56,537 nucleotides of DNA from Bacteroidales bacterium. GTDB lineage: Bacteria; Bacteroidota; Bacteroidia; Bacteroidales; Lentimicrobiaceae. The notes below the pieces were generated by a model. It was not told the DNA's origin, did not search any database, and saw only the letters and a list, made by a program, of their open reading frames with translations. Both the position numbers and the translations under genes were made by a program. Of this stretch, positions 1-56,537 are shown in pieces (the stretch's first letter is position 1; each line of letters starts with the position of its first letter). Location: the NCBI GenBank assembly GCA_024636955.1, contig JAGXGB010000008.1:1-56537 (forward strand). Direction: 5' to 3'.

Positions 1-1401
1 ATTGGATTGACCGCAAATATCTGACACCAGCACTGTGTACTGAATTGGGTTTGGCGGACTAACAGTAATGGATGCGGTTGTATCACCATTACTCCATGAG
101 TAATAATAAGGAATCTGCCCTCCATCTCCAGCAGCTTCCAACACGATTGTATCACCACAAAGAATGTCTTGTCCACTGGATGCAGCAGATGAAAAAATCT
201 GCAAGTCTTTAATATACAAAGTTATCGTATCCAGCACCTCACCACAAAGAGATGAATTATATATTAATGTTACTGTCTCAGTTTCCTCTGGCATATTATC
301 AGAAAGAGGTTCAATAACAATTGGTATACTATCTTGTCCAATCGGGATTACAATAGTTTCGGGAATATATAAATAATCTTCGCCATTTATTGCTGTGCCA
401 CCAATAGTAAGGTTGATTGTAAATGGTTCTGTAGTTCTTTCGGATAGTCTAAATATAACATTCGCACTGTTGCAATTTTCTACTGCAGTATCAACCTGAG
501 TATGTGTGTATCCGACACTCGAAGCCACCCCTACACTTGTGAAGCTATTGGCTTCAAGGAATACACCTGAGTCATATGATCCATCACCAATATCAGAGAT
601 TGATAACTTGATATGATAGGTTTGGCAAGGAATTAGTCCAGTCGCCCTTGCAGTAAGCACCTGAGTGAACGCATTGTATTGGATGCTCTGTTCAGCATTA
701 TGAACTAAGTACGTGCAATTCACACAATTCCCAGTGTTGTACTGGCCATTGTTTATATTGTGTATTGACACATAGGTAGGTGGAATTGATAAGCCGGGTA
801 AAACAGCTATATTTATTGAACCATTGGGAAAACCTGCCGGACTTGGAAAGTTTCCATTAATACCAGGTCCACTTATAAAGAAACCAAAAACATCGTTATA
901 GTCTTCAGTTGACCAATAATGCCACTCCTCTGAGGCAAATACATATCGGAATTCGACAGTTCCAGATTGGGGAATAAAGTCAAATTCCAAAATACTTGCA
1001 TCCTGAGAAGCGAAACCATTACCTGCCAGAATTTCTAAGATTGGATCACCAGGAGTGTTTTGAAAATCTGTAGTAACACCCGATGACCCATTTAGATTAT
1101 TTGGTCCTTTTGAGTCTGCAACTTTACCAGAAGAGAGAATCACCCCCGATTCCAAACCTATATTAGAAGTTCCCCAGAACCTCCCGCGGGCAAGTGCTTG
1201 ACCAGTATGTGTTACATAAAAAACCTCCACTCCTTGACCAACCAGGTATTGTTGAATAAGTACAGTTGGGTCAACACCGCTTTCGGTGTTGTATTCAACC
1301 GGTATCTGCGCTGATACCTGTTGATTGGATAAAATCATGAAAACTGAAAGAACTCCGCAGACCAGCAGCGTTCTGCCGACCTTAAATGTAAAGATTTCCA
1401 T
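1..1401 (-). CDS. Choice-of-anchor L domain surface protein (5' part; runs off the window)
   Basis: The reading frame is open from an ATG at 1401 to the window edge, giving 467 residues and no stop, so only the N-terminal part is present. Residues 1-32 form a signal peptide ending near VSAQ. About residues 35-260 read as a choice-of-anchor L domain: the segment around FVFASEEW, with a following DVFGFFISGPG, is its hallmark. From about residue 270 the chain looks like a Calx-beta-like stretch (GEDYLYIPETI), and the last visible part starts a PKD/Ig-like repeat (YSWSNGDTT). Proteins of this kind in Bacteroidota are large, secreted by T9SS and usually end in a gliding-type C-terminal domain; that end lies outside the window, so the export route is inferred. 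A -7 box lies about 110 bases upstream at 1509-1516. The biological role is unknown, with adhesion or cell-surface display most likely. Confidence 0.8.
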   Translation of the reverse strand, partial: MEIFTFKVGRTLLVCGVLSVFMILSNQQVSAQIPVEYNTESGVDPTVLIQQYLVGQGVEVFYVTHTGQALARGRFWGTSNIGLESGVILSSGKVADSKGPNNLNGSSGVTTDFQNTPGDPILEILAGNGFASQDASILEFDFIPQSGTVEFRYVFASEEWHYWSTEDYNDVFGFFISGPGINGNFPSPAGFPNGSINIAVLPGLSIPPTYVSIHNINNGQYNTGNCVNCTYLVHNAEQSIQYNAFTQVLTARATGLIPCQTYHIKLSISDIGDGSYDSGVFLEANSFTSVGVASSVGYTHTQVDTAVENCNSANVIFRLSERTTEPFTINLTIGGTAINGEDYLYIPETIVIPIGQDSIPIVIEPLSDNMPEETETVTLIYNSSLCGEVLDTITLYIKDLQIFSSAASSGQDILCGDTIVLEAAGDGGQIPYYYSWSNGDTTASITVSPPNPIQYTVLVSDICGQSN

Positions 1402-1766
1402 ACTGCATTGTTGTTATGATTCGCACTAAGCCATAAGCATAGCTTAGGCTAGTGTATACCAGTGTGATGTATAAATAATGCGACTGAATAAGGCCCCGGT
1501 GCCTTGCGCAAATATATATATAAATCAATACAATTCTCAGCAGTTGGAAAAAAAATGCACAAAAAGAATTAATGACCATCTTCTTATGCTGAAGATTCAA
1601 CCACAATGCTTTAAAAATGTTTAGTAATCTGATACTTTGAACGATTACATATTTTGAGCCGTGGAGGCAGACATCAGCTAATGGCTTAGGATTTTATTTT
1701 TATCTTAGCAGATTCAGTTGCATACATTAAACCCTATAAATCTCAACATACATAAACCCTTATAAT
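1402..1766. other. Intergenic region between divergent genes
   Basis: This 365-base gap lies between the divergent anchor-L gene and the M20 dipeptidase. It holds a minus-strand -7 box at 1509-1516. Upstream of the dipeptidase a one-mismatch version, TATCTTAG, sits at 1701-1708. The only open frame here (minus strand, about 74 codons) is very AT-rich and low in complexity and is not believable as a gene. No RNA gene is evident. Confidence 0.5.
1509..1516 (-). promoter_or_regulatory. Putative -7 box (TATATTTG) for the anchor-L gene
   Basis: Read on the minus strand the sequence is TATATTTG, an exact match to the Bacteroidota TAnnTTTG consensus. It would give a leader of roughly 100 bases. The surrounding DNA is an AT-repeat, so a chance match is possible. 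Confidence 0.4.
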
Positions 1767-3140
1767 ATGGAAAAAGTAACCGCTTACATTAATGAGAACA
1801 AACAACGATTTCTCGATGAACTTTTCGGACTGATACGTATCCCGTCAATCAGTTCTATTGCTGATCACAAGCCTGATATGCAACGTGCTGCAGAGTACTG
1901 GAAGGAAACTATCCTTAAAGCAGGTGCCACCAAAGCTGAAATCATTGCCACCCCCGGCAATCCTGTTGTGTATGGTGAAAAAATTATCGATCCCTCAAAG
2001 CCAACCGTACTCGTTTATGCGCATTATGATGTGATGCCTGTTGACCCAATTGATCTGTGGAAGTCGCCACCTTTTGAGCCTGAAATTCGTGATGAAAAGA
2101 TATTCGCACGTGGCGCTGATGACGATAAAGGTCAGAGTTTTATGCATGCCAAGGCATTTGAAGCAATGGTGCAAACAGGCCAACTGCCTTGTAACGTGAA
2201 GTTTATGATTGAAGGCGAAGAGGAAATTGGCTCACCTAACCTCGAGCAATTTTGCCGCGATCATAAGGATATGCTTAAAGCAGACATTATCCTCGTTTCT
2301 GATACAGGAATGATAGCACAGGATATACCAAGTATTACCGTAGGACTTCGCGGACTGGCATACCTTGAAGTGGAAGTTACTGGTCCGAACCGCGACCTTC
2401 ATTCGGGACTGTTTGGTGGTGCCGTGGCAAACCCAATCAATGTACTTTCGAAAATGATAGCCTCCCTTACAGATGAAGAAAACCGTATCACCATCCCCGG
2501 TTTCTACGATAAGGTGATTGAATTATCCGCCGAAGAGCGTTCAGAAATGGCAAAAGCCCCTTTCGAACTTGAAGAATACAAGAAAGCCATTGACATTAAG
2601 GAAGTAAGCGGTGAAGAAGGTTACTCCACCATCGAGCGCACCGGCATCCGTCCAACCCTCGATGTATGCGGTATCTGGGGCGGTTATACCGGCGAAGGTG
2701 CTAAAACTGTGCTTCCTTCAAAGGCATATGCCAAAATATCCATGCGTCTTGTTCCTAACCAGGAGCACGAAGAAATATCAGAACTCTTTGCCCGGCACTT
2801 TGAAAGCATCGCGCCTAACTCAGTAAAGGTAAAAGTTACCAACCTACACGGCGGCCAGGGCTACGTATCGCCAACTGACACCAAGGATTACAAATCAGCC
2901 AGCCTGGCATACGAAAAAACATTCGGCAAAATGCCTATCCCCACCCGCAGCGGAGGCAGTATTCCCATTATCTCAACTTTTGAGCGCGTACTAGGCACAA
3001 AATCCATACTTATGGGCTTCGGTCTTGAGTCAGATGCCATCCACTCACCCAACGAAAATTATCCGTTGTTTAATTTTTATAAAGGGTTGGAGACGATTCC
3101 CTGGTTTTATAAATACTTTACGGAAGATCAGAACGCTTAG
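1767..3140 (+). CDS. M20 family dipeptidase (CNDP-like)
   Basis: This 457-residue protein is a dizinc metallopeptidase of family M20, carnosinase/CNDP-like branch, which hydrolyses dipeptides in the cytoplasm. No signal peptide is visible. The family motifs appear in order: VYAHYDVMPVDP (zinc ligand His and the Asp two residues later), RGADDDKGQ (bridging Asp), EGEEEIGSPN (catalytic Glu and zinc Glu), SDTG (zinc Asp), HSGLFGG in the lid domain, and DAIHSPNEN carrying the last zinc His near the C-terminus. Length and motif spacing are normal. The gene stands alone and is followed at once by a decamer repeat and a strong terminator. The exact substrate (carnosine-like, Cys-Gly or general dipeptides) cannot be told from the sequence. 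Confidence 0.93.
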   Translation: MEKVTAYINENKQRFLDELFGLIRIPSISSIADHKPDMQRAAEYWKETILKAGATKAEIIATPGNPVVYGEKIIDPSKPTVLVYAHYDVMPVDPIDLWKSPPFEPEIRDEKIFARGADDDKGQSFMHAKAFEAMVQTGQLPCNVKFMIEGEEEIGSPNLEQFCRDHKDMLKADIILVSDTGMIAQDIPSITVGLRGLAYLEVEVTGPNRDLHSGLFGGAVANPINVLSKMIASLTDEENRITIPGFYDKVIELSAEERSEMAKAPFELEEYKKAIDIKEVSGEEGYSTIERTGIRPTLDVCGIWGGYTGEGAKTVLPSKAYAKISMRLVPNQEHEEISELFARHFESIAPNSVKVKVTNLHGGQGYVSPTDTKDYKSASLAYEKTFGKMPIPTRSGGSIPIISTFERVLGTKSILMGFGLESDAIHSPNENYPLFNFYKGLETIPWFYKYFTEDQNA

Positions 3141-3145
3141 AAATA

Positions 3146-3205
3146 GTTCAAGATAGTTCAATATTGTTCAATGTTGTTCAATGTAGTTCAATGCTGTTCA
3201 ATGTA
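3146..3205 (+). repeat. Decamer tandem repeat (gttcaatgta type), 6 units
   Basis: Six consecutive 10-base units all start with gttca. The last four units share gttcaatg followed by tt, ta, ct or ta. The array starts 5 bases after the stop codon of the M20 gene and runs into its terminator. The 10-base period is close to one helical turn. Confidence 0.9.
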
Positions 3206-3210
3206 GTTTA

Positions 3211-3250
3211 AAAACGAAAGGGCAGATTTGCATCTGTCCTTTCGTTTTTT
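3211..3250 (+). terminator. Rho-independent terminator of the M20 dipeptidase gene
   Basis: A stem with 17-base arms (3211-3227 and 3232-3248, one G-U pair) and a 4-base loop is followed by a T-rich run. It lies 70 bases after the dipeptidase stop codon. Confidence 0.85.
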
Positions 3251-3251
3251 A

Positions 3252-3424
3252 TCTGAGATTGACATTCATTTAAACTTGGTTTTTCATAACCTCGTTTCAG
3301 GCTTATTTTAGATTCGGTCTACGTTCGGTTTAGCCTCATTAGCTGAACCGAGGCTAAAACGAAGCAAAACCGAGGGTGAACCGAGGAGGAGTAAAAGGAA
3401 TCTCAAATGGAGGTTGAATGTCAT
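3252..3424. repeat. Palindromic MITE-like element A
   Basis: The ends are inverted: gacattca near 3259-3266 pairs with tgaatgtc at 3415-3422. Internally, tcggtttagcctc (3325-3337) pairs with gaggctaaaacga (3350-3362), a stem of 12 matched positions in 13 with a 12-base loop. The right arm (about 3383-3411) carries a segment, aggaggagtaaaag..atctcaaatgga, that recurs in element B. No open frame is present, so it resembles a non-autonomous mobile or structured-RNA element. Confidence 0.5.
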
Positions 3425-3473
3425 ATTACACAGGTTGCAATTTCAATAACCAGTCAGATCCTATTGACTCAAA

Positions 3474-3621
3474 TTTAAGATCCATTTTTACCCTCTCTAT
3501 CCCCACTAAAGGGGTACTAAGGGGTCTCTAAAGGGGCTCTATATCATTTTAATATAGAGCCCCTTTAGAGCACATAGAGTGGGTACAAGGAGGAGTAAAA
3601 GAGATCTCAAATGGATCCTTA
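3474..3621. repeat. Palindromic MITE-like element B with a perfect 19-bp hairpin core
   Basis: The core is a perfect 19-base inverted repeat (3526-3544 and 3552-3570) with a 7-base loop. The outer ends also pair: gatccatttttac on the left (about 3479-3491) matches, with an insertion, the reverse complement of gtaaaagagatctcaaatggatc on the right. The right arm shares about 26 bases with element A. The hairpin is not followed by a U-tract on either strand, so it is not a simple terminator. Confidence 0.55.
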
Positions 3622-3933
3622 ACGTTCGGTGCCATTGAATCCATATACATCCCTGCATTTATGGATTGAAATCATCCAGTAAAAGTGAATTAACGGATAA
3701 TATATTGTCTATTATTAGGGTATTGTTAACTTAATAGCTAATAGATCTTTCAGTTTGCCTGATCTCATTTCTTAGATTCCTGTTAAAGCTGCTTAACCTG
3801 AATACGATATAGCCTTTTTCAAGGATCTCAATATATTTTTGGACAGTAACTTTATTAATGCCAACTGTTTGGGAATAGTATAATGACTAAAAGTTATGAC
3901 CTAAAGTCATCATAATGTCTTTTGGTCATGGTA

Positions 3934-3990
3934 TTGAACCACCTTGAACAATCTTGAACCCCTTGAACCACTTGAACTCCTTGAACAATT
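3934..3990 (+). repeat. Short tandem repeat (ttgaaccac type), 6 units of 9-10 bases
   Basis: Six units each begin with ttgaac and have lengths 10, 10, 9, 9, 9 and 10. The shared core ttgaac is the reverse complement of gttcaa, the core of the decamer array at 3146-3205. The two arrays therefore face each other across the palindromic elements. Confidence 0.85.
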
Positions 3991-4053
3991 TTTTGTTGTA
4001 AATTCGTACGCCCGTCTAATATCGGGTTAATGTTAATTTAAACCTGCGGAAAG

Positions 4054-4545
4054 ATGAAAACATTGTACCTGATGCGTCATGCCAAGGCATCCCGCGATAT
4101 TATCGGGATTAAGGATATTGACCGGCCACTGCTTCTTGAAGGGATTGAGGGTACGCGGCGTGTGGTTGATCACATGAAAGAGAAGAAAATCATTATTAAG
4201 CATATTGTGAGTAGTCCGGCACTCAGGGCAATGGAAACTGCTAATGTGGTGGCGCATGCTTATGGGTTCCGCAGGGATGAGATACTGGTTTATAATGAGT
4301 TATACAGGCCTGATATTATAGCTTTCGAGGATTGTATCTTCAGCCTGCCTGACGATTGGGATCATGTGATGCTGGTAAGTCATAACCCGGGCATTACTAA
4401 TTTCGCCGAAAGCCTGGTTACTATGGATGAAGCTATGCATACGGCCGGCGTGTTGTCACTTTCATTCCCAATGGATCGTTGGATGAATCTGTATGCCGCG
4501 TTGCCGGTTTATAATTTCTTTATACATCCAAAGATTGTTGCTTAA
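4054..4545 (+). CDS. sixA: SixA-like phosphohistidine phosphatase
   Basis: A 163-residue histidine-phosphatase superfamily protein of the SixA type. The N-terminal LMRHAKAS carries the catalytic Arg8-His9, and VSHNPGITNFAESL supplies the second catalytic His. SixA removes phosphate from phosphohistidine, originally shown on the histidine phosphotransfer domain of ArcB. The gene lies 88 bases upstream of ppk1, whose enzyme works through a phosphohistidine, so the pairing is suggestive but not proof of a shared substrate. A near-consensus -7 box, TAAATTCG, is at 3999-4006. Length and motif layout are normal for the family. Confidence 0.88.
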   Translation: MKTLYLMRHAKASRDIIGIKDIDRPLLLEGIEGTRRVVDHMKEKKIIIKHIVSSPALRAMETANVVAHAYGFRRDEILVYNELYRPDIIAFEDCIFSLPDDWDHVMLVSHNPGITNFAESLVTMDEAMHTAGVLSLSFPMDRWMNLYAALPVYNFFIHPKIVA

Positions 4546-4633
4546 AGGTTCTTAATTTTGATCAGGTTTTTTGATCACTTACCGTAATACATGTATCAGC
4601 CCTGCTGAGGTAGTGGCGTGAGGGGATTTTGTT

Positions 4634-6676
4634 ATGAAGAAATTAGTTACTCCTCTGGTTGACAGGGAGATAAGTTGGCTTGAGTTTAACGGCAGGGTGC
4701 TGCAGGAAGCGGCCGATGAAAATAATCCGCTAATTGAGCGGGTGAAGTTCCTTGGCATATTCTCAAGTAATCTTGATGAGTTTTACCGGGTGAGGGTGGC
4801 AACCCTAAGCCGCTTGCGTGATCTTAAAGATGGGAAGACGCCAATTCCTGTGCGTAATCCCAACAAGATACTAAAGGAGATAAATCGAATAGACAAAAAG
4901 CATCAGAGAGAATTCGCCGACATTTTCAGAAAGCTTACAGCTTTGCTTGCCCAACAAGGCATAAGGATATTGAATGAGCAGGAGATAACACCTGAGCAGG
5001 GCAGGTTTGTTCATTCGTATTTCAATGAGAATGTACGCTCTCATCTTTTTCCAATTCTTCTCTCCAATGTGAAACTCAATGCATTGGCTGATATAGCCAT
5101 TTATCTTGCCATACACCTGCGCAGAAAGGATAATCAGGCTAATGAAGGCTACGCGGTGATGAAGATGCCTGTGACACCGCTTCCGCGATTTTTAATATTG
5201 CCCCCAGGTGATGAAAATGTTAACATTATATTGCTTGACGATGTGATAAGGTACTGCCTTGATGAGATATTTGCTGTGATGGGTTACGATGATTACCGCG
5301 CCTATACTTTCAAGTTTACCCGCGATGCTGAGATGGATATTGATAACGATGTGTCAAAAAGTTTTTTGGAGATTATGCTTGATAGTTTAAAGCAACGAAA
5401 AACAGGGGCGGCAGTGAGGTTTGTGTACGACAGAAAAATGCCGTCACCTATGCTGAAGATGCTTAAGGAACGGCTTGAGATTACTGAGAACGATACGATC
5501 ATAAAAGGCGGACGATACCATAACTTCAAGGATTTCATGGGATTTCCTGATATAGGAAGGCCTGATCTGACGTACGGTCCCATGCCAGCGTTGATGCAGA
5601 AACTACTGCCTCAATACAGCAGTATCTTCAACACTTTGAAAGCAAGGGATTTAATACTGCATACTCCCTACCAATCGTTTCGTCATATCATTGACCTTTT
5701 GCGTGAAGCATCTATTGATCCGCAGGTTAAGGCTATCAAAATGACCATTTATAGGGTTGCCAGCAATTCAAATGTAATCAATGCACTCATAAATGCATCG
5801 CGCAATGGAAAGGCAGTAACAGTGTTTATGGAATTGCAGGCACGTTTTGATGAGGAAGCCAATATATACTGGGCAGGGAAATTGCAGGAAGAAGGGGTGA
5901 AGCTTATACAGGGTACGCCCGGGTTTAAGGTGCACTGCAAGCTTTTGCTAATCCGCCGAAAGGAGAACAACAAGAGCGTTTATTACGCTAATATTGGCAC
6001 CGGTAATTTCAATGAACAAACTGCGCGATTGTATGCTGACGATAGTTTGCTTACTTCCAACCAGAATATTGCACAGGAGGTGAACAGTATATTTCACCTG
6101 TTTGAAAGCAAATTCAAGCCCCCTAAGTTCAAACATCTGGTAGTAGCACCCTTTAATATGCGCGATCATTTTATCAGATTGCTGAATAGGGAAATGCGTA
6201 ATGCGCGGGCAGGTAAGGATGCCTGGTGCATAATCAAGCTTAACAATCTAACTGATGAGCGCCTGGCAAAGAAGCTCTACCAGGCAGGACGCGAAGGGGT
6301 TAAAATAAACATCATTTGCCGAAGCACCTGTGTGATGGTACCCGGCATACCGGGAGTTAGTGATAACATTCGAATAATAAGTATTGTTGACCGTTTCCTC
6401 GAGCACTCGCGTGTGATGATATTCTCCAACGGGGGCAACGAGCTTTACTATACTTCTTCAGCCGACTGGATGATACGCAATCTCGATGCCCGTATTGAAG
6501 TGGCCTGCCCCATTTACAACAAGGAGCTGCAACAAGAGCTTATGACAATGATCAGGATACAACTTAAGGATAACACCAAAGCCCGATTAGTGAACCACAA
6601 TCCGCCAAATGAATATGTTCCTTCGGGCGAACCGAAAATCAGGTCACAGGTTGAAATTTATAAGCTTTTCAAATAA
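4634..6676 (+). CDS. ppk1: Polyphosphate kinase 1
   Basis: This 680-residue enzyme reversibly polymerises the gamma phosphate of ATP into inorganic polyphosphate. The N-terminal region REISWLEFNGRVLQEA and SSNLDEFYRVRVATL are typical PPK1 motifs. The phospho-accepting histidine is His434 in FKVHCKLLLI, matching E. coli His435. The second active-site histidine is His591 in LEHSRVMIF, matching His592. YANIGTGNFNE is also conserved. All four PPK1 domains fit the length. It sits between sixA and xseA, 20 bases ahead of xseA, so co-transcription is likely. An exopolyphosphatase-like gene occurs at 46747-47634. Confidence 0.97.
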   Translation: MKKLVTPLVDREISWLEFNGRVLQEAADENNPLIERVKFLGIFSSNLDEFYRVRVATLSRLRDLKDGKTPIPVRNPNKILKEINRIDKKHQREFADIFRKLTALLAQQGIRILNEQEITPEQGRFVHSYFNENVRSHLFPILLSNVKLNALADIAIYLAIHLRRKDNQANEGYAVMKMPVTPLPRFLILPPGDENVNIILLDDVIRYCLDEIFAVMGYDDYRAYTFKFTRDAEMDIDNDVSKSFLEIMLDSLKQRKTGAAVRFVYDRKMPSPMLKMLKERLEITENDTIIKGGRYHNFKDFMGFPDIGRPDLTYGPMPALMQKLLPQYSSIFNTLKARDLILHTPYQSFRHIIDLLREASIDPQVKAIKMTIYRVASNSNVINALINASRNGKAVTVFMELQARFDEEANIYWAGKLQEEGVKLIQGTPGFKVHCKLLLIRRKENNKSVYYANIGTGNFNEQTARLYADDSLLTSNQNIAQEVNSIFHLFESKFKPPKFKHLVVAPFNMRDHFIRLLNREMRNARAGKDAWCIIKLNNLTDERLAKKLYQAGREGVKINIICRSTCVMVPGIPGVSDNIRIISIVDRFLEHSRVMIFSNGGNELYYTSSADWMIRNLDARIEVACPIYNKELQQELMTMIRIQLKDNTKARLVNHNPPNEYVPSGEPKIRSQVEIYKLFK

Positions 6677-6696
6677 TCAGAACCAATTAAACCTGC

Positions 6697-8091
6697 ATGA
6701 GTAGCATCGAAACCACCAATCGCCGGGTATACGCACTTTCGGAAATTACCGGGAGTATTACACGGATGTTTGAGAAGTTCTATGAGAATCCTTACTGGAT
6801 AAAAGCTGAAATATCAGCACTCAACCTCTATCCGGTAAGCGGACATTGTTTCCCATTGATGGTTGAGAAAAGCGATGGAAAGGTTAAAGCGCAGCTTAAA
6901 GCAACTATCTGGAGAGACGACCTTTTTAATATCACCCGCAAGTTTGAGCAGGTTACAGGTGAAACATTGCGCGAAGGACTCAACATCATGTTTCTTGCCT
7001 ACGTTAGATTTTCATCTACGTATGGATTGTCGCTGCAGATTATTGACATTGAGCCGCTCTATACGCTGGGCGAGATGGCGCGTGATAAAATGAACACCAT
7101 ATTGGCGCTGAAGAAGGACGGGGTTTTTGACATGAACCGTTCACTTCCAGTGCCGTTGTTGCTAAAAAGGTTGGCTATAATTTCGGTTGAATCGAGCAAA
7201 GGCTATAACGATCTGATGGTAACCCTTCAAAACAACAAGCAGGGTTACCGTGTGATAAGCAGGCTTTTTCCGGCGGTGCTGCAGGGCAAAGGCGCCGTGG
7301 AAACAATTACTGCACGATTACATGAAATAAGGTCGATAGCTTATTTATTTGATGCTGTGGTGATTGTAAGGGGAGGCGGTGATGATGTTGGCCTGTCATG
7401 TTACGATCATTACACCCTTGCACGCGAAGTGGCTGTATTCCCGCTGCCGGTGATAACAGGCATAGGCCATTCAACCAATGAAACAGTTACCGAGATGGTG
7501 GCATGCCTCAACAAAATAACCCCAACTGATGTAGCTCATTATATTCTGGCAGGTTTTGCCGAACAGGATAATATGCTTAAAGCTATGTTCCAATCATTTA
7601 CTTATGCGCTGGCTGACTTGATTGAAAATAAAAGAGATGAGCTTGCCGACAACATCGACAGGGTAACTGAGATGGCCAATGAGCTGATATCAGAACAACG
7701 TTTAGGTTTAAATGCAATGTCAGAAAGGTTTATTTCAAATGCAGGAATGATGTTAATGAATACAAGATTAGCCTTCGGCAGATTTGAAATGTCGGCAACA
7801 CACTTTCCTGCACGCATGATCGGCAGGGAGCAGGCAACACTGCAAAGTCATGCACGCATGCTATATTATTATACCCAACATTTCGTAACTTCGCATCAGC
7901 AGAAACTTTCAGAGAAAGAACACCGCATTCGCCTGCTTGACCCGAAGAATGTAATGAAACGCGGATATGCAGTTGTAAGGATAGGAGGAAAGGTGATTTC
8001 TGACAATTCCAAAGTGGTAAAAGGTGATAAAATGGAGGTAAAGACATTGAAAATGAAGATATTGAGTACTGTTGACGATGTAAAAACCTGA
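6697..8091 (+). CDS. xseA: Exodeoxyribonuclease VII large subunit
   Basis: A 464-residue catalytic subunit of exonuclease VII, which degrades single-stranded DNA into oligonucleotides in the cytoplasm. The N-terminal OB-fold (about residues 8-110) contains YWIKAEIS and a GHCFPLMVEK segment equivalent to the GH-Y-L-KD signature. The catalytic region shows VVIVRGGGDDVGLSCYDHYTLAREVA and FPLPVITGIGHSTNETVTEMVA. A long helical segment follows (about residues 285-410), and the C-terminus has the usual DPKNVMKRGYAVVR. The small subunit xseB starts 120 bases downstream. The gap between them carries two copies of a tgaagttaac-like motif of unknown meaning. Confidence 0.96.
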   Translation: MSSIETTNRRVYALSEITGSITRMFEKFYENPYWIKAEISALNLYPVSGHCFPLMVEKSDGKVKAQLKATIWRDDLFNITRKFEQVTGETLREGLNIMFLAYVRFSSTYGLSLQIIDIEPLYTLGEMARDKMNTILALKKDGVFDMNRSLPVPLLLKRLAIISVESSKGYNDLMVTLQNNKQGYRVISRLFPAVLQGKGAVETITARLHEIRSIAYLFDAVVIVRGGGDDVGLSCYDHYTLAREVAVFPLPVITGIGHSTNETVTEMVACLNKITPTDVAHYILAGFAEQDNMLKAMFQSFTYALADLIENKRDELADNIDRVTEMANELISEQRLGLNAMSERFISNAGMMLMNTRLAFGRFEMSATHFPARMIGREQATLQSHARMLYYYTQHFVTSHQQKLSEKEHRIRLLDPKNVMKRGYAVVRIGGKVISDNSKVVKGDKMEVKTLKMKILSTVDDVKT

Positions 8092-8211
8092 GGATGTGGA
8101 TACTTAGAACTGAAGTTAACATCTGAGGAATTCATATAGATAAATGATGAAGTTAGAATATTGGGAACTGAGAAAGTAAAGATAAACTGACGAAGTTAAC
8201 ACTGGAACAAT

Positions 8212-8415
8212 ATGGAAGAAAAAGAAGCCTTAACATACACAAGCGCGGTAGCTGAACTGGAGGAGATCATCCAAAAGATGGAAGATGCCTCCATAAGTGT
8301 TGATGAGTTGGAAGATAAAGTAAAACGAGTAGCTGAGTTGCTGCAGTTCTGCCGAAACAAGCTAACCTCAACAGAGCAGGAGATCAATAAGGTGATGAAG
8401 GGGTTTGAAGGGTAA
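8212..8415 (+). CDS. xseB: Exodeoxyribonuclease VII small subunit
   Basis: A 67-residue helical protein with the XseB pattern: LTYTSAVAELEEIIQKMEDASISVDELEDKVKRV, then a leucine-rich helix ending in a coiled-coil-like LTSTEQEINKVMKGFEG. Several small subunits bind each XseA. Length is typical. The stop codon overlaps the first unit of a heptamer tandem repeat that follows, so repeat changes could in principle affect the 3' end. Confidence 0.9.
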   Translation: MEEKEALTYTSAVAELEEIIQKMEDASISVDELEDKVKRVAELLQFCRNKLTSTEQEINKVMKGFEG

Positions 8416-8492
8416 GGCTAAAGGCTAAAGGATAAAGGCTAAAGGCTAAAGGATAAAGATTAAGGCTAAAGGCTAAAGGCTAAGGGCTAAAG
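8415..8492 (+). repeat. Heptamer tandem repeat (aggctaa), about 11 units
   Basis: About eleven consecutive 7-base units, mostly aggctaa, with two aggataa variants, one 6-base unit and one gggctaa. The array begins inside the xseB stop codon. It is low-complexity, non-coding DNA with no spacers. Confidence 0.92.
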
Positions 8493-8562
8493 TAAAAAGT
8501 AAGATAATGCCAAGTTTAGATGCTCTTAGCAAATAAAAGAATAAACAACAACGCTATACGCT

Positions 8563-8671
8563 GAACCCAGAACCCAGAACCCCGAACCCAGAACTCAGAA
8601 CCCAGAACCCAGAACCCAGAACGCAGAACCCAGAACTCAGAACCCAGAACTCAGAACCCAGAACCCAGAAC
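8563..8671 (+). repeat. Heptamer tandem repeat (gaaccca), 15 units plus 4 bases
   Basis: Fifteen 7-base units in exact phase followed by gaac. Eleven units are gaaccca, and the others are single-base variants (gaactca three times among them, plus gaacccc and gaacgca). The array ends about 30 bases before the start of the antiporter gene, so it fills the region where that gene's promoter and leader would lie. Confidence 0.93.
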
Positions 8672-8701
8672 AACAAACAAAGAACCAAGAACAAAAAACC
8701 C

Positions 8702-10789
8702 TTGTCCACAACACAAAGCAAATACTTCAAGATCATTATTAATTTACTGCTTGTGGGCGCAGTGGGGTTTATTTTGTATTTTATTTTTAGTGCGGGTGAA
8801 TCACTTGAAGCGGCAAAGGGGATAATAAGAAATGGCAGTGGTGTAAACAGCACTTTCGATATGAGTAATGCTGTTAATTTTAAGCATTCGCTCTCGATTC
8901 TTATTCTTCAGATACTTGTAATAATAATATTCTCGCGTGTGCTGGGTTGGCTAATGTCATTAGCAGGTCAGCCTACGGTTGTTGGGGAGATTATTGCGGG
9001 AATTATGCTTGGACCATCGTTGCTAGGTATGTTTTTTCCTGAGGTTTCAGAATACCTGTTTCCCTTAGAATCGCTATCCAATCTTGAGTTCCTTAGTCAG
9101 ATAGGCCTTATATTGTTCATGTTCATCATAGGCATGGAGCTCGACATGGGAGTTATTCGCACCCGGGCGAAAGCTGCGCTATTTATTAGCAATGCCAGTA
9201 TCATTGTTCCTTATCTGATGGGGTTGATTCTGGCTTATTTCATGTATAGTAGGTTTGCACCTGCCGGCGCCGGCTTTATAAGCTTCGCCCTATTTATGGG
9301 AATAGCCATGAGCATTACTGCATTCCCCGTATTGGCACGTATTGTACAGGAACGAGGTATTACCCGGACTTCATTGGGCATGATTGCAATTACAAGTGCT
9401 GCAATAAATGACATTACTGCATGGGGTATACTGGCAGTTGTTGTTGCAATTGCAAATGCTACCGCCATTGCAGGCGCACTTGTAACAATACTGCTGTCAC
9501 TGGCATACATTGCTTTGATGTTATTGTTAGTAAGGCCGATGCTTGAAAAGATAGCCGCTAAATATACTGCAAGAGAAACAGTGAGTAAAACTATTGTTGC
9601 CGCTGTGTTTAGTGTAATGCTGTTCTCAGCTTTTATCACTGAGAGTATTGGAATACATGCACTTTTTGGTGCTTTCATGGCGGGGGTTATCATGCCTGAG
9701 AATATCAGGTTCAAGAGTATCATGGCTGAGAAGATCGAAGATGTGAGTTTGGTGCTGTTGTTGCCTTTGTTTTTTGTATACACCGGACTACGTACGGAGA
9801 TAGGTCTGCTTAACAATGTTGACTTGTGGGGTGCAGCATTGCTTGTAATAGTAGTTGCTGTTGCAGGAAAATTTTTAGGTAGTGCTATTGCAGCCCGCAT
9901 TACGGGACAGTCGTGGAAAAACAGTTTTACGTTGGGTGCCCTTATGAATACCCGTGGATTGATAGAGCTTGTAGCCCTTAATATTGGTTACGATATAGGT
10001 ATATTATCGCCTGAAATATTCACCATGCTGGTACTAATGGCACTGGTTACTACCTTTATGACAGGTCCGGCAATGGCTTTTATAAACTTTATTTTCAAAA
10101 CACAGGAAGCTATTGTAGCAACCACCGGTATATTCAAAGTGCTGATATCATTTGGTCCACCACTTTCTGGGGCACGTTTGCTAACACTGGTGCTACGATT
10201 GTTTGATAATGACAAGGTACCAACAAAAATCACGGCACTTCACCTTACCCCGAATACAGAGATTTCAAAGGAGAATGCCCTGATGTTTGAAGAGCAGGCT
10301 TTTAGCAGAGTAAAGGAAATTGCATCGGCCACTGGAATTGATGTTAAGATGGAGTACCGAACATCGCAGGCAGTATCACAGGAGATCACCCGTACAGCCA
10401 ATCGCGGGAAGTTTAACCTCCTGGTAGTTGGTAGTTCACGCCCGTTGCTTGGTACTGATAAGACAGGTGGAAAGGCACGATACTTTTTTGAGAATGTTAA
10501 GAGCGATGTGGCACTGGTTATTGACAATGGATTCACCGATATCAACAAAGTGCTGATTATTTGTATGGATGAGGACTCTAACCGATATATGAGAACAGTA
10601 TCAGAGTATTTTAATAAAGAAATCTCCGTTGATACTGAATGCCTGACCGAAAAGAACTCTATTGATTCTGACTATACTCAGTATGATATCGTAGTCACCG
10701 GTGTAGAATGTTTTAGAAGCCAGCGGCAAAAGGGTGAAGCCTGGACTATTGGCCCGGTATCAATTGTGATCTTCAGCCAGTACGAATAA
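8702..10789 (+). CDS. CPA2-family cation:proton antiporter with USP-like C-terminal domain
   Basis: A 695-residue inner-membrane protein. A first hydrophobic anchor (about residues 10-28) precedes a Na+/H+ exchanger domain (about residues 60-460) with QPTVVGEIIAGIMLGPSLLG, FMFIIGMELD, and AINDITAWG, where the two acidic residues of the transport site are expected. The region HALFGAFMAGVIMPE and LMNTRGLIELVALNIGYD are also family marks. Residues about 480-695 are soluble and resemble two universal-stress-protein-like halves (HLTPNTEIS, LLVVGSSRPLLG). No ATG precedes the conserved N-terminus. The start is taken as TTG at 8702, because later ATGs would remove the first membrane helix that related proteins have. 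It ends in a convergent terminator. Confidence 0.87.
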   Translation: MSTTQSKYFKIIINLLLVGAVGFILYFIFSAGESLEAAKGIIRNGSGVNSTFDMSNAVNFKHSLSILILQILVIIIFSRVLGWLMSLAGQPTVVGEIIAGIMLGPSLLGMFFPEVSEYLFPLESLSNLEFLSQIGLILFMFIIGMELDMGVIRTRAKAALFISNASIIVPYLMGLILAYFMYSRFAPAGAGFISFALFMGIAMSITAFPVLARIVQERGITRTSLGMIAITSAAINDITAWGILAVVVAIANATAIAGALVTILLSLAYIALMLLLVRPMLEKIAAKYTARETVSKTIVAAVFSVMLFSAFITESIGIHALFGAFMAGVIMPENIRFKSIMAEKIEDVSLVLLLPLFFVYTGLRTEIGLLNNVDLWGAALLVIVVAVAGKFLGSAIAARITGQSWKNSFTLGALMNTRGLIELVALNIGYDIGILSPEIFTMLVLMALVTTFMTGPAMAFINFIFKTQEAIVATTGIFKVLISFGPPLSGARLLTLVLRLFDNDKVPTKITALHLTPNTEISKENALMFEEQAFSRVKEIASATGIDVKMEYRTSQAVSQEITRTANRGKFNLLVVGSSRPLLGTDKTGGKARYFFENVKSDVALVIDNGFTDINKVLIICMDEDSNRYMRTVSEYFNKEISVDTECLTEKNSIDSDYTQYDIVVTGVECFRSQRQKGEAWTIGPVSIVIFSQYE

Positions 10790-10825
10790 AACGATAGAGA
10801 CAGGGCATGCCCTGTCTCTATCGTT
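10790..10825. terminator. Bidirectional terminator between the antiporter and glyA
   Basis: A perfect 36-base palindrome (18-base arms, 10790-10807 and 10808-10825) lies in the 65-base gap between the convergent stop codons. It starts right after the antiporter's TAA. With no strong U-tract it may act mainly as a barrier or as mRNA 3' protection. Confidence 0.75.
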
Positions 10826-10854
10826 CAAATTACGCATGCTATGCCAACCTTTTA

Positions 10855-12135
10855 TTACCAGGCGAAGAGAGGGAATCCCTTCATCATATCATTGATGCGG
10901 TTCTTAACATCTTCTATAACAGCTTCATTTTCGATATTGCTTAATACCTCATCAATCATATCAACGATATATTCCATATGCAGTTCTTTCATTCCGCGTG
11001 TAGTCACTGCAGGAGTACCAACCCGAATACCTGATGTAGTGAATGGTGAGCGGCTGTCAAATGGCACCATGTTCTTGTTAATGGTAATATCAGCTTTTAC
11101 AAGAATGTTTTCAGCAACTTTACCTGTTAGTTCAGGGAATTTAGAGCGGAGGTCGATAAGCATTAAATGATTATCGGTGCCACCTGAGATTACATGGTAA
11201 CCTTTATTGACAAATGCCTTTGACATTACCTGGGCATTCTTCTTAACTTGTATGATATACTCCATGAATTCATCGGAAAGTGCTTCACCGAAAGCGACTG
11301 CTTTGGCAGCAATGACATGTTCAAGCGGGCCACCCTGTGTTCCTGGGAATACAGCTGAATCTAGCAGTGCTGACATCATCTTTGTTTCACCCTTTGGAGT
11401 CTTGAGTCCCCATGGGTTTTCAAAGTCTTTACCCATGAGAATCATTCCACCGCGAGGTCCTCTTAGGGTTTTGTGTGTTGTGGTGGTGATGATATGGCAA
11501 TATGGTACAGGATCATTGAGTAAACCACGTGCAATGAGCCCGGCAGGATGTGCAATATCTGCCAGTAGCAATGCACCTATTTTATCAGCTATCTCACGCA
11601 TACGTTTGAAGTCCCAGTCGCGTGAATAAGCACTTGCACCTGCAATGATGAGTTTAGGTTTTGTTTCAAGGGCAGTGGCTTCCATCTTGTCATAATTTAT
11701 GGTGCCTGTTTCTTCCTCAACACCGTAAGCCACAACATTGTAAAGGATACCTGAAGAGTTAACGGGTGAACCATGCGACAAGTGACCACCGTGAGCGAGG
11801 TTAAGGCCCATGAAAGTATCGCCAGGTTTTAATACTGCCATAAGCACAGCCATATTAGCCTGTGCACCTGAGTGGGGTTGTACATTTGCCCATTCAGCAC
11901 CAAAAAGAGCTTTTGCCCTGTCAATAGCAAGTTGTTCTGTCTGATCAACTATCTGGCAGCCGCCATAGTAGCGTTTGCCGGGGTAACCTTCTGCATATTT
12001 GTTTGTAAGAACAGAGCCCATTGCATCAAGAACCTGCTGACTAACGAAATTCTCTGAAGCAATCAACTCAATGCCATGCATCTGGCGTTCCTTTTCCTGT
12101 TTTATCAGGTCGAAAACCTGCTTATCCTTTTTCAT
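10855..12135 (-). CDS. glyA: Serine hydroxymethyltransferase
   Basis: A 426-residue PLP enzyme that interconverts serine and glycine while loading tetrahydrofolate with a one-carbon unit. Family motifs include [50 protein letters not shown], and [14 protein letters not shown] with the PLP-binding lysine at residue 222. The ATG at 12135 is preceded by a consensus -7 box at 12169-12176, leaving a leader of about 25-30 bases. Length is normal. It is a single-gene unit facing the antiporter gene across a shared palindromic terminator. Confidence 0.97.
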
Positions 12136-12168
12136 TGCAACTTATTTATTGTTTATGTTTTTCTTCTG

Positions 12169-12176
12169 CAAAATTA
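12169..12176 (-). promoter_or_regulatory. -7 promoter box (TAATTTTG) of glyA
   Basis: An exact TAnnTTTG match on the minus strand, 33 bases upstream of the glyA ATG. Position and strand fit a Bacteroidota sigma-A promoter. No convincing -33 TTG at the usual spacing was seen. Confidence 0.6.
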
Positions 12177-12319
12177 GTAATTCTGTTGAATCAAGGTGCA
12201 CAATTCAGAGTTGCAAAAATTATGTTACGCCTCAGTGAACTTAAGCCGAAAAGGGCTTCCCGCGCCGTTAGGTGCGGTAGATTGGTAGAAACCGGTTTGT
12301 TGAGACCATATTAATAACA

Positions 12320-12350
12320 AAAGGGCTGTTAGCGCAGCTAACAGCCCTTT
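12320..12350 (-). terminator. Terminator of the T9SS protein gene
   Basis: A perfect 14-base stem (12320-12333 and 12337-12350) with a 3-base loop lies 20 bases past the stop codon at 12370. Read on the minus strand it runs into TTTGTTATT. Confidence 0.85.
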
Positions 12351-12369
12351 GAGTATTCTGCATCAGATA

Positions 12370-15300
12370 TTATTTTACAATAACTATCTTCCTTGCAACA
12401 TTTTTGTCAGTTGTAGTGATACTGATTGTGTATGTTCCGGCTGAAAGGTTGCTTACATCAAATGTGTAGCGGTCTTTACCTTTACATTCCTCAGTTAGAA
12501 CTGTAGTACCTGCAGGGTCAGATAATCTTACTGTCATCCGTGGGTACAGGGCTTTGTTTGCTTCGATCACAAACCTGTTATTTGCAGGGTTTGGATAGAT
12601 GCGTAGTCCGTCAACGCTGGTTTCTTCAATTCCTACTTCAGAAGCACGCTGAGTAAAAGAGACAACTACAGGCTCTTTGCCTGCTACGGCAACTGATATT
12701 TCTGCAACTCTGTCAACGTAAGCAGTGTTTTCAGTATAGTTAACTGCAATAGTACCATTACCTGTTCCTGAAGGTGTAATAGTCATCCAGTCGGCAGTTT
12801 CAGTTGCGGTCCAGTCAGTGTTAGATGTAACTGTCAGGTTTGTAGTACCAGCCTGGTATGTTACTTCAGCATTCTCAGGGCTGATGTAAACCATAGCTTC
12901 ACCGGCAGCCTGAATGATACTGGCATTAACTGAGAGTTCATTACCTGAAATAGTTATAACAGCTGAACGCTCTGTTAGTGTGAGGTTTTCAGTAATATCA
13001 GCATTCATAAGAAGATCGCCGGTTCCGTTTGCAGGGATAGTTACCCATGGGGCATCAACAGTAGCAACCCAGTTAAAGTTAGCATCAACATTGAAGGTTG
13101 CAGTATTTGCCTGGGCAACAACATTTGCAGCTGGTGGGTCAATTGAAAGAACAGCAGCAGCAGCTGATTGAGTAAGTACAACAGTTGAAATGCCTAATGC
13201 CGGCACTGCAATTGCAATGTTGGCAATACGTTCTTCAGCCCTGGTATTTTCAGTAAACTGTAGAGTTATAATACCATTGCCTGTACCTGCAGGTGTTGCT
13301 GTACACCATGTAGCATCAGAAACTGCAGTCCATGGAGCATTAGATGTAACAGTGATATCTTCTGTTCCGGCCGGTGTATCAACAGTAACAGCCATAGGGT
13401 CAAGCGAAAGGGTAGGAGCAGCACCTGCCTGAACAAGTGTTACAACCACCGGGTCGAGGCCAAGTACACTAACTGTGATGCTTGCTGTGCGTTCCATTGC
13501 TACAACGTTTACTGTGTAGTTTGCAGTTAATATTCCTGCACCGGTTCCATTAGCGGTAACTGTACACCATGCTGCATCACTCACTGCTGTCCACATTGTG
13601 TTAGAAACAACATTGAATGCAGAGTTGCCGGCATCAGCAGTTGCGTTAATGCTCAGCGGTGTTACAGAGATCATTGGAGGAGCTGAAAGTGTAGTTGCCT
13701 GAGCAGTAATACCACTTGAATACGCGTTTTCAGGATTCATTGAGAATACTTTATAGTAGTATGCAGTTGCCGGTGTTAGCATTGTATGGCTGTATCCTGT
13801 TGCATTACCAACATATAAAACTGTTCCACCGCCTGTAATAACCTCGCCAGTTGCATAGGTTGTACCTGAGGCAGGGGTACCGAAAGTGCCATCAGCTGAC
13901 CATAAAATCATAACATTATCTGAATCAGGGTTAAGTTCCCAGCTCAGGTCAATACGTGTATCAGTAAATGCAAGTGCATCAAGCGAAAGTGGGTTTGTAA
14001 CTGCTGAAACACAACTTACCTGTGCTGACCATCCGCTTGCACCTATTGAAGTATTGCTTTTGAATACAAATGTTAAAGCGCCATATTGGTTATCAGCAAC
14101 AACTGTTCCAGGAGAAGCAGTGCCGCAGAACTTTCCAATGAGCGGTGAAAAGATGCTGCGACCGTTGTATATCATCAAATAATCATTAGCGCAGTTTGTA
14201 GATAGTTCAAGGTTGAATTCACTGAATTGAACTGATACTTGTCCGCCAGGCTGTGAAGGTTCAAATGTAGTAGTGAAGTTCTGATTGTTACCATAGTTGT
14301 AATTTCCACCAGGATCAAGGAAAGTTCCTGTGCAGGTATATATGGTTGTATTGGTCATTATGAATGTATCAGAGATCACAGTAATGTAATCAGTTTTGGT
14401 TTCTGTGATATTTCCGTTGATGGTAAGCGTTACAGTTTTTGGTCCGATAGTGCTGTAAACCACCTGGTGAGGACCCTGAGTTGTGGCTGTTGCAGGAGTA
14501 GCACCGTCGCCAAAGTTCCACTCCCATGAATTTACTTCACAGCTTGAAAGATCGGTAAAGGTTACAGGGTTATTAATAACAACACTTGTGGTTGCTGCCT
14601 CGAACTGTGCATTAGCCACGTTTACTGAAATAAAAGCAGGGTTAGTGAGAAAGTTACTACCAACAGGACTTGTAGCAGTAAGGGTAACATCATAGTTGCC
14701 ATAACCGTCAAATTGTACTTTAGGGTTTTGTGATGTTGCTGAAGTTCCATCAACAAAAGTTACTGTGGCAGGTGTAAATGACCATAACCATGAAGTAGGA
14801 CTTCCTGTTGACATATCAGTAAACTGCACCGGCTGGTTTAAACAAGGGAAGTTATTATCAACCTGGTAATCAACACCGGGACCTAAAGGACCAATGTTAA
14901 ATGAGGCAACTTTGGTTTTGCGACCACCACTTTCATACTGGTTGGTGTACCAGAAAGTTTCATCATCAGCGGGATCAACACATAGCTGCGCATAATCGCC
15001 CCATCTGTTTGCACCTGTTTGTGATGCAGTACCAACATGTATAATGCCTTCAGGAACATCCATAATACCTGATGCTAAATTGTATTGCTCAGCAGTTTGT
15101 CCTGTATATCTGATACCCGGGAATTCAGTAGTACTTGAAATAGAATATCCTATTGCAAGTTCCTTGCTTCCGTTCATCATAACACTACCCATCCAGCGTG
15201 AATGCTGGTCAGGCGCATAAGTGCCTGTTTGCCTTACAGTCCATGGTCCGGTGGTTTTGCGTAATTCATACCAGCGGATACCGGCATGGTCAGTTTGGTT

Positions 15301-16467
15301 AACATCCACAGTGTGGCAGACCACAATAGTTTGGTATGACCCCCAGTTACGGTATTGTGGAACATTCATAATTACCTGAGGAATACCATCGAGTTCCTGA
15401 CTTGTATTAGGCTGCTTAATGTTATTCCAGTTATTTCCGAAATTACTGTCGTAAGGGTCAACATTAAGTTGCTGAACACGGGTAAAAGTAGAGTTAGTTG
15501 TAGTTGCCCAGTCAACATCAAGTTCATATATCCATAATTGATCAGTGCCGCCATTAAAAGCATCGTCAACCTGTGCAATGAACATACCCGGTTGGGTTGC
15601 AGGAGGAGCATCTCCGTCGCAATCAAGAGGTGGAACCATCATAAACCCATCAACAGAACCGGGTCTCCACTGGTTATCAAATGATACCATCTTTGGACTG
15701 GTACCACCGGCAAGCATAACTTCGCGTTCAAAAACATAAATGTCAGTTCCACTACCTGTATTGGTCCCCATATAATACCCATCGTGCCAAATACCGAACT
15801 TTTCATAGTCAGGCATTCCGTTCATAGGAAATGAATATTGATACCATGAACCTGTTGGATCATTGGTAACGGAAATAGCTACAAGCATCCTGTCGGGGTT
15901 GCCGCAAAGTGAAAACTCTGCAGCCATATAGCGGTCAGCCATTTCATCATAGAGCATGATTGGGTCGCCGTCGTTACAGTTAGCTCCAGGAACAGAACCA
16001 AAAAGCTGGTTCATATTAGTTGGTCCTGCCAGTTTTACCCCGGTTTTGTCGTATATGGCATAGGTAGTATTCACGGTTTGCATATAATGATTCGGACCTG
16101 CAGTACCATTATCATCAGGTGGGAAATATGGCGATGACTGTGCATTAAATACTACATTAGGCTCACTTGCAGCCTGACGGTTTGAACCGTTTTCTTTCTG
16201 CCATGCTCCATCAGGGCCTTTAGGCAGAGCAGTTGATGCGTAGGGGTATTCCCTGTTGCGAAGTTTTGGGTTAAGAGTTTTTTCATCAGCTTTTATTTTC
16301 ATCGCTACTATCTCTTCCGGTGTCATTGGAGGGATATCTCTCAGTGGTTGGCTGATGCCTACTAAAGTACCTGTACCAACAGCTGCAGGCGACAGGATAG
16401 GGTCCTGGCCATTCACTGATAGAAACATAAAGGTTAAAACAATGGTAAGTAATTGTGTTAGCTTCAT
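12370..16467 (-). CDS. Large secreted multidomain protein: PKD, CUB, FnIII, four BACON repeats, T9SS type A sorting domain
   Basis: A 1365-residue exported protein. Residues 1-20 are a signal peptide (cut near VNG/Q). Residues about 90-525 form a domain of unknown function seen next to PKD modules (YFPPDDNGTAGPNHYMQTV); it may be a beta-propeller. Two PKD-like domains follow (about 530-615 and 620-700), then a CUB-like domain (about 705-820, with TCTGTFLDPGG and YNGRSIFSPLIGKFCG), then an FnIII module (about 825-915). Four BACON repeats follow (about 925-1275), each with an xWxT or xWCT core. Residues about 1285-1365 are a T9SS type A sorting domain (IYPNPANNRFVIE ... GTYTISI ... KKIVI-like end). 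It is probably attached to the surface or released. No catalytic motif is evident; BACON and CUB suggest binding to glycans or proteins. It is transcribed away from the other secreted gene at 16634. Confidence 0.9.
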   Translation of the reverse strand: MKLTQLLTIVLTFMFLSVNGQDPILSPAAVGTGTLVGISQPLRDIPPMTPEEIVAMKIKADEKTLNPKLRNREYPYASTALPKGPDGAWQKENGSNRQAASEPNVVFNAQSSPYFPPDDNGTAGPNHYMQTVNTTYAIYDKTGVKLAGPTNMNQLFGSVPGANCNDGDPIMLYDEMADRYMAAEFSLCGNPDRMLVAISVTNDPTGSWYQYSFPMNGMPDYEKFGIWHDGYYMGTNTGSGTDIYVFEREVMLAGGTSPKMVSFDNQWRPGSVDGFMMVPPLDCDGDAPPATQPGMFIAQVDDAFNGGTDQLWIYELDVDWATTTNSTFTRVQQLNVDPYDSNFGNNWNNIKQPNTSQELDGIPQVIMNVPQYRNWGSYQTIVVCHTVDVNQTDHAGIRWYELRKTTGPWTVRQTGTYAPDQHSRWMGSVMMNGSKELAIGYSISSTTEFPGIRYTGQTAEQYNLASGIMDVPEGIIHVGTASQTGANRWGDYAQLCVDPADDETFWYTNQYESGGRKTKVASFNIGPLGPGVDYQVDNNFPCLNQPVQFTDMSTGSPTSWLWSFTPATVTFVDGTSATSQNPKVQFDGYGNYDVTLTATSPVGSNFLTNPAFISVNVANAQFEAATTSVVINNPVTFTDLSSCEVNSWEWNFGDGATPATATTQGPHQVVYSTIGPKTVTLTINGNITETKTDYITVISDTFIMTNTTIYTCTGTFLDPGGNYNYGNNQNFTTTFEPSQPGGQVSVQFSEFNLELSTNCANDYLMIYNGRSIFSPLIGKFCGTASPGTVVADNQYGALTFVFKSNTSIGASGWSAQVSCVSAVTNPLSLDALAFTDTRIDLSWELNPDSDNVMILWSADGTFGTPASGTTYATGEVITGGGTVLYVGNATGYSHTMLTPATAYYYKVFSMNPENAYSSGITAQATTLSAPPMISVTPLSINATADAGNSAFNVVSNTMWTAVSDAAWCTVTANGTGAGILTANYTVNVVAMERTASITVSVLGLDPVVVTLVQAGAAPTLSLDPMAVTVDTPAGTEDITVTSNAPWTAVSDATWCTATPAGTGNGIITLQFTENTRAEERIANIAIAVPALGISTVVLTQSAAAAVLSIDPPAANVVAQANTATFNVDANFNWVATVDAPWVTIPANGTGDLLMNADITENLTLTERSAVITISGNELSVNASIIQAAGEAMVYISPENAEVTYQAGTTNLTVTSNTDWTATETADWMTITPSGTGNGTIAVNYTENTAYVDRVAEISVAVAGKEPVVVSFTQRASEVGIEETSVDGLRIYPNPANNRFVIEANKALYPRMTVRLSDPAGTTVLTEECKGKDRYTFDVSNLSAGTYTISITTTDKNVARKIVIVK

Positions 16468-16621
16468 AATTTATGGTTTAGTTTGATTTCAGATATAAAT
16501 ATGCCTTACTGCACAACTATATAATTATTGCGTGTTTTATTCGTTAAGATATAGTCCAGATTCCCGGCGCTCAAAAATAGGATTAATTTCATTACTTATA
16601 GTGGTGATAATCAAAAAATTG

Positions 16622-16629
16622 TAAATTTG
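16622..16629 (+). promoter_or_regulatory. Possible -7 box (TAAATTTG) right at the start of the 16634 gene
   Basis: An exact TAnnTTTG match ends only four bases before the ATG at 16634. If used, transcription would start at or just after the ATG, giving a leaderless mRNA or requiring another start. It may equally be a chance match in AT-rich DNA. Confidence 0.3.
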
Positions 16630-16633
16630 TTAT

Positions 16634-18643
16634 ATGACTCGCCATTACCCTTTGCTGATACTGTGCGTGTTAGTGGCACTGTTACAGTTTGAAACGTTAG
16701 CACAAGCTCCACCGCCTGTATTAACTTGCGTGTCAGTAGTTTCAGACGATTCAGTGGAAGTAACCTGGGAAATTCCCACGGGTACATTTGCTGGATTCCG
16801 CTTATCCTACGGGCCTCCCGGCGGTCCGTTCATACCTTTAGATTATAGTTCTACAGTTAATTCAGCAATAATTTCCATTCCAGATCTAACAACAAACAAG
16901 TATGAGTTTTTCCTCAAAACTTTTACAAATCCTCCTATAATTTTTTCATCTGAATCAAATCACCAGTTTACTATATTATTGAACATTTCCGGTGATGGCA
17001 CGGGAGTAGCCAGGCTCGATTGGAATGAGCAGGGTACTCAGGATTTAGGATACAGGATACTACGATCAACTGATGGTGTGAACTTTATTGCTTTGTTGGG
17101 AATATTTTCACCACCACGACAATACGATACCATCAACGGCTATTGTGATCCTACTACATTTTATTATATGATAGAACATGGTCCATGCAATGCCCGCTCG
17201 AATGTTGTTACTGTAATGCTTCAGGACCTCACTCCACCTGCAGATCCGCGGATTACTTTGATAACAGTAAATGATGATGGTTACGCTGAGATATTCTGGG
17301 AACCGGGTACAAGCATTGATGTGAATGGATATATTATTGAGCGCTTAATTTCAACCGGGTATCCGTTTGATACTACCGGTTTAGTTACTTCAGCAGTAGA
17401 TAATTTTGTTTCTGACGCCGAATACCGCAGTCCTTGTGATGAAGTGGTTTCCTATGTTGTACGCTCAAGGGACCAATGTTTGCAGGCAAGTTCAGGTGAA
17501 ATAAGCTATACAAATCCTCAAAATACCATATTGCTTACCGGCAATACCAGTGAGTTGTGCGGCCGAAAGGCTACACTCAGGTGGAATAAGTATAAGAATA
17601 TGAGCCCGCCAGTGTCGCATTATAAAGTTGAACGTTCATTAGCCGGGGGGACATTTGTTGATATAGGGAATTTAACATCCACCGGTAACGCCACATATGA
17701 ATACATAGATCAGGATATACTGGAGGCAGGTGTGGAAGTAAAGTACAGGATTGGTGCTGTTGACATTAACAATTCGAAGGTATCACAGAGTTGTGAAAAG
17801 TTAATGATACCAGCTCCGGCAGAAGTAACAGCTTATGAAATAAATTACGTTACTGTAACTGATAATTCATTTATAACACTTGAGCTATCAGCCACTCCGC
17901 CCACGGTACCGCATGAAGTTGAAATATACCGGTTAAAGGATGATATACCCGACCTCATTGCTACTGTTCCCTGGGATAATTCTGGAACTTTAAGGTTTGA
18001 TGATCTAAGTGTGCAGGTAAACAGTGAAAACTACCTCTACTCTTCCAGGTTAATTGATGAATGTGGTTTCACAATAGCTACCGGAAATGAGTTCAACTCT
18101 ATACTGCTTGATATTGCCGTTGATAATGATGGCAACCCTTCACTTTTATGGAATAACCACATAGGCTGGGGCGCAGACTTAATTGAATACAGAATGTATA
18201 AATACGATGATGGTGTTCAAATGAACGGTTACCCAAAAACAGTGCCCATATCTCTCACAAGTTATGATGAAGCCGACACTCCGGATAATGGTTTTAATAC
18301 CACCTTTATAGTGGAGGCAGTTGATGCTAATGGCAGGGTAAGCCGGTCAAATGAAGTTTTGCTGACAAGGCAGGCACAGGTTGATATACCGAACGCATTC
18401 CGTCCATCAGGTGTTAATCAACAGTTTCGCCCAATACTTAAAAATGTTGATCCGTCATCATATTTGCTTGTGATATATAACCGTTGGGGGCAACGAATAT
18501 TTGAAACACAAAATATTACAGAGGGTTGGAACGGTAAATATAAAGGTAGAATGGAGCAGGGTTTTTATATTTACCAGGTATCATACAATGACCAGTCGGG
18601 AAATAACATTATAGAAAGGGGTTCGGTTATGTTATTCGATTAG
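16634..18643 (+). CDS. Secreted FnIII-repeat protein with gliding-motility-associated (T9SS type B) C-terminal domain
   Basis: A 669-residue exported protein. Residues 1-23 form a signal peptide ending in TLAQ. The body (about residues 30-580) is a string of fibronectin-type-III-like modules, seen as repeated patterns such as GYRILRSTDGVNF, GYIIERL, HYKVERSLAGG and EYRMYKYDDG. The last 85 residues, from VDIPNAFRPSGVNQQFRP through YNRWGQRIFET to GFYIYQVSY, are the gliding motility-associated C-terminal domain. That domain serves as the T9SS type B sorting signal and depends on PorE/SprF-like partners. It lies divergent to the type A T9SS protein. The function is probably a cell-surface filament or adhesin; no enzyme signature is seen. 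Confidence 0.9.
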   Translation: MTRHYPLLILCVLVALLQFETLAQAPPPVLTCVSVVSDDSVEVTWEIPTGTFAGFRLSYGPPGGPFIPLDYSSTVNSAIISIPDLTTNKYEFFLKTFTNPPIIFSSESNHQFTILLNISGDGTGVARLDWNEQGTQDLGYRILRSTDGVNFIALLGIFSPPRQYDTINGYCDPTTFYYMIEHGPCNARSNVVTVMLQDLTPPADPRITLITVNDDGYAEIFWEPGTSIDVNGYIIERLISTGYPFDTTGLVTSAVDNFVSDAEYRSPCDEVVSYVVRSRDQCLQASSGEISYTNPQNTILLTGNTSELCGRKATLRWNKYKNMSPPVSHYKVERSLAGGTFVDIGNLTSTGNATYEYIDQDILEAGVEVKYRIGAVDINNSKVSQSCEKLMIPAPAEVTAYEINYVTVTDNSFITLELSATPPTVPHEVEIYRLKDDIPDLIATVPWDNSGTLRFDDLSVQVNSENYLYSSRLIDECGFTIATGNEFNSILLDIAVDNDGNPSLLWNNHIGWGADLIEYRMYKYDDGVQMNGYPKTVPISLTSYDEADTPDNGFNTTFIVEAVDANGRVSRSNEVLLTRQAQVDIPNAFRPSGVNQQFRPILKNVDPSSYLLVIYNRWGQRIFETQNITEGWNGKYKGRMEQGFYIYQVSYNDQSGNNIIERGSVMLFD

Positions 18644-18817
18644 GTGTCTTCCTAAATTACTGTCGCCTCTTCTAATGTCGCCTCTTCGTAGTTTATTACC
18701 GCGGGTTACCTACCTAAAAATTCAAGGATTACTATAAAACCCGGGTTAACGAGCTGAAGATTTAAGGTTATTTAAGAACCGCGGACTATCTCCATCAACT
18801 ACTTTATTAAAATTAAT

Positions 18818-18825
18818 TAACTTTG
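18818..18825 (+). promoter_or_regulatory. -7 promoter box (TAACTTTG) of guaB
   Basis: An exact TAnnTTTG match 21 bases upstream of the guaB ATG at 18847. Its last three bases are the TTG that would otherwise be read as an earlier start codon for guaB. This argues that the coding region begins at 18847. Confidence 0.65.
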
Positions 18826-18846
18826 CACATTCCAAAAAGTGGTACT

Positions 18847-20316
18847 ATGTCTTTTAGTAATGATAAGTTTGTAGGTGAAGGTTACACATACGATGATGTT
18901 TTGCTTGTTCCGGCCTACTCTGAAGTACTTCCCCGCGAAGTTGACACAAGCTCAAGGTTTTCAAGAAATATAAAGATCAATATTCCTATTGTTTCAGCAG
19001 CAATGGACACGGTTACTGATTCAGTGATGGCAATTGCTATGGCACAGGAGGGAGGAATAGGGGTGTTGCATAAGAACATGTCAATAGAAGATCAGGCAAA
19101 TGAAGTGCGCAAAGTAAAGCGTGCTGAGAATGGTATGATACTCGACCCCATAACTTTGCAGGCTGATTCACGAGTTGCTGATGCACTCAAGATTATGGCG
19201 GATTTCAAGATTGGTGGGATACCGGTAATTGACAACTCAAACAAGCTGGTGGGTATTATCACCAACCGCGACCTACGTTTTGAACGCGATCCAAGGCGTC
19301 CGGTATATGAAGTAATGACTAAAGAGAATTTGATTACCACCACTGAATTTACTGATTTTGAAAAAGCTGCCGATATACTTCAGCAATATAAGATTGAGAA
19401 ACTACCTGTAGTTGATAAGGAATTCAAGTTAGTAGGTCTCATCACTTATAAAGATATTATCAAGATAAAGGCCAGACCAAATGCCTGTAAAGATGAGCGC
19501 GGACGATTAAGAGTTGCTGCAGCTGTGGGTGTAACGCGTGACCTGATTGAAAGAGTTGAAGCACTGGTAGCCAATGGTGTTGATGCAATAGTTATTGACA
19601 CTGCGCACGGGCACTCAAAAGGGGTTATGGATGCCGCTAAACTTTTTAAGAAATACTTCCCTAATACAGAACTCATCATTGGAAATGTTGGTACTGCCGA
19701 AGCCGCAAGAGACCTGAAGCAACTCAACATTGATGGCATTAAAGTAGGTATTGGTCCCGGTTCTATTTGTACCACCCGCATTATTGCAGGTATTGGTGTT
19801 CCACAGTTAACGGCGGTAAATGAGGTAGCAAGGGAACTTGCCGGTACAGGTATTCCTGTAATTGCCGACGGAGGTATCAGGTACACAGGTGACATCGCAA
19901 AAGCAATAGCAGCAGGTGCAGATTGTATTATGGCTGGAAGTCTTTTCGCGGGTGTTGAAGAATCACCGGGTGAAACAATAATTTACGAAGGAAGAAAGTA
20001 TAAAACATATCGCGGAATGGGTTCTATTGAAGCCATGCAAAAGGGATCAAAAGACCGTTATTTCCAGGATGCTGAGGATGATATCAAGAAACTTGTTCCT
20101 GAAGGAATAGTTGGCAGGGTGCCATACAAGGGTACATTATCAGAAGTGATACACCAGCTGGTTGGAGGGCTAAGAGCAGGAATGGGTTACACCGGTTCTA
20201 ATACCATTGAGGAATTGCAAAAAGCCAGGTTTATGAAAATTACCACTGCCGGAGTTACTGAAAGCCATCCGCACGATATTACTATTACACGTGAAGCACC
20301 TAATTACAGCAGATAA
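18847..20316 (+). CDS. guaB: Inosine-5'-monophosphate dehydrogenase
   Basis: A 489-residue enzyme that oxidises IMP to XMP with NAD+, the first step committed to GMP. The N-terminal [19 protein letters not shown] and [10 protein letters not shown] are classic. Two CBS domains sit at about residues 95-205 ([22 protein letters not shown] and [20 protein letters not shown]). The catalytic loop [10 protein letters not shown] holds Cys308, and [13 protein letters not shown] is the flap region. The start was set to ATG 18847 rather than the TTG at 18823, because that TTG lies inside a consensus promoter box. It is followed by the PPIase cluster, but a gap of over 110 bases makes a shared operon uncertain. 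Confidence 0.97.
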
Positions 20317-20429
20317 ATCTGATAAACAATCAGGTTGTTAGTGAACAACAGAGCAGGTTATCTAATCAGAACAGACACAATTATTGCCACCATTATATAA
20401 GACAAATTAAACCAAAGAATCCCCATACA

Positions 20430-22421
20430 ATGAAAAACAAGTGCGCCTTAACTCTTATGCTTGGCATGATTTTCCTTATGTCAGTGACCTCCGTCGTTGC
20501 ACAGGAAAAAGATCCTGTTATCCTTAAAGTAGCAGGTGAAGAAATCACCAAAAGTGAGTTTTTGAATGTATACCAAAAGAACAATGTAAACGGCGATGTA
20601 ATTGACCGTAAATCACTTGAGGAATACATGGAACTATACATCAACTTCAGGTTGAAGGTGAAAGAAGCTGAATCACTTGGCATGGATACCATGCGTTCGT
20701 TTATTGATGAACTGGCGGGTTACCGTAAACAACTTGCACAGCCTTATCTCATTGATGAAAAAACGAACCGCTCTTTGCTTGAAGAAGCATATAGTCGCAA
20801 GAATGAGGATATCCGTGCAAGTCATCTGCTTATAAAGGTTGATCGTAATGCAACACCCGCTGATACGCTTGAAGCTTACAAAAAGGTAATGGCCTTACGT
20901 AAGAGCATACTCAAAGGCGAAGATTTCGGCAAAGTGGCTATGGAAAGTTCTGACGACCTTTCAGCTCGTGACCGAGTGGTTGAAAAGCAAACAATTAAGG
21001 GCAATAAAGGCGACCTCGGATATTTTACTGTGTTTGATATGGTTTATCCTTTTGAGTCGGGCGCTTATAACACTAAAGTGGGTGAAGTTTCTATGCCGGT
21101 GCGTAGTGACTTCGGTTATCATCTTATTAAAGTTACTGACCGTAAACCTGCCCTTGGAAAAGTACAGGTTGCTCATATACTTATGCGCCCCCCAGCAAAT
21201 GCAACTGCTGCCGACAGTGCAGAAATGGATAGAAAAGCAATGGATATATACAACCGCTTGCAAAGTGGTGAAGAATTCGCAGTATTAGCAAAACAGTTTT
21301 CTGACGACAATTCAACAGCATCTAAAGGAGGCGTATTACCATGGTTTGGTGCTAATCGAATGATCCCTGAATTTATTAAAGAAGTTTCAAAACTTAAACA
21401 ACCCAACGAAATTGCAAAACCATTTACCTCAAGCTTCGGCTGGCATATTGTTAAGCTATTGGAAAGAAAGGAAATAGGCTCTTACGAAGATAACCTGAAT
21501 GAGTTAAAGCAGAACCTTGCACGCAGCGACAGAGCCAGGAAAAGCGAAGAGGCACTCATTTTACGCATAAAGGATGAGCACAAATTCACGCAGAACCGAA
21601 AAGCAATAGGTGATTTCTATAAGGTAGTTACTGACACTATATTTAAAGGCGGTTGGAATGCTGAAAGTGCTAGTGGACTTGATAAAAATATGTTCACCAT
21701 TGGCCGTCGTGGTTACAACCAGCAGGACTTTGCTCAGTGGCTTGAGAAAAACCAGCGTCAGGCTCCTGTAGAAAACATCTCTGTTTATATCGACAGAATG
21801 TACAACATGTTCATCAACCAGAAACTCCTGGACTATGAGGACAGTCAGCTTGAAAGCAAATATCCTGAATTCCGGTTGCTAATGAAAGAATACCGTGATG
21901 GTATACTCTTGTTTGAGCTCACAGAAGATAAAATATGGTCAAAAGCAGGTAAGGACACTACCGGACTTGAAGCATTTTACAAGGCTAATAAAAGCAATTA
22001 TATGTGGGGTGAGCGTGTTGATGCTTCTACCTATACCCTCAACTCAACTGATAAAAAAGTAATTAGCGAGTTCAAATCACTGTTAAAGAAGAATCTTACC
22101 GATAATGAACTGTTGGAAACGATGAACAATGATAGTACTACTATGCTGTCAGTTGATCGCCGCAAATACGAAAAAGGGGAGAACGAACAAGTTGATAAGG
22201 TTAAATGGGCAGCCGGTGAAATAACTGAAACAGTAATGAATGGTAAAACAACCATCATTGCAGTTAACGAAGTGGTTGAACCTGAACCTAAAAAGCTCAA
22301 TGAAGCGCGAGGTGTGGTAACAGCAAATTACCAGGACTACCTTGAACAGCAGTGGATCAAGGAGCTAAGAGCTAAGTACCCTTATAAAGTGAATGAAGAA
22401 GTATTATCGTCAATAAAATAA
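20430..22421 (+). CDS. Periplasmic peptidyl-prolyl isomerase with two parvulin domains
   Basis: A 663-residue exported protein. A signal peptide (residues 1-25, ending VVAQ) is followed by a SurA-like N-terminal helical region (VAGEEITKSEFLNVYQKNN). Two parvulin (PpiC) rotamase domains follow, at about residues 128-232 (IRASHLLIKVDR ... GYFTVFDMVYPFE ... RSDFGYHLIKVTDRK) and 240-350 (VQVAHILMRPP ... GGVLPWFGANRMIPEF ... SSFGWHIVKLLERK). About residues 360-660 are a poorly conserved C-terminal part. It is probably a chaperone for outer-membrane proteins in the periplasm. Its TAA overlaps the ATG of the next gene by one base, so the two are translationally coupled. Confidence 0.93.
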   Translation: MKNKCALTLMLGMIFLMSVTSVVAQEKDPVILKVAGEEITKSEFLNVYQKNNVNGDVIDRKSLEEYMELYINFRLKVKEAESLGMDTMRSFIDELAGYRKQLAQPYLIDEKTNRSLLEEAYSRKNEDIRASHLLIKVDRNATPADTLEAYKKVMALRKSILKGEDFGKVAMESSDDLSARDRVVEKQTIKGNKGDLGYFTVFDMVYPFESGAYNTKVGEVSMPVRSDFGYHLIKVTDRKPALGKVQVAHILMRPPANATAADSAEMDRKAMDIYNRLQSGEEFAVLAKQFSDDNSTASKGGVLPWFGANRMIPEFIKEVSKLKQPNEIAKPFTSSFGWHIVKLLERKEIGSYEDNLNELKQNLARSDRARKSEEALILRIKDEHKFTQNRKAIGDFYKVVTDTIFKGGWNAESASGLDKNMFTIGRRGYNQQDFAQWLEKNQRQAPVENISVYIDRMYNMFINQKLLDYEDSQLESKYPEFRLLMKEYRDGILLFELTEDKIWSKAGKDTTGLEAFYKANKSNYMWGERVDASTYTLNSTDKKVISEFKSLLKKNLTDNELLETMNNDSTTMLSVDRRKYEKGENEQVDKVKWAAGEITETVMNGKTTIIAVNEVVEPEPKKLNEARGVVTANYQDYLEQQWIKELRAKYPYKVNEEVLSSIK

Positions 22422-23284
22422 TGTATAGAAGATTATACATCATATTGTTACTGATCATACCGGTTATGGCTATGACAAGCTGTAAGTTTTTTCCTGGAAA
22501 GAAAAGCGGACAGATCATTGCAGAGTGTTACGGTCAGTACCTGTATGTTGATGATCTGGAAGGTATAGTGGTTTCAGGACTTCCTCCTAATGACAGTATT
22601 GCAGTAGTGCGACAGTTTATTGATAATTGGATCATGCAACAGATCATGCTTCAACAGGCAGAAAACAATCTAACTGAAAGCCAGACGGATTTCACTGACC
22701 AGGTAGAGGCATATAGGAATTCACTGATCATTTATGCCTATGAAAGTGAATTGATTAGACAGAAACTTGATACTACAGTTTCAATGGCTCAGATTGAGGA
22801 ATTTTATAATAATAATCAGCAGGACTTTCAATTGCGCGAGAACATTGTTAAGGCAAGATACATCAAGATACCTGCCGGTACTAAACAAGATGTTGTTAAG
22901 AAAGCTGAACGGCTATTGAAATCAGATAACATTGATGATATTGACAAATTGCTTGACTTATGTCAGAATTCAATGCTCACCTGTTACACGGAGGAAGATA
23001 ATTGGATAAGATTTGATGATTTGATAAGAGAAGTGCCGATTGCAGCTGAAGATCAGGAGAGTTTCCTTAAAAGCAGACGTTACTATGAGGCAAGTGACTC
23101 ATTATATATGTACCTGGTGAATTTTAAGGAGATAAAAACTAAAGAAGCAGTATCGCCGTTATCATTCGAAATTGACAATATCAGGAATTTGATACTTAAC
23201 CGCCGGAAGATTGAACTGATGGAAAGAATGCAGCAGGAAGTGTTTAAAGAGGCAATGAAAAACAATGACTTTACGATCTATTAA
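22421..23284 (+). CDS. SurA-like lipoprotein without a rotamase domain
   Basis: A 287-residue predicted lipoprotein: the lipobox MTSC places the acylated Cys at residue 21. The chain resembles the helical chaperone part of PpiC/SurA proteins ([44 protein letters not shown], then [24 protein letters not shown]). However, it lacks the GxxxxFxxxxxxPxxF-type parvulin core and the usual HxLL strand. A binding or scaffold role beside its two rotamase neighbours is inferred. It overlaps the upstream gene by one base (TAATG), and its stop lies 20 bases before the next start, so the three form one operon. Confidence 0.8.
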
Positions 23285-23303
23285 AATACTGAAAAATAAG
23301 AAT

Positions 23304-24653
23304 ATGAGAAAATTCATCAGCATACTTACATTGTTTTTAGCTGTATTTACTATTAACGTTGTAAAGGCGCAAGAGCAAGTAATAGATGAGGTAGTTGCAG
23401 TAGTAGGCGCTAACTTTATACTTGCATCAGATGTTGAAACCCAATACCTGCAGTATAGGGAACAGGGTAATATCAGTGATGCAAGGGCATTGAGATGCCG
23501 AATATTTGAGGACCTGCTCTTCCAAAAACTCATGCTTAACCAGGCTGAACTTGATAGTATAAATATTACTGAGGAAGAAGTAAACCAAACTATGGATGCT
23601 CGTTTCAGGTACTATATACAGCAATTCGGCTCACAGGAGAAAATGGAGAAATTTTATAAGAAATCACTCCTTGAAATCAGAGAAGATTTCCGCTCTACCG
23701 TTAAGCAGCAGATAATGATTGATCAGGTTCAGCAAACGCTCGTTGCTGAAGTTAAGGTTACCCCTGCCGAGGTTCGTCGTATGTTCAACTCACTACCTAA
23801 GGATAGTGTTCCTGTTATTGAAAGGGAATTTGAGATTGGCAGGATAGTAAAAGAGCCCGGTATTTCAAAGGAAGAGATGGAAGCAACCCGCAACCGTCTT
23901 AGAGGCTTGAGAGAAAGGATATTAAATGGTGAGAACTTTAATGCACTGGCAGTATTGTACTCGGAAGATCCAGGGTCAGCAAAGAAGGGTGGAGAATTGG
24001 GTTTCGTTGGAAGAGGTCAGCTTTACTCAGAATATGAAGCTGCTGCTTTCCAACTTAAAAGAGGCGAAATTTCAGATGTAATAAAAACCAAAGCGGGCTA
24101 CCATATAATTCAGATGATAGAACGCCGGGGTGAACAAATCAATACAAGGCACATACTGCTCATGCCGAAGGTAGATAATGAAGAATTAGCCATAGCAGGC
24201 AAACTTTTAGATAGCGTTGCTGTTTTGATTCGTGAAAAGAAAATGACGTTTGAAGAAGCTGCCTTGAAATACTCCGATGATCCCGGTAAAATAAGCGGTG
24301 GTTTAATTGTAAATCCTAATACAGGAAATACAAAATTCACACCTGCGCAGCTTGATCCAAAGGTGTTTGCTATAATTGACAAACTGAAAGTAGGCGATAT
24401 ATCAGGTCCTATCAGTCTGCTCAATGATGAAGGAAAACCAACTGTACAGTTGCTGTACTTGGTTTCACAGACAGAATCACATGTTGCTAACCTCAGGGAA
24501 GATTATAATGACATACAGGAATGGGCACTTAATAAAAAGAAAGGTGAATCGCTTGATAAGTGGATTACTGATAAAATAAGTAAGACATACTTCCGTATTA
24601 GTCCGGCTTATGAAGATTGTAATTTCACGCATTCATGGGAGCTTACAAGATAA
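23304..24653 (+). CDS. SurA-like peptidyl-prolyl isomerase/chaperone
   Basis: A 449-residue periplasmic chaperone. The start is set to ATG 23304, because [23 protein letters not shown] is a clean signal peptide. An earlier in-frame ATG at 23265 would add 13 residues overlapping the upstream gene. The SurA N domain ([28 protein letters not shown]) is followed by two parvulin domains: about residues 165-265 ([10 protein letters not shown] ... [23 protein letters not shown] ... [16 protein letters not shown]) and 270-370 ([11 protein letters not shown]). In E. coli, SurA helps fold outer-membrane beta-barrels. Here it ends a three-gene PPIase operon, next to moxR. Confidence 0.92.
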
Positions 24654-24729
24654 TCTTCTCTCAGTATTTACCGCTTAACAGAGATAAAAACGTTTGAACC
24701 GGATTAATAACACATACTAAAAATACACA

Positions 24730-25698
24730 ATGATCTCTTTTAAATCAGATGTTGAGGCTGTTGACTCTTTCGGAGAGAAGTACAGGATGCTTACTGCTGA
24801 AATAGGCAAAGTGATAGTTGGGCAGGATGATGTTATCAGGGATGTGCTTATTTGCATCTTTAGTAAAGGACATGCCCTGCTGGTTGGTGTTCCCGGTCTT
24901 GCGAAAACTCTCTTGGTAAATACAATAGCCAGGTCACTTGGACTTACTTACAGCCGTATACAGTTTACTCCTGACCTAATGCCTTCAGATATTTTAGGCA
25001 CTGAAATTTTAGATGAGAACAGGAGATTCCGGTTCTTAAGAGGTCCGATATTTGCCAACATAATACTTGCTGATGAGATTAACCGTACGCCTCCTAAAAC
25101 ACAGTCGGCCTTGCTGGAAGCTATGCAAGAAAAAGCAGTGACAGTGGCAGGTGAGAGCCACCATCTTACTGAACCTTTTTTTGTACTTGCTACCCAAAAC
25201 CCAATTGAACAGGAAGGTACTTACCCACTACCTGAGGCGCAACTCGACAGGTTTATGCTTAATATCTGGCTTGATTACCCAACCTTTGAGCAAGAGCTTG
25301 ATGTAGTTAAAAATACCACAACTGAAAAAGTTACCACCACTAATGTAGTACTTGCCACTGAGGAGATATTGTATTATCAGAACCTCATAAGGCGAATTCC
25401 TGTGCCCGATAACGTGTACAAGTATGCTGTAAATGTTGCTGCTAAAACACGTCCGGGTACAACACTTGCTCATGACTGGGCAAATAAATACCTTACCTGG
25501 GGAGCCGGACCACGTGCTTCACAATATATGATCATTGGGGCTAAATGCAATGCTGCAATACGTGGTAAGTACTCCCCTGATATTGAAGATGTTCAGGCAG
25601 TTGCTACCAACATACTACGTCACCGTATTGTACGCAATTACAAGGCTGAAGCTGAAGGAATTTCAGTAAAAGCAATAGTTGATGAGTTGTTGAAGTAG
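24730..25698 (+). CDS. MoxR-family AAA+ ATPase
   Basis: A 322-residue AAA+ protein of the MoxR group, which acts as a chaperone for assembly of protein complexes, often with von Willebrand-type partners. Walker A is GVPGLAKT, Walker B is ILADEINRTPP, sensor 1 lies in FFVLATQNPIEQEGTYPLPEAQLDRF, and the C-terminal lid contains GPRASQYMIIGAK. Usually a DUF58 gene and vWA membrane proteins follow. Here none does, since the next gene, galK, is on the opposite strand only 7 bases away. The partner genes are either elsewhere or missing. Confidence 0.93.
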   Translation: MISFKSDVEAVDSFGEKYRMLTAEIGKVIVGQDDVIRDVLICIFSKGHALLVGVPGLAKTLLVNTIARSLGLTYSRIQFTPDLMPSDILGTEILDENRRFRFLRGPIFANIILADEINRTPPKTQSALLEAMQEKAVTVAGESHHLTEPFFVLATQNPIEQEGTYPLPEAQLDRFMLNIWLDYPTFEQELDVVKNTTTEKVTTTNVVLATEEILYYQNLIRRIPVPDNVYKYAVNVAAKTRPGTTLAHDWANKYLTWGAGPRASQYMIIGAKCNAAIRGKYSPDIEDVQAVATNILRHRIVRNYKAEAEGISVKAIVDELLK

Positions 25699-25705
25699 GA
25701 AATAC

Positions 25706-26863
25706 CTACGCGATTTTTCCTGCACCATCACCAACTCTGGCGACATAGAAGATAGGCTTAAGTCCTATCTGTTCTTCGTATGCATGACCCACTTTATTAA
25801 TCAGAGCTTCAACATATCGTTTGTCAACAATAGCAATTGCACATCCTCCGAAACCAGCACCGGTCATACGAGCACCAAGAACACCCTTTACTTTGCGGGC
25901 AGCATTAACAATAGTATCAAGTTCCTTTCCTGTAACTTCGTAATCATGGCGCAATGATTCATGTGATTCATTCATAAGTTGACCTAAGGTTACGAGATCG
26001 CCACGTTTGAGGGCTGCTACTGAAAGTTTCACACGATGGTTTTCACTGATCACATGCCGGGCACGATGGTATATAATAGGATCATTAATTAGTGCTCCAT
26101 GGATTTCAAACTCATCAAGAGTGATATCGCTTAGGTCAATCATAGGTTTGGCTTTCCTTAACTCTTCAAGTGCTACACCACATTCAGCTACCCTCTCATT
26201 ATATTTTGATTCTGATAGTTCCCTGCGCTTATTTGTATTCATGATAACAATGGAATGCTCCTTAAGATCAAGTGGTACATGTTCATAATCAAGTGTACGA
26301 CAATCGAGAAACAGTGCTTCATTCGCCTTTCCCATTCCAATGGAGAACTGGTCCATAATGCCACATTGCATACCAACAAAGAAGTTTTCAGCAAGTTGCG
26401 ATAGTTTTACCAGTTCAAGACGGTCAATATTGGCTTCATAAAGGTCATTCAGCGCAACAGCTGTTACTATTTCAATGGAGGCAGAACTTGAAAGACCAGC
26501 GCCATTCGGAATATCACCTGAAAACAGGAAGTCAGCTCCAGTAGAGATACTTACTTCCCGTTTAATGAACTGATCTATTACACCCAGAGGGTAATTTACC
26601 CATTCATCGCCATGTTTTCTACTGAGCTCACTGAGTGGCACTTCAGTTTTGTACTTGAAATTAGTGGTTTTAAAGCGCATTTTCTGATCGTTATTTGGTG
26701 CAATAGCCAAATAAGTACCAAAACTGATAGCACACGGCAGTACAAAGCCTCCGTTATAATCGGTATGTTCACCAATTATATTTACCCTGCCTGGGGCAAA
26801 ATATACCGAAGGTTCAGTACCGTATGTTTCTGTAAACAGTTTCTTGAAAGCGCTTATGTCCAT
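25706..26863 (-). CDS. galK: Galactokinase
   Basis: A 385-residue GHMP-family kinase that phosphorylates galactose to galactose 1-phosphate, the entry to the Leloir pathway. The galactokinase signature GRVNIIGEHTDYNGGFVLPCAI, the ATP-binding GAGLSSSASIE, the catalytic Asp in QCGIMDQFSIGMGK, and the GHMP motif 3 RMTGAGFGGCAI are all present. No galT, galE, galM or sugar transporter lies next to it in this window. The upstream region (26880-26990) holds a pair of aggtggtNgtca repeats and an inverted aaacattt/aaatgttt pair that could be operators. Confidence 0.95.
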   Translation of the reverse strand: MDISAFKKLFTETYGTEPSVYFAPGRVNIIGEHTDYNGGFVLPCAISFGTYLAIAPNNDQKMRFKTTNFKYKTEVPLSELSRKHGDEWVNYPLGVIDQFIKREVSISTGADFLFSGDIPNGAGLSSSASIEIVTAVALNDLYEANIDRLELVKLSQLAENFFVGMQCGIMDQFSIGMGKANEALFLDCRTLDYEHVPLDLKEHSIVIMNTNKRRELSESKYNERVAECGVALEELRKAKPMIDLSDITLDEFEIHGALINDPIIYHRARHVISENHRVKLSVAALKRGDLVTLGQLMNESHESLRHDYEVTGKELDTIVNAARKVKGVLGARMTGAGFGGCAIAIVDKRYVEALINKVGHAYEEQIGLKPIFYVARVGDGAGKIA

Positions 26864-26892
26864 ATTGATGATCTTTAATAAATGTGAAATTG

Positions 26893-26990
26893 AAACATTT
26901 AGGTGGTAGTCAGCACACTATACATTATCTACAAAGTATACCTTAAAATGTTTGAGGTGGATTTTATTAAACTTGGTTAGGTGGTCGTCA
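26893..26990. promoter_or_regulatory. Repeated motifs upstream of galK (possible operators)
   Basis: The sequence ttaggtggtagtca (26899-26912) recurs as ttaggtggtcgtca (26977-26990), one mismatch in 14. A third partial copy, gaggtgg, is at about 26954-26960. The octamer aaacattt (26893-26900) has an exact inverted partner, aaatgttt (26946-26953). The site lies between divergent galK and the efflux operon. No regulator is encoded nearby, so function is inferred. Confidence 0.35.
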
Positions 26991-27055
26991 TTGATAACAA
27001 AGAAATACTTGTTTAAACATAAAATGTAAGTCATACTTTACTCAATAAAATAGTA

Positions 27056-27063
27056 ACTTTGCC
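27056..27063 (+). promoter_or_regulatory. -7 promoter box (TAACTTTG) of the efflux operon
   Basis: An exact TAnnTTTG match 51 bases upstream of the ATG of the adaptor gene at 27115, on the correct strand. Confidence 0.6.
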
Positions 27064-27114
27064 GTTAGCAGTTGAGTTATAACCTGCAGCATAAATATAA
27101 TCAGGAAAATACGT

Positions 27115-28368
27115 ATGACATTATTTTCTAGCGGCCGAAAATTCTGGGCCATCGTGATCATCATAGTGATTTTAATAACCGGTTCTTCCTACTATTTTAC
27201 CCGGGACAAAAAGACTGAGGATTCCATAACAACCAAGGTAGTTTTTGGAGATTTCAAAATTGATGTGACTACAAGCGGCGAGCTTGAAGCAATGGATTCT
27301 GAGAATATATCGGGTCCTTCAGGTCTACGTGAAGTGAGAATATGGCAGGTTCAGATAAGTGATATTGTTCCTGAAGGCACATTAGTTGATTCAGGCCAAT
27401 ATGTGGCTACCCTCGACCGTGCTGAGATTACCAACAGAATGAAAGACCTGGAGAGTGAACTTGAGAAGCTTGAATCGCAATTCATCAAAACCAAGCTCGA
27501 CACATCAATGGATATGCGGGCTGCCCGTGAAGAATTGATTAATCTGAAGTATGCCCTTGAAGAAAGAACCATAACAGTTGAGCAATCAATTTATGAGCCA
27601 CCCGCTACACAACGACAGGCAAAGATTGAACTGGAGAAAGCTAAGCGTTCCTTTGAACAGGCTGAAAAAAACTATAAGCTTCGTTCAGATAAAGCAAGTG
27701 CTAATATGCAGGAAGTTTCAGCATCGTATACCCAGGCCCAGCGACGACTTGAGCAGATAAGAGAAGTATTGAGTGGCTTTACAATTACAGCCCCTAAATC
27801 AGGGATGGTTATTTATAAGCGTAATTGGGATGGAAGCAAAATGGGTGCAGGCTCAACCATGGGTTCATGGGAGAACGTGGTAGCAACATTGCCTAATTTA
27901 AAGGAAATGATTTCCAAGACTTTTGTAAACGAGATTGACATAAGTAAAGTAAAAACCGGTCAGAAAGTACAGATCAGCGTTGATGCTTTTCCTGAAAGAA
28001 AATATTCAGGCACAATTACAGAGGTTGCCAATATAGGTGAGCAAATGCGTAATACAAATGCTAAGGTTTTTGAAGTGAAGATTCGTGTACATGAATTCGA
28101 CAGTATACTTCGTCCGGCAATGACAACCAAAAATATTATAAATACCTCCGTAATACCTAAAGCATTATACCTTCCTATTGAAAGTGTGCATAATTCTGAT
28201 TCCCTGACTTATGTTTATCTTACTGCCCGCAAAGTAAAGCAGCAGATACGTACGGGTTCAACTAATGAAAACCAGATAATTGTTAAAGAGGGACTGAAAG
28301 AAGGTGATGAAGTATATCTGTCAGCTCCTGAAGATGCAATGGACTGGAAACTCAATGAACTATTGTAA
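27115..28368 (+). CDS. HlyD/MacA-type periplasmic adaptor of an efflux system
   Basis: A 417-residue membrane-fusion protein. An N-terminal membrane anchor (about residues 9-27) is followed by a lipoyl-like half (VTTSGELEAMDSENISGPSGL). A long helical hairpin rich in Glu, Lys and Gln follows (about residues 85-215). Then come the second lipoyl half (FTITAPKSGMVIYKRNWDG) and a beta-barrel/membrane-proximal domain (KVKTGQKVQISVDAFPERKYSGTITEVA). It links an inner-membrane pump to an outer-membrane channel. The MacB-like permease starts 12 bases downstream and the TolC-like gene follows, forming one operon. Confidence 0.9.
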   Translation: MTLFSSGRKFWAIVIIIVILITGSSYYFTRDKKTEDSITTKVVFGDFKIDVTTSGELEAMDSENISGPSGLREVRIWQVQISDIVPEGTLVDSGQYVATLDRAEITNRMKDLESELEKLESQFIKTKLDTSMDMRAAREELINLKYALEERTITVEQSIYEPPATQRQAKIELEKAKRSFEQAEKNYKLRSDKASANMQEVSASYTQAQRRLEQIREVLSGFTITAPKSGMVIYKRNWDGSKMGAGSTMGSWENVVATLPNLKEMISKTFVNEIDISKVKTGQKVQISVDAFPERKYSGTITEVANIGEQMRNTNAKVFEVKIRVHEFDSILRPAMTTKNIINTSVIPKALYLPIESVHNSDSLTYVYLTARKVKQQIRTGSTNENQIIVKEGLKEGDEVYLSAPEDAMDWKLNELL

Positions 28369-28380
28369 GGAGAGCAAACA

Positions 28381-29745
28381 TTGGAACGACGATTATACAT
28401 TCTTTCTATAGCCATTGAGGCCGTTATTGCCAATAAGTTCAGGTCAATACTTACGGCGTTGGGCATCATCTTTGGTGTTGCCGCTGTTATTGCTATCCTC
28501 GCAATAGGTAATGGAGCCCAAAAGGAGATCCTTGATCAAATGAAACTTGTTGGCGTTAACAACATTATTATAATGCCCAAGGATGAATCAACTTCAGGGA
28601 ATAAAAACGAAGAAGAGCAGAAGGGGAAGGAAGCATCCCAAAAATTCTCACCGGGGCTTTCAATAAGAGACGCTAATAGTATTGCAGAGATAATCCCCAC
28701 GGTAAGTAAAGTAAGTCCTGAGGTCATTTATGAGTCAGTTATTATCTCAGAAGGTGTTAATACTTACGGTAAAGTAAGCGGGGTGACACCTGATTTCTTT
28801 CAGGTTTTTAATCTGGAATTGGAAAAGGGTGAGATGTTCAATGAAGAGCAAATGATACAGGGGAAAGCTGTTTGCATTTTAGGGGCTACCATAAAAAATA
28901 AACTCTTTCCAAAAAGTGACCCTATTGGCAATTATGTTAAATGCGGGTCAGTGTGGCTTAAAGTAGTAGGAGTGTTGCAGAATAGAGCTGTTACAACAGA
29001 GTTATCAGAGAATATGGGCATCAGCGATTACAATATGATGGTATATTCGCCGATTCAGACATTGCTATTAAGGTATCGCGACAGGTCAGTAATAACAACT
29101 TCTATGGTAAGGGGAAGTGGTAGTGGTGGGACTGTGGTAATGGGAGATAACATTATGACTTTTGGGTCATCAGGTTCAGGAGGCAGTGATGAAAATAACC
29201 AGATTGATAAAATTGTTGTCCAGGTTAAAGAAACATCACATATAACCAGAACAACTGAAATAATTAACCGAATGCTTAAACGGCGTCATGCAGGAGTTGA
29301 TGATTTTGTAGTTCAGGTGCCTGAGCTGCTACTTAAGCAGGAACAGCGTACTAAAGATATTTTCAATATTGTGCTTGGTGCTATAGCAAGTATATCATTA
29401 ATTGTTGGTGGCATTGGTATTATGAACATCATGCTGGCATCAGTGATGGAACGAACAAAGGAAATTGGGATCAGAATGGCAACAGGTGCTACTCGTAAAG
29501 ACATTACCTTCCAGTTCCTGAGTGAAGCAACTATGATTAGTCTTACAGGCGGTATTATTGGCATATTGCTGGGATTAGCACTTGCAAGAGTAATTACAGG
29601 AGTAACAGGTATTCTTACAATAGTATCGATTTCTTCCATAATTATATCTTTTGGAGTATCTGCTTCAGTTGGTATAGCATTTGGCTATATGCCTGCACGC
29701 AAAGCATCACTTCAGGACCCGGTAACCTCACTTCGCTATGAATAA
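28381..29745 (+). CDS. MacB/FtsX-type ABC transporter permease
   Basis: A 454-residue permease with the MacB layout: a first transmembrane helix (LTALGIIFGVAAVIAILAIG), a periplasmic MacB core (about residues 50-315), and three C-terminal helices of an FtsX domain (from IVLGAIASISLIVGGIGIMNIMLASVMERTKEIGIRMATGATR). There is no nucleotide-binding domain: neither Walker A nor an ABC signature is found, so the ATPase must be a separate protein, and no gene for it lies in this operon. Gly/Ser-rich inserts (SGSGGT, SSGSGGS) interrupt the core at about residues 245-270. The start is TTG at 28381, preceded by a GGAG-like site. The stop overlaps the next start by 8 bases. Confidence 0.88.
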   Translation: MERRLYILSIAIEAVIANKFRSILTALGIIFGVAAVIAILAIGNGAQKEILDQMKLVGVNNIIIMPKDESTSGNKNEEEQKGKEASQKFSPGLSIRDANSIAEIIPTVSKVSPEVIYESVIISEGVNTYGKVSGVTPDFFQVFNLELEKGEMFNEEQMIQGKAVCILGATIKNKLFPKSDPIGNYVKCGSVWLKVVGVLQNRAVTTELSENMGISDYNMMVYSPIQTLLLRYRDRSVITTSMVRGSGSGGTVVMGDNIMTFGSSGSGGSDENNQIDKIVVQVKETSHITRTTEIINRMLKRRHAGVDDFVVQVPELLLKQEQRTKDIFNIVLGAIASISLIVGGIGIMNIMLASVMERTKEIGIRMATGATRKDITFQFLSEATMISLTGGIIGILLGLALARVITGVTGILTIVSISSIIISFGVSASVGIAFGYMPARKASLQDPVTSLRYE

Positions 29746-31249
29746 ACTATTAACTGGCAGCTTGCGTAAAATTTTAACCCTCAGGAAGCTATTATTAATA
29801 ATGGTATTGCACCTGGCAATTGGTTTTGCTACCGCCCAGTCACCCGCAATAATGACACTTGATGAGGCTATTGAGATTGCCTTAAGGCAATCGCCTGATG
29901 CACTGACAGCAATGCATCGTTTCAGAAGTAGCTATTGGGAATTCAGGAATTATAAGGCAGAGTTATTGCCTTTGTTGTCGCTAAATGCTACCATACCCGG
30001 ATTAACTAAAGATGAAATACTATCGCAGGAAGGTGACAGATTTATATCTGTAAACTATAGTAGGTATTCCGGCGGGCTTTCCATGTCACAGAACATTGGG
30101 TTAACCGGAGGAAGTATATCATTGAATTCTAACTTACAGCGTTTGGATGTATTTAGGGAAACCACCACCACATCCTATTCATCAGTGCCAATCAACATTG
30201 AATTAGTACAGCCTTTATTTGGTTTTAATGAATTTAGATGGCGTAAGAGAATTGAACCTTTGAAGTACAATGAAGCAGAACGCCGATATCTTGAAGATGT
30301 TGAACAGGTGCGGATCAATGCGACCGAAGCTTTTTTTGGACTGCTTAATTCCCAGATAAAGCTCAGGATTCAGCAAACAAACCTAGCCAATAATGACACG
30401 CTATACCAAATTGCCCGTGGCAGGTTCAATATTGGTACTATAGCTGAGAATGAATTATTGCAAATTGAGCTCAGCCTTCTAAATGCCAGGGCCGCCGTAG
30501 AGCAGGCTAAACTTGATATCAGTGTGAGCAGTTTCAATCTGTTTTCTTACCTAAGGATACCCGAAGATCCTAACATGATTCTATCAGCTCCTGAACCTCC
30601 GGAATTCAAGCCGGTAGATGCCCAGAGTGCAATAAACTTTGCAAGAGACCACAGGTCGCAGGCACTTGCTTTTGAGCGCAGAATTATACAAGTAGAAAGC
30701 AATGTAAACAGGGCAAGAAGTACTAATCGCTTCAGCGCCAACCTTAATGCAGCATATGGTTTGGTGAATTCAGCACCTCAATTAAGTACTGTATATAACG
30801 ACCCGAAAGAGCTTCAACAGTTATCCATTGGAATAAGTATTCCAATTCTCGATTGGGGTTTTGGAAAAGGACAAGTTAAACTTGCTGAATCACAGTTAGA
30901 ACTGGAAAGAACTTCAGTACAGCAGAATAAGATTGATTTTGACCAGGAAGTATTTATCAAAGTAATGCAGTTCAATATGCAGCCAACCCAGTTTGCAATT
31001 GCTGCAAAAAGTGATACTGTCGCCCTCAAACGTTATGAAGTAACAAAACAGAGATATTACATAGGCAAAATTGGAATCACCGACCTTAATATCGCTCAGA
31101 ATGAAAAGGATAATGCCCAGCAGGGATACATTTCTGCCTTGGCAACATATTGGCGCAGCTACTTTGAGATACGAAAGCTAACACTTTACGATTACGTCGC
31201 AAATCGCCCGCTTGTATTTAACTTTGATGATATCCCTGATGTGGAGTAA
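29738..31249 (+). CDS. TolC-family outer-membrane efflux channel
   Basis: A 503-residue outer-membrane factor. A long-n-region signal peptide (ending near FATAQ) is followed by TLDEAIEIALRQSPDALTAMHRF, the standard start of OEP repeats. The chain shows two alternating coiled-coil/beta units, with VEQVRINATEAFFGLLNSQIKLRIQQTNLANN in the first. The ending is IGKIGITDLNIAQNEKDNAQQGYISALATYWRSYFEIRKLTLYD, typical of the family. The coding region overlaps the permease by 8 bases, so coupling is likely. It completes a tripartite export system whose substrate cannot be predicted. Confidence 0.92.
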   Translation: MNKLLTGSLRKILTLRKLLLIMVLHLAIGFATAQSPAIMTLDEAIEIALRQSPDALTAMHRFRSSYWEFRNYKAELLPLLSLNATIPGLTKDEILSQEGDRFISVNYSRYSGGLSMSQNIGLTGGSISLNSNLQRLDVFRETTTTSYSSVPINIELVQPLFGFNEFRWRKRIEPLKYNEAERRYLEDVEQVRINATEAFFGLLNSQIKLRIQQTNLANNDTLYQIARGRFNIGTIAENELLQIELSLLNARAAVEQAKLDISVSSFNLFSYLRIPEDPNMILSAPEPPEFKPVDAQSAINFARDHRSQALAFERRIIQVESNVNRARSTNRFSANLNAAYGLVNSAPQLSTVYNDPKELQQLSIGISIPILDWGFGKGQVKLAESQLELERTSVQQNKIDFDQEVFIKVMQFNMQPTQFAIAAKSDTVALKRYEVTKQRYYIGKIGITDLNIAQNEKDNAQQGYISALATYWRSYFEIRKLTLYDYVANRPLVFNFDDIPDVE

Positions 31250-31301
31250 GTCATCCTTCCAAATAGCCGTAACTTTATAGCTAAATAGCCCGTAACTTCT
31301 T

Positions 31302-31922
31302 TTAGCTCGGTTGATATCCTTGGTGTGGAGTTATACCAGAAGCACCTTTATGCCAATCGGCGGGTGATTCTTCCCCTGTTTCTTCATAATACTGGAGTGC
31401 ATCAATCATGCGGAGTGTTTCATTGATACTTCGCCCCAGTGGAAGGTCATTAACCAATTGGTGCCGAACGATGCCTTGCTTGTCAATTATGAACAAACCC
31501 GGATATGCAACAGGGTCACCATCGAAATCAAGCCTGTTGTCCTCTTCATCATATTCATAAGTACCGGCCATCATATCGTAGTTTTCCGCAATAGTTTTTG
31601 CCAGATCAGATACTAATGGGAATGTAACTCCTTTGATACCTCCTTCAGTTGGATCAATTTGCAGCCATGCATGATGCGAATGGGCTGAATCAACTGAGCA
31701 CCCTACAACAGCTACATTGCGACTTTCAAATTCAGGCAATCTCCTTTGAAAAGCTAGTATTTCTGTTGGACTAACGAACGTGAAATCAAGCGGGTAGAAG
31801 AAAAATACTACATGTTTTTTTCCTATATATTGGCTTAAAGAGAACTTTTCAGTGATCTCTTCACCGTTAATAACTGCATCCGCTTCAAAAAGGGGAGCCT
31901 TTTTACCAACTAATACTGACAT
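31302..31922 (-). CDS. Peroxiredoxin-fold protein lacking both catalytic cysteines and the catalytic arginine
   Basis: A 206-residue protein clearly homologous over its full length to typical 2-Cys peroxiredoxins of the AhpC/Prx1 group: FYPLDFTFVSPTEI, VVGCSVDSAHSHHAW, GLFIIDKQGIVRH and NDLPLGRSINETLRM. The expected peroxidatic Cys is Ser51 (codon AGT), the resolving Cys of the C-terminal xVCPAxW motif is Ser186 in EESPADW (codon TCA), and the conserved active-site Arg is Pro141 in VAYPGLF. Pro44 and Thr48 remain. The only Cys is Cys75. Peroxide reduction by the usual thiol mechanism is therefore not expected. A chaperone, sensor or regulatory role is possible but unproven. The gene has its own promoter (31951-31980) and an undisturbed frame. 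Confidence 0.88.
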   Translation of the reverse strand: MSVLVGKKAPLFEADAVINGEEITEKFSLSQYIGKKHVVFFFYPLDFTFVSPTEILAFQRRLPEFESRNVAVVGCSVDSAHSHHAWLQIDPTEGGIKGVTFPLVSDLAKTIAENYDMMAGTYEYDEEDNRLDFDGDPVAYPGLFIIDKQGIVRHQLVNDLPLGRSINETLRMIDALQYYEETGEESPADWHKGASGITPHQGYQPS

Positions 31923-31950
31923 AATGTTGAGGTGTTGTTTTTATGATATA

Positions 31951-31980
31951 CAAACTTACGTAAATATTATAAGCAAACAA
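31951..31980 (-). promoter_or_regulatory. Promoter of the peroxiredoxin-like gene
   Basis: On the minus strand a TAAGTTTG -7 box (31951-31958) lies 19 bases downstream of a TTG element (31978-31980). This matches the Bacteroidota -33/-7 arrangement. The ATG is at 31922, giving a leader of about 20 bases. Confidence 0.6.
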
Positions 31981-32070
31981 GTTTTGATTTTTGTATGCAT
32001 TTCAAGAATTTATTATTCGATAACTATTTCTAATTTTAACAGCTACGGAAATAAACATTTATAGACAGAT

Positions 32071-32098
32071 AGGCATTAATAGGCATTAATAGGCATTT
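32071..32098 (+). repeat. Decamer repeat (aggcattaat), 2.8 units
   Basis: Two exact copies of aggcattaat and a third partial copy, aggcattt, lie head to tail in the gap between mazG and the peroxiredoxin-like gene. Confidence 0.75.
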
Positions 32099-32137
32099 CG
32101 AAATAACTACAGAGCTAATTAACTTTCTTGAACTTAT

Positions 32138-32178
32138 TTGAAAAATCCGATTATTCATTGATCCTTCGGATTTTTCAA
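32138..32178 (-). terminator. Terminator of mazG
   Basis: A perfect 13-base stem (32138-32150 and 32166-32178) with a 15-base loop lies 12 bases past the mazG stop codon. The stem base is A/T-rich, so the transcript would end in a partly U-rich arm. Confidence 0.6.
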
Positions 32179-32189
32179 CTTATCTGCAA

Positions 32190-32957
32190 TTAATTCTGTT
32201 TTTTAGCTTCATTCCAGTAAACATCAAGCTCAGCGAGTGTCATATCATGCATTGACTTACCTGCTTCATTTACTTTGTCCTCAATATACTTAAAGCGTTT
32301 AATAAACTTGCGGTTGGTGCGTTCAAGTGCGTCTTCGGGATTTACATTAATGAAGCGTGCATAGTTAATCAGGGCAAAAAGGAGGTCGCCAAATTCATCT
32401 TCCACTTTATCATGAGAACCATTGATCTTTTCATACTCCAGTTCTCCAAGTTCTTCCTGCACTTTTTCCCATACCTGTGCTACATTTTCCCAATCAAAGC
32501 CTACTCCCCTTGCTTTTTCCTGAATACGGTATGCTTTCACCATAGCCGGCAGTGAGCCTGGAACACCGCTGAGCACTGAAGTGCGACCTTCGGTCATTTT
32601 GATCTTCTCCCAGTTGTTTTTTACAGCTTCGGCGTCATCAGCTTTAAAATCACTATAGATGTGAGGATGTCTTCTGATTAGCTTTTCTGAGATTGAATTA
32701 AGCACATCGGTTATGTCGAAAGCTTCTTGCTCAGAGGCTATCTTGGAGTAAAACACCAGATGGAGCATCAAATCGCCAAGTTCCTTTTTAATTTCATCCA
32801 TGTCCTTCTCAAGAATAGCATCACTGAGTTCATACATTTCCTCGATGGTAAGGTAGCGGAGTGTATCAAAGGTTTGCACCTTATCCCAGGGGCACTTTTC
32901 CCTTAATTCATCCATGATAGTAAGCAGTCTTCCAAAAGCTTCGAGTGATTTATCCAT
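32190..32957 (-). CDS. mazG: MazG nucleoside triphosphate pyrophosphohydrolase
   Basis: A 255-residue all-alpha NTP pyrophosphatase that hydrolyses (d)NTPs to monophosphates, cleaning the nucleotide pool. The N-terminal MazG domain shows CPWDKVQTFDTLRYLTIEEMYELSDAI and KKELGDLMLHLVFYSKIA, which hold the EEXXE and EXXD magnesium-binding motifs. A second copy follows (EELGELEYEKI ... VEDEFGDLLFALINYARF). The start was placed at ATG 32957. A TTG at 32978 in the same frame lies within a perfect -7 promoter box (32976-32983), so it cannot be translated from that promoter. Confidence 0.94.
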   Translation of the reverse strand: MDKSLEAFGRLLTIMDELREKCPWDKVQTFDTLRYLTIEEMYELSDAILEKDMDEIKKELGDLMLHLVFYSKIASEQEAFDITDVLNSISEKLIRRHPHIYSDFKADDAEAVKNNWEKIKMTEGRTSVLSGVPGSLPAMVKAYRIQEKARGVGFDWENVAQVWEKVQEELGELEYEKINGSHDKVEDEFGDLLFALINYARFINVNPEDALERTNRKFIKRFKYIEDKVNEAGKSMHDMTLAELDVYWNEAKKQN

Positions 32958-32975
32958 CAGCCATTTAAGTTTTTG

Positions 32976-32983
32976 CAAAGTTA
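32976..32983 (-). promoter_or_regulatory. -7 promoter box (TAACTTTG) of mazG
   Basis: An exact TAnnTTTG match on the minus strand, 18 bases upstream of the mazG ATG. It overlaps the alternative TTG start and so decides the start site. Confidence 0.65.
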
Positions 32984-33005
32984 GTAAACCTAACCTGCCG
33001 TTTTG

Positions 33006-33013
33006 TATTTTTG
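33006..33013 (+). promoter_or_regulatory. -7 box (TATTTTTG) of the acyloxyacyl hydrolase gene
   Basis: An exact TAnnTTTG match on the plus strand, divergent from the mazG promoter 22 bases away. It gives a leader of about 80 bases to the ATG at 33102, or about 20 bases to the GTG at 33039. Confidence 0.5.
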
Positions 33014-33101
33014 TTTGCTCATCACATAGCCAGGAAAAGTGTTAACTTTTGAACAAGAGAGTCGTAAGTGCAGGTATAATCCAACAGGATTAAGGCGGCT
33101 C

Positions 33102-34274
33102 ATGCAGCAATCTTTAACAAAGTTGATCAGTAAATGCCTTTCCATCGGTTTATTAATCTTATTCTCCCTTTTAGCTTCAACTTCAATACATGCTCAAAAG
33201 TATCATAAATATCAGGCTCCTAATCTGATGTTCGAAGCCCGTGCTAATTATGGAATACTAATTGCTCACCATCTCGAAATGGAGATTTATAATGCCCATC
33301 TTCCATCATTTGAATTTAGTATAGCACGATCAACGTATGGTAAGCAGCACTGGGAAGCGCTGTATAAGTATCCGGTAACTGGGCTTACATACTGGAACGC
33401 CTGGTTAGGAGACCCAAACACATTAGGTCAGGCGCATGGTTTAATGCCTTTTATTTCATTTCCTATAGTAAAGCAAGATGCTACGGAGCTTAATTTTCGT
33501 TTGGCAGCTGGAGTTGGTTATTTAACTAAAAGATTTGATCGGATTGAGAATTATAAATACATTGCTATTGGTTCGCATATTAATGCTGCAATAAATCTGA
33601 TGGTTGAGTATAGGTGGAAACCTCTGAAGCATTTGCAGGTTTTTGGAGGTGTGCAATTAATGCATTTTTCAAATGGATCAATGAAAACGCCAAACTATGG
33701 CCTAAACATTCCTTCACTCTCAGGGGGTGTTGCATTCCGGCTTAATAAAGAAAACCCATATATCAAAAGAGCTGTAAGGCCTAAACTTACGATGTTTGAA
33801 TTTGATGGTAGGGATTACCTGGAAGTAAGATTGAGTTCTTCTTTCGGCATGAAAGATATTGGTGAAATTGTAAGTGAACGGTTCTATGTTACTGCCGGTT
33901 CTATTGGTCTGCTCAAGAGTCTCGGATATAAAAGCAAAGCCGGATTATGTATTGACTTATCCTACGATGGCTCTGATGCCAGGTTTATAGGTGAAAAGGG
34001 TGTAGCTTACAATAATAACCTTCAACTTGTTAAACCAGGTGTAGGGATAATGTATGAAGTGGTGTTGTCGCGCCTTTCATTTCCTCTGACGTTAGGATTT
34101 TATACCGGGGGAAAATATAAGAGCGAGGGCATATCATATTACAAAATGGGAATTCAATATATAGTCCAACGCAATTTCTTTGCTTCCGTAACACTAAAAA
34201 CCCACTTTGCAAGGGCTGATTATGTTGCTTTGGGAATTGGATACAGATTTAGAGTGAAGCAGTATTTTATTTAG
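33102..34274 (+). CDS. Acyloxyacyl hydrolase, PagL-like lipid A deacylase family
   Basis: A 390-residue outer-membrane protein. The start at ATG 33102 gives a clear signal peptide (MQQSLTKLISKCLSIGLLILF...SIHAQ). A GTG at 33039 in the same frame would add 21 uncharacteristic residues. The middle contains LQVFGGVQLMHFSNGSMKTPNYGLNIPSLSGGVAF, the PagL-type motif with His188 and Ser190 of the catalytic pair. The acidic residue expected about 14 positions after the His in Pseudomonas PagL is an Asn here. PagL removes the 3-O acyl chain of lipid A. The chain is about twice the length of PagL, with an extra C-terminal beta-rich half (about residues 225-390), so substrate and activity are uncertain. 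Confidence 0.75.
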   Translation: MQQSLTKLISKCLSIGLLILFSLLASTSIHAQKYHKYQAPNLMFEARANYGILIAHHLEMEIYNAHLPSFEFSIARSTYGKQHWEALYKYPVTGLTYWNAWLGDPNTLGQAHGLMPFISFPIVKQDATELNFRLAAGVGYLTKRFDRIENYKYIAIGSHINAAINLMVEYRWKPLKHLQVFGGVQLMHFSNGSMKTPNYGLNIPSLSGGVAFRLNKENPYIKRAVRPKLTMFEFDGRDYLEVRLSSSFGMKDIGEIVSERFYVTAGSIGLLKSLGYKSKAGLCIDLSYDGSDARFIGEKGVAYNNNLQLVKPGVGIMYEVVLSRLSFPLTLGFYTGGKYKSEGISYYKMGIQYIVQRNFFASVTLKTHFARADYVALGIGYRFRVKQYFI

Positions 34275-34302
34275 GTTGAGAAGATTTTAAAAATAATAAA
34301 AA

Positions 34303-35046
34303 ATGACCCTTTCAAGAGTTTCCATTTTGGCACTTTTGTTATTAATAGCTTCCGCCGGATGCAAGCGCGAGAAGCTAGATGATTGCTATACAAATGCTGG
34401 GGAAGTTGTAATGGAAGACAGGTGGAGTGCCTACTTTGAAACTATAAACCTGTATGATGATGTTAACCTTGTGCTTGAGCAGGGCGACGGTTATTCAATC
34501 AGGGTTGAGGGAGGAAAGAACTTACTTGGTGCTGTTGTAACTGAAGTGAAAGACAGTGTACTGCACATTAATAATACAATGAGTTGCAATTGGGTTAGAA
34601 GCTATGACCATGAACTAACGGTTTATGTCACGTCTCCATCACTTTACAATATACGGTATGAAGGTAACGGTAATGTCAGTACAAACGGAAGGATGGTTTT
34701 TGATATTTTGGAAATAAATGCATGGGGTGGGGGCGGTTCAATTAATATTGATGTGGATTGCCAGACACTGAATTTGGGACTTCACTACGGCACCGTTGAT
34801 TTTAACATTAAGGGCAAGTCATCGATGACAACCATATATGCTAATAGTTATGGCCCTTTTTATTGTGCAGAGTTAAATTCAGATATTGTTTATATCACCC
34901 ATAATGGAACTAACGACTGTTATGTCCATGCCAACCATATTTTTGGAGCTGATATCACATCAGTAGGTGATATTTACTATTCCGGCAATCCATTCGATCT
35001 CAGTTGCAATATTACCGGTTCAGGCAAACTATATAAAATTGAGTAA
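34303..35046 (+). CDS. Head-GIN domain (DUF2807) lipoprotein
   Basis: A 247-residue predicted lipoprotein with a lipobox ending ASAGC (Cys20). The rest is a right-handed beta-helix-like DUF2807 'head GIN' domain: FETINLYDDVNLVLEQGDGYSIRVEGGKNLL, followed by short strands with many Gly, Asn and Asp, ending in CNITGSGKLYKIE. This family is widespread in Bacteroidota outer membranes, and its role is unknown. It starts 28 bases after the PagL-like gene and is probably co-transcribed. The next gene, proS, converges on it. Confidence 0.85.
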   Translation: MTLSRVSILALLLLIASAGCKREKLDDCYTNAGEVVMEDRWSAYFETINLYDDVNLVLEQGDGYSIRVEGGKNLLGAVVTEVKDSVLHINNTMSCNWVRSYDHELTVYVTSPSLYNIRYEGNGNVSTNGRMVFDILEINAWGGGGSINIDVDCQTLNLGLHYGTVDFNIKGKSSMTTIYANSYGPFYCAELNSDIVYITHNGTNDCYVHANHIFGADITSVGDIYYSGNPFDLSCNITGSGKLYKIE

Positions 35047-35083
35047 ATGTTATTAGCCACCGAACGATGGCTATAATAATTTT

Positions 35084-35152
35084 GCTAATAAAGCTCTTGG
35101 GATTTCAACTCTACGTTTACTAATAAGCTCTTGCGAAAACAACTCTACCTTT
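35084..35152. repeat. Imperfect duplication of the proS 3' end
   Basis: The last 34 bases of proS (35119-35152, encoding [10 protein letters not shown] and the stop) have a near copy right downstream (35084-35118), with about 28 of 33 positions identical and one extra base. On the minus strand the copy would read KRRVEIPRAL without a stop. It lies in the convergent gap after the head-GIN gene. Confidence 0.6.
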
Positions 35153-36595
35153 CGAAGGGCGACCAGTAAGAATACATGTACCTTCATCAAGTTTCGAGTT
35201 TAATGGTATACAGCGGATAGTTGCTTTTGTTTCTTCTTTAATCCTCTGTTCTGTTTCAGGAGTGCCATCCCAATGAGCATAAATAAAGCCGCCTTTATTA
35301 TCGAGCAGGTCAACAAATTCATCCCATGAATCAGCCTTTGAAGTTTTACTTTCTCTGAAGTCAAGCGCTTTCTGATACAGGTTGTCCTGTATATTTATAA
35401 GCAAGTGCTCAATCTTGGTTTCGATATCTGACAACTGGTAAACTGCTTTTTCAAGTGTATCACGGCGTGATACTTCAACTGTGCCGTTCTCAAGATCGCG
35501 AGGCCCCATTACTAATCTTACAGGGACCCCTTTGAATTCATATTCATTAAACTTCCAGCCCGGTTTGTATGTATCGCGTTTATCGTACTTAACAGAAATC
35601 CCTTTATCCTGAAGGTTTTTCATGATCTGCTCTGCCTTTTCAGAGATAAGCGCTAATTGATCATCAGTTTTATAAATAGGAATGATGACTACCTGTGTAG
35701 GAGCTAATTTCGGAGGCAGTACAAGACCATTATCATCAGAGTGAGCCATGATAAGCGCGCCAATCAATCGGGTTGAAACTCCCCATGAGGTTGCCCAGAC
35801 ATATTCAAGTTTGTTCTCCTTGCTAAGGTATTGCACTTCAAAAGCTTTAGCAAAATTCTGCCCAAGGAAGTGGGAAGTGCCTGCCTGAAGTGCCTTACCA
35901 TCCTGCATAAGGGCTTCAATACAATATGTTTCGATAGCTCCGGCAAATCTTTCATTAGGTGATTTGGTTCCCCTTAGAACCGGTAGTGCCATCCAGTTTT
36001 CTGCAAAGTCAGCATAAACTTCAAGCATACGTTCAGTTTCTTCAACAGCTTCTTCAGAAGTCGCATGAGCCGTATGCCCTTCCTGCCATAGGAACTCAGC
36101 AGTGCGAAGGAATAAACGCGTACGCATTTCCCATCGTACAACATTTGCCCACTGGTTTATAAGAAGCGGCAAGTCACGGTATGATTTAATCCATGTACGG
36201 TATGTATCCCATATAATTGTTTCAGAAGTTGGTCGTACAATAAGTTCTTCCTCAAGTTTAGCTGATTCATCCACTATTACTCCTTTTCCATCAGGATCGT
36301 TCTTTAAACGGTAGTGCGTAACAACGGCACATTCCTTAGCGAATCCCTCAACATGACTAGCTTCTTTACTAAAAAATGACTTAGGTATGAACAAAGGGAA
36401 GTAAGCATTAACATGGCCGGTATCTTTAAATTTCTTATCGAGGGCAGCCTGCATCTTCTCCCAGATAGCATATCCATAAGGTTTGATTACCATGCAACCT
36501 CTTACAGCTGAGTTTTCAGCCATATCGGCCTTGAAAACCAAGTCATTGTACCATTGAGCATAATTCTCATCACGGGAAGAAAAATCTTTTGCCAT
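35120..36595 (-). CDS. proS: Prolyl-tRNA synthetase (eukaryote/archaea-like type)
   Basis: A 491-residue class II synthetase that charges tRNA-Pro. This short form lacks the bacterial INS editing domain and has the extra C-terminal zinc-binding-type domain, as in many Bacteroidota. The class II motifs are visible: motif 2 in [32 protein letters not shown], and motif 3 in [26 protein letters not shown]. The anticodon-binding domain follows ([12 protein letters not shown]). The extreme C-terminus is GRVVFARAY, and a partial copy of its coding DNA lies just downstream. A -7 box is at 36656-36663. Confidence 0.97.
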
Positions 36596-36655
36596 ATTCT
36601 TATTGTGGTATAGTATTTGTGTATTTTATGGTAAACCATTCAATCATTAAGGTTG

Positions 36656-36663
36656 CAAAATTA
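36656..36663 (-). promoter_or_regulatory. -7 promoter box (TAATTTTG) of proS
   Basis: An exact TAnnTTTG match on the minus strand, 60 bases upstream of the proS ATG at 36595. Confidence 0.55.
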
Positions 36664-36731
36664 ACAAAATAACCGACTTAATGACGAGAACACTACATAC
36701 AAAGCATACTTATACAAGGGAGGACCTTACT

Positions 36732-38549
36732 ATGAAAACCTTAATCACATTACTTGCTGTAATTACCCTAACCCTCACGTCCTGCACTACTCAGTATCAG
36801 GCAAGGACTTATGGTGACGATGTTTACTATACACCAGCCGATGCACCGGTTCAGAGCCCTGCACCTGTTATTGTATACAGTGATGAGCCTGTAAATCAGC
36901 AACCTGAATATCAGGATGACCAGCAGGCAGTTCAGTATGATGATAACGCCAACTATGAAGCTGAACCTTATGAGGGTGAATACTCAGAAGAGCAATATAC
37001 TGATCAGGGAACTGGTAACACATATATTACCAATAACTACTATGACCCTGATGACTATTACGACTATGCTTATGCAGCTCGTATCAGAAGGTTTCATACC
37101 CACAGTTACTACAGCAGTTACTATGCTCCTTATTATACTAATATGTACTGGTATGACTACAACCCATATAGCTGGGGTACCAGTATCTACATGGGATATA
37201 ACTTTTGGTATCCAGGTTACACTGGTGCATACTATGGTTTAGGATACCCTTACTATGGATATGATCCTTTCTTTGACCCATACTACAGTTATTATTCACC
37301 ATACCGTTATGGCGGGTTCTATGGCGGATACAATCATGGTTACCATCACGGATATCGCCATGGTTATTATGATGGGTATTATGGTTCACCATATACTTAC
37401 TACTATAATAGTAAAGACTATAACTCCTATTATTACGGTCACAGAAATGCATCTACAGGTGGCGGAAGATCAGGAAATGGTCGCAGTATGTCAGATGGGT
37501 CATCTTTTGGTGATAGGTATGAAACTGCACTGAAAAGCGGAAAACTTGATAACCCAACCAACAGCCTAAGAAACCGTCCGGTTAATCCTGGTCGTCAGGC
37601 AACAAATCCAGGTACTGTTACAAATGAACGTCAGGAACCAAAGAACACACGTTCGGTTACTCCAACTGAAGAGCAGAGGAATACACGTTCGGTTACACCT
37701 ACCCGTCAGGAGCCAACTAATACACGTTCAACTCCAACAAAAGAACAACCTACACGTACAGTAACACCATCCCGTGAGCAGCCATCTCCAGGAAGAGTTA
37801 CTCCAAACCGTGAAAGCCCAAAGAGTGTAACACCTTCTCGCGAGCAACCGTCTACTCCACGTACAGTTACACCTACTCGTGAAGAGCCAACAAGAACTGT
37901 AACCCCAACACGTGAACAGCCAAAAAGAACCGTTACCCCTTCTCGTGATCAATCTGGCAACAACCCTTCGGTTAACCCTTATCGTCAATCAGCGGAAAAC
38001 CGATCAGTAAACCAAAACAGGCCTTCACAGTCAGTGAAGTATTCTAACCCCCAATCATCTCCAAGGCAGACTCAACAACAGCCTACCCGGGAGTATAGAA
38101 AACCACAAACATATAGCGCACCTGGATACAACAAGCCTAAATCAAGCAATGAGTATACCAGCCCACGTTACAGGAGCATTCGTGAGGATGGTGTAAAGCC
38201 TTCACAAGGTCAATCATCTGATGGCACTCCTCAGCGCAATACCAATGTAAACAGCAGCCGTGAAAGAAGTGAACCTGCAAAAACATATACACGTCCTTCA
38301 AACAGTGAAAGGAAAGCTCCGGTTCGCAGTTCAGGAACTTATACTCCTTCACGTTCATCATCAGGAAGTAGTGAACCTGCAAGGTCAACATACACTCCAG
38401 CAAGGTCATCTTCTTCTTCAGGAAGTAGTTACACACCTTCGAGGTCATCTTCTTCGGGAAGCAGCTATAGCCCTTCAAGATCATCATCTTCAGGCAGCAG
38501 TTCAGGTAGTAACTCAGGTAACTCTAGATCATCTAACGGCAGAAGATAA
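36732..38549 (+). CDS. Low-complexity lipoprotein: Tyr-rich core, Pro-Thr-Arg repeats, Ser-rich tail
   Basis: A 605-residue protein I do not recognise. The start is set to ATG 36732, since MKTLITLLAVITLTLTSC is a lipoprotein signal with Cys18 and a GGGAGG site precedes it. An in-frame ATG at 36681 would add 17 polar residues ahead of the lipobox. Residues about 20-100 are acidic and Gln/Tyr-rich. Residues about 103-240 are extraordinarily Tyr-rich (YYGLGYPYYGYDPFFDPYY, GGYNHGYHHGYRHGYYDGYY). Residues about 285-420 carry about ten degenerate copies of a 10-12-residue unit like TVTPSREQPxR. Residues about 545-605 are Ser/Gly/Pro repeats (SSSGSSYTPSR). It is expected to be disordered, anchored in an outer membrane, and possibly wall- or matrix-associated. 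An OmpP1-like gene follows 46 bases later. Confidence 0.8.
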   Translation: MKTLITLLAVITLTLTSCTTQYQARTYGDDVYYTPADAPVQSPAPVIVYSDEPVNQQPEYQDDQQAVQYDDNANYEAEPYEGEYSEEQYTDQGTGNTYITNNYYDPDDYYDYAYAARIRRFHTHSYYSSYYAPYYTNMYWYDYNPYSWGTSIYMGYNFWYPGYTGAYYGLGYPYYGYDPFFDPYYSYYSPYRYGGFYGGYNHGYHHGYRHGYYDGYYGSPYTYYYNSKDYNSYYYGHRNASTGGGRSGNGRSMSDGSSFGDRYETALKSGKLDNPTNSLRNRPVNPGRQATNPGTVTNERQEPKNTRSVTPTEEQRNTRSVTPTRQEPTNTRSTPTKEQPTRTVTPSREQPSPGRVTPNRESPKSVTPSREQPSTPRTVTPTREEPTRTVTPTREQPKRTVTPSRDQSGNNPSVNPYRQSAENRSVNQNRPSQSVKYSNPQSSPRQTQQQPTREYRKPQTYSAPGYNKPKSSNEYTSPRYRSIREDGVKPSQGQSSDGTPQRNTNVNSSRERSEPAKTYTRPSNSERKAPVRSSGTYTPSRSSSGSSEPARSTYTPARSSSSSGSSYTPSRSSSSGSSYSPSRSSSSGSSSGSNSGNSRSSNGRR

Positions 38550-38595
38550 TAACAGTATTATCAATGCCATATAATAACAATTAACCACTATTACT

Positions 38596-40035
38596 ATGAA
38601 AAGAGCATTCATCGCAATCATAGGCTTACTGATTACAGCAAATGCTTATGCGCAAAATGAAGTCGATGCACTCCGTTATTCACGATTAAATCCAACAGGA
38701 ACTGCCAGGTCAACTGCTATGGGTGGAGCCTTTGGTGCATTAGGTGCTGATTTTACAACTTTAAGTAATAATCCTGCCGGTATTGGATTATACAAGAGTT
38801 CTGAAGTAACCATAACTCCTTCGTTATTTTTAGGCAGATCGGAATCAACTTACTTTGGTGAAGTAAATGAAGACGAGCGTTACAATGTTAATATAGGAAA
38901 TATAGGCATTGTGTTGGTTTCTGATCTTACACTACGAAATCCACAATCACAATTTAAGAATGTGCAATTTGGATTTGGAATGAACCGCCTCGCTAATTTC
39001 AACAACAGGGTTGTTATTGATGGATTTAATGAAACATCAAGCTACCTGACCCCTTACGTAAACGAATCTCAAGGACTTTCATTGGATGACCTGGACAATT
39101 TTGGTTCAGGAATGGCTTACGATACTGAACTGATGTATACCAATGCTCAGGGAGATTATTTGATTGATATGCCAAATGGTGGAGTAAGTCAGAGAAAGAG
39201 CATTGACACTCGCGGTTCCATTAACGAAATGGTGTTTTCAATAGGAACTAACTACAGAGAACAAGTATACCTGGGAGCTACTTTGGGTATTCCTTCAATC
39301 AGATATAGGGAAACTTCAATTTATACAGAAACTGATTCAGAACAAAGGAATGACTATTTCAAGTCATTTACCCGCACCGATGAACTTGAAACAACCGGAA
39401 CTGGTGTAAACCTTAAGGCCGGAGTCATTGTCAGAGCTACTGATTGGTTTCGAATTGGCGGTGCTATTGAATCACCAACCTTCTATACCATGTCCGACAG
39501 CTATAGCACATCTTTCAGATCACACTTTGATACTGTAAGTTCCCTTAGCACTGCAGCGGACGGATTTTATGAATATGAGTTAAATACACCTTTCAAAGCA
39601 ATGGCCGGGGTAGGATTCATTATTGGAAAACAAGGTTTAGTAAGTTTGGACTATCAATATCTCGACTATGGAGGCGCCCGACTCAGAGCAACAGATTATG
39701 ATTTCGAGTTCGAGAATGATGCTATAAGAGACGGATACCTCGCAGCACATAATTTAAGACTTGGAGCTGAATGGCGTGTTGGTGCTCTAAGCCTCAGAGG
39801 TGGTTATGGATTATCAGCTAATCCATATAAATATGGTACTAATTCAATGATGAATACACTCTCTGCCGGTTTAGGAATACGTGGTCAGAAATTCTTTGCT
39901 GACTTTGCATGGTCAATGAATGGAATGGATGATGAGTACTATCTATACACTGCTCCTTCAACTGCCGATCCTGCCGTAGCCAATACAGTTATTAATAATA
40001 CAATGCTACTGATGACTATAGGTTTCAGATACTAA
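38596..40035 (+). CDS. OmpP1/FadL-like outer-membrane protein
   Basis: A 479-residue beta-barrel protein with a signal peptide (MKRAFIAIIGLLITANAYAQ). The N-terminal segment ALRYSRLNPTGTARSTAMGGAFGALGADFTTLSNNPAGIGLY is the hallmark of the OmpP1/FadL/TodX group, also named hemin-receptor-like in Bacteroidota. The C-terminal strand ends in an aromatic residue (MTIGFRY), as outer-membrane proteins do. It probably transports hydrophobic molecules, with an unknown ligand. It follows the Tyr-rich lipoprotein and may share its transcript; a strong terminator follows at 40081. Confidence 0.88.
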   Translation: MKRAFIAIIGLLITANAYAQNEVDALRYSRLNPTGTARSTAMGGAFGALGADFTTLSNNPAGIGLYKSSEVTITPSLFLGRSESTYFGEVNEDERYNVNIGNIGIVLVSDLTLRNPQSQFKNVQFGFGMNRLANFNNRVVIDGFNETSSYLTPYVNESQGLSLDDLDNFGSGMAYDTELMYTNAQGDYLIDMPNGGVSQRKSIDTRGSINEMVFSIGTNYREQVYLGATLGIPSIRYRETSIYTETDSEQRNDYFKSFTRTDELETTGTGVNLKAGVIVRATDWFRIGGAIESPTFYTMSDSYSTSFRSHFDTVSSLSTAADGFYEYELNTPFKAMAGVGFIIGKQGLVSLDYQYLDYGGARLRATDYDFEFENDAIRDGYLAAHNLRLGAEWRVGALSLRGGYGLSANPYKYGTNSMMNTLSAGLGIRGQKFFADFAWSMNGMDDEYYLYTAPSTADPAVANTVINNTMLLMTIGFRY

Positions 40036-40080
40036 AAAGTTACTCCCCCAATCCATTATTAGTTGTTTTGATGTACAACA

Positions 40081-40112
40081 AGGGCTGTTCTAAGGAACAG
40101 CCCTATATTTTT
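40081..40112 (+). terminator. Terminator of the lipoprotein/OmpP1 unit
   Basis: A perfect 10-base stem (40081-40090 and 40095-40104) with a 4-base loop is followed by atattttt, 46 bases after the OmpP1-like stop codon. Confidence 0.85.
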
Positions 40113-40206
40113 AACACCTTGTATTTGCTTATAGGCACCATGCATTTGCGAACATAATTTGTTCTCTACTCAATATTGCTGTTGTATTATATAGCTTTTG
40201 GTATTT

Positions 40207-41700
40207 TCAATTGCTTAACCTGTTTATACCGGCCTTTGCTTTTTGATGAATGCTGTTACGGTATTCATCAAAATCAAGCTTTAAACATGAATGGTAACAC
40301 CATAAAGCTTGTTCGTACTTTCCTTCTTCTTCATAAATATTCCCAAGCTTTAGAATAGAGTTTGCGGCATAATAGCTTTTAAAATCCTTACCGAGTTTGT
40401 AAGTTTCTAAATAGTCGTGTTTTGCATTTGGCAGATTTCCTTTGCTATGGTGTATGCGTGCCTGTCGGTAAATAAACTCTACTTTTTCAGTGTTTTTAAG
40501 AGATTCAGTATTCAACTTTTGCATGATCTCTTCAGCTTTGGAATAGTAACCACCATCAAAGAGTATCCTTACTTTAAGTAACTCGGGATGTATAATGCGA
40601 CCAGCCTTAGCCTCCTTAGCTGCTTCTTTATCACTGTCCATTTCATCTGATCCGAATAATGAAACGCGGTAAATGTAGTTTTTATACTGTTCCTTATTGC
40701 CATCTATCAAATAGCTCCATGCAATTCGCTGGTATGCTGATTTGATGAAATTGCGCCCTTTAAAACTAGTCACATATTTTAGAAGATAGAACCTTGCCCT
40801 TGTGTCAAGTTTATTCAATAATGCAATTCCGGTAAGGTAATCAAGATAATAAAAGGGGAAATACTCATTGTTTACAGGTCTTTGAACCAATAAGTCCAAT
40901 GCCTTATCATTCATTCCCCGGTTGGAATAAAAAGACGCTATAGCATATATCAGCAGCGGATTATCTTTAATCTGCCTGGTTACTTGATCATCTTCAAGAA
41001 TTTTAATCAAAGCATTGGTATTTGCATCACTGCCTGATAAGTTAAACGTTACAAACGTAGTGATGAACAAGCTTTCTACAAAGAGATAAGGATACTGATT
41101 ATCAGGTTCAATAATTAGCACCCCTTGTAATTCCTTAAGTCCTTCATCTACATCCCCTTTCATGCCCAGCAAACCTGTCACCCATTTAAAAGAATCAGGG
41201 ATAGAGCCAATAAGTACGTGCAATAATCCTAATCCAGCCTTGTTGGGTTTAAAATCAGGATATAGCCTGTTATTTTCAGTGAACTGGTTGTAAGCTTTAT
41301 TTATATCCACAGCTGCTTTGAAATAATCGCCAAATTTAACCGATGAAATGGCAGATTGAAGATTTAGTTGTGCCAGTGAATATAAACGCCAGGGTGATTT
41401 GTTGTTTACACTTTCCAATTGGTTTACCCGTGATGACTTTTCAGATAGCAATCTGTTATAATCCTTCTGCTGCTCTGAGATTATTACTTTCAGAAAATCT
41501 ATATACGATATAAGGTATACATGGCTGAAGTTCTCAGGATCCTTTTTCTTTTCGCTGTTTATTATTTCTATCGCCTTGTCAAATCTTAAATGCAACACTT
41601 CCATATACGCTTTCTCGTATCTCACATTCATGATAAAGGTTGAGGACCATGACTGTAGAACCAGAAGCACAAAAAATAAAGCAAGCAAAATCCTTCTCAT
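40207..41700 (-). CDS. Exported TPR-repeat protein
   Basis: A 497-residue protein with a signal peptide or N-terminal anchor (MRRILLALFFVLLVLQSWSS). The rest is helical with TPR-like repeats: YMEVLHLRFDKAIEIINSEKK near the N-terminus and two clear units near the C-terminus (HSKGNLPNAKHDYLETYKLGKDFKSYYAANSILKLGNIYEEEGKYEQALWCYHSCLKLD). The middle (about residues 160-350), including LGLLHVLIGSIPDSFKWVTGLLGMKGDVDEGLKEL, resembles TPR proteins conserved in Bacteroidota whose role is unknown. A protein-protein scaffold role in the periplasm is likely. No partner is suggested by the neighbours. Confidence 0.75.
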   Translation of the reverse strand: MRRILLALFFVLLVLQSWSSTFIMNVRYEKAYMEVLHLRFDKAIEIINSEKKKDPENFSHVYLISYIDFLKVIISEQQKDYNRLLSEKSSRVNQLESVNNKSPWRLYSLAQLNLQSAISSVKFGDYFKAAVDINKAYNQFTENNRLYPDFKPNKAGLGLLHVLIGSIPDSFKWVTGLLGMKGDVDEGLKELQGVLIIEPDNQYPYLFVESLFITTFVTFNLSGSDANTNALIKILEDDQVTRQIKDNPLLIYAIASFYSNRGMNDKALDLLVQRPVNNEYFPFYYLDYLTGIALLNKLDTRARFYLLKYVTSFKGRNFIKSAYQRIAWSYLIDGNKEQYKNYIYRVSLFGSDEMDSDKEAAKEAKAGRIIHPELLKVRILFDGGYYSKAEEIMQKLNTESLKNTEKVEFIYRQARIHHSKGNLPNAKHDYLETYKLGKDFKSYYAANSILKLGNIYEEEGKYEQALWCYHSCLKLDFDEYRNSIHQKAKAGINRLSN

Positions 41701-41831
41701 TATACTATTACTGCGATGTTCAGGTGATTCATAATTAGATGTTACAACTCTGCTTGAAACATTGTAAACGTATTTAGTTGCTTTTACCTTGCCGGGCTGT
41801 TATTGTAACAAGTAACATAACTGATATGCTT

Positions 41832-41875
41832 TAAAATGAGAAAGGGAAAGTACAAACTTTCCCTTTCTCATTTTA
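41832..41875 (-). terminator. Terminator of the zinc-ribbon/Nif3 operon
   Basis: A perfect 20-base stem (41832-41851 and 41856-41875) with a 4-base loop lies 15 bases past the stop codon at 41890. The A/T-rich base gives a U-tract on the minus strand. Confidence 0.88.
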
Positions 41876-41889
41876 TTATTAATGAATGC

Positions 41890-42750
41890 TTATTGGTTAA
41901 TACTTGCAGCAAGACCATGGTCAACAAGGATACGGCCACAATATTCACAAACAATTATTTTTTTATGCATTCTGATATCAAGCTGACGTTGTGGCGGTAT
42001 AGCACTGAAGCAACCACCGCACGCATCACGTTCAACACTAACCACAGCAAGTCCGTTACGGGCGTTTTTACGAATACGTTTGTATGCAGTTAGCAACCGC
42101 TCTTCAATATAGTGTTGCAGGTCTTCTGATTTAGTATGAAGGGATTGTTCTTCCTTTTCAGTTTCATTTACAATATCTGACAACTCACTTTTCTTAACTT
42201 CAAGATCATTGTGACGGTCTTCCAATACTTTCTGGGCAGCCGCAATTTCTTCATTCTTAAGGTTCAGGCTGTGAGTGTATTCCTTAATCCTCTTCTCTGC
42301 AAGGGCAATCTCCAGGTTCTGATATTCAACCTCTTTTGAAAGTGAATCAAACTCCCTGCTATTTCGAACATTCAATTTCTGTTCTTCATAGCGATCAATG
42401 TGAGCTTGGCTATCTATAATTGTAATCCCTTTATCCTTAATCTGAGTATTCAGGTTTTCAATATCCTGAATGTAGTTGTCAATACGTGTCTGTAAGCCGA
42501 TAATCTCATCCTCAAGATCTTCAACTTCAAGAGGTAGTTCGCCCCTGACGATCTTTATCTTGTCAATCTGGGAATCTATTTGCTGTAGACTGTATAAAGC
42601 GATGAGTTTTTTTTCAATTGATATTTCAGATTCTTCGCTTTCAGATGGTGTTAAAGAAACGTGTGCCGAAATGTAGCTTTTATCATCCTGTTCTTGGTTT
42701 TCAATGGATTCATTCATTGAGGTGCTTTTTTCTTTCGACGTTTTTGCCAT
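41890..42750 (-). CDS. Coiled-coil zinc-ribbon protein (COG1579/CT398-like)
   Basis: A 286-residue cytoplasmic protein. A polar, acidic N-terminus (about 45 residues) precedes a long antiparallel coiled coil (about residues 45-230). A C4 zinc ribbon follows with CGGC and CEYC pairs (ACGGCFSAIPPQRQLDIRMHKKIIVCEYCGRILVDHGL). This is the DksA-like C4-type family also known as CT398, whose role is unclear; links to RNA polymerase or secretion have been suggested for relatives. It starts 25 bases after nif3, and the two genes form one operon. Confidence 0.9.
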   Translation of the reverse strand: MAKTSKEKSTSMNESIENQEQDDKSYISAHVSLTPSESEESEISIEKKLIALYSLQQIDSQIDKIKIVRGELPLEVEDLEDEIIGLQTRIDNYIQDIENLNTQIKDKGITIIDSQAHIDRYEEQKLNVRNSREFDSLSKEVEYQNLEIALAEKRIKEYTHSLNLKNEEIAAAQKVLEDRHNDLEVKKSELSDIVNETEKEEQSLHTKSEDLQHYIEERLLTAYKRIRKNARNGLAVVSVERDACGGCFSAIPPQRQLDIRMHKKIIVCEYCGRILVDHGLAASINQ

Positions 42751-42775
42751 GTTATCCCTTCTTTAGGAAAATTGA

Positions 42776-43870
42776 TTAAAGATAGTTTACAGGATTGGAA
42801 TTTATCCTTGAAATTCGGAGTGCAAAGGTAGTAAATTTTTCTTTAAGAATTCCATATAATAATTCTTTGCTAAATTGTTCAGTTTCATAGTGACCAGCCT
42901 CAACCAGTAGTATCTTATTTTCAGCCATAAAGTAGTCGTGGTACTTTAGTTCACCGGTGATAAAAACATCGCACCCTTGATGCATAGCGTCCTGGATAAG
43001 GAAGTTTCCGGAGCCTCCACAAATGCCTACCTTCAGCACATTTCGGCTCATAAGAGGTGAATGTTTAATGAAAGGAACGTTCAATACTTTCTTAATGTTC
43101 AAAAGAAAACTCATCTCATCAACAGGCTCAGAAAGTAATCCATACATTCCTGCACCTGACAGCGAAAAATCATTTGTAAGTGCGTATGAATCCCATGCCA
43201 TTTCTTCATATGGGTGTACTTCACGGAGAGCCTGCACTACTTTATTCTCAATCCAGCTTGGTAAAATAGTTTCAATCTTTATTTCCTGTTCTGAATGTAG
43301 TTCACCAATATTTCCTACATAAGGGTCACTACCTTCCTGTGCCCTGAAAGTACCTTTACCTGAAGAATTAAAACTACAGCAATCATAATCCCCTATTACA
43401 CCTGCGCCTGCATTGAACAAAGCGTTGCGCACTATTTCATGATGGCTCTCCGGTACAAATACTACCAACTTGCGAAGCATCCCCTTCAACGGTTGAAGTA
43501 CACCTTCTACTGAGAGATCCAATTTCCCTGCAAGAATTGCATTCACACCTTTCATTGAATTATCAAGATTAGTATGTGCAGCATATAAAGCAATACCATT
43601 TTTCACTGCTTTAATAATGCATCGCTCGGTTGTGTTTGCACCTGTTAGCTTTTTAAGCGGCTTAAAGATTGGAGGATGATGTGAAATTATAAGATTAAAG
43701 CCCAGAGAAACTGCTTCATCAATTACATCTTCTGTTATATCAAGAGTAATCAATGCCCCGGTTATGTCGTCATTCTTACTTCCCACCACTAATCCACTAT
43801 TATCATAACTCTCCTGTGTTGGGATTGGAGCAATAGTTTCAATAACTTCAGCAATTTCTTGTAGCTTCAT
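42776..43870 (-). CDS. Nif3-like dinuclear metal-centre protein (YbgI/YqfO type)
   Basis: A 364-residue protein with the two Nif3 halves (residues about 1-125 and 230-364) split by a PII/CutA-like insert (RKLVVFVPESHHEIVRNALFNAGAG ... HPYEEMAWDSY). Metal ligands are visible in LIISHHPPIFKPL, AAHTNLDN, and the C-terminal EAGHYETEQF. Family members form hexameric toroids with a dimetal site. The exact reaction is not settled, though GTP cyclohydrolase 1 type 2 and Nif3-like hydrolase have been proposed. It is followed by the zinc-ribbon gene, a common pairing in this phylum. Confidence 0.93.
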   Translation of the reverse strand: MKLQEIAEVIETIAPIPTQESYDNSGLVVGSKNDDITGALITLDITEDVIDEAVSLGFNLIISHHPPIFKPLKKLTGANTTERCIIKAVKNGIALYAAHTNLDNSMKGVNAILAGKLDLSVEGVLQPLKGMLRKLVVFVPESHHEIVRNALFNAGAGVIGDYDCCSFNSSGKGTFRAQEGSDPYVGNIGELHSEQEIKIETILPSWIENKVVQALREVHPYEEMAWDSYALTNDFSLSGAGMYGLLSEPVDEMSFLLNIKKVLNVPFIKHSPLMSRNVLKVGICGGSGNFLIQDAMHQGCDVFITGELKYHDYFMAENKILLVEAGHYETEQFSKELLYGILKEKFTTFALRISRINSNPVNYL

Positions 43871-44026
43871 TAGTTTCAGCGACTTATCAGATTATAAATA
43901 AGCAAAACAACAAAAATTCATTGGTATTCAAGCCAAGGTTTTTAGTAAAATATGCCTATGCGCTATATAGCGCCATAAATTTACTCATTTTCTTGCTATG
44001 TTATGTATTTTTTCTAATTTTAAGCC

Positions 44027-45094
44027 ATGGAATTTCTGAAACTTTTACTCCTCCCTTTTTCTTTACTTTATGAAGGCGTTACCCGGTTAAGAAATTTATT
44101 CTTTGATCTTAAATTCCTTCCATCCATTGCTTTCAAGCTTCCGGTTATAGCTGTAGGCAATTTATCTGCAGGCGGAACCGGTAAAACACCGCACGTAGAA
44201 TATATAATCAGGATGTTATCATCAACAGAAAAAGTTGCAACATTGAGTCGGGGATACGGGCGTACAACCAAAGGTTTCAGGCTTGCAAATGATAAAGACA
44301 ACTCAGGAACCATTGGCGATGAACCTTCGCAGTTTTATAACAAGTTTCCGAATATAAAAGTGGCTACTGATGAAAACAGGCGTAACGGAATAAAACAACT
44401 ATTAGAAGTTGCTCCTGAAACTGATGTAATAATTCTGGATGATGCATATCAACATAGATACGTGAAGCCCGGATTGTCAATTCTCCTAACTGATTATCAT
44501 AAGCCATTTACCCATGATTATATGCTTCCATATGGCACCTTGAGGGAAGTAAAAAGGGGAGCAAAAAGGGCCAATATTATTGTTGTTACAAAAACTCCTA
44601 CTGTACTATCACCATTTGAGAGACAACGCCTTACAAGTGCCATTTCTGCCTCGTCATATCAGAAGGTGCTCTTCTCTTTTGTTAAGTATGGTGAAATGAG
44701 ATCATTATGGAATCCTGAAGAAAAAGTTGATTCTTCTTCAAAGTACAGCGTAATACTTATGGTAGCCGGAATTGCGAACCCTTATTTACTTGAATTTGAA
44801 TTAAGGGACAAGTGCAATGACCTGATCATTATGCGATTTAGCGATCATCATAAATATACCTCATCTGATATCGAGCTCATCAAAGAGAATTATTCCGATA
44901 TTTACAGCCGCAATAAATTGCTTGTAACAACCGAGAAAGATGCCATGAGGCTTTTACATCCGGAAATAAGGGAACAAGCCTCACAATTGCCTTTTCAATA
45001 TCTGCCAATGGAAATAGATTTCCATAATGGTGATAAGCAAATATTTGATGAAACTATTAAAAAATATGTCAGAGAAAATAAAAGAGAGCGTTGA
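44027..45094 (+). CDS. lpxK: Tetraacyldisaccharide 4'-kinase
   Basis: A 355-residue inner-membrane kinase that phosphorylates the 4' position of the lipid A disaccharide. The N-terminal hydrophobic helix (FLKLLLLPFSLLYEGVTRLRN) anchors it. The Walker A loop is VGNLSAGGTGKTPHVEYI, and VATLSRGYGRTTKGF, IILDDAYQHRYV and TEKDAMRL are conserved. Its 3' end overlaps the next gene, punA, by 29 bases in another frame. Together with the lpxH-like gene at 45931 it forms a lipid A-related group. A near-consensus -7 box, TAATTTTA, lies at 44015-44022. Confidence 0.94.
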   Translation: MEFLKLLLLPFSLLYEGVTRLRNLFFDLKFLPSIAFKLPVIAVGNLSAGGTGKTPHVEYIIRMLSSTEKVATLSRGYGRTTKGFRLANDKDNSGTIGDEPSQFYNKFPNIKVATDENRRNGIKQLLEVAPETDVIILDDAYQHRYVKPGLSILLTDYHKPFTHDYMLPYGTLREVKRGAKRANIIVVTKTPTVLSPFERQRLTSAISASSYQKVLFSFVKYGEMRSLWNPEEKVDSSSKYSVILMVAGIANPYLLEFELRDKCNDLIIMRFSDHHKYTSSDIELIKENYSDIYSRNKLLVTTEKDAMRLLHPEIREQASQLPFQYLPMEIDFHNGDKQIFDETIKKYVRENKRER

Positions 45095-45884
45095 TTACAT
45101 TTCTTCCCTCATTAAAAACAAACCAGAAGTTGGTATTATACTCGGTTCAGGCTTAGGTGGTTTAACCCGTGAAATTAGTATTGAAAAAGAAATAGCGTAT
45201 TCCGATATCCCTCATTTCCCCGTTTCAACAGTTGAAGGTCATTCCGGCCATCTTATCATTGGACAACTTGGCGGCCGGCAGGTAATTGCAATGCAAGGTC
45301 GTTTCCACTTTTATGAAGGGTGGAGTATGGAGGAAATTGCTTTTCCTATCAGAGTAATGAAGTTCCTGGGAATTAAGATGCTTATTGTATCAAATGCCAG
45401 TGGTGGATTAAATCCTGATTTTAATGTTGGTGATGTGATGATCATTACTGACCATATTAATCTGATGGGAACTAATCCGCTGATAGGAAGAAACAATAAG
45501 GAATTTGGTCCCCGATTCCCCGATATGAAGGAGGCTTATGACCATTCTCTTATCAACAAGGCTTATGAAATTGCCTCAAGAGAAGGAATCCAGTTAAAAT
45601 CAGGCGTATATGCCGGTGTTTCAGGCCCAACATTTGAAACACCTGCCGAGTATAAGTACTTGCATATCATTGGTTCTGATGCTGTTGGTATGTCAACAGT
45701 ACCTGAGGTAATCACTGCACGCCATATGAATATTCCTGTATTTGCGGTATCGGTGATTACTGATCTGGGTGTTGTAGGTAAGATATCAGAAGTATCACAT
45801 GAAATGGTACTTGCTGCTGCCGGTAAAGCTGAACCACTAATGACAAAGATTATTACCCAGTTGCTTGAGGAAACGGAATTATAG
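45066..45884 (+). CDS. punA: Purine nucleoside phosphorylase
   Basis: A 272-residue trimeric-type (class I) purine nucleoside phosphorylase that splits purine (deoxy)nucleosides with phosphate. Motifs include GIILGSGLGGLTREI, VEGHSGHLIIGQLGG, MQGRFHFYEGW, VSNASGGLNPDFNVGDVMIITDHIN and GPTFETPAEY. The start was placed at ATG 45066, giving MSEKIKESVDYI; upstream in-frame codons would extend deep into lpxK without homology. It overlaps lpxK by 29 bases, implying translational coupling. Confidence 0.95.
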   Translation: MSEKIKESVDYISSLIKNKPEVGIILGSGLGGLTREISIEKEIAYSDIPHFPVSTVEGHSGHLIIGQLGGRQVIAMQGRFHFYEGWSMEEIAFPIRVMKFLGIKMLIVSNASGGLNPDFNVGDVMIITDHINLMGTNPLIGRNNKEFGPRFPDMKEAYDHSLINKAYEIASREGIQLKSGVYAGVSGPTFETPAEYKYLHIIGSDAVGMSTVPEVITARHMNIPVFAVSVITDLGVVGKISEVSHEMVLAAAGKAEPLMTKIITQLLEETEL

Positions 45885-45930
45885 TAGAGTAATGCGAACG
45901 TTTCGTTAAAATATATTCAATATCGAAAAA

Positions 45931-46722
45931 TTGAAAGTATACTTTGCCTCTGATTTTCATTTGGGAATTCCTGATCATGATGCAAGCCTGGTAAGGGAAA
46001 AGCTGCTCGTTCAATGGCTTAGCCATATAGAACAGGATGCAGATGAACTCTATCTCATGGGTGATGTATTTGATTTTTGGTTTGAATATAAGACTGTAAT
46101 TCCCCGCGGGTTTGCACGCTTATTCGGCAAACTGGCAGAAATTGCCGATAAAGGAATCCCTGTTTATCTTTTCAGGGGAAATCATGATATCTGGGCTTTT
46201 GATTATCTGAATAAGGAGCTGGGAATTCAACTTAAACGTGAATCAGTCATAAGAGAATTTAATGGGAAAAAGTTCTTCCTGGCACATGGTGATGGCTTAG
46301 GGCCTGGTGATCATGGATATAAGTTTCTAAAGAAAGTATTTGAATTCAAGCCAAATCAATGGTTGTTCAGGTGGCTGCATCCCGACATAGGAACTCGCCT
46401 TGCTCTCTATTTCTCACGCAAAAGCAGGTATGCAAACATTTTAAAGGACAAAAAATTGTTGGACGAAAAAGGCAACTTTGATTTGTCAATCGAACGGCTA
46501 TATGATTTTGCTAAACAACATGTTAAGGAGAACCCTGATATTGACTACTATATTTTTGGCCACCGACATTTTCCAGGTCATGTAAATTTACCAGGAAATA
46601 AGCATTATATCAACCTGGGTGACTGGATTAGTAATTTTTCTTATGCTGTTGCAGACGATAATGGCTTATCGCTGTTTACCTATAAGTCCGGTTCACCGAA
46701 ATTGCTTGAAGGGCCGTTCTGA
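45931..46722 (+). CDS. LpxH-like UDP-2,3-diacylglucosamine diphosphatase
   Basis: A 263-residue calcineurin-like phosphoesterase. The N-terminus VYFASDFHLG, then GDVFDFWFEY, RGNHD, AHGDGLGPGDHGY and IFGHRHFPG give all five metal-binding blocks of the LpxH family. That family hydrolyses UDP-2,3-diacylglucosamine in lipid A synthesis. The start codon is TTG at 45931, chosen because KVYFASDFHLG follows directly and no ATG is in frame close by. The adjacency to lpxK supports a lipid A role, though Bacteroidota have several paralogues of this family. Confidence 0.87.
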   Translation: MKVYFASDFHLGIPDHDASLVREKLLVQWLSHIEQDADELYLMGDVFDFWFEYKTVIPRGFARLFGKLAEIADKGIPVYLFRGNHDIWAFDYLNKELGIQLKRESVIREFNGKKFFLAHGDGLGPGDHGYKFLKKVFEFKPNQWLFRWLHPDIGTRLALYFSRKSRYANILKDKKLLDEKGNFDLSIERLYDFAKQHVKENPDIDYYIFGHRHFPGHVNLPGNKHYINLGDWISNFSYAVADDNGLSLFTYKSGSPKLLEGPF

Positions 46723-46746
46723 TTTATATTCACTTAACAATAAGTC

Positions 46747-47634
46747 ATGCTATTCTCAGGAATTGACATTGGATCAAACGCAGTAAGGATATTGTTTGCC
46801 AATGTCCATGAAACCAAAGGAGGTCCTGTAGCTGAAAAAGCCAGCTTACTAAGGATTCCTATACGTTTGGGGATGGATGTATTCACTCATGGCCGTATAT
46901 CAGAGCAAAAGATTGAGTATCTGGTAAAGACAATGACTGCATTTAAGCTACTCATTGATGTATACCAGCCTGTGGGCTATAGGGCTGCCGCTACTTCGGC
47001 TATGCGTGAAGCATCAAATAGTACTGAAGTCATGAAGCTGGTGAGCAGAGAATCAGGCATTGAGATAGAGCTGATTGATGGAATTGAAGAAGCTCGAATA
47101 ATAAGTAGTTTCAGCAATTTACTGGTAAATAAGAATTTCAATAAGACACTCTATATAGATGTAGGGGGAGGTTCTACTGAAATTTCTGTTCTCGATGGAA
47201 GAAATTTCGTTGCATCTAATTCTTTCAAAATAGGAACAATACGATTGTTGGCTGATGCAGTACCCGATGAGGAGTGGGATGTTATGCACCGGTGGCTGAA
47301 TCAATTTAAAGAAGACTTTGGTCGAATGAATGTCATTGGGTCAGGTGGCAATATTAATAAGATCACCAAGTTATACGGACATGCTTATAACAATGTAGTT
47401 AACCTCGATCAGCTGTCATACGCTTACCAGCAATTGAAAAGTATGCCTCTGCAGACTCGTATTGACAAAATAGGTCTCCGTCCTGACCGGGCAGATGTAA
47501 TTGTACCTGCTGCCAGAATATTCATTAAGATACTAAAGTGGACTAACCTTCAAGTTGTATCAGCTCCAAAGCTGGGTCTGGCTGATGGGCTTGTATTGTT
47601 GCAGTACAAGCAACATACGGCATTAACTGAGTAG
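46747..47634 (+). CDS. ppx: Ppx/GppA-family phosphatase (exopolyphosphatase-like)
   Basis: A 295-residue member of the sugar kinase/Hsp70/actin superfamily. The N-terminal GIDIGSNAVRILFAN and central YIDVGGGSTEISVLDG are the two phosphate-binding loops, and AATSAMREASNS carries the catalytic Glu. It lacks the C-terminal HD-like part of E. coli Ppx and GppA, as usual for Bacteroidota. It may hydrolyse polyphosphate or pppGpp; the sequence alone does not decide. It starts 24 bases after the lpxH-like gene. Confidence 0.9.
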   Translation: MLFSGIDIGSNAVRILFANVHETKGGPVAEKASLLRIPIRLGMDVFTHGRISEQKIEYLVKTMTAFKLLIDVYQPVGYRAAATSAMREASNSTEVMKLVSRESGIEIELIDGIEEARIISSFSNLLVNKNFNKTLYIDVGGGSTEISVLDGRNFVASNSFKIGTIRLLADAVPDEEWDVMHRWLNQFKEDFGRMNVIGSGGNINKITKLYGHAYNNVVNLDQLSYAYQQLKSMPLQTRIDKIGLRPDRADVIVPAARIFIKILKWTNLQVVSAPKLGLADGLVLLQYKQHTALTE

Positions 47635-47702
47635 TGCCGTAACAGCTTTATATACAGTTTTCTAAATAATTCGTAAAACCCTCCTGATTAACTTGGTATG
47701 CT

Positions 47703-47710
47703 TATCTTTG
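47703..47710 (+). promoter_or_regulatory. -7 promoter box (TATCTTTG) of moeA
   Basis: An exact TAnnTTTG match, 22 bases before the GTG start of moeA at 47733. It probably opens the molybdenum-cofactor gene cluster. Confidence 0.65.
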
Positions 47711-47732
47711 CAAAAAGGAAAGTAATCTTGCC

Positions 47733-48905
47733 GTGATAACATTTGAGGAAGCCTTGTTTATAGTTGAAACTGCCTTAGTTGCACCTGTTAAGGAACGTGT
47801 GCCCATGGGCGATAGCCTTATGCGTGTACTGGCCTCAGATGTCTATTCAGATGTGGATATGCCACCCTTTGATAAAGCTGCGGTTGACGGCTACGCCTGC
47901 AGACGCGCTGATCTGCCCGGCCCTCTTGATGTTATTGAAATTATTTCAGCTGGAATAAGTCCTCAAAAACGCGTTTCGCAACATCAGTGTTCAAAAATCA
48001 TGACTGGTGCTATTGTTCCACCTGGTGCTGATTGCATTCTTATGGTAGAACATACTAAAGAGCATGCAGATGGCAAAATATCTCTTGACAAGGCAAGTAC
48101 CGCTAATAACATCGCTTATCAGGCTGAAGATGTAAAGAAAGGACAATTGCTCCTTCAGGAAGGTACCTTGATCAAACCACAACACATCGCCATTATGGCT
48201 GCAGTGGGATGCAATGAACCGGAAGTTTTCAGGAAACCCATTGTTGGCGTTATAACTACAGGTGATGAGCTTGTTGAGCCAGGTGTCACACCATCAGGTG
48301 GTAAAATCCGTAATAGCAATGCATACCAGCTTATAGCTCAGGCACAACAGATTGGGATGAAGGTGCATTATGGGGGAATTGCACCCGATAATAAAGATGC
48401 TACCCGGGATATAATCAATAACACTTTAAAAGTTTGTGATGTATTACTTATAACAGGCGGCGTATCAATGGGCGACTATGATTATGTCCCATCAGTACTT
48501 GAGGGAATTGGAATGAATATCAGGTTTAAGAGTTTAGCTGTTCAACCAGGGAAACCCACCCTTTTTGCAGAAAGTTCTGGAAAGTTTGTTTTTGGTCTTC
48601 CCGGTAATCCTGTATCATCTTTTGTGCAATTTGAAGTGCTTGTAAAACCACTCCTATTCAAAATAATGGGATCACAATACCAGCCCAGGTTAGTTAAATT
48701 GCCTATGCAAACAGGATACTCAAGGAAACGTTCCGACCGAAAGTCTTTCATACCGGTAAAGTATGCATTGGGAAAAATCGAACCTCTTGAATACCATGGC
48801 TCAGCGCATATCCATGCATTTGAACAAGCGTGGGGAATAATGGCAATGAACATTGGAGAAGATAATTTAAAACCCGGGGAGCTTAGAGAAGTAAGGCAAT
48901 TATAA
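47733..48905 (+). CDS. moeA: Molybdopterin molybdotransferase
   Basis: A 390-residue enzyme that inserts molybdate into adenylylated molybdopterin. Visible motifs include MPPFDKAAVDGYACRR, MTGAIVPPGADCILMVEHT, ITTGDELVEPGVTPSGGKIRNSN, ITGGVSMGDYDYVP and VQPGKPTLFAE, then LPGNPVSSFVQFEVLVKPLL. The usual four domains fit the length. The start is GTG 47733, which follows a consensus -7 box; the MTFEEAL-like N-terminus is typical. It leads the moaA-moaC-MOSC/MogA group. Confidence 0.95.
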   Translation: MITFEEALFIVETALVAPVKERVPMGDSLMRVLASDVYSDVDMPPFDKAAVDGYACRRADLPGPLDVIEIISAGISPQKRVSQHQCSKIMTGAIVPPGADCILMVEHTKEHADGKISLDKASTANNIAYQAEDVKKGQLLLQEGTLIKPQHIAIMAAVGCNEPEVFRKPIVGVITTGDELVEPGVTPSGGKIRNSNAYQLIAQAQQIGMKVHYGGIAPDNKDATRDIINNTLKVCDVLLITGGVSMGDYDYVPSVLEGIGMNIRFKSLAVQPGKPTLFAESSGKFVFGLPGNPVSSFVQFEVLVKPLLFKIMGSQYQPRLVKLPMQTGYSRKRSDRKSFIPVKYALGKIEPLEYHGSAHIHAFEQAWGIMAMNIGEDNLKPGELREVRQL

Positions 48906-48970
48906 ATAAGGTGACCATTCTATGGGGAAGACAATATGCTGCTTATAATGAATGTTGGGGATAAAAATTA

Positions 48971-49771
48971 ATGTTAGATAACTATAACCGCTCAATTAAC
49001 TACCTGCGTATATCGGTAACTGACCGTTGCAACCTGCGCTGCGTGTACTGTATGCCTGAGCAGGGGGTAAAGATGTTGCCACATCAGGAAATACTAACCT
49101 TTGAAGAAATTGCCGAAGTGGTAATGACTGCTGTATCTTTGGGTGTTTCAAAAGTGCGCATTACGGGTGGTGAACCTCTTGTGAGGAAAGATATTGTGCA
49201 TTTAATTGAACTACTTGGCGCTATCCCCGGTATTGATGACCTGTCGATGACAACTAATGCCATATTGCTTGAGAAATATGCTGATGTGCTTAAACAAGCC
49301 GGGCTGCACAGAGTAAATATAAGCCTTGATACTATGAACCCACTGCATTTCAGACATATAACACGTGGAGGTAATATTGAAGATGTAATTAAAGGCATTG
49401 ATGAAGCTCTTAGGGTGGGTTTGAGCCCCATAAAGCTTAATTGTGTAATAAAAGATTCCTCCAGCAATATTGATGCACAGTCAGTAAAACAGTTTGGCGA
49501 AAGCAGGAATATACAGGTACGCTTTATTCATCAGATGGATCTTTCAGCAGGGCATTTTGCTATTGTTGAAGGAGGTTCAGGAGGCGATTGTGCCAATTGT
49601 AACCGACTTCGCCTTACTGCCAACGGAAAAATTAAACCATGCCTTTTTGACGATCAGGAATATGATGTGAGAAAATTGGGACCTGCTGAAGCAATTACCC
49701 GGGCTATTACCGGAAAACCGGCTTGCGGCAGCCATAATTACTCAGGTCAGTTTTATAATATTGGAGGTTAA
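48971..49771 (+). CDS. moaA: GTP 3',8-cyclase MoaA, unusually short form
   Basis: A 266-residue radical SAM enzyme that turns GTP into the cyclic precursor of pyranopterin. The SAM cluster is CNLRCVYC (Cys20, Cys24, Cys27), and the second cluster is CANCNRLRLTANGKIKPC (Cys207, Cys210, Cys224), with the same internal spacing as E. coli. The Arg pair after the second cluster and the C-terminal Gly-Gly are kept. However, the distance between the two clusters is about 46 residues shorter than in E. coli MoaA (usual length about 330). The loss falls before Cys207, where the text reads VRFIHQMDLSAGHFAIVEGGSGGD. The frame is intact and the stop abuts the moaC start, so it is not a broken gene. Confidence 0.9.
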   Translation: MLDNYNRSINYLRISVTDRCNLRCVYCMPEQGVKMLPHQEILTFEEIAEVVMTAVSLGVSKVRITGGEPLVRKDIVHLIELLGAIPGIDDLSMTTNAILLEKYADVLKQAGLHRVNISLDTMNPLHFRHITRGGNIEDVIKGIDEALRVGLSPIKLNCVIKDSSSNIDAQSVKQFGESRNIQVRFIHQMDLSAGHFAIVEGGSGGDCANCNRLRLTANGKIKPCLFDDQEYDVRKLGPAEAITRAITGKPACGSHNYSGQFYNIGG

Positions 49772-50239
49772 ATGGAAGAAAGAAATAGCTTAAAACTGAG
49801 TCATACCGACGACCGGGGGAAAGCAAATATGGTAGATGTGAGCACAAAGATTGCTCAGGAACGTATTGCAAGGGCAACCGGACGAATTACTTTGAACCCT
49901 TCAACAGTTGCGCTGATCCGTGATAACCAGATGAAAAAAGGTGATGTACTCACCATAGCTGAAATAGCTGGTATTCAGGCAGCAAAGCAAACTTCAACAT
50001 TAATACCATTGTGTCATCCGCTTCAGCTTACTAAAGTGCAAGTGAAAACTGAATTAACAGCCATAGGGGTAACAATAAATGCTATGTCACGCTGTATCGG
50101 ACAAACCGGCGTTGAGATGGAAGCGCTTACAGCTGTTTCTGTTGCTTTATTAACTATTTATGACATGTGTAAAGCCGTAGACAAAGAAATGGTAATAAGT
50201 GACATCACACTGATTGAAAAAACCAAAACTGATATTTAA
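49772..50239 (+). CDS. moaC: Cyclic pyranopterin monophosphate synthase MoaC
   Basis: A 155-residue partner of MoaA that closes the cyclic phosphate of precursor Z. Conserved features are [33 protein letters not shown] and [29 protein letters not shown]. Its ATG follows the moaA stop with no gap, which predicts coupled translation. Length is normal. Confidence 0.96.
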
Positions 50240-50311
50240 GACCTGAAAGCTTCTTGCAAACAATACTATCTATTTCGCTGGCATAGTCAATAATTTAAAA
50301 CCGATTCGCAA

Positions 50312-50758
50312 ATGCAAACTATAATAAACACCATTAAACTCCCGGTTCCCCGTCAATGGCTCTTATTTGCCATTGCAGCTGTATGGCTTACAGCCTCAGT
50401 CAAAGTATTTATGACTGCCTGGGAAGGAATACTTTCCTCTAATTTCCCCGTAATATATTTTGTACTAATAAGCTTTGTTGGATCAATGATCTTTACAAGA
50501 CTTGTATTCCTGAAAGTAACTGCCAAATACATCTTTCGCATTCACAATATGGAGAACGAAAGACCGAGTATATTTTCAATGTTTAGCCTTAAGAGCTATC
50601 TTTTACTTGTGTTCATGATAGCCATGGGCATTACTTTTAAGTACTTTAATATTGTACCTGTTTACATCCTTTCTTTGTTCCTGGGTGCGCTTGGGCTATC
50701 ACTCTTTACAAGCTCAATGCATTTTCTGAGAGCATGGAGATTGAAAACTGTTATTTAG
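50312..50758 (+). CDS. Small membrane protein of unknown function in the Moco cluster
   Basis: A 148-residue protein with about four hydrophobic segments (residues about 16-34, 44-65, 90-110 and 115-138) and short polar loops. I do not recognise the family. It lies between moaC and the MOSC-MogA gene, 72 bases after moaC and 21 before the next start, so it is probably co-transcribed. A link to molybdate or cofactor handling is only inferred from position. Confidence 0.7.
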   Translation: MQTIINTIKLPVPRQWLLFAIAAVWLTASVKVFMTAWEGILSSNFPVIYFVLISFVGSMIFTRLVFLKVTAKYIFRIHNMENERPSIFSMFSLKSYLLLVFMIAMGITFKYFNIVPVYILSLFLGALGLSLFTSSMHFLRAWRLKTVI

Positions 50759-50779
50759 ATTTTTATTGATAATTGAATT

Positions 50780-51706
50780 ATGGAACCAGTTGTAGTATCG
50801 GTTAATATTTCTGAAAGAAAAGGTACAATTAAAGTGCCTGTATCTGAAATTGAGTTAAATGAAACAGGTGTAAAAGGTGATGCGCACAGTGGTAAATGGC
50901 ATCGGCAGGTAAGCTTACTGGGAACAGAGAGTTTTAATAAATTCTCTGAACAAGCAGGTCGAAGCCTTGCTTATGGCGAGTTTGCTGAAAACATTACAAC
51001 AAGTGGGATAATTCTTTACCAAACACGTCCGCTTGATCGTTTCCTGATTGGCGAAGTTGAACTTGAAGTAACCCAAATTGGCAAGCATTGTCATGGTGAC
51101 GGGTGCGCCATATATAAGGAAGTTGGCAATTGCGTTATGCCCAAAGAAGGTATCTTTTGCAGGGTTATAAGACAGGGAACAGTCAAAGCTGGCGATACCT
51201 TAAAGTACATTCCGAGAATATTTAAAATTAAAGTCATAACCTTAAGTGATCGTGCCAGCTCAGGTGAATACTCTGACAGAAGTGGCCCCGCAGCGGTAAA
51301 TATTCTTAATGATTACTTCACATCAATACAATGGAAGATTGATGTTGAAAGGATTGTGATATCTGATGATGTTGATTTGCTTCAGCAAACAATGAGTGAC
51401 TTAAAAGGAATTGACATGGTGTTCACGACTGGTGGCACCGGTATAGGTCCACGGGATATAACCGTTGATGTAATTGAACCAATGCTGGATAAAAAGATTC
51501 CTGGTATTATGGAGATGATACGTACCCGTTATGGCGCTGACAAACCTGCTGCATTACTCAGTAGGGGAGTAGCTGGTGTAATTGGCAACACCCTGGTTTA
51601 CACACTTCCCGGAAGTGTAAAAGCAGTTGAAGAATATCTCACAGAAATAAACAAAACACTGAAGCATAGCATTTATATGCTTCATGGGTTGGATATTCAT
51701 AAGTAG
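50780..51706 (+). CDS. MOSC-MogA fusion protein
   Basis: A 308-residue two-domain protein. Residues about 1-150 form a short MOSC domain: NETGVKGDAHSGKWHRQVSLL, ITTSGIILYQT, and HCHGDGCAIYKEVGNCVMPKEGIF with the conserved Cys. MOSC proteins handle sulfur on molybdenum cofactor or bind the cofactor. Residues about 153-308 are a MogA/MoaB domain: VITLSDRASSGEYSDRSGP, TTGGTGIGPRDITVD and LPGSVKAVEEYL. MogA adenylylates molybdopterin before MoeA inserts molybdate. The fusion would join consecutive cofactor steps on one chain, next to moeA. The length is what the two domains add up to. Confidence 0.92.
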   Translation: MEPVVVSVNISERKGTIKVPVSEIELNETGVKGDAHSGKWHRQVSLLGTESFNKFSEQAGRSLAYGEFAENITTSGIILYQTRPLDRFLIGEVELEVTQIGKHCHGDGCAIYKEVGNCVMPKEGIFCRVIRQGTVKAGDTLKYIPRIFKIKVITLSDRASSGEYSDRSGPAAVNILNDYFTSIQWKIDVERIVISDDVDLLQQTMSDLKGIDMVFTTGGTGIGPRDITVDVIEPMLDKKIPGIMEMIRTRYGADKPAALLSRGVAGVIGNTLVYTLPGSVKAVEEYLTEINKTLKHSIYMLHGLDIHK

Positions 51707-51720
51707 CAGAACTATAGCGG

Positions 51721-51796
51721 CCTGGATACTAACTATTAATAGAAACGAAATTACCTGGATACTATCTATTGATAGAAACGAAATTACCTGGATATT
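51721..51796 (+). repeat. 33-bp tandem repeat, 2.3 copies
   Basis: Two copies of a 33-base unit (51721-51753 and 51754-51786), differing at about three positions, are followed by the first 10 bases of a third. Each unit begins cctggatact and ends agaaacgaaatta. It lies in the gap between the MOSC-MogA gene and the HD gene. Confidence 0.88.
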
Positions 51797-51827
51797 CACA
51801 GATATTTGAATCGTAATTAAAAAAACA

Positions 51828-52388
51828 ATGTTATTACCGCGAGAAGAAGCATTTGAACTGCTAAAGAAATATGTTAAGAACGACCGCATGATAGCGCATT
51901 CACTAGCCTCAGAAGCAGTATTGCGAGCCCTTGCGATGCATCTTGGCAGAGATGTTGAAAAATGGGGACAAGCGGGTTTGCTTCATGATCTTGATGTTGA
52001 AATAACAAATGCCGATCCGTATACTCATGCACTGGAAACAGCGCGCATTCTGAGTGAAATGGGCATTGATGATGACGTTGTTGATGCGGTCAAAATGCAT
52101 AATGAAGATGCTACAGGCATGATCCGTAGTACTGAATTTCAACACGCCCTGGCAGCAGGTGAAACAATCACAGGACTAATTACGGCCACCGCAATGGTTT
52201 ACCCTGATAGAAAAGTAGCCTCTGTTAAGCCTAAGTCAGTAACAAAAAGAATGAAGGAAAAAGCCTTTGCAGCATCGGTTAAAAGGGAGAATATCCTGGA
52301 ATGTGAAAAGATTGGAATATCTATAGATAAGTTTGCTGAAATTGCTATTATTGCAATGTCTGGAGTTGCAGATGACCTTGGATTATAA
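51828..52388 (+). CDS. HD-domain hydrolase
   Basis: A 186-residue protein with an HD phosphohydrolase domain: RMIAHSLASEAVLRALAMHLG gives the first His, AGLLHDLDVE the HD pair, and DAVKMHNEDATG the later His. It is likely a metal-dependent phosphohydrolase on nucleotides or other phosphate esters, with no known substrate. Similar short HD proteins are widespread in anaerobic bacteria. It follows the Moco genes after a 33-bp repeat, and no functional tie is evident. Confidence 0.85.
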   Translation: MLLPREEAFELLKKYVKNDRMIAHSLASEAVLRALAMHLGRDVEKWGQAGLLHDLDVEITNADPYTHALETARILSEMGIDDDVVDAVKMHNEDATGMIRSTEFQHALAAGETITGLITATAMVYPDRKVASVKPKSVTKRMKEKAFAASVKRENILECEKIGISIDKFAEIAIIAMSGVADDLGL

Positions 52389-52424
52389 TTCATTGATTTT
52401 TATTAAAGGGAATAAATTGATTGC

Positions 52425-52432
52425 TATATTTG
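52425..52432 (+). promoter_or_regulatory. -7 box (TATATTTG) of the divIC/ftsB-like gene
   Basis: An exact TAnnTTTG match 19 bases upstream of the ATG at 52452. Confidence 0.55.
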
Positions 52433-52451
52433 TTTCTGTAACCCGGCTACT

Positions 52452-52748
52452 ATGTGGAAGCGAATACCACCTTTACTTTACAATAAATACCTTATAGCAT
52501 TGGTAGCATTTTTGGTGTGGTTAACTTTTTTCGACAGGAACAATTTCATCTCCCAGATGCATTACGGTCGCACACTTAATAAGCAAAGACTTAAGAAGGA
52601 ATATTACAAGAGTGAGATATACAAGGACTCCATTGCCCTGCTTGAGCTCTCTGACACTGCAAGACTTGAGAAATATGCACGTGAGAAATATCTCTTTAAG
52701 AAGGATAATGAAGATATTTATCTTATCATTGAAGACGAAAAGAAGTAA
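52452..52748 (+). CDS. Septum formation initiator (FtsB/DivIC family)
   Basis: A 98-residue single-pass membrane protein. A short cytoplasmic start (MWKRIPPLLYNKY) and one transmembrane helix (about residues 13-28) are followed by a coiled coil (about residues 35-72, rich in Lys, Glu and Leu). The end is KYAREKYLFKKDNEDIYLI, matching the conserved end of FtsB/DivIC that contacts FtsQ/DivIB. The role is cell division at the septum. Length is typical. Confidence 0.9.
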   Translation: MWKRIPPLLYNKYLIALVAFLVWLTFFDRNNFISQMHYGRTLNKQRLKKEYYKSEIYKDSIALLELSDTARLEKYAREKYLFKKDNEDIYLIIEDEKK

Positions 52749-52879
52749 TAGCCGGGATACTATAAGAATAGCAGAATTAATCTAACAGGATTCTTGAAGT
52801 TGGGTAGAATTAGCTGCTGGCGTCAACGAAGACAATCTAACAACAATTAGGGAGTAACTTCCGGGATAAAACCTGCAGA

Positions 52880-55408
52880 CTACATTGGATCAACATCAAT
52901 CACAACTCTCACTGATTTATAGTCTTGAAGTTGTTTGAAGAGATCTATCTGATGTACAGCCTCCTTTTTCATATCCTGCCCCTTCAGTCCTTTACTCACT
53001 TTTAGTATTATGTTCTTGATATACATGTTTTTCACTCTTGATACATTAGGGTACTCAGGTCCTAAAATTCTACCTGTAAAACCAGATTTGAGCATTCCCG
53101 CAAGTTTTGTGGCACCGCTATCGAGCACTGCTTGTTCCTTGTGTCGTAGTGAAACTAATATTAACCTTACATAAGGAGGGTATGTGAACTTATGCCTGTC
53201 GAGTAATACCTGGCTGAACATGCTCTGATAGTCATTTTGTATAACCCATCTGTGCACAGGGTGTGCTGGATTATAAGTCTGGATTAAAACAAGGCCTTGT
53301 TTTGTTTTTCTTCCTGCCCTGCCACTAACCTGGGCAAGCATCTGAAAGCTACGCTCAAGTGAACGGAAGTCGGGATAACTGATCAACCCGTCGGCATTCA
53401 GCACTCCAACCAGGCTAACATTATCGAAGTCCAGTCCTTTAGTAACCATTTGAGTACCTACCAGCACATCAGTTTTCCTTGTCTCAAACTCCTGCATGAT
53501 TTTGTGGTATGCATTTTTGGTATGGGTAGTATCAAGGTCCATTCTGGCGATAGTAATATCAGGAAAAAGTGCGGCCAGTTCTTCCTCTACTTTTTCTGTA
53601 CCGAACCCCTTCAGCTTTATAGAGGGGCTGCCACATTCAGGGCATGTTGGTGGTATCAGGCGTGTATACCCGCAGTAATGGCACTTTAAAACATTGATGT
53701 GTTTATGATAAGTAAGCGTAACATCACATTGAACGCATCCGGGAATAAAATTACAATTGTCACATTCTATTCTTAGTGAAAACCCCCTTCGATTCTGAAA
53801 TAATATAACCTGCTCACTTCTCGATATGGCACCTTCTATTGCCCCTAATAGCTGAGGAGAGAAGTGGGTCTTCATGCGTTTAAAGCGTGTTTCCTCCTTA
53901 ATATTCACTAATCTAATCTCCGGCATTTCAATTCCACCGAAGCGCTCATTAAGCTCCACCAATTTATATTTTCCGGCTTCGGCATTATAATGGCTTTCAA
54001 CTGAGGGAGTAGCTGTACCCAGCAATACTGAAGCGTTGTGCAACCTACCGAGCATTATTGCTGCATCACGTGCATTGTACCGCGGAGCAGGGTCTGTTTG
54101 CTTATAAGAGCTGTCGTGCTCCTCATCAACTATTATCAAGCCAAGCTCATTGAATGGGAGGAACATGGCTGATCGTGCGCCAAGGATTATCCTGAATGGA
54201 GTGCCCGTACCCTCTTTCACCATCGACTGGTTAGCCTTACTCCAGATCTCTATCCTCTCGTGCTCATTGTATTTTGAATGATAAACGCCCACATCTACAC
54301 CAAAGAACTTCTGCAAACGCCTAACAATTTGTGATGTAAGTGCAATTTCTGGCAATAGGTATAGCACCTGCTGACCTTTTTTTAAAACTTCATCAATAAG
54401 GCGGATATAAATCTCAGTCTTACCACTTGAAGTTACTCCTTTGAGTAACACAGTCTGTTTTAATTGAAGCCCGCTATTAACATCATCATAGGCTTTTTGC
54501 TGAGCTTCAGTAAAGTGTATGTTTTCTATAATATCACTTGAATCCTTTTGCTCAAGGCGACTGATATTTCTTTGGTATAATTCAAGTATTCCTTTCTTTA
54601 GCAAACCATCTAATTGAGAAGCAGATACCGATGGGGTCTTAAGCAAATCAACGCGACTAACTTCCTTGGTCTTATCAGTGAAGCAGTTTGAAAGACTGAT
54701 GTATGCCATAAGCAGTTGCAACTGCTTGTATGCTTTCGCGTTAAGCTTGTCCATCTCCTGCTGTAGCAATTCATGATCCTGATGGGTATCCGAAAGGCGC
54801 ACAAACCATTCTATTCTTGGTTTATAACGTTCAGTAATCTCCTCCTCAACTCTGATGTATTTCTTCTCGAGCATCGTTTTAACTAAGGGAATTACCTTAG
54901 CAATACCAACAATTCGGCTTATTTCAGTAATGCTGAGAATTTTCTGAAGTTCAAGCGCTTCAATGACCATAAACTCGTAGTCGCTAAGTACTGAACTGTC
55001 ATGTACATAATCGGGGTCAAGCACTACTCTTGATTCACTGGCAAGTTTGTATGCTGAAGGAAGAGCTGCATTCATTACTTCTCCTTCGGTACAAACATAA
55101 TAATCAGCCATCCATTCCCAGAAGAGAAATTGTTTCTCATTTACCACTGGCACAGGATCAACAACTGACAAAATATACTTAGCAGAAATCACTTTTGGAG
55201 GCTGATTGGTAATTCGCCTCACCAATGCGGTATAAAGTTTCTTTGAGCCGAATTGCACTACTACCCTCATGCCGGGCTCAATTGCATTTTGCATTTCACG
55301 AGTTATTCGATAGGTGAAATATCCTTTCACCGGCAATGGAAGAAGAACTTCTGCAAAGAGTGTGATATATTCGTCGGCCGACAATTCGAGATAATTATTT
55401 AGGTGCAA
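52880..55408 (-). CDS. priA: Primosomal protein N' (PriA helicase)
   Basis: An 842-residue replication-restart helicase. The N-terminal DNA-binding domain (FAEVLLPLPVKGYFTYRI) precedes a winged-helix region. The helicase core has Walker A LLKGVTSSGKTE and Walker B IIVDEEHDSSYK, plus GSATPS-like GTATPSVESH. The zinc-binding segment, CDNCNFIPGCVQCDVTLTYHKHINVLKCHYCGYTRLIPPTCPECG, supplies eight cysteines. The final helicase motif is QVSGRAGRK. The start is uncertain: TTG at 55408 and a second in-frame TTG seven codons later both precede the conserved region, with no ATG nearby. It starts 27 bases after the PAP2 gene on the same strand. Confidence 0.95.
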   Translation of the reverse strand: MHLNNYLELSADEYITLFAEVLLPLPVKGYFTYRITREMQNAIEPGMRVVVQFGSKKLYTALVRRITNQPPKVISAKYILSVVDPVPVVNEKQFLFWEWMADYYVCTEGEVMNAALPSAYKLASESRVVLDPDYVHDSSVLSDYEFMVIEALELQKILSITEISRIVGIAKVIPLVKTMLEKKYIRVEEEITERYKPRIEWFVRLSDTHQDHELLQQEMDKLNAKAYKQLQLLMAYISLSNCFTDKTKEVSRVDLLKTPSVSASQLDGLLKKGILELYQRNISRLEQKDSSDIIENIHFTEAQQKAYDDVNSGLQLKQTVLLKGVTSSGKTEIYIRLIDEVLKKGQQVLYLLPEIALTSQIVRRLQKFFGVDVGVYHSKYNEHERIEIWSKANQSMVKEGTGTPFRIILGARSAMFLPFNELGLIIVDEEHDSSYKQTDPAPRYNARDAAIMLGRLHNASVLLGTATPSVESHYNAEAGKYKLVELNERFGGIEMPEIRLVNIKEETRFKRMKTHFSPQLLGAIEGAISRSEQVILFQNRRGFSLRIECDNCNFIPGCVQCDVTLTYHKHINVLKCHYCGYTRLIPPTCPECGSPSIKLKGFGTEKVEEELAALFPDITIARMDLDTTHTKNAYHKIMQEFETRKTDVLVGTQMVTKGLDFDNVSLVGVLNADGLISYPDFRSLERSFQMLAQVSGRAGRKTKQGLVLIQTYNPAHPVHRWVIQNDYQSMFSQVLLDRHKFTYPPYVRLILVSLRHKEQAVLDSGATKLAGMLKSGFTGRILGPEYPNVSRVKNMYIKNIILKVSKGLKGQDMKKEAVHQIDLFKQLQDYKSVRVVIDVDPM

Positions 55409-55435
55409 ATTATGCTCAAAGATAAAGAAAGTGTG

Positions 55436-56053
55436 TTAAGGATGCTCACTCAATTTATGTGGATACATGTAAGCTGGTTTAATCAATTTATTTAGTTTGT
55501 GCGAAAGAATGGCGAATCCAGTTCCTACTAAAGCTCCGATTATTACATCTGATGGGTAATGCATACCCAGATGCATTCTTGAATAACCAACCAGCACAGC
55601 GTAACCATATGCCGGAATAATAACGTACCACTCAGGTTTAAGTATTGTGAGTGTGGTGGCTGTTGCAAAGGCTGATGTGGTATGTCCTGACGGAAATGAT
55701 GCTGTAAAATCCCGACTGAAGGGAATAATGTCAGGATGCTTGTCATATGGTCTTTCCCTGTTAATGGTATACTTCATGATGTAAGTGAAAGTCATTGCAC
55801 TTCCCAGTGCGATTGACGCCCTGACACCATCATCCCAAGTATTTACATCATTCAAAGCGTACCCACTTACCAAAAGTGTGATCGGTAGAGCAAAACTGAT
55901 AGGTGTAACTGACTGGGATACTAGATGCAAGGTGTTGTCATAATCGCTGTTACGGTTTGAATATACTCGCTCGAGTATTAAATAATCATTTCCCTGCGAA
56001 TAGGAGGTTAGTGAAAATTGAAATAATATAATTATTGTGATGTATCGAATCAT
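55436..56053 (-). CDS. PAP2-family membrane phosphatase
   Basis: A 205-residue membrane protein with a signal/anchor N-terminus (MIRYITIIILFQFSLTSYSQ) and about five hydrophobic segments. The three PAP2 motifs are KYTINRERP, PSGHTTSAF, and SRMHLGMHYPSDVIIGA with the catalytic His residues. Such enzymes dephosphorylate lipid phosphates, including undecaprenyl pyrophosphate, phosphatidic acid or lipid A phosphates; the substrate is not clear here. A -7 box is at 56095-56102. It probably shares a transcript with priA. Confidence 0.92.
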   Translation of the reverse strand: MIRYITIIILFQFSLTSYSQGNDYLILERVYSNRNSDYDNTLHLVSQSVTPISFALPITLLVSGYALNDVNTWDDGVRASIALGSAMTFTYIMKYTINRERPYDKHPDIIPFSRDFTASFPSGHTTSAFATATTLTILKPEWYVIIPAYGYAVLVGYSRMHLGMHYPSDVIIGALVGTGFAILSHKLNKLIKPAYMYPHKLSEHP

Positions 56054-56094
56054 TTGTAGCCGTATGCTTTATAGCGTTCTTATTTTACTGGTAA

Positions 56095-56102
56095 CAAAAG
56101 TA
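56095..56102 (-). promoter_or_regulatory. -7 promoter box (TACTTTTG) of the PAP2/priA unit
   Basis: An exact TAnnTTTG match on the minus strand, 41 bases upstream of the PAP2 ATG. Confidence 0.55.
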
Positions 56103-56203
56103 AAGGATTGAACGTTAGTTGTGTTGCAGAGTTCGGTTTTTGACGTAAATTTTCAGTGATATATTTATTGGCCGGATTTTCAATAAACTTAACTTTTTTA
56201 AAC

Positions 56204-56537
56204 ATGAAATGGATAGGCAGAAGAGGAAGCTCTAACGTTGATGATCGACGCAGCAGTGCTGGTGGTCGAATAGCAATGGGAGGGGGGATTGGCACTATCG
56301 TTGTCATTGCAATCGTTTGGCTGCTTGGTGGTGATCCTTCTCAGTTACTAAATCAGGTACAGGGCCCCTCGGGTCAGCAGGTAACCACAACTGCCGCAGA
56401 GGACAGTATGGCACAATTTGTATCAGTGGTTTTAGCTGATACGGAGGAAGTTTGGGCTGATATCTTCAGTGAATATGGTGAAACATATCGTGAACCCAAG
56501 ATGGTGCTTTTCAGAGATGCTGTACAATCAGCCTGCG
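56204..56537 (+). CDS. YpfJ-like neutral zinc metallopeptidase (5' part; runs off the window)
   Basis: Only the first 111 residues are in the window. The N-terminus MKWIGRRGSSNVDDRRSSAGG, then a membrane helix (GIGTIVVIAIVWLLGG), the segment DPSQLLNQVQG, and FVSVVLADTEEVWADIFSEYGETYREPKMVLF match the KPN_02809/YpfJ family of putative zinc metallopeptidases. The zinc-binding HExxH motif would lie beyond the window edge, so it is not seen. It probably acts at the inner membrane or in the periplasm. Confidence 0.85.
   Translation, partial: MKWIGRRGSSNVDDRRSSAGGRIAMGGGIGTIVVIAIVWLLGGDPSQLLNQVQGPSGQQVTTTAAEDSMAQFVSVVLADTEEVWADIFSEYGETYREPKMVLFRDAVQSAC

Follow-up and report, generated by a model that had tools for sequence, protein, structure and literature searches.

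What becomes of a peroxiredoxin gene when both catalytic Cys residues and the active-site Arg are gone: is it misread, is it decaying, or is it kept for something else? This question is raised by a reading frame in a 56,537-nucleotide stretch of DNA from a Bacteroidales bacterium (the whole of the stretch analysed is referred to as the window). A preliminary description of the frame, made from its sequence, reported Ser51 in place of the peroxidatic Cys, Pro141 in place of the active-site Arg, and Ser186 in place of the resolving Cys; when the sequence was read again, the frame, its strand, and all three substitutions were as described. The gene (prx) and its conserved neighbours are located as follows.

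27115..31249, plus strand: genes for HlyD-type membrane-fusion, MacB-type permease, and outer-membrane efflux (OEP) proteins; conserved left neighbours
31302..31922 (including the stop codon), minus strand: prx, pseudoenzyme gene, 206 amino acids, assigned by Pfam, PDB sequence search, and predicted fold
32190..32978, minus strand: mazG; conserved right neighbour

The window protein descends from typical 2-Cys peroxiredoxins

By sequence and predicted fold, the window protein is a typical 2-Cys peroxiredoxin (AhpC/Prx1 type). Its score with the Pfam AhpC-TSA model (PF00578) is 106.5 bits, above the gathering cut-off of 26 bits, and a PDB sequence search matches residues 3–202 to 6khx, a peroxiredoxin from Akkermansia muciniphila (E = 2.1e-72); that is, the homology is nearly end to end, as the motif alignment in the preliminary description had proposed. 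The best NCBIfam model, PRK15000, scores 178.9 against a cut-off of 301; because two canonical orthologues and the canonical paralogue also miss this cut-off (226.5, 226.2, and 199.6, respectively), NCBIfam cut-offs do not discriminate here. An AlphaFold2 model of the monomer, based on a 51-sequence alignment, has a pLDDT of 87.7 (a first model, from 15 close sequences, was poor, with a pLDDT of 49.6). When the predicted fold was used in a structure search, 6khx was again the top PDB match (TM 0.94, rmsd 0.9, 55% identity); the 51 sequences are mostly canonical homologues, so the model informs on the family fold more than on member-specific details. Judged from its sequence, the window protein is AhpC/Prx1 in descent but lacks the features that define the mechanism of that enzyme.

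Three congeneric species carry prx without its catalytic residues

The codons at the three catalytic positions have the following coordinates, computed from the residue numbers.

31770..31772, minus strand: AGT, Ser51, peroxidatic Cys position (motif match at 31761–31787)
31500..31502, minus strand: CCG, Pro141, active-site Arg position
31365..31367, minus strand: TCA, Ser186, resolving Cys position

The active-site triad of peroxiredoxins is reported to be Thr/Cys/Arg (PMC8300647); Pro44, Thr48, and Glu54 are retained in the window protein. A scan of a genome collection yielded 346 relatives, the best 80 of which (approximately 68% identity or more) were aligned with the window gene and two paralogues from the window's genome to give 83 sequences; the canonical set used below (n = 78) excludes the paralogues L081 and L083. 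All 78 canonical homologues, four congeners included, have Cys, Arg, and Cys in the three columns. Among the 83 aligned sequences, the peroxidatic Cys is missing only from the window protein and two others: L001 from G006 (Bacteroidales bacterium UBA5507; 81% identical to the window protein) and L004 from G018 (SRR1561999 bin 88; 87% identical). In the order peroxidatic Cys, Arg, and resolving Cys, these have S/P/T and S/G/T, respectively. The peroxidatic position is Ser in all three members of the group; the Arg is replaced by Pro (window and G006) or Gly (G018), and the resolving Cys by Ser (window) or Thr (G006 and G018). The codon for Ser51 is AGT in all three, the codons at the Arg position are CCG, CCC, or GGT, and those at the resolving position are TCA, ACT, or ACA; the use of different codons for Ser51 (AGT) and Ser186 (TCA), pointed out previously, is confirmed. 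Cys75 had been regarded as oddly placed; it is not peculiar, since 82 of the 83 aligned sequences have it, canonical ones included, and it is uninformative.

Sequencing or assembly error is excluded as the source of the substitutions in the window, since changes of this class also occur in the orthologues from two further assemblies of the genus. Recoding as selenocysteine or of a stop codon is likewise excluded: where the two Cys residues would be encoded, the codons read AGT, TCA, ACA, or ACT, never TGA.

The orthologue is found in seven of the 19 genomes of the genus at 75–100% identity (a family-level search gave the same 19 genomes), and in four of these, G005, G009, G012, and G017 (L006, L003, L002, and L005, respectively), it retains C/R/C. 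It was not found in the remaining 12 of the 19, eight of which are at least 95% complete, which implies that the gene can be lost when it is not needed. In both codon and protein trees (15 of the 22 coding sequences prepared), the three dead copies form a group apart from the remaining twelve sequences (ultrafast bootstrap, 100%). The Ser/Ser/Pro clade that the preliminary description had suggested looking for therefore exists as one clade that lacks both Cys residues and the Arg, but the exact residues vary within it (S/P/T and S/G/T in the sister species). In the simplest history, the peroxidatic Cys would have been lost on the stem of this clade and the Arg and resolving Cys sites would have diverged at the same time or afterward.

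We also scanned samples of the order Bacteroidales with an exact pattern, DFTxVSPTE, which detects Ser but no other replacement and requires the rest of the motif to be intact. With an AGY codon for Ser, it occurs in two of 393 genomes, those of the window and G018 (G006 is outside the sample), and with a TCN codon in none of the 393; the control motif with Cys occurs in 37 of 60. A wide family of Ser-peroxiredoxins across the order was not found in this sample.

prx is flipped in the same three species

Many of the fetched Bacteroidales loci have one arrangement in common (27115–36595 in the window): genes for a membrane-fusion protein, a MacB-type permease, and an outer-membrane efflux protein, followed by prx, mazG, and proS. 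This recurrence identifies prx as a long-standing neighbour of the efflux genes. Between mazG and proS the window also encodes a PagL-like outer-membrane protein (33039–34274) and a DUF2807 protein (34303–35046), both in place in the sister loci and fast evolving.

In the usual layout, mazG and proS are on the strand opposite to the efflux genes and prx. We counted orientations in the loci of the best 80 of the 346 relatives; in 28 of these, the fetched stretch reaches neither an efflux gene nor mazG. Where an efflux gene is in reach, prx shares its strand in 43 of 43 canonical loci; where mazG is in reach, the two are on opposite strands in 37 of 37. Only prx among these genes is reversed in L001, L004, and the window, where it is opposite the efflux gene and on the same strand as mazG, an orientation that occurs in none of those 43 and none of those 37 canonical loci. 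Through the flip, prx is no longer exposed to possible read-through out of the efflux genes. No inverted repeats that could explain the flip flank prx in the three loci; L001 has the sole long inverted pair, which is AT-rich with 75% complementarity. The flip may have been an inversion in place or the insertion of a copy in inverted orientation.

A promoter for prx itself had been proposed, and the following element is located upstream.

31951..31980, minus strand: match to the consensus TTG-N19-TAAGTTTG, which we take to be a Bacteroidota-type promoter

The consensus is also matched upstream of prx in G018, and in G006 only its TAAGTTTG part is present; a match also arises in 21 of 2000 shuffled versions of the upstream region (270 bases). 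A scan for sigma-70 promoters found five, compared with a mean of 4.2 in shuffles, that is, no excess. The proposed promoter is plausible from the consensus match.

Two features of the interval between mazG and prx are recorded here. In the window, three head-to-tail copies of TAGGCATTAA, the last shortened to TAGGCATT, are located at 32070–32097. In G006, a 275-residue reading frame on the same strand (L001:4103–4930) separates the two genes; by eye, its product resembles a ZIP-type metal transporter.

The dead copies are under strong purifying selection

Fourfold sites are saturated among the three clade species, with differences at 63–67% of the comparable ones, and yet the proteins differ at only 23, 35, and 37 of 190 residues, compared with 168–173 expected if the fourfold rate applied throughout. 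We fitted a branch codon model (our own script) to 190 codons of 15 sequences; with omega set to 1 in the clade, lnL falls from -4945.5 to -5146.7, a cost of 201 units. The same constraint on the stem lowers lnL by only 2.5, so the stem informs little on selection. With dS saturated, the value of omega itself is unreliable and only the rejection of neutrality is used; we leave the comparison of clade and background omega uninterpreted, with dS saturated and one branch at its bound. Despite the saturated synonymous divergence, no stop codon or frameshift interrupts the frame in any of the three species. Neutral decay is excluded by the 201-unit cost of omega = 1 and by the conservation of residues while fourfold sites are saturated.

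Thus, the catalytic residues are gone and the gene is kept under purifying selection, as in a pseudoenzyme. The preliminary description had preferred a pseudoenzyme to decay or error and had proposed dN/dS as a check; with three assemblies, one clade, and omega = 1 rejected in that clade (within the limits set by saturation on omega itself), its preference is supported.

The clade proteins evolve faster than their canonical orthologues, which suggests that constraint is somewhat relaxed or shifted, yet it remains comparable with that on mazG: prx is 80.5–88% identical within the clade and 92–95% identical between canonical congeners, and the corresponding values for mazG are 82–89% and 84–88%. 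Dividing the clade-to-canonical distance by the distance within the clade gives 1.60 for prx and 1.47, 0.89, 1.46, 1.02, and 1.99 for five neighbour genes; by this comparison, no clear burst of change is detected on the clade stem.

Other residues and the C-terminal tail have changed in the clade

At the level of at least 95% of the canonical sequences, 116 columns are conserved; all three clade members keep 95 of these columns and all three change eight (51, 84, 89, 117, 118, 141, 173, and 186), three of which are catalytic. Four control trios of canonical sequences have 0, 1, 0, and 0 such columns; the paralogue L083 alone departs at 21. At the 90% conservation level, N88Q and tail position 206 join the shared changes. 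The probability for catalytic positions among the changed ones (P = 0.002) is post hoc and is given no weight, the gene having been picked for those losses. None of the 78 canonical sequences has the His84, Ile89, Met117, or Met118 of the clade; the clade's Gln88, Ile173, and His81 occur in four, three, and five of them, respectively. Residues 81–84 are H-S-H-H in all three clade members and Y-S-H-W or Y-S-H-F in the four canonical congeners.

The C-terminal tail stops at residue 193 in G018 and at residue 194 in G006; the window protein, whose tail is altered, falls short of its canonical congeners in length by five or six residues. The active site varies further (P44H in G018, W190F in G006, and Phe49 replaced by Ile in G006 and Leu in G018); Phe49 is retained in the window protein. 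Segment 150–164, which we take to be the dimer interface region, is largely invariant in the alignment.

The genomes encode other peroxiredoxins

The presence of a normal AhpC in the same genome, a further check that had been suggested, is confirmed: the window's genome encodes a typical 2-Cys peroxiredoxin (L083/L112; DFTFVCPTE) that is 60% identical to the window protein, together with a DFTPVCTTE peroxiredoxin (L081) and further AhpC/TSA proteins. We take the DFTPVCTTE motif to mark the 1-Cys, Prx6-like type. No typical 2-Cys paralogue was found in G018 (96% complete) or G006 (78% complete). In G018, the three peroxiredoxins that were read have DFTPVCTSE (two) or DFTPVCTTE (one), and other AhpC/TSA proteins are present; G006 has one of each motif (loci for both genomes: L126–L129, L117, and L118).

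Cytochrome bd is encoded by 18 of the 19 genomes of the genus and rubrerythrin-family proteins by all 19, the window's included in both counts. The explanation that peroxide defence was dropped for want of exposure to oxygen is not supported by these distributions.

A retained protein with a probable function other than peroxide chemistry

The clade gene descends from an active-type peroxiredoxin, has lost its catalytic residues, is flipped, and has been retained; the fold is probably used for something other than peroxide chemistry. The ancestor was an ordinary typical 2-Cys peroxiredoxin gene located between the efflux genes and mazG, as in many Bacteroidales. In the lineage of the three congeneric species, prx was reoriented, the peroxidatic Cys replaced by Ser, the active-site Arg and resolving Cys lost, and the C-terminal tail changed or lost; the shared His84, Ile89, and Met117-Met118 were gained, and strong purifying selection has acted since. 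Without the peroxidatic thiol, neither the sulfenic acid nor the disulfide between the peroxidatic and resolving Cys residues could form. With the reactive thiol missing, we would expect the protein not to reduce peroxides through the peroxiredoxin mechanism; also, it would be kept in a reduced-like fold, because the disulfide that drives local unfolding cannot form. For a nematode 2-Cys peroxiredoxin made without both Cys residues, activity is reported to be undetectable (PMC6617597).

The oligomeric state can be approached from the tail and Phe49, which by motif would correspond to F45 of Escherichia coli AhpC. In that enzyme, truncations of the tail are reported to prevent formation of decamers, and F43 and F45 are located in the ring interface (PMC5124861). 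Loss of the tail together with loss of Phe49 in two clade members suggests weakened rings; the case is weaker for the window protein because Phe49 and most of the tail length are kept. Weakened rings and a largely invariant segment 150–164 make a dimeric binding protein the first choice. We favour, as the most probable reading of this locus and with some reserve, a flipped prx without its Cys and Arg residues that is kept in the three species as a pseudoenzyme, serving as a non-catalytic binding or scaffold protein; a dimer would be likelier than a ring, and this last step is the less certain. A bolder version, to which we give somewhat less than even odds, is that prx was flipped, stripped of its catalytic residues, and then fixed with a new shared surface for binding a specific partner or ligand (His84, Ile89, and Met117-Met118), that is, that it is a natural neofunctionalised pseudo-peroxiredoxin.

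The preliminary description had put forward a chaperone, a peroxide-insensitive sensor partner, or a structural protein as the function; a ring chaperone and an obligate partner of a normal 2-Cys peroxiredoxin are each weakened by these results. The ring chaperone, a holdase in which a permanent reduced-like decamer binds unfolding proteins, has a precedent in Leishmania mTXNPx, whose reduced decamers are reported to be heat-activated chaperones without overoxidation (PMC6368585), and the top 50 of the structure search with the predicted fold include laboratory Cys-to-Ser mutants of 2-Cys peroxiredoxins (5zte, 2z9s, and 3sbc). However, G006 and G018 lack the C-terminal tail, truncation of which abolishes decamers in E. 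coli AhpC (PMC5124861), and the window protein has an altered one; the counterpart of interface residue F45 is Phe in the window protein but has been replaced by Ile or Leu in the other two; and mTXNPx is described as binding its clients via N-terminal extensions (PMC6368585), whereas the N-terminus of the window protein is short. We consider such a ring unlikely. A hetero-oligomer, in which the dead protein mixes with the cell's own active typical 2-Cys peroxiredoxin and tunes it, is conceivable in the window's genome, where L083/L112 could be the partner; no such paralogue was found in G018 or G006, with 96% and 78% complete genomes, respectively, and we consider a partnership of this type quite improbable.

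Changed catalysis, in which Ser51, Cys75, or the His residues at 81–84 support another reaction or bind a metal, would make use of the H-S-H-H sequence that replaces Y-S-H-W or Y-S-H-F of the canonical congeners and of the retained Thr48 and Glu54 next to Ser51. However, Cys75 and His83 are ancestral, and five of the 78 canonical sequences also have His81, which leaves His84 as the only one of these His residues confined to the clade. Nothing in the neighbouring genes suggests a substrate, and we regard another reaction as very unlikely. Least credible of all is a gene decaying after loss of its peroxidase function, which would fit the faster evolution, variable tails, and extra active-site changes but not three frames without a stop or frameshift, the rejection of omega = 1 by 201 lnL units, or within-clade conservation about equal to that of mazG.

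Meaning and comparison with known systems

Peroxiredoxins are credited with roles in chaperoning and signalling besides the removal of peroxide, and these are hard to separate from the chemistry because one Cys governs both. A prx kept after loss of the peroxidatic Cys, resolving Cys, and Arg is a natural separation-of-function variant, for which the active-type orthologues at the same locus in congeners serve as controls. The flip and the loss of the peroxidatic Cys are confined to exactly the same three species, which offers a case in which to study how an enzyme gene is rewired and reused. If the neofunctionalised pseudo-peroxiredoxin is real, it would part the structural roles of the fold from its chemistry. 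Pseudoenzymes are already known as a kind; in the open-access literature searched, most of which was judged by title, we recognised no report of a natural dead peroxiredoxin in bacteria.

The closest structural relative, the typical 2-Cys peroxiredoxin 6khx, has its fold, length, PxxxT motif, and Glu54 in common with the window protein, which differs by the absence of the peroxidatic Cys, resolving Cys, and active-site Arg and by its altered tail. The congener orthologues (group A, i.e., those of G005, G009, G012, and G017) are 75–78% identical to it over the aligned part and have the same neighbours as far as these were fetched; they differ in that they keep C/R/C and the full tail and are on the opposite strand relative to those neighbours. 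Laboratory mutants have Ser for Cys, as in the window protein (from the entry titles, 5zte C119S, 2z9s Cys52Ser, and 3sbc C47S); the C119S site is the peroxidatic position by PDB sequence alignment, and we take the other two sites to be the same. Unlike the window protein, these are engineered and, according to each title, changed at one site. Natural pseudoenzymes are exemplified by alpha-lactalbumin and delta1-crystallin (PMC7435893): these are unrelated proteins with known functions, but in each an enzyme fold is used without catalysis, as is proposed here for the clade prx.
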